The notes under the pieces are model-generated. The model was not told where the DNA came from and ran no database searches. It was given only the letters and a program-made list of their open reading frames with translations. Below, in pieces: positions 1 to 35,520 of a DNA stretch of 35,520 bases. The position numbers and the translations under genes were made by a program. Within the stretch, counting starts at the first letter, position 1; each line of letters begins with the position of its first letter. The DNA is taken from NCBI GenBank assembly GCA_024762835.1, contig JANTGP010000012.1:1-35520 (forward strand), read 5' to 3'. The stretch comes from Bacteroidota bacterium. Its GTDB lineage: Bacteria; Bacteroidota; Bacteroidia; Bacteroidales; M50B96.

Positions 1-30
1 TTTAATTTCGATTATTATAAATTTTACTAT

Positions 31-3000
31 TTATTCAACACATAATTGTTTCACAATTTCATATTCCGGAGTCTTCATTTTATAATAATAAATACCTGCC
101 GGAACATCTTTATCAGGTACAAGTAATTCATGATAACCCCCTGAGAAGCTTTTATTTATTAAAATGTTAACTTCTTCACCTAAAGAGTTATAAAGTATTA
201 TCGACACATCAGAACTCTCAGGCAAATAAAAACCTATCGTAGTGTTACCACTAAACGGATTTGGATAATTCTGATATAATTTTGCCTTATTATTTTCACT
301 TGTCTTTACTGTTCCAACAATACTATAAGTATCACTAATATAAAAATCATAACCTTCAATCATCTTAAATATTGAAATATCACTAATATTTCCGGTATTT
401 TTGCTCCAAAGTTTTAACCTAAATTTCTCTAAGTCAACGAGCCCATCCTTTATATCAGAATATGTATCATTCCCCCATATTGTGATAAAAGTATTGGAAT
501 TTTCAAAGACAGATGCACCTACAAGTATGTTCTCACTAGAATAAACGGCAATTTCATCACCCATTTTAGGAGTATTATCCCATGCATCTTTAGGGATTAC
601 CAAAATCATATTCTTACCGGTATTAATAATATCAGTATAATGAACCGGCTTTACTTTCACACTTTTGCTTGTAGGACTAATTCCATTTGCATCATAAAAC
701 AAAACTGATGTTGTGCTTAAAAGTATTTGATAACCTTTGCCCGGTTGCATATTGCCAATGTTATTAAACCCAAATGCAGGCCAGTAAACATAACCATCAC
801 CATCTTTCATCATAATTATATTGCTTGCGATGCTATTAACAGCTAATGCAACTTCCATTGGATTGGTTCGCAAATATCCTAACAAACTCCATCCAACAGG
901 AATAACAATACCGGTAGTATCCGGCATTACCTGGTCACCTATAATCTCAACAGAATCACTATTCAACATCGAAACCTGATATCCTTCACCAATCGCCATA
1001 TCGCCAATTGAGTTAACACCCCAAAATGGCCAATATACACTTCCACTTCCATTTTTCACTAATAATACATTGCTAACAACCGGATTAAAAACACTTTCGA
1101 GTGACGGGTCAATAGGTGAAATAAATGTTGAAATTATACTCCAACCTGAATTTAAAGCAATTGTTTGTGAAGAAAATTCTACAGTAACAACAATTGTATC
1201 AATTGCAGAACATTGGTTGTCATCTGTCACCTCAACCCAAATAATGTTATCGCCAGATGGCAATGAATCTGAGAATACAGGATATACTTGTGAGTTTAGT
1301 CCGTTAGACCATAAAAATGATGTAAATCCAACTCCGGCATCAAGAATAATAACAGTATCGTCAATTGTAATATCTGGTCCTAAATCTACATAAGGTAGCG
1401 AGAACATAGTAACATTGATTTGATCTTCGGCTGTACAGCCAAACTGGTTACTTACTGTTAAAGAATATGTATCCGGAACAGATATATCTAATAATTGGTT
1501 TGTTGAACCGTTTGACCAAAGATATGAAAAATATTGTCCGGGATCTATTGTGATATATGAAGTTTCACAAAATCCGGTATCAGCACCAAGATTTAATTCA
1601 ACCTCATGGAATGTTACAATTATTTCATCATCATTAACACATCCATCTGTAGATGTAACTGTAACACTGTATAAGCCCGACTGGGTTGTTTCATGTGTAG
1701 ATAAAGTTGTTCCATCATTCCAAAAGTATGTATCTCCTATTCCAGCATCTAAAATTAATGTATCTCCTACACATAAATTTTGGTCTTGTCCTAATTCCAC
1801 ATTAGGAAGTGGATTAAAAACAATATTTACATCGCTGGAAGATTCACATCCATTTTGAGAAGTTATAGTAACAGAATACAGTCCACTTGTATTTACCGTA
1901 ATTGTTGAATCAGTTTCTCCTGTATTCCATTCATAAATAAAATCAGGACCAGCATGTAAAATAATCGTTTGACCATCACATTCAAATTGGTCGGGGCCTA
2001 AATCGACAGGAGTAGTTTGATTTACAATAACCATTTGAGTATCGGAACCAACACATGTTCCATCAGTATAAGTATAAACTAAAGAAAAGTTTCCAGGCCC
2101 GGCTATGGAAGGATCAAATACATTTCCTATCATTCCCTGTCCTGAAAATACTCCGCCAGCAGGATTTCCTGTTAAAGTGATAGGTGAATCTCCGGTACAT
2201 ACATAAACGGTTCCGCCAACAACAAAACTAGTGCTTTGAGAATATACGGGTTGTTGTTGTTGAGGAATATCATAAGTTTGAATTCCTGTTCCTGTTCCAA
2301 AGTCCGGTGTAATATTATACCAGCTATTATGCCAACCATCTCCATATACATCATGAGCTATAAAAGTATAACTTCCAAAAGGGAGATTAATATAATCGTT
2401 ATAAGAATAGCCATTTGATGTTCCGGCAGGTGAACTTAACATAACAACACCATTATCAGATACAATTTCCCATGATTGTTCCCAATACCAAGGCGAATCG
2501 TAAAAGACTTCAACCATTACAGGAACATTTACAGGTCCTGTATAAAGGCCTGAAAAACTAACATCAGTTCCTGTAACAGATACTGTTTCTGTTACCGCAT
2601 TATAGCAACCGGTATTTGCGTCATAATGTGTATACATAATATCATGCAATCCCGGTCCTGCTTCAAATGGGTCAAATGTGTTACCTGAAACCCCATCACC
2701 ACTATAGGTTCCACCGGAAGGGTCACCGGTTAATAAGACAGGGCTGTCGTATAAACAATATGCGGAATCTAAGCCCAAAATAAATACCGGCGAGGGTGTC
2801 ATATGTTCAACCACAAATACCATGGTATCGTTAGTTGGGTTATTATCTCCTGCAAAAGAAACTGCTAAAGTTACCTGATATTGACCTATGTTTGAAAAAT
2901 CTACAGTTTGAGGAAATGAGTAGTCCAATATTCCTCCGGAAGGAATAGTTGTTAAGACATTGTCTAATACAAATGGACCTCCGTCGATACTGTATGAAAT

Positions 3001-5220
3001 ATCATAGTTTGAAATATCAAATCCCCCATTATTCTGAACTTGTGCAATTATCGTTTCTGATGATGATAAAGAACAATTAGATTCAGGTGAAGCCAAATTT
3101 ACTATTCCGGCATCCGGTAGTGGAATTTCTTGAATCAAAATATTATCAATCAAAGATACATTTCCGGGAGGAAATGCATATGAACTATACTTATTTGAAG
3201 CCTCAAGGGTTACAACAAACTGTGTTCCTGCAAAAAAAGACAAGTCAAATCTGTGTGTAACAAAAGTATCATTTTCTGCAGTTATAGGATGAAAATCCAT
3301 AATGCCATTATCATCAGGAATTTGTAATCCATCAACAAGAACTCTAAACCAAGTATATTTAGGTCCTGTTCTGTAATACTGTTTTAAATCAAGAAACATT
3401 TCGACAGTTGACAATGAGCTTGCATCAACTGTGCATGTATATGCAGATGACTTATAAGCATAATTTGTATTCCATGCATTAAATGGGCTTGTATTTGTTG
3501 AACCTCCAATCCAGCCAACATAATTAGTTGTTCCTCCTTCCAATTTAATTGCATAATTTAAATTGCTATTATTAAAACTGGCACTGGAGTTAAATTCATT
3601 TTCTAACTTGAAATAATCTGAATTTCCGGTTTCAAAATTCTCATAAAACGGAAAAGTGTTTATTGTATTTAAATTTTTAACAATAACATTACCCAATAAA
3701 TTATTTGTAGAAACGACATCGCCAGAATTAATCAATAAAGCCTGACATGTATATTCTCCAAGATTTGAAAAATCAGCAGAAGAAGAAAAGGTATATTCTA
3801 AAGTATCGCCGGGTAACAAGTTTTGGTTTACAGGCTCCATTTGATACGAAGGCGTACCCGTAATTGAATAGGCTAGGGTAAAATTGTTGATATTAACAGA
3901 ACCGGTATTCTTTACCTGAATTGTTATATTTTCATTTGAACTTAGATTACAACCGGATTCTGAAGGATACACCCAATCAATTATTGCAAGATCGTTGCCA
4001 GGGTTTAGGGCAACAGTAACATTATCAACATATAAATTATATCCGGATTCTGTACTCCCAATAAATTTTACATAAATGATATTGTTTGCAAAGTCGGTAA
4101 TATCAACTTCTTCGCTAACATATGAACCTGGTGATGAATAAGTTGCTCCGTCATAAGAATTTAAATAGATACCTGTTTTATTCCAAACAGGAGTCCATGA
4201 TTGTCCGAAATCTGTAGAAATCAAAACCTGTAATTCATCATTTAATGAGTACTGATCAATTCCACTTGACCAATCAAAGCTAAGTGTTGCAGGAGCTGTA
4301 ACATTTAAAGGAGGTGAAATCATTTCGGCTGTATCTGAATTCCAATAAAAGAAATTACAATAAGCTGCTGTATTTGCATATGAAAGCCAACTCTCTGTTC
4401 CATCAAAACTCCAACCTGCTGGTGGCCAAACAGAAAATGTTTCTTCCCATGGATAAGAGCTAATACTTGCATAAGAAATAACATCAGTATAAACAGTATC
4501 ATTTGCATGCATTACATCAAGGGACGCGGAAACAACAGCAATACAGTTGTATGTTCCAGGAGATGATAAATTAGCTGTTTGAGAAAAAATAAATTCTATT
4601 GTATCACCAGGATTTAAGCTATTACCAAAAGGTTCTTGAACAAAACTAGTACCTCCATCAATAGAGTAAAACAAATTAAAACCTGTTAATACTGTTTGTC
4701 CATAGTTTCTAATAATTATTCCAATATTTTCAGAATTTGTTAACCCTGGCGAAGAGCTGGGAAAATCCCAACTAACTATCCCCATATCTACATCTGCTGA
4801 AGAAAAAACTGTAAAATCAACTTCATATAAATTGCCAATTGCAAATGAGTCAATAAGACCTGTACCAATCCCCACAGAAGGAACTACTTGAAACCAACCA
4901 CTATCAATAGGCCAACCATCTCCATACGAATCGTAAGCCTTAAATGAATATTCGCCGGGAATAAAATTTATTGTTTGATTATATGAAAAATAAGAAACAG
5001 ATCCGGATGGTCCAGGTCCTCCGGATAAAACAATGCTATTATCAAGTTTATTGATTATTTCCCAAGAGCATTCGTTGGCATCATTTGCACCATAATGCAC
5101 CTGAACCAATACAGGTTCCTGTGAAAAAGCATAAGATACTAAAGAAAAAAATACTGCCAAACCCACAGTAAACTTGTGTAATTTTCTCATCATAAGCAAA
5201 ATATTATTTATAACAACCAC
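31..5220 (-). CDS. Very large secreted multidomain protein with T9SS type A C-terminal sorting domain; CARDB/Ig-like and adhesin-like modules (start probably ~5193, MMRKLHKF...)
   Basis: 1729-aa ORF; N-terminal signal peptide MRKLHKFTVGLAVFFSLVSYAFSQ; C-terminus LYQNYPNPFSGNTTIGFYLPESSDVSIILYNSLGEEV...GGYHELLVPDKDVPAGIYYYKMKT typical of T9SS sorting domains; internal repeated modules. Confidence 0.9.
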   Translation of the reverse strand: MVVINNILLMMRKLHKFTVGLAVFFSLVSYAFSQEPVLVQVHYGANDANECSWEIINKLDNSIVLSGGPGPSGSVSYFSYNQTINFIPGEYSFKAYDSYGDGWPIDSGWFQVVPSVGIGTGLIDSFAIGNLYEVDFTVFSSADVDMGIVSWDFPSSSPGLTNSENIGIIIRNYGQTVLTGFNLFYSIDGGTSFVQEPFGNSLNPGDTIEFIFSQTANLSSPGTYNCIAVVSASLDVMHANDTVYTDVISYASISSYPWEETFSVWPPAGWSFDGTESWLSYANTAAYCNFFYWNSDTAEMISPPLNVTAPATLSFDWSSGIDQYSLNDELQVLISTDFGQSWTPVWNKTGIYLNSYDGATYSSPGSYVSEEVDITDFANNIIYVKFIGSTESGYNLYVDNVTVALNPGNDLAIIDWVYPSESGCNLSSNENITIQVKNTGSVNINNFTLAYSITGTPSYQMEPVNQNLLPGDTLEYTFSSSADFSNLGEYTCQALLINSGDVVSTNNLLGNVIVKNLNTINTFPFYENFETGNSDYFKLENEFNSSASFNNSNLNYAIKLEGGTTNYVGWIGGSTNTSPFNAWNTNYAYKSSAYTCTVDASSLSTVEMFLDLKQYYRTGPKYTWFRVLVDGLQIPDDNGIMDFHPITAENDTFVTHRFDLSFFAGTQFVVTLEASNKYSSYAFPPGNVSLIDNILIQEIPLPDAGIVNLASPESNCSLSSSETIIAQVQNNGGFDISNYDISYSIDGGPFVLDNVLTTIPSGGILDYSFPQTVDFSNIGQYQVTLAVSFAGDNNPTNDTMVFVVEHMTPSPVFILGLDSAYCLYDSPVLLTGDPSGGTYSGDGVSGNTFDPFEAGPGLHDIMYTHYDANTGCYNAVTETVSVTGTDVSFSGLYTGPVNVPVMVEVFYDSPWYWEQSWEIVSDNGVVMLSSPAGTSNGYSYNDYINLPFGSYTFIAHDVYGDGWHNSWYNITPDFGTGTGIQTYDIPQQQQPVYSQSTSFVVGGTVYVCTGDSPITLTGNPAGGVFSGQGMIGNVFDPSIAGPGNFSLVYTYTDGTCVGSDTQMVIVNQTTPVDLGPDQFECDGQTIILHAGPDFIYEWNTGETDSTITVNTSGLYSVTITSQNGCESSSDVNIVFNPLPNVELGQDQNLCVGDTLILDAGIGDTYFWNDGTTLSTHETTQSGLYSVTVTSTDGCVNDDEIIVTFHEVELNLGADTGFCETSYITIDPGQYFSYLWSNGSTNQLLDISVPDTYSLTVSNQFGCTAEDQINVTMFSLPYVDLGPDITIDDTVIILDAGVGFTSFLWSNGLNSQVYPVFSDSLPSGDNIIWVEVTDDNQCSAIDTIVVTVEFSSQTIALNSGWSIISTFISPIDPSLESVFNPVVSNVLLVKNGSGSVYWPFWGVNSIGDMAIGEGYQVSMLNSDSVEIIGDQVMPDTTGIVIPVGWSLLGYLRTNPMEVALAVNSIASNIIMMKDGDGYVYWPAFGFNNIGNMQPGKGYQILLSTTSVLFYDANGISPTSKSVKVKPVHYTDIINTGKNMILVIPKDAWDNTPKMGDEIAVYSSENILVGASVFENSNTFITIWGNDTYSDIKDGLVDLEKFRLKLWSKNTGNISDISIFKMIEGYDFYISDTYSIVGTVKTSENNKAKLYQNYPNPFSGNTTIGFYLPESSDVSIILYNSLGEEVNILINKSFSGGYHELLVPDKDVPAGIYYYKMKTPEYEIVKQLCVE

Positions 5221-5397
5221 TCTTACAGAGTTTTGTAAAATCTTAAGGATTCCCCTGTAATTAAGCAGTAAATATATAGAAGAATATAGGATTTACCAAA
5301 TATTTACCAAGTCAAATATGGACGTTAAATATCGGGGATAAAATATTGGCTTTAGTAAATTGATTTAACAAAGGTTGAAACGATAAAAATATTAATC

Positions 5398-7218
5398 CTA
5401 TTTTTCTCTATTAAAGAAACTTACAATTTTTTGAGCTTTATCTTTTCCTATTTGAGACGACAATTCTTTTAGAGATAATTCTTTTATTTTTTCTAATGAT
5501 TTATATTTGTCAAAGAGTTTGATTTTTGTTTTTTCCCCGATTCCCTTTATCTCATCTAATTCTGACTTAATAAACTCATTACTACGTTTTACACGATGAA
5601 AACTAATAGCAAAACGATGAGCTTCGTTCCTCAGATGTTGAATTATTTTTAATGATTCTGAATTTTTATCTAAATAAAGGGGTATAGAATCATTTGGGAA
5701 ATATATTTCCTCTAATCGTTTTGCGATTCCAATAATTGAAATTTTCTTTTCTAAATTAAGTATACTCAGTGCTTTATATGCAAAGCTTAATTGCCCTTTT
5801 CCCCCGTCAATAACAATAAGTTGAGGAAGAGATTTTTTTTCTTTTAACAATCGACTATATCTTCTATAAACAACTTCTTGCATAGAAGCAAAATCATTTG
5901 CTCCTTCAACTGTCTTAATGTTAAAATGGCGATAATCTTTTTTGCTTGGTAAAGTATTTTTAAAAACAACACACGAAGCAACCGGATTTGTTCCTTGAAT
6001 ATTGGAATTATCGAAACATTCGATATGAACAGGTAAATCAGAGATATGCAAATCTTTAGCCAAGGTGTTGAGTTTTCTTGTTGTTGAATTCTTCTTCTTA
6101 ATGCTATTATTATTCTTCTGAGATTCAAGCATATAGCACTTCGCATTTCTAGTAGATAAATCAATCAAATGCTTTTTTTCTCCTCGCTTGGGAACAGTAA
6201 TTTTAACTTCGTCAAGGCTATATTTAATCGGAAAAGGAAGAATAATTTCTTTCGGGTGAAGAGATAATTTTTGTTTTATTTCGATAATTGCAAAACTTAG
6301 AAGCTCTTCTTTTGATTCGGATAATAAACTCTTTAATTCGAGATTATAGGATTGAATTATTGAACCATTAGCAATCCTCAAGTAATTAACATAAGCAAAA
6401 TCATCTTTTTGTAAAAAAGAAAAAACATCAATATTGTTTAGTTTTATTGAAACTATCTGAGACTTACTTTTATAATTCTTTAATAATTCTAATTTTTCTT
6501 TAATCAGTTGTGCCTTCTCAAAATCATACTTTTCTGAGGCTTCAATCATAAGAATATTCAAGTATTCTATGACAGAACTTAGATTGCCCTTAAGAATTTT
6601 TTTGATCTCTATAATAGAAGCTAAATAATCACTTTCACTTTGTTGACCGACGCATGGAGCTAAACAATTGCCAATATGATACTCAAGGCATAGTTTATAC
6701 TTTCCGGTTTTAATATTTTCATTATTAAGATTATAGTTGCAAGTTCGTAATTTATATAAATGCTTTACGAGACCGAGTATCACCCTAACCATCTTAACAG
6801 AAGTATATGGTCCAAAATATTGTGAACCATCCCTTTGCGGATTTCTTGTTAAAAAAACACGAGGAAATGATTCATTCTTAACACAAATCCATGGAAAGGA
6901 TTTGTCATCTTTAAGTAAGATATTATAACGTGGCTTATACTTTTTAATCAGGCTGTTTTCTAATAATAAGGCATCTTGCTCAGACTCAACAATAATGTAT
7001 GTGATTTTAGATATTTTTTTTACTAAGAGCCGTGTCTTATTATTTGGCTGATTAAGAAGAAAATATGAAGAAACTCTTTTTTTTAAGTTTTTTGCTTTAC
7101 CAATATAAATTATCTTTTCATCTGTATCATAAAACTGATAAATACCCGGGTCATCCGGGAAACCGGAAATTAGTGATTTAAAGTACTCTGTCCTTTTATT
7201 TATTTGTTTATCTGCCAA
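5398..7218 (-). CDS. uvrC: Excinuclease ABC subunit C
   Basis: 606 aa; GIY-YIG N-terminus (PGIYQFYDTDEKIIYIGKAKNLKKRVSSYF), UvrC core (HIECFDNSNIQGTNPVASCVVF, VIDGGKGQLSFA), C-terminal HhH. Confidence 0.97.
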   Translation of the reverse strand: MADKQINKRTEYFKSLISGFPDDPGIYQFYDTDEKIIYIGKAKNLKKRVSSYFLLNQPNNKTRLLVKKISKITYIIVESEQDALLLENSLIKKYKPRYNILLKDDKSFPWICVKNESFPRVFLTRNPQRDGSQYFGPYTSVKMVRVILGLVKHLYKLRTCNYNLNNENIKTGKYKLCLEYHIGNCLAPCVGQQSESDYLASIIEIKKILKGNLSSVIEYLNILMIEASEKYDFEKAQLIKEKLELLKNYKSKSQIVSIKLNNIDVFSFLQKDDFAYVNYLRIANGSIIQSYNLELKSLLSESKEELLSFAIIEIKQKLSLHPKEIILPFPIKYSLDEVKITVPKRGEKKHLIDLSTRNAKCYMLESQKNNNSIKKKNSTTRKLNTLAKDLHISDLPVHIECFDNSNIQGTNPVASCVVFKNTLPSKKDYRHFNIKTVEGANDFASMQEVVYRRYSRLLKEKKSLPQLIVIDGGKGQLSFAYKALSILNLEKKISIIGIAKRLEEIYFPNDSIPLYLDKNSESLKIIQHLRNEAHRFAISFHRVKRSNEFIKSELDEIKGIGEKTKIKLFDKYKSLEKIKELSLKELSSQIGKDKAQKIVSFFNREK

Positions 7219-7252
7219 TTAAGTAGTATTAATAAATTTAGGAAAGGAAATA

Positions 7253-8890
7253 TTAATTTGATATTAATTCTGTCAACATAAACTTATTTCCATCAAAAAG
7301 TCCTTTATCGCCAAGTTTAAGTTCCGGAATAACCAAAAGAGCCATAAATGACAAAGTCATAAAAGGTGCATTTAATAACGAGCCATATTCTTGAGCGAAC
7401 TTTGTTAATTGCTTATACCTAGAAGAGACAAAATCTGAATCTTTGCTGCTCATTATTCCAGCAATATTAAGAGGCAATACATGTTGTTCCTTTTCACAAC
7501 AAGTAGCAATACCTCCCTCATTTTCAATAATTTGATTAATTGTGTTTAAAATGTCCTGATCATTTGTTCCAACAGAAATAATATTATGACTATCGTGGGC
7601 TATGCTACTTGCAATTGCGCCTTTTTTTAAACCAAAGCCCTTAATAAATCCAACCTGAGGTGCTTCATCTTTATATCTGTTAACCACAACAATTTTTAAT
7701 ATATCAGAATCTATATCCGGAATAATCTTTTTATCATTAACCGTTGCATCACATACAAGGCCCTTTGTAACTAACTCACCATCAAAAGCCTCAATTACAT
7801 TTATCTTATCTCCTATGTTTCCCTCAACATGAATATCTCTATCGGTTATTTTTGAACAATTAAAGTTGTTAAGCTTGGTTCTACTAGTGTAATTTATTAA
7901 CGACTTTCCATTCTTATAAACCGCTTTTCCATCGATAACAGTTTCAATAATTTTACACTCATCAAAATTATTTATAATAGCATAATCTGCTTTGTCACCA
8001 ACTTGCAAAAGACCTGAAGACAGTTTATAATGTTTTACAGGATTATATGTAACAGCTCTAAGCAGATTGAATAAATCCAGACCTTTATCCAGGCCTTTTC
8101 TAATTAACTTGTCAATATGGCCGGTAACCAAATCGTCAGGATGCAAATCGTCAGAACAAAGCATTACATTTTCGGGATATTCATCAATCAGTGAATAAAG
8201 AGCCTCAAAATTTTTAGCAGCACTCCCCTCTCTTATTTGAATCTTTACATTTTGCTTGATTTTCTCAATTGCTTCTTCCTTTGTAAAACACTCGTGGTCT
8301 GTAGATACTCCTGCATTAAAATATGCTTTTAAGTTATCACCCGAAATTCCAGGTGCATGTCCGTCAATGGGTTTATTTAATTCTTTAGCTATATTTATCT
8401 TTTCTAAAACCTCTTTATCCTTAAATATAACGCCGGGATAGTTCATCATTTCGCTTAAATATAATATATCCTTACGATTTAGCAGTTCCTTTATTTCGTC
8501 AATTCCCAAAACAGCTCCAGAGGTTTCGAATTGAGTTGCTGGAACGCATGATGGAGCACCAAAGTTAAATTTAAACGGAACTTTATTCCCATTTTCTATC
8601 ATAAACTTTACCCCATCAATTCCAAGAACATTTGCTATTTCGTGTGGGTCTGAAACCGTGGAAACAGTTCCAAACTTAACTGCAATTTTTGCAAATTCAC
8701 TTGGTATCATCATCGAGCTTTCGATATGGATATGCGAATCAATTAATCCCGGAATAATATAATTATTTTCTTTTACATGTTTTTCTGCAATGTCTGAAAT
8801 TACTCCGTTTTTAATTAATATCTCTCCTTTAAATATCTTTTTTCCAATTACGTCTACAATATTTCCTCTAACAGTATAAACATTTTCCAT
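7253..8890 (-). CDS. ade: Adenine deaminase
   Basis: 545 aa amidohydrolase; PGLIDSHIHIESSMM, DPHEIANVLG, DGHAPGISG, CSDDLHPDDL, SIAHDSHNIISVGTN. Confidence 0.93.
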   Translation of the reverse strand: MENVYTVRGNIVDVIGKKIFKGEILIKNGVISDIAEKHVKENNYIIPGLIDSHIHIESSMMIPSEFAKIAVKFGTVSTVSDPHEIANVLGIDGVKFMIENGNKVPFKFNFGAPSCVPATQFETSGAVLGIDEIKELLNRKDILYLSEMMNYPGVIFKDKEVLEKINIAKELNKPIDGHAPGISGDNLKAYFNAGVSTDHECFTKEEAIEKIKQNVKIQIREGSAAKNFEALYSLIDEYPENVMLCSDDLHPDDLVTGHIDKLIRKGLDKGLDLFNLLRAVTYNPVKHYKLSSGLLQVGDKADYAIINNFDECKIIETVIDGKAVYKNGKSLINYTSRTKLNNFNCSKITDRDIHVEGNIGDKINVIEAFDGELVTKGLVCDATVNDKKIIPDIDSDILKIVVVNRYKDEAPQVGFIKGFGLKKGAIASSIAHDSHNIISVGTNDQDILNTINQIIENEGGIATCCEKEQHVLPLNIAGIMSSKDSDFVSSRYKQLTKFAQEYGSLLNAPFMTLSFMALLVIPELKLGDKGLFDGNKFMLTELISN

Positions 8891-8904
8891 AACAATATAT
8901 TTAA

Positions 8905-8920
8905 AGTTCCACGTGGAACA
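8905..8920. promoter_or_regulatory. Putative ParB-binding parS site (AGTTCCACGTGGAACA)
   Basis: Perfect 14-bp palindrome GTTCCACGTGGAAC; 15/16 match to TGTTCCACGTGGAACA; lies in the mnmG-ade intergenic gap. Confidence 0.75.
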
Positions 8921-8941
8921 TGTGATAAAACTATTTAGTTT

Positions 8942-10816
8942 TTATCTTCCTAAAAACACTAATAATACATTAATGTCAGAGGGCGAAACCCCGGATATTC
9001 TGGCGGCCTGACCAATTGTACTTGGCTTAATACGCGAAAGTTTTTGCTTAGCCTCTGTTGAAATAGAATGTATTTTAAGAAAATCGAAATCTGGATTTAT
9101 TTTTATATTTTCTAATCTTTTTAATTTATCAGCAATTTCTTTTTCTCTATTAATATAGCCGGAATACTTGATTGCTATTTCTGCGGCCTCAATAATCTCT
9201 TTATATCCTTTCCCAAGTTTAAGGCAAAGTTGATTCAACATATCAATCTCTTCCCTTAATGCATCAATAGACAGCTGTGGCCTTAAAATCAAATCAAAAA
9301 GTTTTGTCTTTTGCTTTAGTCCGGTTGTTCCGGCCTTTTCAAGGATATGATTAATTTGGTTAGGTTTTATACTTGTCTTTTTAAAATTTTCTATAATCTC
9401 GTTTACCGCTTTGTATTTTAATTTAACCTTTTCATATCTTTCTTTAGATGCCAATCCAAGAATAAATGATTTCTCGCTTAACCTAATATCTGCATTATCT
9501 TGTCGTAGCAAAATTCTATACTCTGCCCTACTTGTAAACATACGATAAGGTTCGTCAACACCCTTTGTAATTAAATCGTCAATTAGAACTCCTATATATG
9601 CTTCATCCCTTTTTAATATAAAATTGTTTTTGCCCGTACACCTTTGATTTGCATTAATTCCGGCAATCAAGCCCTGAGCTCCGGCCTCCTCATATCCGGT
9701 AGTACCATTAATTTGACCGGCAAAAAATAAATTTCCAATTTTTTTTGTTTCTAATGTGGCTTTCAATTGAGTTGGATCAAAATAATCATATTCAATAGCA
9801 TAACCAGGTCTAAACATTTTTACGTTTTCAAGACCTGAAATTTTTCTCAAAGCCTCTAATTGCACATCCCATGCGAGAGAAGAAGAAAATCCGTTTATAT
9901 AATATTCTATAGTATTTTCGCCTTCAGGTTCAAGAAATAATTGGTGCTTGTCTTTATCTGCAAAAGTGACAATTTTATCCTCTATACTAGGACAATAACG
10001 CGGTCCAATACTCTTAATAGTACCATTATATAAAGGTGAATCTTCAAATCCTAATTTCAATGTCTTATGAACAACAGTATTTGTATGCGCAATGAAACAA
10101 CTTCTTTGTCTTAACTTTCTATTATTAATATCTAAAAAAGAAAACTTTTCATTTCCGTCATCTCCTTTTTGTTCAATAAGTTTGCTGAAATCAATAGTAC
10201 GGCCATCCAGTCGAGCCGGAGTACCGGTCTTCATTCTGCCAACAACAAAACCTTCCTTTATTAACTGTTCTGATATACCAATTGAAGGAGGTTCGGAATC
10301 ACGTCCACCTTTAATTTTCTCTCTCCCAACATGCATTAAACCATTTAAGAAAGTACCATTTGTTAAAATAACTGTCTTTGATAAGATCTTAATTCCTTGT
10401 CTTGTAATTACACCTTTTACAACTGAATCTTCAATTACTAGTTCAACAACCATATCCTGCCAAAAATCAAGATTTGAAATATTTTCCAAAATATTTCTCC
10501 ATTCTTGCGAAAATAACCTTCTGTCGCATTGTGCTCTCGGGCTCCACATTGCCGGACCTTTAGATTTATTAAGCATTCGAAATTGTATAGAAGACTTATC
10601 AGCTACAATACCTGTATAGCCACCTATGGCATCTATCTCCCTAACTATCTGACCTTTAGCAATGCCACCAATGGCAGGATTACACGACATTTGAGCAATC
10701 TTTGTCAGGTCCATAGTTATAAGCATAACTTTTGACCCCATATTGGCAGCAGCTGCAGCAGCCTCACTACCAGCATGTCCTGCCCCAACAACTATAACAT
10801 CATAATATGGCAACAT
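8942..10816 (-). CDS. mnmG: tRNA uridine-5-carboxymethylaminomethyl(34) synthesis enzyme MnmG (GidA)
   Basis: 624 aa; [26 protein letters not shown] motif, [45 protein letters not shown]. Confidence 0.97.
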
Positions 10817-10885
10817 AACACAAATTTTTGATTCATTTTAAACAGGCAAATTTTTAATATCTCAAATTTTTAATAATATTTATTG

Positions 10886-10893
10886 CAAAAATA
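10886..10893 (-). promoter_or_regulatory. Possible Bacteroidota -7 box (TATTTTTG) upstream of mnmG
   Basis: Matches TAnnTTTG on the minus strand, ~70 nt before the mnmG start; no clear -33 box checked. Confidence 0.35.
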
Positions 10894-10924
10894 TTTTATT
10901 TAAATATATGCTATATAAATGGCC

Positions 10925-11392
10925 TTATTTGGGATTTTCAATTTTATTAAATAATTCTAAATAGAAATTTTCCTTTTTTGTCATCTCCAACTTTTCATTA
11001 TTGGTTTTATCATTAAATCCAACTAAATGCAAAACGCCATGAATAATAATTCGCAATAATTCTTTTTTGATAGAATCGGAGTAGATTTTTGAATTTTCAA
11101 TAATTCTTTCAAGGCTCATAAAAATATCACCTGACACTATTGAATCTTCACAATAGTCAAAAGTTATCACATCAGTAAAGAAATCGTGCTCCAAATATTG
11201 TTTATTTATTTTCAACAAATACTCATCACTGCAATAAATAAAATTTATATCCCCAACAGTATATTTTTCATTCTCAATAGCAACAGACACCCAATCTTTC
11301 ACAATCGAAAAATTCAAATCAGGCAATTTAACATCTTCGCCAAAAAATTCAATTTGCATTTTACATTCAATTTTGAAATACAAATAATACAA
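10925..11392 (-). CDS. ybeY: Endoribonuclease / rRNA maturation factor YbeY (start probably ~11359, MQIEFFGEDV)
   Basis: HGVLHLVGF metal motif, DVITFDYCEDSIVSGDIFMSLERI. Confidence 0.9.
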   Translation of the reverse strand: MYYLYFKIECKMQIEFFGEDVKLPDLNFSIVKDWVSVAIENEKYTVGDINFIYCSDEYLLKINKQYLEHDFFTDVITFDYCEDSIVSGDIFMSLERIIENSKIYSDSIKKELLRIIIHGVLHLVGFNDKTNNEKLEMTKKENFYLELFNKIENPK

Positions 11393-14300
11393 TTATTTAC
11401 TATTCTGTAAATTTAGCAAATACTTTTTATATTTCTTTTTGTAATATGATTTAAGAGAAATGTTATTTTTATCGAACAACTCACTAAAATTCTCTTTCAT
11501 TTTTCCTTTTTCAAAATACTTTTCAGGATTGCTTATGAGCTCTTTTCTATTCTCTTTTGATTTTCTTTTTTTCTCAATCTCTCTTTTATTTTCTGATTTT
11601 TCTGCCTCAAGCAATCTACTTAGTATTAATTTTTGTCTTTCCATTAAACGAGGTGTTATCTGCTTATTAACCAATTCCTTTTGATTATCCTTTACTAATT
11701 GATTTATTTCGTTTAATAATTTTTGAGTTCCAGGCTTAATGCCGGATTTACCACCCATTTCTTTTAACATTTTCTGAAAAATTTCTTGTTGAGCAAGCAT
11801 TTGCCCCAGACGCTTATTTAAAGCCTGTTTATCCATCTTTGACTTATTGCCCTGACCTTCTTTCATTTGATCAATAAGTCCTTGAATTTGGTTTTTTAAA
11901 GACTGCTGCATGCCTTTCATTTGCGACATACTCGGTTTTCCATTCCCCGGCTTTTGACATTGTTGTTGCCCTTGCATTTCTGAGCTCATTTGCTGTTGCA
12001 TCTGTTTCATTGTTTCTCCGAGCAACAAAGCCAAATTATTAGCACTTGTCATAACAAATTGCTGTTCTCTGGTAGCAATATTTATTCTCCTGTCTTCGTC
12101 AAATTCATTATTGAGCTTTTTCAGCTTCTTTTCAATTTGAATTATCTCTTTGTTTACCAAAGAACTTATTTGCGGAATACGAGAGGCTAATGCCATTATT
12201 GAATCATGGATAATTACAAAATCATCTTCGATTTTATGCTGTTCCACAATCAATGTATTCATTTTAGGATTGCTTGGTTCAATTTCACCAAGTTCTTTCA
12301 TTATCCTTTCCTGGTCAAACGAAAAGCTCACAACATTTTCAATTATTTGCTTTAAATTGTCCATATCCTCCATTGCTTGCTGGCTTCCACTTGATTCCAT
12401 CATACTTTGCATTGCTTTAGCCAGGCTTTTCATTTGCTGAGAATTTTTTTGCTGTCCCTTCGAGGCCTTTTTATTTTTCCCCTTATCCAGATTTTCCTTA
12501 TCCTCTTCCATATTTTTACCAATCTCGCCAAACTGTTCCTCAAAGTCTTGAAGATTCATAGGATCTTCCAATTCCTCATTTTTCTTTAACTGCTCTTCGT
12601 AGTCTTTCTTAAGTTGGTCAAACTGCTTTTGCTGCTCTTGTTGCTCTTTAGCCAAATCTTCGCTATTTGCATCTTTATCCTTGGCTTTTTCCGATAACTC
12701 TTCCTGCTTCTCGGCTAATTTATTAAGTTCGTCTATGTCTTTATTAATTTTCTCTTCAAGGTCATATCTTTTCAGCATTTCAAGATTCTTATCCAACTGG
12801 TCTTGCAAATCATCAAGCGACATGTCCATTTCCTCAGACATTTCCTTAAGGTCTTCAGGACTCATTTCATCTTGCAGCTTACGAAGCTTTTCCAACAATT
12901 CTTTTAACTCATCAGTAAGTAAATTATCCAATAACTCTTGAATCATTTCCTGTTTTTCAAGAATATCCTTTTTTTGCTCATCTGATGTATTCTCTAATTC
13001 ATTTTTCTTCTGATTCTCTTCAGATAACTCATTTAGCAAATCTTCAAGTTTCTTTTCGTTATCAAGTACATCTTCAATAATCTGACTTTGTTCCCATGTT
13101 GACATCTCTTCCTCAAAACTTTTATCTTTCATCTTTTTCATTGCATCCTTCATCTGCTTGGCAACATCCTTACTCTCTTTCATTAATTTTTCCATTTTAT
13201 CCGAAGAGTTATCAAGCATTGAATCTATCTCAAGCTTTGATGGAATATTATACACAAACATATTGCTCCTTGTACTTTTATAGCCATTTACCCGGTCATT
13301 GTCAAATACTTCAAAATAATACTCCACTTTTTTATCATCAGTTAAGATATACTTTGAAAAATCAAATGCAAAATAGAATTCACTGCTTAGGCTATTTTTG
13401 GGAAAGGGGATTTCAATAATCGTATCTTTTTCATCATCAATATTATATTGAAATGTAAGATTTGAGAAGCCATAATCATCACTTATATTACCCATAAAAT
13501 AATATATAAAAGGCTTTAATGAATCTTGCACAGAAGCAACATTAATATTCGGATATAAATCGGGAATTACATTTACAATATACTTTACAAATCTCTTTTT
13601 CTTAACAAAACGATTTGATACATTTATGCTATATGAAGAGCTTTCGACAAATCTCTTTTCAAATTCAAAGGTCTCGGCATCACGCATTTTATCGCAGGAA
13701 ATAATTTCCTTACCAAATAAAATATCCAAATTCTCAATATCTTTAGTAGAAAAGCTCCATTTAACTTTCGAGCCTTGAGGGATAGTTATATCACCAATAT
13801 TTTCAATTATCCTGTCACTTTCGCCTGTATATGCAGGAACATCAACATCAACTGTGAAATTTATAATAGTAGGAGAGGGCAGAACATTTAGTTTGTACTT
13901 TGTGGAAACAATATTGCTCGCCTCAAAATAAAATTCAAACGAATTATTTACATTTCTGAAGTTATATTCAAAATTTGAATTGTCAATTTTCTTCATTAAG
14001 AATTTATTGCGACTATACGTCAGGTAGGCGTCTTGCGGAACATAGTCCCCGGTTATTTTCATTCTTAATTTAAAATCATTTCCCTTTTCAATATAAAGTG
14101 AATCGTTTTGCAAAATAAATTCGAAAGGGGCAGGCTTAACATATTCTTTGTTGTACTTAATAATTCTTTCGGAGCCTTCGGAAATTATTGATGGGCTAAA
14201 AACATATATCAGCAACACTAGAACAACTGCAATTGCCATATAACGAAACAATTTGTAATTAGCTTTTATGTTTATGGCATTAACAAAAGGGATTGGCTTT

Positions 14301-14716
14301 AACTTACTGATTCTTTGTTCTATACTTGCCAGAATAAGCTCACTCGAATATTTATCATCACTTAAATTGTGTAATTCAATTGTATTCAAAAGCTTATCCT
14401 GTACATCAGGGAAATGGCGTGCAATAATGTAAGTGGCTTGTTTTCGCGAAATAATTTTTCCAATCTTAAAGAAACCCAAAAGAGGAATAAGAATAAACTT
14501 AACAAAGACAGCAATACTAATAAGTAAAGCTGTAAAAAATAAAGCTGTGCGGAATTTAATAGAGAAATGACCAAAATACTCAGCTGTAAATATTGTAAGA
14601 TAAAATAATATTAAAATCGTGACCGAAAGAATTAATCCTTTCACTATCTGATTTTTATAATATTTTCGTATAAATTGGTCTAATTTTTCAATTAGTATAT
14701 TAAAACTATCATTCAT
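11393..14716 (-). CDS. DUF4175 family membrane protein with long Glu/Lys/Gln-rich coiled coil
   Basis: 1107 aa; N-terminal TM helices, central charged coiled-coil region; position next to ybeY. Confidence 0.75.
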   Translation of the reverse strand: MNDSFNILIEKLDQFIRKYYKNQIVKGLILSVTILILFYLTIFTAEYFGHFSIKFRTALFFTALLISIAVFVKFILIPLLGFFKIGKIISRKQATYIIARHFPDVQDKLLNTIELHNLSDDKYSSELILASIEQRISKLKPIPFVNAINIKANYKLFRYMAIAVVLVLLIYVFSPSIISEGSERIIKYNKEYVKPAPFEFILQNDSLYIEKGNDFKLRMKITGDYVPQDAYLTYSRNKFLMKKIDNSNFEYNFRNVNNSFEFYFEASNIVSTKYKLNVLPSPTIINFTVDVDVPAYTGESDRIIENIGDITIPQGSKVKWSFSTKDIENLDILFGKEIISCDKMRDAETFEFEKRFVESSSYSINVSNRFVKKKRFVKYIVNVIPDLYPNINVASVQDSLKPFIYYFMGNISDDYGFSNLTFQYNIDDEKDTIIEIPFPKNSLSSEFYFAFDFSKYILTDDKKVEYYFEVFDNDRVNGYKSTRSNMFVYNIPSKLEIDSMLDNSSDKMEKLMKESKDVAKQMKDAMKKMKDKSFEEEMSTWEQSQIIEDVLDNEKKLEDLLNELSEENQKKNELENTSDEQKKDILEKQEMIQELLDNLLTDELKELLEKLRKLQDEMSPEDLKEMSEEMDMSLDDLQDQLDKNLEMLKRYDLEEKINKDIDELNKLAEKQEELSEKAKDKDANSEDLAKEQQEQQKQFDQLKKDYEEQLKKNEELEDPMNLQDFEEQFGEIGKNMEEDKENLDKGKNKKASKGQQKNSQQMKSLAKAMQSMMESSGSQQAMEDMDNLKQIIENVVSFSFDQERIMKELGEIEPSNPKMNTLIVEQHKIEDDFVIIHDSIMALASRIPQISSLVNKEIIQIEKKLKKLNNEFDEDRRINIATREQQFVMTSANNLALLLGETMKQMQQQMSSEMQGQQQCQKPGNGKPSMSQMKGMQQSLKNQIQGLIDQMKEGQGNKSKMDKQALNKRLGQMLAQQEIFQKMLKEMGGKSGIKPGTQKLLNEINQLVKDNQKELVNKQITPRLMERQKLILSRLLEAEKSENKREIEKKRKSKENRKELISNPEKYFEKGKMKENFSELFDKNNISLKSYYKKKYKKYLLNLQNSK

Positions 14717-14723
14717 TATTTTA

Positions 14724-15962
14724 CTATTTTCTGGCTAACCACAAAGATGGGTCCTGCCTTGAACTGCCTTTCCAAATTTCTAAATGTAGAACTGTCTTTT
14801 TACCGTCACTATTGTCAGTAAAAACAATACCTATTACTTCTTTACTTTTAACCTTATCTCCCGGTTTTAACTTAACATTGCTTAAATTCTGATACACGCT
14901 AAAGAACTCACCATGCTTAATAATCACAGCCATATTACGTCCTTGAATTGCCCATACATCTCTCACCTCACCATCAAAAATTGCCCTTACCTCAGAGCCC
15001 TCGTCTGTACTAATATCTATACCGTTATTAAATGTTTTAATACCGGCTAAAACAGGGTGATTATGTTCTCCATAGCTTTCGGTTACCATACCTCTGAGAG
15101 TAGGCCAAGGAAATTTACCCTTGTTTAGTCCAAAATTTTTAGAGATTAAACTTTCTTCAGGGGTTAAAGCAAATTTCCCTACCGGTTTATTCTTCTTTAA
15201 AGCTTCTTCACGTTTTCTTTTTTCTTCGGCAATAATTCTATCTATCGCTTTTTTAATTTGCTTAGCTTCTCTTTTTCGTTTTTTTATTTCCTTGCGTAAT
15301 TCGCGGTCTTTCTTTTTCAAATTAGAAATATAACCATTAACTTTTTCTTTTTCTGCTGAAAGCTTTTGTTGCTCTTCCTTTTCTTGCTCAATAAGTTCTA
15401 TCTTTTTTGCTTTTTCGTTGTTCAGTTCTTCTATTTGCTTTTTCAAAACCTCTTCCTGTTCTGATATTAGCTCAACCTGTTTATTTCTGTAATCACTGAA
15501 TTCTTGCAAATATCTTAGTCTGCGATAAGCCTGATTAAAATCTTTTGACGAAAATAAAAACATCCAGGTATCATAGCTATGTCTGTTTTTATAAGCAGAA
15601 GAAATCAGTTTTGCATATTCTTTCTTAATTGTATTTATCTCAGCTTCAATTTCATCAATCTCCTTTTCTTTATCCGATATTTCATTTGAAATTATTCGCA
15701 TCTCTGTTTTATAACTGAGTACTAACTCTTCTCTACTTTTAATATTATTTTTTAATATCAATAACTGATTGACGCTTGTCTGTTTTTCTTTGCTGTTTTT
15801 CTTAAGCAACTTATTAGCATACTCAATATCAGCCAGCATTTTACGTCTTTGTTTTTCAAGGTCGTTTACCTTTTGAGAACTTGCCGCAAATGATACAAGC
15901 ACTAATAATGCTACTATCAGTATTGTTACAGTATTCTTTAATATGTTTTGAGTATTCTCCAC
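14724..15962 (-). CDS. EnvC-like murein hydrolase activator (coiled coil + degenerate LytM/M23 domain)
   Basis: 412 aa; signal peptide, long coiled coil, C-terminal LytM fold GIDISTDEGSEVRAIFDGEVRDVWAIQGRNMAVIIKHGEFFSVYQNLSNVKLKPGDKV. Confidence 0.88.
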   Translation of the reverse strand: MENTQNILKNTVTILIVALLVLVSFAASSQKVNDLEKQRRKMLADIEYANKLLKKNSKEKQTSVNQLLILKNNIKSREELVLSYKTEMRIISNEISDKEKEIDEIEAEINTIKKEYAKLISSAYKNRHSYDTWMFLFSSKDFNQAYRRLRYLQEFSDYRNKQVELISEQEEVLKKQIEELNNEKAKKIELIEQEKEEQQKLSAEKEKVNGYISNLKKKDRELRKEIKKRKREAKQIKKAIDRIIAEEKRKREEALKKNKPVGKFALTPEESLISKNFGLNKGKFPWPTLRGMVTESYGEHNHPVLAGIKTFNNGIDISTDEGSEVRAIFDGEVRDVWAIQGRNMAVIIKHGEFFSVYQNLSNVKLKPGDKVKSKEVIGIVFTDNSDGKKTVLHLEIWKGSSRQDPSLWLARK

Positions 15963-15963
15963 C

Positions 15964-16755
15964 TTAATACTTTATTACAGTAATCTTTTTTGATATTTTA
16001 AAGGGATATTTTTGACTTTTATCTAAATGTATTTTGCTTAAATTGATGTCAAGATTCAAACTTTTTTTATTCAATTCAAGTAAAATTTCCATCCCTTTCG
16101 GGAATATCTTTTCACCTTCTTTGTCAAAATCCGAATAATCAATAATAAACTCCTTAGCTGTATCAGTAATTTTTGTTCTCACAATTTTATTAATCATCTT
16201 GTCAACCAGATAATCAATAACAAATACGGGCATTTTGTTTTTACTAACAACACAATTAATCAATAAAGAGTCGTCATAAGTAATTAATTTTCTATTTGTT
16301 TCATATCCTTCATCATTACAATCGCTTATCTCGTTAAGCAGAGCCGACTCAAGTAATGAATACCCCACCTTCAAACCATATTTTTTTTCTAAGAAATTAT
16401 AATTACCCTCGTACAATTTATCATTAATACGGTCTAATATTTTAACGCTATCTTTCTCAAATACCATTTTAGCAACCGGTAAGCCGGTAGGTAGATTAAT
16501 AGAAATCCAAATTATACTGTCACGCCTAATTCTTAATGAACCTCTGAACTTTTGATTTTCACCATTCAATTCGCCTTCTATTTTTAGTCTAGAAGAAAAG
16601 GTTTCAAATTTTAAAAAGTCATCAGATAATTTATTTATCACTTCATTATTAAAATCTTTTTTTGCCTCATTACTTAAAATAAAGTGACTTTTGCAGCTGC
16701 TAAAAACAGTAACAAAAAGCAATAGCAATATGTATATCTTTCGTTTACTCATCAA
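15964..16755 (-). CDS. DUF4292-type lipoprotein (LolB/LppX-like fold suspected)
   Basis: 263 aa; lipobox VFSSC; FRGSLRIRRDSIIWISINLPTGLPVAKMVFEKDSVKILDR; 4-nt overlap with upstream TPR gene. Confidence 0.75.
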   Translation of the reverse strand: MMSKRKIYILLLLFVTVFSSCKSHFILSNEAKKDFNNEVINKLSDDFLKFETFSSRLKIEGELNGENQKFRGSLRIRRDSIIWISINLPTGLPVAKMVFEKDSVKILDRINDKLYEGNYNFLEKKYGLKVGYSLLESALLNEISDCNDEGYETNRKLITYDDSLLINCVVSKNKMPVFVIDYLVDKMINKIVRTKITDTAKEFIIDYSDFDKEGEKIFPKGMEILLELNKKSLNLDINLSKIHLDKSQKYPFKISKKITVIKY

Positions 16756-18500
16756 TCAACTAAATTCCCACTTTTAACTTTTTCTTTTAATTTGTCTGTA
16801 TCTGCACCTAGTTTCAACGCATTTTCCCATTGAATCATTGCATCTTCTTTTTTATTATTTCTATAAAGGATATCGCCGTAATGTTCAACAATTACAGCAC
16901 TTTTATCTCCTCCCTTTGCAATTGCCTTTTCAATAATCACCAGAGCTTCTTTAAACTTTTCATTTTTATATAATGCCCAAGCATAGGTATCGAGATATGT
17001 GTCGTTTTCTTCTATTGATACAGCTTTCTTTGCCATCTCTACCGCCTTCTCAAGCTTTTCGTTACGTAAAGACAAATAATAGCTGTAGTTGTTTAGGACA
17101 GAGATATTATCCGGGTCAAGCTCAAGGACTTTATCAAAACTCTTAAAGGCTTTTTGATACTCCTTAGTTTTATAATACATTTCAGCTAAGCTTGATAAAA
17201 ACTGTATTTTTAATTTTGGCTGGTCAATAATTATATCCAATCCTGCTTCAAGAATCTCAATGCCCTCATTATATTTCTTTAGTTTCTCGCAAGCAAATCC
17301 ATTATACAAGAAAAAGTTCGGATAATTCGGGAAGTAATCTATTGCATTTTTGCTGTCATCGTACATTGCTGTATAATCAATAAGCTCGGCATCAGCAATC
17401 AACAACTGCTTCCACACCAAATAGTTTTCTTTATCTGTTTTAAGAATTATCAAAAGTTCATTTCTTGCTTCCGCATACCTTTTTCTATTAATTAAATAAT
17501 CTACTTTAAGAGCATGTCCATTAGGTTCGTCGGGGTGTGTTTCGCAAATAAGATTAACCAAACTATAAATTTCCTCATCACTTAAGTACTTTTTATAATA
17601 CTTCGAAAGTGAGATTATAAGATCTACCTTTGGCTTAATATCAAGTTGACTATTGCTTATTCCCTCAACAAATTCGCTCATTGCCTTTTGTTTATCACCA
17701 ATGTTTAAATAATATTTTCCTACAGAAATATGAGCTAATGCATTATCGGGGTCAAGCTTAAAAAGTTTTTGATAAGTATTAAAGGCCTTTTCCTTTTCGC
17801 CAATATTCAATAAATACTCTGCATAAATGCCAAGATAGTTAATATTATCAGGATAAGCTTCAATTAGCTTTTCCAATTCTTCAACAATCTTTTCTTGTTG
17901 CCCCAGTTTTGAATAAATAGCTTCTTTTTGAATAAATAATTCTTCAGAAACTCCAAAGCGTGATTCTATCCTGTTAAGTAAATCAATTGCTTTTGAATAA
18001 TTCTTTTTATCGGCTGAATAATAGCCAACAAGGTCGAGCATCAATTGCTTATCTTTCGGATAATCGTCAATAAGCCTGTTGTATAATTTATATCCCTTTT
18101 TTCTCTCGCCCGTTTTAATTAACAGATTAGCATAAAGTAATTGATACCAGATATTATCCTCATCTACTTTAGCAGATTTTTTAGCATAGCTCAATGCATC
18201 GAGGTAGTTTTCCTGATAAAGCTCAATATTTGCCAATTCGTAATTGACGGCTGCCGAATTTGGTTTTATTTCAAGACATTTGGAAAAAGCTGTTTTTGCT
18301 TCAGGAAAATAGCCAAGTGTCTTATATTTGTTTCCATCAATAAAATAAAAGCTAAATTCCATTTCCTGCTTTTCGGCAATATCATTATCAACAGCTTTTA
18401 CCTTTGAAGTTGACTTAATACTTCCACATGAAGCCAAAATAATCAGACTTAAAACAATAGTGAGAATTTTATAATTGATATTTAGTAAGTTCTTTGTCAT
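16752..18500 (-). CDS. Tetratricopeptide repeat lipoprotein
   Basis: 582 aa; lipobox IILASC; repeated TPR motifs (e.g. EYQKAFKSFDKVLELDPDNISVLNNYSYYL). Confidence 0.9.
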   Translation of the reverse strand: MTKNLLNINYKILTIVLSLIILASCGSIKSTSKVKAVDNDIAEKQEMEFSFYFIDGNKYKTLGYFPEAKTAFSKCLEIKPNSAAVNYELANIELYQENYLDALSYAKKSAKVDEDNIWYQLLYANLLIKTGERKKGYKLYNRLIDDYPKDKQLMLDLVGYYSADKKNYSKAIDLLNRIESRFGVSEELFIQKEAIYSKLGQQEKIVEELEKLIEAYPDNINYLGIYAEYLLNIGEKEKAFNTYQKLFKLDPDNALAHISVGKYYLNIGDKQKAMSEFVEGISNSQLDIKPKVDLIISLSKYYKKYLSDEEIYSLVNLICETHPDEPNGHALKVDYLINRKRYAEARNELLIILKTDKENYLVWKQLLIADAELIDYTAMYDDSKNAIDYFPNYPNFFLYNGFACEKLKKYNEGIEILEAGLDIIIDQPKLKIQFLSSLAEMYYKTKEYQKAFKSFDKVLELDPDNISVLNNYSYYLSLRNEKLEKAVEMAKKAVSIEENDTYLDTYAWALYKNEKFKEALVIIEKAIAKGGDKSAVIVEHYGDILYRNNKKEDAMIQWENALKLGADTDKLKEKVKSGNLVD

Positions 18501-18520
18501 TAGTATTTTATAGGGATTAA

Positions 18521-18955
18521 TTACTTAGTTCCGGTATGCCCAAAACCACCTTCGCCTCTATCAGTTTCTTCAAGAATATCAACCTGTTCCCATTCAACTT
18601 GTTCATGTTTTGCAATTACCATCTGACAAATTCTTTCACCATCTTCAATTAGAACAGGCTCATTACTTAAATTAATAAGTATTATCCCTATCTCGCCTCT
18701 ATAATCAGCATCAATAGTACCTGGCGAATTCAATACTGACAATCCTTTTTTAAGAGCCAGCCCGCTACGTGGACGCACCTGTGCCTCGTATCCAACAGGT
18801 AAAGCAATAAACAATCCGGTCGGTATAAGCTTTCGCTCCAGAGGCTTTAGCTCAATCCCTTCGTTGATATTAGCTCTGAGATCAATCCCCGCAGAGTGTT
18901 TGGTACTGTACTTTGGTAAACTATGTTTTGATTTATTAACTATCTTAATTATCAT
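18521..18955 (-). CDS. dut: dUTP diphosphatase
   Basis: 144 aa; all dUTPase motifs: [43 protein letters not shown]. Confidence 0.97.
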
Positions 18956-19140
18956 TTATTTACTTCTTTATAATTACACATACATTAAACAAATATTAAA
19001 CCTGCTAAAATACTCATTCTTTGCATAAATCAATCTTAAAAAAATATAATAATATTTGCAGCCGTTTTTCTTAAAAAAAGATAGCCTAAGGTATTATTAT
19101 GGAACTGCTGAAAGACACAAAAAATTTTAAGTAATCCCTA

Positions 19141-19230
19141 TAAATCCGAATCGGTCAACACTGCATTAATCTCGGCATTGTTGCAGAGCTTAGTCGAAGT
19201 ACCGGCGAGATGAATGCATAGGTGTTGTCG
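19141..19230 (+). repeat. Structured dispersed repeat, copy 1
   Basis: Shares TCAACAyTGCATTmATCTC...TTGTTGCAGAG(c/t)TTA(g)TCGAAGTACCGGCGAGA.GAATG with copies 2 and 3; arms 19156-19175 / 19202-19227 pair. Confidence 0.85.
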
Positions 19231-19501
19231 TTTCGTTGTTTCTTCTTCCTTACGTTGGTAGGGTAAGCTCTTCCCGATTTTATCAGAATGTGCTTGGCTG
19301 TATAGGCTAGCTATACATTTGGTTTGATAATTAATGTGCTTTTCAAATCTGTTAAAATCAAGTTGAAGTTTCCTCGATAGGAATGAAGTAAGTCAATAAT
19401 ATATACTACACGCTGTACAGGAGTGCCTGCCGGACTCAAGTTTTTATGAATTTAGCCATATTGGTTTTGTTATCTACAAAATATACTATTGATCTTCCCA
19501 T

Positions 19502-20575
19502 CTATTCAGTCTGTATAATAAGTTCGTAAATTTTAAACCAATAGAAAAAAGCTTCCGGATTAGATTTCTTCAATTTGTTTAGTTTGTTATTCAAAGGCTC
19601 CCCAATCTGCCAATCTTTCAATAATTTGGGATTATCAAATCTCTCAATTACAGCTGTATCTTCTCTGATAAGTATCGAAATGTATGCCGCTTTTGATGCT
19701 AGTATAATAGCTTTTTCTAAATGAAAACTCTCGGAAAATATGAATCCGGTAATTCTTCTAATTCCAAGTTGTAATTGTTCAAAGTCCCCTTTACCATCAG
19801 CACCTCTTGTTACAATATTTAATGAGGTTTGATAAATATCTTCCAATACATCATTCGCTGTTAACTCATCTATAGCTCTGTATGTTAGTTCAGTTTCAGC
19901 AAATGTGAAAAAGGTGGTCTTAATTATTTCTAAATCCTTTGCAACATCAAATAGATTACCAATATCGTAAAGCTGCTTAATGATTTCCATACTCATACTG
20001 TCTTTCTTCTTGAAATATGGAATACCAGTTGTGTTCGGAGCAAAAGCTGTTAGTTTATCACCTAGCATATCTTCCAAACATGGAACCTTTACTGCAACTG
20101 GGTCTCCTTCAAGCGGCACAAAAGATGATTGAATCGGAATCTTAATTACATTTGCATAGCCAACCTCTTCAAAAAGAATATCAAGAAGCACGTATTCTTC
20201 CTCTTTATTCGATTTGTGTATTGGAGTATAGAAAAATTTGTAGTGTTCTTTTTTGATTTTAGTATTTGTACTCCTATGTTGTAATTCTAATTTTGTAAAA
20301 CCTTGTTCAACGACAATTTTTTTAAGAATATCGTCAAACCCTTCAACTTCTTCGGACAAAATGACATCGATATCAATGGATAACCTTTTTGAATAATTTA
20401 GATGTAACATTAATGCTGTACCTCCTTTAAACACAAACGGAATTTCTTGCACTACTAAACCTTCAAGCAATAGTAAAGCATGAATAACTTTTTCAACCAA
20501 AATTTTGTCTGATTTTCTATTCTGCTTAGATACTTGACTAATCCAATCTATATTGATTTTATTCTTATCTATCAT
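19502..20575 (-). CDS. AbiEii/AbiGii-type nucleotidyltransferase toxin
   Basis: 357 aa; FKGGTALMLHLNYSKRLSIDIDVIL NTase motif; EDMLGDKLTAFAPNTTG; downstream of an AbiEi-like partner with a 3-nt gap. Confidence 0.9.
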   Translation of the reverse strand: MIDKNKINIDWISQVSKQNRKSDKILVEKVIHALLLLEGLVVQEIPFVFKGGTALMLHLNYSKRLSIDIDVILSEEVEGFDDILKKIVVEQGFTKLELQHRSTNTKIKKEHYKFFYTPIHKSNKEEEYVLLDILFEEVGYANVIKIPIQSSFVPLEGDPVAVKVPCLEDMLGDKLTAFAPNTTGIPYFKKKDSMSMEIIKQLYDIGNLFDVAKDLEIIKTTFFTFAETELTYRAIDELTANDVLEDIYQTSLNIVTRGADGKGDFEQLQLGIRRITGFIFSESFHLEKAIILASKAAYISILIREDTAVIERFDNPKLLKDWQIGEPLNNKLNKLKKSNPEAFFYWFKIYELIIQTE

Positions 20576-20578
20576 ATT

Positions 20579-21409
20579 CTATAATTTGGCAGCATTATCT
20601 GTTTTGTTGCCGTAAATTTGAATAGTACTTAAATACTCTTGAAAATTTTCTTTTTTTCTTCTTCTACTTGCATATCGAAGCATTTTACTGTGGTTAACAG
20701 TGTATTTGTTAAATGCTTCTTGAAAAATAGTTCTAAGTTCAGCACCTTGTTGAGCTGAAAAAATAATTGTATCAGAAAATATGTCTACCAATAATTTCTC
20801 AATAGTAACTGTTCTAATATTGCCATTTTCTTGTAGTGGTGATTCTGATACTAAAGATTTAATTATTATTGCTTCCTTATCTGTGGGCAAATACTTTTCT
20901 AATATTTCCTCTGTAGGCTTAATGAAGACAGGATAATTCAATTCTTTAAGGAAATAAAAAACAGATTGAGCTACTTCTTTTTCAACTTCAACTATTATCT
21001 GAAAATTGCCGGGTTGATGTTGCATAAATTCATTCAGTATTTTTGTATTCCATACACAAATTTGAACAAATGGAAACTCAGACCTTAGTTTGTCGTATAT
21101 TACCTTTTCTTTTCTGTTTAATTCTGGTAAAAATATATTATTAGAACCTAAACAAAATTTTCCTCTTCCAATGCGAGTTAATATACCTTTTTGAACTAAG
21201 GCATACACTCTCCAATTAATAGTAGTTTTTTTAACAAGAGGGTCTAATGAAAGATAAAATTCACTAATGTCTTTTGTTGTAAAGTAATTAGCTTTATTAA
21301 ATCTCTCTTCTAATTGGTCGATATGTAACTTCTTATCTCTGATAATCAAATTTTTAAAGGACAAAGATAATAAAACTATATTACGGCAGCAAATAATGTT
21401 TATTGCCAT
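20579..21409 (-). CDS. AbiEi-like antitoxin partner (DUF6577-type); likely start near 21349, not 21409
   Basis: wHTH N-terminus (YFTTKDISEFYLSLDPLVKKTTINWRVYALVQKGILTRIGRGKFCLG); adjacent to AbiEii; promoter box inside the called 5' end. Confidence 0.75.
   Translation of the reverse strand: MAINIICCRNIVLLSLSFKNLIIRDKKLHIDQLEERFNKANYFTTKDISEFYLSLDPLVKKTTINWRVYALVQKGILTRIGRGKFCLGSNNIFLPELNRKEKVIYDKLRSEFPFVQICVWNTKILNEFMQHQPGNFQIIVEVEKEVAQSVFYFLKELNYPVFIKPTEEILEKYLPTDKEAIIIKSLVSESPLQENGNIRTVTIEKLLVDIFSDTIIFSAQQGAELRTIFQEAFNKYTVNHSKMLRYASRRRKKENFQEYLSTIQIYGNKTDNAAKL
21362..21369 (-). promoter_or_regulatory. Bacteroidota -7 box (TATCTTTG) with TTTG about 20 nt upstream, for the AbiE operon
   Basis: Minus strand ...attatTTGctgccgtaatatagttttatTATCTTTGtcc; matches TTTG-N20-TAnnTTTG. 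Confidence 0.65.
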
Positions 21410-21768
21410 TAATTAGAGAGGAGTGAAGGGTAAAATAGCTCTTTGCAAATTTAGGTTGTTGGTTGGTGTGTGATTTGCCAATATGTGCAATGTGAGTGGA
21501 CTTCCCCAACTGTAGAAATGGACAGAAGCGAGCGAGTAAAAACTAATTTTTTCTTGTACCTATCCAGATAGATATCATAAGATGATCTGCTATCTGTTGT
21601 CATAATTTGTAGTACTCTTATTTTCGTTTACCCTTTTTGCATTACCTCAATTGCTTCTTGATAAATACTTCATTCTATTATTATTCATTTTTATAGCCAG
21701 TATATCTGGGTCTTAGCTCGCAGCCTACACAGCTTTTAGAGGTATTTCGTTTTACTATTTGGTTTCGT

Positions 21769-21900
21769 TTTTTATAGATTCTTCCACCTTGGTAGATTCA
21801 ACCAGTAAATCTGGATTAATCAATATTGCATTCATATATGGTTTTGGAACTGAGCTTAGTCGAAGTACCGGCGAGACAAATGCTTAGTTGTTAGGCATCG
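21769..21900 (+). repeat. Structured dispersed repeat, copy 2
   Basis: TTGGTAGATTCAACCAGTAAATCTGGATTAATCAATATTGCATTCAT...CTTAGTCGAAGTACCGGCGAGACAAATGCTTAGTTG; near-identical blocks in copy 3; ends 1 nt before the ATPase stop codon. Confidence 0.88.
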
Positions 21901-21901
21901 G

Positions 21902-23047
21902 CTATTTTATCGTAACAAATTCTCTAAAATTATTCTTATTAATCACTTTTGTGTCAGCATTATATGACTTAACAAATGTTTCCGGCAATTTTACTTTGGA
22001 TTTAGAATTCCACTTAAATTCAAACCCTGTTATTTTCCCATCTTTTTCTTCTACAAAATCAATCTCTTGTTGTTGTTTTGTTCTCCAAAAATACATTCTT
22101 GCAAATGTATCTTTATAAGCATTTTGCTTTACTCTTTCTGAAATTAAAAAATTTTCCCAAAGTGCACCTGTATCCACTCGTAATTTTAATTGATTAAAAT
22201 TACCTATTATCATATTTCTTATACCATTATCATAAAAATATATTTTCCTATTTCGTTTAATTTCATTTCTGATATTTCTACTAAAACTGTTCAAACGAAA
22301 AATAATATATCCTTTTTCAAGAATCTCAATATATTTCTGAATAGTAACTTTATTTACACCTACTGTTTGTGCAAGTTCATTATAATTAACTTCACTTCCT
22401 ATTTGTAATGCAAGAGCTAAAAGCAAATTATCAAGAATTTCAGGCTTTCTAATTTCCGAAAATGCTAAAATATCCCTATACAAATAGCTACTAACAAGAT
22501 TTTTTAGAATTACTCTTTCTTTTCCTTGGTTATTTAATACTTCGGGATAAAACCCAAATAATATACGATTTTCAAGTTGCTGTTCTGATTTTATAAATCC
22601 TTCTTTCTTTTCAAACTCTTCCCATGAAATTGGAAATAATTCATACTCCCACTTTCTTCCTGTTAACGGCTCATTCAACTTATTTCCTAAATCAAACGAT
22701 GAAGAGCCTGAAACAAATAGCTGAACATCTTTAAATTGGTCTGTTATTATTTTTAAAGTTAAGCCTATTCCATCAATCCTCTGTGCCTCGTCAACAAATA
22801 CAGTTTTATAATCACCTAAAAATGTTCGAATCTGTTCTGTATTTGGATTTGTTAATAATTGTCTGATAATTGGGTCATCTGCATCAAAAAATAAATATTC
22901 TTTTTCTTTCAACAAATTCCTAATTAGTGTTGTTTTTCCAACTTGTCTTGCTCCAACTATAATTATCGCTTTCCCACTTCCAATTCTATTTTCTATAATT
23001 TCTTCAAGTGTTCTTTGATACATTATCTTTTTTCTACAAAGATGCAA
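21902..23047 (-). CDS. AAA ATPase with DUF4143 C-terminal domain; likely start 23023 (MYQRTLEEI)
   Basis: Walker A IIVGARQVGKTTLIRNLL, Walker B KTVFVDEAQRI, sensor SGSSSFDL, wHTH LAQTVGVNKVTIQKYIEILEKGYIIFRL, C-terminal IDFVEEKDGKITGFEFKWN nuclease-like segment. Confidence 0.9.
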   Translation of the reverse strand: MHLCRKKIMYQRTLEEIIENRIGSGKAIIIVGARQVGKTTLIRNLLKEKEYLFFDADDPIIRQLLTNPNTEQIRTFLGDYKTVFVDEAQRIDGIGLTLKIITDQFKDVQLFVSGSSSFDLGNKLNEPLTGRKWEYELFPISWEEFEKKEGFIKSEQQLENRILFGFYPEVLNNQGKERVILKNLVSSYLYRDILAFSEIRKPEILDNLLLALALQIGSEVNYNELAQTVGVNKVTIQKYIEILEKGYIIFRLNSFSRNIRNEIKRNRKIYFYDNGIRNMIIGNFNQLKLRVDTGALWENFLISERVKQNAYKDTFARMYFWRTKQQQEIDFVEEKDGKITGFEFKWNSKSKVKLPETFVKSYNADTKVINKNNFREFVTIK

Positions 23048-23055
23048 AAAATATC

Positions 23056-23089
23056 GTAATGACCAAAAGTTATACTTTTATGTCATTAC
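23056..23089. promoter_or_regulatory. 34-bp imperfect palindrome overlapping the predicted -33 box of the ATPase gene (operator-like)
   Basis: GTAATGACCAAAAGT TAT ACTTTTATGTCATTAC; arms match apart from one mismatch/indel. Confidence 0.7.
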
Positions 23090-23178
23090 AGTATCGCTGT
23101 CTAGCTTGCACATAATGGCTGTCTCCGCAATAAGCTCCTTTAACTTTCAAAGGTACAATAATATCTCATTAGCTTGCA

Positions 23179-23310
23179 ATTTTTGTAGATTTTCTCACCT
23201 GGTAGATTCAACCAGTAAATCCGGATTAATCAACATTGCATTCATCTCCGGCCTTGTTGCAGAGTTTATCGAAGTACCGGCGAGACGAATGTTTAGTTAT
23301 TGCTGATGTT
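23179..23310 (+). repeat. Structured dispersed repeat, copy 3
   Basis: CCTGGTAGATTCAACCAGTAAATCCGGATTAATCAACATTGCATTCATCTCCGG...CCGGCGAGACGAATG; stem arms 23239-23251 / 23277-23291. Confidence 0.88.
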
Positions 23311-23765
23311 CGTCCATGTTTATTTGTCATTCTATCTATTAGCTCTAATCTTCATTCCTTATCAATTTACACCAACCTATCAACTAAGCACAAACTTATT
23401 TTGTTTTTTTGCATGGGCAATCCTTAAACCACCTATAAAGGCGGTTACTTGGGATGAAAAAGCGGAAGCTCTTCCCGAAAATCGGGATATGCTTACAACT
23501 GTGTGTTTGCTATTTTATTTTTCAAGAATTTCTATTGCATTATAAATATTTGAATTTATCGGAGGCTTATAAAATTTCATTCTTTCAGGAAACATTTTAA
23601 CACAGTCGGTTTTCATGTTGTAGTGTAAATTGTATAAAACCTTACATCTTTATTGCATAAACATGCAATTCTAACCCACATGAAAGATAATACTTGATTA
23701 TAGTAGATACTAGTAACAAGTCAAGCAAAAATAGTTGAAAAAGACTTTGGCAATATTAATTCGGG

Positions 23766-25271
23766 CTATTTATGTGTTTCGCTTATTATTTTATTTAAGG
23801 ATTTCTTTTCAAATAAATATATCAGTATAACGAAAGATAAAAATAAAACTGCATTTAACATAAGTTTTAAATATTCTGTTTCAATATTATTAAACATACT
23901 TATAATAAATATCAGTAAAGCAATAAAAATGTATCTAAAAATAGACTTCAAATCATAATTTATATAAAATATCTTCCGACCCCAGAAGTATGAAATAATC
24001 ATCATTGCAAAATAACATGAGAAACGTGCCCAGGCAGAAGCAGTATAGCCAAGCTTGGGAACAAATATTATGTTTATAAGTATAGTAATGGCAGCTCCTG
24101 TTATTGCTATTACAGCACCATAAGCTGTCTTGCTGGTAAGCTTATACCATACCGATAAATTATAGAATATCCCCAGAAATAAATTGGCTAATAGAATAAT
24201 CCAAACGATAAATAATCCTTCATGAAACTTAGAGTCGATAAAATACTTTACTATATCGAGAAATAACATTACGCCAAGAAAAATCAATAAGCCGAAAATT
24301 ATAAAATACTTCATCACATCGGCATATGTTTTTTTTGAGTTTTTCTCTTTGGCTTGCGAAAAGAAAAAAGGTTCGGCGGCAAATTTAAACATCTGAATAA
24401 ATATGGTCATTAGCACCGCTATTTTGGTGTTTGCCCCATAAACCCCAATCACACTTGTTATATAATCGTTTTTGTCCTGTATTGCATCCGGAATAGTTAA
24501 AAAGAACCTTAAAAAATACTTATCCGACACTTCGTTTATCATACCCGCTATTCCAATAATTACAAGAGGATAGGCGTATTTCAACATATGTTTAAACAGC
24601 TTAAGATCAAACTCTAATCGTATTTTAAAGATTTCCGGAATTAATAAAACAAATGTAAATACCGAAGCAATTAAATTAGCAATAAAAGCGTAACCTACAC
24701 CAATTTCGGGGTTATACAATTTTAATAAAAACGTATCGGAACCGTTTTTATAAGCATCGGGTAAATAAACAAAAAACAACAGATTGAATCCGATGTTTGT
24801 TAATATATTTAAAATCTTTATTACGGTAAAATGTACGGCTCTGTTCTCATGCCTAAGACGGGCAAAGGGAATTGATAAAAAAGCATCGATACCCAAAATA
24901 ATACCAAGCCAAATAAAATACTCCTGATGATTGGAATAACTTAACTTATTGGCAATATCGGGTGTAAAAATATTTATTACAAATATAAATATTACAGATG
25001 CTGCAAGAAGGAATAAAGCGGCTGTACTGTAAACCTTATTTTTATCTTTTTCGGTGGACGCAAATTTGAAATATGTTGTTTCCATGCCAAAAGTAAGTAT
25101 TACCATTACCAAGGCAACATAAGCATATAGCTCTATCACAACACCATATTCGCTTTGTTGAAATATGCTTGTGTAAAAAGGTGTAAGCAATAAATAATTA
25201 AGCAAGCGAGGAGCAATTGTTCCAAGTCCGTAAATTACTGTTTCGCTTGCAAGTTTTTTTATTGAATTCAA
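23766..25271 (-). CDS. Polysaccharide biosynthesis / oligosaccharide flippase (Wzx/MVF-like)
   Basis: 501 aa, ~14 hydrophobic helices, N-terminus SETVIYGLGTIAPRLLNYLLLTPFYTSIF typical of flippases. Confidence 0.9.
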   Translation of the reverse strand: MNSIKKLASETVIYGLGTIAPRLLNYLLLTPFYTSIFQQSEYGVVIELYAYVALVMVILTFGMETTYFKFASTEKDKNKVYSTAALFLLAASVIFIFVINIFTPDIANKLSYSNHQEYFIWLGIILGIDAFLSIPFARLRHENRAVHFTVIKILNILTNIGFNLLFFVYLPDAYKNGSDTFLLKLYNPEIGVGYAFIANLIASVFTFVLLIPEIFKIRLEFDLKLFKHMLKYAYPLVIIGIAGMINEVSDKYFLRFFLTIPDAIQDKNDYITSVIGVYGANTKIAVLMTIFIQMFKFAAEPFFFSQAKEKNSKKTYADVMKYFIIFGLLIFLGVMLFLDIVKYFIDSKFHEGLFIVWIILLANLFLGIFYNLSVWYKLTSKTAYGAVIAITGAAITILINIIFVPKLGYTASAWARFSCYFAMMIISYFWGRKIFYINYDLKSIFRYIFIALLIFIISMFNNIETEYLKLMLNAVLFLSFVILIYLFEKKSLNKIISETHK

Positions 25272-25283
25272 AATCTTATTTTA

Positions 25284-26591
25284 TTAATAACACATTTTAT
25301 AGTGAACAATATTTGCCTCGATAAACTGCTCTCCCTCTATTCTAAAACCAAACTTCTCGTAAAACTTAACTGCACTTTCTTGAGCATGAAGATAGAACAT
25401 AACATCTAAACTATCTAAATCATTTATCATTGTGTGCAACATAAATTTACCAACACCTTCATTTCTATATTCTTTAAGTACTGCAAAACGCTCAATCTTA
25501 ATACCTTTATCGGTTTTTCGCCATCGAGCAGTTGCAATTGCTCTATTATTGTCAAATACCAGGTAGTGCTGGCAATATTTGTCTAATCCATCAAATTCTA
25601 AATCACGGTCTACCTCTTGCTCTTCGACAAATACTTTTTTTCTAATGTTCGAAGCTTGTATAAAGTGAAACTCATCGTCGTAATTAAATCTTATTATCTG
25701 AAACTTTTGGTTTTCTTCGTAAGCATCAATAAACACTGTTGACGATATCTTAAGTTTTTTACGTATTAAACGAACCAGTTTTGAAGTAATTTTGTTTGCA
25801 TCTCTTAAATTCATTTTTCCCGACAAACGAATATGAAAGGTTAACTCCGTGTGGTTACCGTATTTATGTACATGGATATGATGTATATGTAATGTTTCAT
25901 GATACACTTCTGCAGATATTTTTTCTAGGTTTTCTCTTAACTCTTCATCAGGTCCTTCGCCAATAAGCGGGTTTATTGTATCTTTTAATATTTTATATGC
26001 TGTAACTAAAATAAATAATCCAACGCCTATTCCTAAAATACCATCCATCCACCAATAAATATCAGCAAAGAAAATACCTATAAGAATAAGCAAAGAAGAT
26101 AAAGCATCTGTACGGTGATGCCAGCCATCGGCTACCATTGAATGTGAATTAACCTTCTTGCCATATTTTATTGCAAACCAAGCCATTATTTCTTTAGCAA
26201 CTACCGAAACAGATGTTACAATAATTGCAATTAAACCAAAATCAGCAGGCTGTTTTTCGTTAAGCTTAACAATTGAGTCGTGGATAAAAACAACACCCAC
26301 TATTGCCAGTAATACCCCAATAATGATTGTTGATATTAGCTCAGCTCTACCATGTCCGAAGGGGTGTTCTTCGTCGGGAGGTTTATCTGCCACCTTTGCT
26401 CCTAGCAAAACAATAAGCGATGTAACCGAATCGGATAATGTATGCCAGGCATCGGCAATCATAGCAACAGAACCGGATACTACTCCTGCCCAATATTTAA
26501 CCGCAAATAAAAGAAGATTCAATATCAACGACATTCTACCCTCAATCTTTGTGTATTTGCTATACTTATTTTCTGTGTTTTTATCCATCAA
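25284..26591 (-). CDS. Cation diffusion facilitator (CDF) transporter fused to a C-terminal GNAT acetyltransferase domain
   Basis: 435-aa uninterrupted ORF; CDF motifs IADAWHTLSDS and VADGWHHRTDALSS; then GNAT segment ARWRKTDKGIKIERFAVLKEYRNEGVGKFMLHTMI...FYEKFGFRIEGEQF. Confidence 0.92.
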   Translation of the reverse strand: MMDKNTENKYSKYTKIEGRMSLILNLLLFAVKYWAGVVSGSVAMIADAWHTLSDSVTSLIVLLGAKVADKPPDEEHPFGHGRAELISTIIIGVLLAIVGVVFIHDSIVKLNEKQPADFGLIAIIVTSVSVVAKEIMAWFAIKYGKKVNSHSMVADGWHHRTDALSSLLILIGIFFADIYWWMDGILGIGVGLFILVTAYKILKDTINPLIGEGPDEELRENLEKISAEVYHETLHIHHIHVHKYGNHTELTFHIRLSGKMNLRDANKITSKLVRLIRKKLKISSTVFIDAYEENQKFQIIRFNYDDEFHFIQASNIRKKVFVEEQEVDRDLEFDGLDKYCQHYLVFDNNRAIATARWRKTDKGIKIERFAVLKEYRNEGVGKFMLHTMINDLDSLDVMFYLHAQESAVKFYEKFGFRIEGEQFIEANIVHYKMCY

Positions 26592-26834
26592 AAAATGTTT
26601 CCCTTTTATTCAATTAATCGTAATACAAATGTACCTTTAAATTTATTACAACAAACTTGTTTTAATAAATAGTTATAATTCCGTCTTTTTAATTTCAGTC
26701 TTAACGTGAAAATATGATATGTCAATCCTTAATACTCATTTTTAGAGAAGAATAGCTCATGACATTTTCTTTTGCAATAATTAAAATAGATATTTGAAGA
26801 TATTATTTAAAAAGCTGACTTCAATAATTATTAT

Positions 26835-26842
26835 TAGTTTTG
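26835..26842 (+). promoter_or_regulatory. Possible Bacteroidota -7 box (TAGTTTTG) upstream of GT2 gene
   Basis: Matches TAnnTTTG about 28 nt before the ATG at 26871; -33 box not clear. Confidence 0.4.
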
Positions 26843-26870
26843 CATAAATCAATATACAAAAGTCTATTTA

Positions 26871-27593
26871 ATGCTAAGTATAATTTTACCAACATATAAA
26901 GGTGCACAAATATTAGAGAATCAGCTTCCTCCTTTTATCAATTTCTTGAATAAAAATGATATTGAGCACGAAATAATTGTGGTTGATGATGGCTCAAACG
27001 ATAATGGTAAAACTAAAAAAACAGTACTTGCACTTGGTTGTATCTTTATTGAGAATGAAAAAAATACAGGTAAAGGTTCGGCTGTTAGAAAAGGTGTAAT
27101 GAAATCAACAGGTGACTATTGTATCTTTACTGATGTTGATATTCCTTTTCAGTACGAGGCATTTTTACGATTTATGAATCATCTTGAGAATAATTCGACA
27201 GATAGCGGATTTGATATTGTAGTTGGCGACAGGAATTTACCGGAATCAAGTTATTATACCAAGATAAGTACTGTAAGAAAATTGGGTAGTGATGTGTTTT
27301 CGGCTATTGTAAGCCGGATTTTTACCGCAGGATTATACGATACACAATGTGGAATGAAGGGTTTTAAAAAAGAAATTGCTAAAGACCTGTTCTCTGTTGG
27401 TAAGATAAACCGTTTTGCTTTTGATGTTGAAATAATATCAATTGCCGTAAAAAGAGGATACTCAATTAAGCGTTTGCCTGTGACTTTACGAAGCAACGAG
27501 AGCAATACTGTAAAAGTGGTTCAACATGGCATGGGAATGCTTTTCGATTTAGCAAGAATAATATATTTTCATTGGACAGGAGCGTATAGTTGA
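26871..27593 (+). CDS. Family 2 glycosyltransferase, dolichyl/polyprenyl-phosphate sugar synthase-like
   Basis: 240 aa; SIILPTYKGAQILENQLP, EIIVVDDGSNDNG, GKGSAVRKGVMKSTGDYCIFTDVDIPF, DTQCGMKGFKKE. Confidence 0.9.
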   Translation: MLSIILPTYKGAQILENQLPPFINFLNKNDIEHEIIVVDDGSNDNGKTKKTVLALGCIFIENEKNTGKGSAVRKGVMKSTGDYCIFTDVDIPFQYEAFLRFMNHLENNSTDSGFDIVVGDRNLPESSYYTKISTVRKLGSDVFSAIVSRIFTAGLYDTQCGMKGFKKEIAKDLFSVGKINRFAFDVEIISIAVKRGYSIKRLPVTLRSNESNTVKVVQHGMGMLFDLARIIYFHWTGAYS

Positions 27594-27684
27594 TTTTTAA
27601 GTTGGAAGTCTTGAAGTGATTAATTTTGGTTGATTGCACTTTGTAGTTGAAGACTGAGACACGAAATATATAAAATAGAAAAAC

Positions 27685-29598
27685 GTGAATAAAAGACGAA
27701 AAATAAAAAAACATACTGAAACTTTACAGCATAAGCCTTTTAACAAAAAATCTGTAATGTGGTTAGCCGGAATATTTGTTCTTAGTATTATAGTATTTAG
27801 TCCGGCTTTAAACAATGGCTTTGTTGCCTGGGACGATGATTGGTATGTTTATGAAAACCCACAAATCACAAATTTGTCTTTATCAACAATTCCGGCTCTT
27901 TTTACGGAGTTCTATAAAGGACAATACGGACCTGTAAGTACATTGATTTTAGGAACTGAATATCATATAGGTAATAATAATCCTGTTGTATTTCATATTG
28001 GCAGCCTTCTTTTTCATTTAATAAATATTGCATTGGTTTTTTGGCTGATGCAGATAATGTTTCGAAAACTTAATATCTCAATAATTGTCGGTGTATTATT
28101 CGCTATCCACGGAATGCAATCGGAAGCTGTTGCCTGGATTTCTGCCCAAAAAGTAGTGCTGTTTACTATGTTTTTTCTGGCTTCGCTTATATCATATATC
28201 AACTACCTGAATAAAAAGAAGCTTAAATATTACTGGCTTTCGATGCTGTGGTTTATTATATCGTTTATGGCTAAAGAACAGGCTGTTACATTGTCTTTAA
28301 GCTTAATTGCCATTGATTATTTATACGGGCGTAAATTACTTAGTAAAAAAGTTATTGTCGAAAAACTTCCTTTTCTTATACTTGCATTAGTAATGGGAAT
28401 TGTAACAATTTACTCAAGTCGTACCGGTGAGTTTTTTACAAAAGATAAATCATATCCTTTCTTCGAGCAAATTATTTACGCAAGTTATGCCTTTACCCAA
28501 TATATTATCCAGCTGATAATACCATATAAACTTTCGGCATTTCATCCTTATCCAAACAAGGTAGGAGAGGAGTTTCCTGTTTTTCTAAGTCTATATTTAA
28601 TTCCGGTACTTGGAGCTGCTTGGTTATTTTTACGATCAATAAAAAAACAAAAAATAATTGCTTTCGGGATAATGTTTTTTGTAATGAATATTGCTCTTGT
28701 TCTGCAAATTATGCCCTTAAGAGATTTTATTACAGCCGACAGATATGTTTATATTCCGGCAATCGGGCTTTTTGCAATTTTGGCTTTTTATCTGGATAAG
28801 TATATCGAAAAGAAAAAATCAAACAGCAGTATTGCGTACATCATATTAGCACTTTACGTAATTATTTTATCAGCTGTTAGCTTTAAGCGAAGTGATGTAT
28901 GGAAAGATAGTATAACATTATTTACCGATGCTGTAAAAAAGTACCCCGAATCGTCAGTTTGCTGGAACAACAGAGGGCTTGCACTCGAAAATTTGAATAA
29001 ACATAAAGAAGCCATTGAGGATTATAAAAAAGCTATTAAATATAACCCCTCTTCTGTATTTTGCTATAATAATATTGGTATTTCATATGCTAAACTAAAA
29101 ATGTTTGATAAAGCATTTCAGATGTACGATTATGCAATAAAATTACGCCCTGATTTTTCACAAGCCTATTTTAATAGGGCAGATGCCAAATCAAATGCAG
29201 GTAATTTTGCTGGAGCAATAAGTGATTTTGATAAGTATATTGAACTTAAGCAAAATAATATCAAAGCATATATTTCTCGCGGAATTGCAAAAGCAAGAAC
29301 CGGAAATTTTGAAAATGCTGTTAAGGATTTGAATACTGCCGTGAGGCTTCAACCTAATAATCCTGATGCATATCTTAACCGTGGTGTTGTTTATCTTAAT
29401 CTTAAAAAATATAATGAAGCAATTCAAGATTTTAACTTCACATTGAGATATAAACCAAACTTTAATTATGCATATTTTAATAGAGGAATAGCAAAAATAG
29501 GCAAAGGAGATAAAAACGGAGGCTGCAATGATTTGCATAAAGCAAGCAATCTTGGCTTTAAACAAGCGGCAGCAGCAATTCAACAATATTGTAAATAA
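27685..29598 (+). CDS. TMTC-like polytopic membrane protein with C-terminal TPR repeats (GT-C-like); GTG start
   Basis: 637 aa; FVAWDDDWYVYENPQI near TM1, about 10 TM helices, then TPR array. Confidence 0.88.
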   Translation: MNKRRKIKKHTETLQHKPFNKKSVMWLAGIFVLSIIVFSPALNNGFVAWDDDWYVYENPQITNLSLSTIPALFTEFYKGQYGPVSTLILGTEYHIGNNNPVVFHIGSLLFHLINIALVFWLMQIMFRKLNISIIVGVLFAIHGMQSEAVAWISAQKVVLFTMFFLASLISYINYLNKKKLKYYWLSMLWFIISFMAKEQAVTLSLSLIAIDYLYGRKLLSKKVIVEKLPFLILALVMGIVTIYSSRTGEFFTKDKSYPFFEQIIYASYAFTQYIIQLIIPYKLSAFHPYPNKVGEEFPVFLSLYLIPVLGAAWLFLRSIKKQKIIAFGIMFFVMNIALVLQIMPLRDFITADRYVYIPAIGLFAILAFYLDKYIEKKKSNSSIAYIILALYVIILSAVSFKRSDVWKDSITLFTDAVKKYPESSVCWNNRGLALENLNKHKEAIEDYKKAIKYNPSSVFCYNNIGISYAKLKMFDKAFQMYDYAIKLRPDFSQAYFNRADAKSNAGNFAGAISDFDKYIELKQNNIKAYISRGIAKARTGNFENAVKDLNTAVRLQPNNPDAYLNRGVVYLNLKKYNEAIQDFNFTLRYKPNFNYAYFNRGIAKIGKGDKNGGCNDLHKASNLGFKQAAAAIQQYCK

Positions 29599-29600
29599 TT

Positions 29601-30635
29601 ATGACTCAAACTAAAAAAAACTCAGTTTTAATAATATACACAGGCGGAACAATTGGAATGGTGCAAAACCCACGTACCGGTTCGCTGTCGCCTTTCGATT
29701 TCGATCATATTCTGAAACAAATTCCTGAGCTTAAAATATTCTCATATAAAATTGATACAATTACCTTCGACCCCTTAGTTGACTCATCAGATATTGAACC
29801 AAAAGTTTGGATAAAATTAGCCAAAATTATTAAAGTAAATTATCATTTATACGATGGCTTTGTTGTTCTGCATGGAACAGATACAATGGCTTATACAGCA
29901 TCGGCATTAAGCTTTATGCTCGAAAACCAATCTAAACCGGTAATATTCACAGGCTCTCAATTACCTGTGGGGGTGCTACGTACCGATGGAAAAGAAAACC
30001 TTATTACATCAATAGAAATTGCCGCATCAAAGAAAAATAATCAGGCAATGGTACCGGAAGTATGTATTTATTTTGAAAATCAACTATTCAGGGCTAACCG
30101 AACCACAAAATATAATGCAGAACATTTCGATGCTTTTAAATCGGATAATTATCCGCGTTTGGCAAAAGCAGGTATTCGTATAAAATATAAATATCCTGTA
30201 ATACACTATCCTATAAACGACAATAATATAAAGATATATACAAAGTTAGACAGAAATGTGGCTGTTCTGAAAATATTCCCGGGTATAACTAAAAATGTTG
30301 TTGAAGCTGTGTTAAATACCAAAGGTTTAAAAGCCGTAGTGCTTGAAACATTCGGCTCAGGAAATGCACCTAGCGGAAACTGGTTTATTTCACCAATCAA
30401 AAAAGCAATAAAAAAGGGTATAATTGTTTTGAATGTAACCCAATGTAGTGCCGGAAGTGTTGAAATGGGACGTTACGAAACTTCACTTACTTTACTTGAA
30501 GCAGGTGTAATTTCAGGAAACGATATTACTACTGAAGCTGCTCTGACTAAACTTATGTTATTACTCGGAAATTTGAATAATCATGAAGAAATAATCAAAT
30601 ATTTGAATAAATCAATAAGTGGCGAAATGAGCTAA
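29601..30635 (+). CDS. ansA: Type I L-asparaginase
   Basis: 344 aa; VLIIYTGGTIGM, VVLHGTDTMAYTASALSFML, TGSQLPVG, ETFGSGNAP. Confidence 0.93.
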   Translation: MTQTKKNSVLIIYTGGTIGMVQNPRTGSLSPFDFDHILKQIPELKIFSYKIDTITFDPLVDSSDIEPKVWIKLAKIIKVNYHLYDGFVVLHGTDTMAYTASALSFMLENQSKPVIFTGSQLPVGVLRTDGKENLITSIEIAASKKNNQAMVPEVCIYFENQLFRANRTTKYNAEHFDAFKSDNYPRLAKAGIRIKYKYPVIHYPINDNNIKIYTKLDRNVAVLKIFPGITKNVVEAVLNTKGLKAVVLETFGSGNAPSGNWFISPIKKAIKKGIIVLNVTQCSAGSVEMGRYETSLTLLEAGVISGNDITTEAALTKLMLLLGNLNNHEEIIKYLNKSISGEMS

Positions 30636-30689
30636 TATGATTACTTAAATAATTTTTATTACTTTTATTGGCACTAATAAAATAAACTC

Positions 30690-32069
30690 ATGGATACACA
30701 AAACGAAAATTATATTCAATTTTTTGGAGCAGCAGGAACTGTTACAGGCTCAAAATATTTACTTGCTATTGATGGCTACCACATTTTGATTGACAGTGGA
30801 TTGTTTCAGGGTATAAAAGAATTAAGGGAACGAAACTGGAATAATATTCCTTTTCCGGCTGCAAAAATCGATGCTGTACTTTTAACACACGGACACCTCG
30901 ACCACACAGGCTATTTACCCCGTTTGGTTAATCAAGGTTTAAATTGTCCCATCTACTGTACCGAACCCACAGCCGATATTGCAGAGGTTATATTAAAAGA
31001 CAGTGCAAAAATACAAGAAGAGGATGCCGAGCACGCAAATAAACACAAATACACTAAACATAAACCGGCAAAACCTTTATATGATATAAAGGATGTTGAA
31101 AAAACGCTTCCTCTATTCTCACCACAAGATCCTGAAATATTTATCAAGCTCAATGATAAAATTAAATTCAGATTCAGGAAAAATGCCCATATTCTCGGTG
31201 CTTCATTTATTGAGTTAGATATTAAAAATAAACGCTTTGTCTTTTCGGGTGATATCGGGCGACCTAATGACCCAATGCTTGTTCACCGCGAAAAACCCGA
31301 TAAAGCCGATTTCCTTCTTGTAGAATCAACTTATGGCGACAGGTTACATCCTAAAATATCGACAAATGATATATTACAAACAATCATTGATCACTCGGTA
31401 AATCAAAGCGGACCTCTGTTTGTTGCCAGCTTTGCAGTTGATAGGGCACAAGATTTTATGTTTGAGATATGGAAATTAAAAAAAGAAGGGAAAATTCCTA
31501 ATTTTCCAATTTATCTTGACAGTCCAATGGGAGTTGATGTAAGTAAATTATTTTTAAAGTATCAAAATTGGCTTAGTCTTGATAAAGGAAAGTTTAAAGA
31601 AATATTTAACGATGTAAAAATGGTAAGTTCCATTAAAGAGACTTATCGACTTGCTTCAGACAATAGTCCGAAGATTGTAATTGCCGGTAGCGGTATGATG
31701 AACGGAGGAAGAATTTTACATTACCTCGAAAAACATATTGGTAACCCCAATGCAACTTTTGTATTACCCGGATATCAGGCTTTAGGTACACGAGGTAGAA
31801 GACTTAGCGAAGGTGGTCATGATATAAAGATTCATGGAAATTTTTTAATTGTAAAAGCTGCAATCAAGCATATTAAAACAATGTCGTCTCATGCCGACCA
31901 AAATGAATTACTTGATTGGATGTCGGATATTAAAAACCAGCCTGAAAAAGTATTTATCATACATGGAGAACCACAATCATCTGATGAACTAAGGTTAAAA
32001 ATTAAGCATACCTATAACTGGGATTGTAAAATTCCTAAGTATTTTGAAAAGGTAATATTAGATATTTAA
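30690..32069 (+). CDS. Metallo-beta-lactamase RNA-processing family protein (beta-CASP / RMMBL)
   Basis: 459 aa; LLTHGHLDHTGYLPRL, SGDIGRPNDPML, ESTYGDRLH, SSHADQNELLDWM, IIHGEPQSSDELR. Confidence 0.93.
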   Translation: MDTQNENYIQFFGAAGTVTGSKYLLAIDGYHILIDSGLFQGIKELRERNWNNIPFPAAKIDAVLLTHGHLDHTGYLPRLVNQGLNCPIYCTEPTADIAEVILKDSAKIQEEDAEHANKHKYTKHKPAKPLYDIKDVEKTLPLFSPQDPEIFIKLNDKIKFRFRKNAHILGASFIELDIKNKRFVFSGDIGRPNDPMLVHREKPDKADFLLVESTYGDRLHPKISTNDILQTIIDHSVNQSGPLFVASFAVDRAQDFMFEIWKLKKEGKIPNFPIYLDSPMGVDVSKLFLKYQNWLSLDKGKFKEIFNDVKMVSSIKETYRLASDNSPKIVIAGSGMMNGGRILHYLEKHIGNPNATFVLPGYQALGTRGRRLSEGGHDIKIHGNFLIVKAAIKHIKTMSSHADQNELLDWMSDIKNQPEKVFIIHGEPQSSDELRLKIKHTYNWDCKIPKYFEKVILDI

Positions 32070-32492
32070 TATCCACAGATTAAATAAGCTTTGTTTGTCT
32101 TTCTGTGAAAAATACTTCTCTCCAATCTGTGGCATTTGTTTAAAATTTAGTTCCTTCTACAGATGAGTAGTAACATTACTTCGTATATTACATATCACTA
32201 TTAAAATGCCTTATGAATGTAATATGCACACAAATAGGGTTTTATATTGTTCTGTTGCATTGGCTTATATCTGATTTATCTATTTTACAGCAATATTTGC
32301 AGCATAATAAATGGGTAAAAATTCAACAATACTATATGTTTTACCAACCTGTATGGCTCATCGAACAATTAAAAGGTTGCGACTTGATGATTCCTTCAAT
32401 AACTTAAATTTAGAATGTATATCTCTATCCATTAAATAATATTTGTCCCAAATATTTAACTTTAAAAACACAAGGTTGTTTTTGAAAAATAT

Positions 32493-33863
32493 CTATTTTT
32501 TATTCTTCCACTGCTTATTAAATGATTCTTTTATTTGAGGTAATTCACGCCATTTGCCCCAAATTTTTTTCCCTCCAAGATTAACCATCTTGTTCTTTAA
32601 TTTAACAGGTGCTGTATTTAGTAAATTACGATGGCTCATTACTAATTCAAAAGCTTTCATTGCAAGCTTTTCATTTGAATTACTATAGCCGCTATTAACA
32701 GCATCGCGTCTGTTATAAAGCAACAACTTGTGAATATCGATTTTTACTGGGCAAACCTCGGTACATTTGCCGCAAAGTGTACAAGCGAAACTCAAATGTT
32801 TGAATTCCTTCATTCCCTTAAAATGAGGAGTAATAATCGAACCTATTGGCCCACTGTAAGTTGAATTGTATGTATAACCTCCAATATTTTTATAGATAGG
32901 ACAAACATTCAAACAAGCTCCACATCTGATACATTTAAGAGCTTCAAACTGATCGTCTTTAGTAAATAAATTTGTTCTTCCGTTATCCAACAAAAAAACA
33001 TGCATCTCTTCGGGTCCGTCAATCTCATTTTCTTTTTTTGGTCCGGTAAAAATTGAATTATAAACTGTCATTTGCTGGCCTGTTCCATTAACAGCTAAAA
33101 TTGGCCATAACAAAGCCAGGTCATTAATGGAAGGAATAATTTTTTCAATACCGGCAATTACAATATGAATTTTAGGAAAAGAGGTTGACATTAAGCCATT
33201 GCCTTCATTTTCGGTTAATGCGGTTGCACCAATATCAGCAATTAAAAAATTAGCACCTGTAACACCTACATCGGCAGAAGTAAATTTTTTCCTCAATACT
33301 TTCCTCACATAAGAGGTCATTTCTTCGGGTGTACTCTTTATTGGGGTATCAAATTTTTCATTAAATAAACTTGCAATATCTTCTTTTGATTTGTGCATTG
33401 CGGGTGTAACAATGTGATATGGTTTCTCGCCTGCAATCTGAACTATAAATTCGCCCAAATCAGTTTCAACCGATTCTATATTATTCTGCTCAAGATGCTT
33501 ATTTAATTCTATTTCTTCGGTTGTCATCGACTTACTTTTCACTAATAAGCCAACATCTTTCTTTCTTAAAAGTGAAATAATTCCTTCTATTATCTCCTTT
33601 TCATCTTTAGCCCAATAAACTTTTGTACCTCGTGAAGTTATGTTTTTCTCAAATTCAATTAAATATTTATCCCAATTATTAAGAACATCTTTCTTAATTT
33701 CAGATGCTCTTAATTTTGCAAGCTCAATATCCGAATATTTATTCTTTCCTTTTTTAACAGCCGCATCGTATTTACCAATATTAAATCGAATTTTTTTTCG
33801 ATGATTAATATCAAATGCTACACGTTCTGAATCTATTTGAAATTTATCGGACAGATTACTCAT
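32493..33863 (-). CDS. LutB/LldF-like LUD-domain iron-sulfur protein
   Basis: 456 aa; LUD domain; two 4Fe-4S motifs CIRCGACLNVCPIYKNIGG and CTLCGKCTEVCPVKI. Confidence 0.9.
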   Translation of the reverse strand: MSNLSDKFQIDSERVAFDINHRKKIRFNIGKYDAAVKKGKNKYSDIELAKLRASEIKKDVLNNWDKYLIEFEKNITSRGTKVYWAKDEKEIIEGIISLLRKKDVGLLVKSKSMTTEEIELNKHLEQNNIESVETDLGEFIVQIAGEKPYHIVTPAMHKSKEDIASLFNEKFDTPIKSTPEEMTSYVRKVLRKKFTSADVGVTGANFLIADIGATALTENEGNGLMSTSFPKIHIVIAGIEKIIPSINDLALLWPILAVNGTGQQMTVYNSIFTGPKKENEIDGPEEMHVFLLDNGRTNLFTKDDQFEALKCIRCGACLNVCPIYKNIGGYTYNSTYSGPIGSIITPHFKGMKEFKHLSFACTLCGKCTEVCPVKIDIHKLLLYNRRDAVNSGYSNSNEKLAMKAFELVMSHRNLLNTAPVKLKNKMVNLGGKKIWGKWRELPQIKESFNKQWKNKK

Positions 33864-34314
33864 TAGTTTGTTTTAAGGGTATTTTATTTATTCTGGCTAT
33901 ATGACGTCCACCTTCAAAAACGGTGTTTAAAAAAGCTGTTACAATTTCTTTAGCTTCATCGAATGTAATAAATCGTGCAGGTAAAGCACACACATTGGCA
34001 TCGTTATGTAATCTGGCAAGTTCGGCAAGTTCTTTTTTCCAACATAAAGCTGAGCGTATTCCCTGATGCTTATTAGCAGCCATATTAATTCCGTTACCAC
34101 TTCCGCAAAGCGAAATACCAATATCCGATTCATGCTTTTCTACCGAAAAAGCCATTGGATGAGCATAATCAGGGTAATCAGTACTTTCATTTGAATATGT
34201 TCCAAAATCATTTATTATATATCCTTGTTGCGAAAGCCACAATTTTAGTTTCTCTTTTGTTTCAAACCCGGCATGATCGCAGGCAATAGCAATTTTCTTT
34301 ATCATAATTTTCAA
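33856..34314 (-). CDS. rpiB: Ribose 5-phosphate isomerase B
   Basis: 152 aa; IAIACDHAGFETKEKL, DYPDYAHPMA, GISLCGSGNGINMAANKHQGIRSALC. Confidence 0.95.
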   Translation of the reverse strand: MKIMIKKIAIACDHAGFETKEKLKLWLSQQGYIINDFGTYSNESTDYPDYAHPMAFSVEKHESDIGISLCGSGNGINMAANKHQGIRSALCWKKELAELARLHNDANVCALPARFITFDEAKEIVTAFLNTVFEGGRHIARINKIPLKQTNE

Positions 34315-34367
34315 TTTTCCGTAAATTTAACATTTGTTATTATCAAGTCTACAAATTTGCTTAAAAA

Positions 34368-34408
34368 ATAAAAGGCAAACACAATTTTCATTTATGTTTG
34401 CCTTTTAT
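34368..34408 (-). terminator. Rho-independent terminator downstream of groES-like gene
   Basis: Perfect 14-bp stem ATAAAAGGCAAACA / TGTTTGCCTTTTAT with 13-nt loop; minus strand continues TTTTATTTTTT. Confidence 0.85.
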
Positions 34409-34427
34409 AATTCATTTTAATATTGAA

Positions 34428-34709
34428 TTAAATAGCTTCAATTTCAACTACTTTTGCAAGTAAATCACCATAAGGAATAAATAATAATTTTCTTCCTTCA
34501 AATTCAATTTCAGTACCCGAAAATTTCTTATAAAAAACACTGTCACCAACAGCAATACCGGGATTTTCGATATTTCCAATTGCAACTACTTTTGCATTTT
34601 GCGGTTTTTCACTAACCGAATCAGGAATAATAATTCCTCCTGCTGTTTTAGCCTCTTTTTCTTCTATTTCTAAAAGTACATTTTCGTTTAAAGGTTGTAA
34701 GTCTTTCAT
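34428..34709 (-). CDS. Co-chaperone GroES family protein
   Basis: 93 aa; KDLQPLNENVLLEIEEKEAKTAGGIIIPDSVSEKPQNAKVVAIGN; mobile-loop motif retained. Confidence 0.9.
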   Translation of the reverse strand: MKDLQPLNENVLLEIEEKEAKTAGGIIIPDSVSEKPQNAKVVAIGNIENPGIAVGDSVFYKKFSGTEIEFEGRKLLFIPYGDLLAKVVEIEAI

Positions 34710-34747
34710 TTTATATTTTTTTTATTGATTAATAATTTTTGAGCGTA

Positions 34748-34755
34748 CAAAATTA
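34748..34755 (-). promoter_or_regulatory. Possible -7 box (TAATTTTG) for the groES-like gene
   Basis: Matches TAnnTTTG about 39 nt upstream of the ATG; -33 box not clear. Confidence 0.4.
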
Positions 34756-34765
34756 ATAAACTTAT

Positions 34766-35350
34766 TTATTGATTTATACCTAAAAGCATGTCAATTTTCT
34801 TTTGGTCGAAACCCACAACTATTTGTCCGTTAATATCTGTTTGCGGAACACCCTGTTGCCCCGATCTGCGTACTAATTCTTCAGCAGCTTTTTGGTTTTT
34901 TGATATGTCAATTTCTCTAAAATTTATATTATTCTTTCTTAAATAACTTTTTGTTGTATTACACCATGAGCAAGTAGGCGAAGTATATATTGTAACTCTC
35001 TTTGTTACTTTTTTTCCATTTTTATCAGACGGCAGATAAACAATATTCTCAAATAATGATTCATAATACTCTTTAGTCATGCAACCCTTGATTATGTTTT
35101 TGTATTGCGAATTTTCAAATACCAATAAACTGGGTACAGAATTTACATTATACTTATCGTGAATGTCTCTTACCGTAGTAACATCAATTAGAAACAAATC
35201 AAATTTATTATTGTCTTTGATAATTTCGTTTATGTTTTTTAAAACGCACTCACTTTGTTCCGATCCACTTTTATATAAAAGTGCATAAGTCTTTTTTTTA
35301 TTTGCTATTTTATCTAATAACTCTTTATAAGATTTAATGCTAATAATCAT
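34766..35350 (-). CDS. Thioredoxin-like + glutaredoxin tandem-domain protein
   Basis: 194 aa; C-terminal glutaredoxin VTIYTSPTCSWCNTTKSYLRKNNINFREIDIS...GVPQTDINGQIVVGFD; N-terminal thioredoxin-like fold. Confidence 0.85.
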   Translation of the reverse strand: MIISIKSYKELLDKIANKKKTYALLYKSGSEQSECVLKNINEIIKDNNKFDLFLIDVTTVRDIHDKYNVNSVPSLLVFENSQYKNIIKGCMTKEYYESLFENIVYLPSDKNGKKVTKRVTIYTSPTCSWCNTTKSYLRKNNINFREIDISKNQKAAEELVRRSGQQGVPQTDINGQIVVGFDQKKIDMLLGINQ

Positions 35351-35520
35351 ATTATCAATAATTTATTAATTAATTATAAAATTTAATTTTAGCTTAAAAA
35401 ATGCTCACAAATTTATAAAAAATATAATCGTACATACATAATAATTATTGTATAATTATCGTATAAAATTATGTTAAATATTGCTATAAACATACGTGTT
35501 AATATATGTTTAATAACTTG

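Follow-up and report, generated by a model that had tools for sequence, protein, structure and literature searches.

A cassette array between dut and a flippase gene in a Bacteroidota genome suggests a non-canonical integron system with an Xer-like integrase

The window, a stretch of 35,520 nucleotides (positions 1 to 35,520 of contig JANTGP010000012.1) from the draft genome of a Bacteroidota bacterium that is 90% complete (GCA_024762835.1, designated G000), carries an island of accessory genes and repeats between dut and a flippase gene (Table 1). The five genes of this region are all located on the minus strand, which is also the functional orientation of the repeats. The AbiEii protein of the island matched its family above the cut-off, and its partner is a DUF6577 protein with weak, sub-cut-off similarity to AbiEi_4; the domain matches of the cargo thus agree with the earlier note, which had described an accessory island with defence or toxin-antitoxin genes. 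Neither an integrase gene nor an attI site was detected within the window. Outside the island, one ORF (25284-26591) combines a cation-efflux transporter domain with a GNAT acetyltransferase domain.

Table 1. Features of the dut-flippase region of the window and integrase remnants at other loci of the source genome.
Feature	Position	Strand	Evidence or remark
dut, core gene flanking the island	18521..18955	-	PF00692, E 6e-32
attC-like repeat 1, last site of the array	19139..19227	-	profile 81 bits, E 7e-24; hairpin fold
AbiEii-type nucleotidyltransferase, cassette cargo	19502..20575	-	PF08843, E 3.5e-20
DUF6577 protein, likely AbiEi-type partner	20579..21409	-	PF20217, E 5e-79; AbiEi_4 PF13338 below cut-off
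attC-like repeat 2	21802..21893	-	profile 77 bits, E 1e-22; similarity runs on to 21769
AAA_14 and DUF4143 ATPase, cassette cargo	21902..23047	-	PF13173, PF13635
ATPase cassette start, TT ATGTGCAAGC..	23095..23115	-	limit of the conserved long repeat
attC-like repeat 3, long form, end ..GGAGACAGCCATT	23114..23302	-	profile 88 bits; conserved part about 189 nt
TACCTTTG, promoter-like element	23148..23155	-	resembles TAnnTTTG; by sequence
flippase, core gene at the opposite flank	23766..25271	-	Polysacc_synt
integrase 3' remnants	L058:4789-5074, L101:2585-2894, L098:1-158, L099:10-117, L049:564-671, L102:808-918, L051:539-652		

In 11 of 19 relatives, dut directly follows the flippase gene, with approximately 15 to 215 bp between the ends of the two matches, and in a genome of the same family (G002), whose flippase orthologue is 65% identical, the distance is 62 bp. 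Since the genes are direct neighbours in these relatives, about 4.8 kb were gained between them in the source genome, as the earlier note had suspected.

The three same-orientation repeats reported by the earlier note were recovered by pairwise comparison, copies 2 and 3 sharing 83% identity over 122 nt (E 4e-29) and copies 2 and 1 sharing 76% identity over 86 nt (E 4e-10). Copy 2 (21769-21900) had also been placed correctly as ending 1 nt before the stop codon of the ATPase gene; as delimited by the profile, the repeat begins 9 nt past this stop codon on the minus strand, and it is the only copy of the window that directly follows an intact gene. The long form represented by copy 3 is also present at the loci L044, L046 and L048. 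The border in front of the ATPase cassette is degenerate, reading CA|TT at 23114-23115, and the match between the start and the end of this cassette is weak. The element TACCTTTG resembles the Bacteroidota promoter element TAnnTTTG and may provide a putative promoter for the next cassette. A scan of the window against Rfam yielded no match. The exact 21-nt core of the repeat had no match in GTDB contigs or IMG/VR and is, with respect to these collections, specific to the source genome.

A BLAST search of the source genome with the repeat resulted in 34 matches, and a profile search detected 31 merged copies on 19 contigs, many of them near contig ends. Arrays of repeats, with a single orientation per contig, are located on C45, C29, C19, C77, C189, C145, C275 and C12. 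A stop codon on the same strand lies at most 35 nt before the repeat start in 21 of the 31 copies, compared with 523 of 15,200 random positions (3.4%), and the repeat mostly starts 8-14 nt past the stop codon; the other 10 copies have no stop codon nearby upstream. The genes preceding the repeats vary and often encode toxin-antitoxin or defence-like functions; the cargo includes HigBA-like, ParE, PIN, Fic, RhuM-Fic, AbiE, KilA-N, PLD-like and MerT proteins, two DUF4143 ATPases, the second of which is cargo of another array (L048:630-2057), and further proteins without a Pfam match. The proposed tie of the repeats to variable cargo thus held, most of the copies being placed at stop codons and not scattered at random. 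The idea that the repeats bracket two modules stood in part: the copies do share one orientation, but each of them belongs to the 3' end of one cassette, that of the preceding gene on the minus strand, instead of enclosing a module from both sides.

On the coding strand, the repeat has the consensus nnnnAACAACTAAGCATTCGTCTCGCC-(loop)-GGCCAGAGATGAATGCAGTGTTGAC.., in which the loop contains a 22-nt unit in 0, 1 or 2 copies. The sequence folds into an imperfect hairpin whose spacer is unpaired and whose loop varies. The 22-nt unit, ACTTCGACTAAGCTCAGTAACA, was found in these differing copy numbers per hairpin loop at L044, L046, L047 and L049, and G039, a different genome, contains dispersed copies of a related unit. 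A MITE-like element of about 165 nt with inverted ends CTAGTGTTAAATCAAG.. is inserted inside the CTAG of the attC tail at four sites (L050 by 3959-4022, L056 after 655, L042 after 983 and L058 by 3344-3408).

A REP- or MITE-like repeat, or a family of terminators, whose copies built the island by homologous recombination, would be in keeping with the dispersal and hairpin-forming capacity of the copies, with the 22-nt unit, which occurs dispersed in G039 as well, and with the separate MITE-like element within some copies. A family of this kind would not be expected to occupy a fixed position past stop codons, to keep one orientation per array, to end at sharp G|TT borders, or to show the cassette-specific matching of starts and ends and the linkage to an integrase described below, and we regard this origin as the least probable of those considered. 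Of the two routes of mobility that had been suggested, an enzyme acting in trans is possible and homologous recombination between repeats is disfavoured, site-specific recombination of cassettes being preferred because the anatomy comprises attC-like sites, attI-like sites and an integrase.

At several loci of the source genome, the first cassette gene has a co-directional, degraded integrase 3' end in front of it; at least seven such remnants are present, two of them with internal deletions. Conservation past these remnants ends at ..GTATATTTGTCCATATATTTACTAG|TT, beyond which the sequence is locus-specific; the remnants carry an attI-like end of the form ..ACTAG|TT, and a second type of integrase ends similarly with ..ATTTACTTG|TT. 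Within the arrays, long-form repeats of about 190 nt end with ..GCGGAGACTCCCG|TT, and the sequence beyond is divergent. The inner GTTGACT of the repeat was considered as the crossover point and was rejected, since long-form copies still agree past GTTGACT and diverge only beyond ..CCCG|TT.

The cassettes delimited by these borders follow a simple rule, according to which the bases after GTT at the start match the reverse complement of the bases before AAC at the end, as in the first cassettes of C45 (start GGCGGTCATTGT, end GGCGGTTCGTTGT), C19 (GTAAATCATT, GTAAATCGTT) and C50 (GGCTTTATT, GGCTTTGTT). With cassette borders placed by eye from the conserved flanks, the mean score in the source genome was 6.0 for own pairs and 3.5 for swapped pairs, and none of 100,000 permutations reached the observed sum. 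Class 1 integron cassettes, used as a control, match over 8-12 nt including GTT, and the same rule is known in circular integron cassettes as the R'/R'' relation. Among 22 selected ungapped pairs, 21 have A at position 8 of the start and G at position 8 of the reversed end. When the junction is folded, these positions would form a G-T pair if the bottom strand is used and an A-C mismatch if the top strand is used. The fold of the bottom strand is the more stable one in 20 of 26 junctions, which is a slight preference. Taken together, the start/end rule and the A/G mark offer a simple means of locating cassette borders.

The sole near-full gene of the integrase in the source genome is located on C114 and encodes 561 amino acids before being cut by the contig end, the other copies being remnants. 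From its N terminus, the deduced protein consists of an extension of about 300 amino acids with three HARP-like modules, a SAM-like domain and an Xer/XerA-like catalytic domain, which is alignable throughout with XerA, XerC and XerD. The protein differs from these recombinases by its sub-cut-off scores (178 vs 220 bits for XerA, 158 vs 335 for XerC and 148 vs 330 for XerD), by the HARP-like extension and by the gene position upstream of cassette arrays. The distance from GKGxKDR to HxLRH is 58-62 amino acids in 22 integrases, compared with 100 in IntI1, and the additional-domain segment of IntI4 (2a3v) has no counterpart. Accordingly, by motif spacing, alignment with 2a3v and TIGR02249 scores below the cut-off, the IntI-specific additional domain is absent from these HARP-type integrases. 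The HARP assignment itself is weak: PF07443 reached E 6e-4 and 19.7 bits in one protein, below the Pfam gathering cut-off of 25, and a profile of the SMARCAL1 HARP domain (PDB 4o66) matched the N-terminal modules with E 0.16, a similarity at the level of sequence. The catalytic-domain tree has long branches, groups IntI1 with E. coli XerD and does not place these integrases closer to either IntI or Xer. The N-terminal profile matched 50 of 396 genomes of the phylum and 50 of 295 of the order (13-17% of those sampled), many of these matches being weak and spanning one module only. Relatives of the integrase among genome contigs and of the ATPase among viral contigs were not confirmed.

Homologues of the integrase are encoded upstream of 2-16 attC-like repeats in six relatives, each at least 98% complete. 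No protein exceeded the TIGR02249 cut-off for canonical IntI in these genomes (G027, G257, G356, G396, G536 and G674) or in the source genome. The integrase of G027 is 31% identical and is followed by the same attI-like end, ATTTACTAG|TT, and by restriction-modification genes; its attC-like repeat of 127 nt is different from that of the source genome, and its first cassette starts with ACCACCAATGCT and ends, in reverse complement, with ACCACCAGTGCT. In the other relatives the integrase is followed by 16 (G674), 9 (G356, about 130 nt each), 7 (G536), 6 (G257) and 3 (G396) attC-like sites, with one orientation within each set. The array of G356 also contains several near-identical cassettes of about 640 nt in tandem (L135, 7044-13043). 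With automatically placed borders, the start/end rule was found in 15 of 15 cassettes of G674, where none of 20,000 permutations reached the observed value; the corresponding numbers were 95 in G536, 174 in G257 and 365 in G356, and G396 with its single, uninformative cassette carries no weight. The sequence ..ACTAG|TT or a similar one past the integrase 3' end, with immediate divergence beyond, was observed for the remnants of the source genome, for G027, G643, G126 and G396 and for others. The stretches analysed beside the integrases of G384, G250 and G500 showed no direct-repeat array, and the contigs of G001, G020 and G329 end shortly past the integrase gene.

These arrays bear on two further explanations. 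The mobile unit could be a whole element comprising integrase, cargo and terminal repeat, so that arrays would be tandem insertions that have lost their integrases; this is compatible with the 3' remnants before the first gene at several loci of the source genome and with the order repeat, integrase remnant, gene on C29 and C275, but it conflicts with the single integrase followed by many cassettes in G674, G536, G257 and G356 and with terminal matching that is specific to individual gene cassettes, and is accordingly considered very unlikely. An ordinary CALIN of a canonical integron, in which a classical IntI is missing from the draft or resides in another cell and the HARP-type integrases are unrelated neighbours, appears improbable as well. 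Such a CALIN would be in line with the incompleteness of the draft, with the co-occurrence of IntI and HARP-type integrases in some genomes and with the classical appearance of the attC-like sites in G356 and G027. The lack of an above-cut-off IntI in the six nearly complete relatives argues against it, as does the attI-like border at the 3' end of the HARP-type integrase gene, where the arrays of several genomes start.

The island of the window is thus very probably, as judged from its sequence, a short integrase-less (CALIN-like) array of cassettes that belong to a non-canonical integron system. The repeats resemble the recombination sites of an integron-like gene-capture system that is widespread in apparent Bacteroidota, an affiliation indicated by gene content (Por_Secre_tail) and promoter-like motifs, and for which an integrase without the IntI domain is probably responsible. 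Each cassette would comprise one gene or operon and, behind it, an attC-like site. A tyrosine recombinase whose gene lies elsewhere or has since been degraded would recognize the folded attC-like hairpin of the circular cassette and join it to G|TT, either in the attI-like site that its own gene carries at the 3' end or at a genomic site. The latter reaction would scatter defence and toxin-antitoxin cassettes over the chromosome, in this case between the flippase gene and dut. We infer that the recombinase moving the cassettes of the window belongs to the Xer-like family with HARP-like N-terminal modules and no IntI-specific additional domain, because of its linkage to the arrays, the attI-like site at the 3' end of its gene and the absence of IntI; the HARP-like modules may take the place of the IntI domain in recognizing folded DNA. 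The broader proposition, a phylum-wide class of integrons whose Xer-like recombinase reads folded attC hairpins through HARP-like modules and spreads defence cassettes, has in our judgement an even chance of being correct.

With class 1 and sedentary chromosomal integrons and CALIN, the arrays share the succession of a gene and an attC-like imperfect palindrome with AAC ... G|TT ends, the complementarity of cassette start and end, an attI-like site next to a tyrosine recombinase gene, one cassette orientation and accessory cargo. They differ in that the integrase has HARP-like N-terminal modules instead of the additional domain, is co-directional with the array and carries the attI at its 3' end, in that the start/end match extends about 12 nt past GTT and shows a constant A/G difference at position 8, and in the scattering of arrays over many loci of the source genome. 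Integrons with a reverse-oriented integrase occur in Spirochaetota and were described as IntI (PMC9668308); they are alike in the atypical orientation of the integrase, whereas the additional domain is absent here. Insertion of cassettes into genomic attG sites was described for IntI1 (Loot et al. 2024, as cited in PMC12901181), and the settling of cassettes between dut and the flippase gene could be similar; a comparable process would explain cassettes at many chromosomal sites of this kind.

The additional domain has been regarded as defining or necessary for IntI activity (PMC9668308, PMC8138268) and was used as a selection criterion (PMC2426708), and a survey listed for Bacteroidetes no more than cassette-less integrases and a single complete integron, that of Salinibacter (PMC9024848). 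No earlier description of such arrays was found in the open-access literature, a scope that leaves out most subscription papers and preprints. If the proposed system exists, the HARP-type class would have been overlooked wherever surveys demand the IntI domain. Integrons being a principal site-specific gene-capture system, cassette arrays tied to an integrase without this domain would widen the definition of integrons and would help to explain the spread of toxin-antitoxin and defence genes in Bacteroidota, and the HARP-type integrase would offer a second, testable solution to the recognition of folded single-stranded DNA.

Three genomes, G296, G481 and G500, encode a canonical IntI (about 475 bits) together with a HARP-type integrase, in which the spacing from GKGxKDR to HxLRH is 59 amino acids, and provide a natural comparison pair of the two recombinases. 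Finally, on the minus strand of L046 (contig C45 of the source genome), a stretch between the repeat at 3749-3817 and the gene at 2625-3332 was recognized by eye as similar to the 3' end of a group II intron; it resembles domains V/VI and abuts the attC-like site. Group IIC-attC introns likewise sit beside attC sites.
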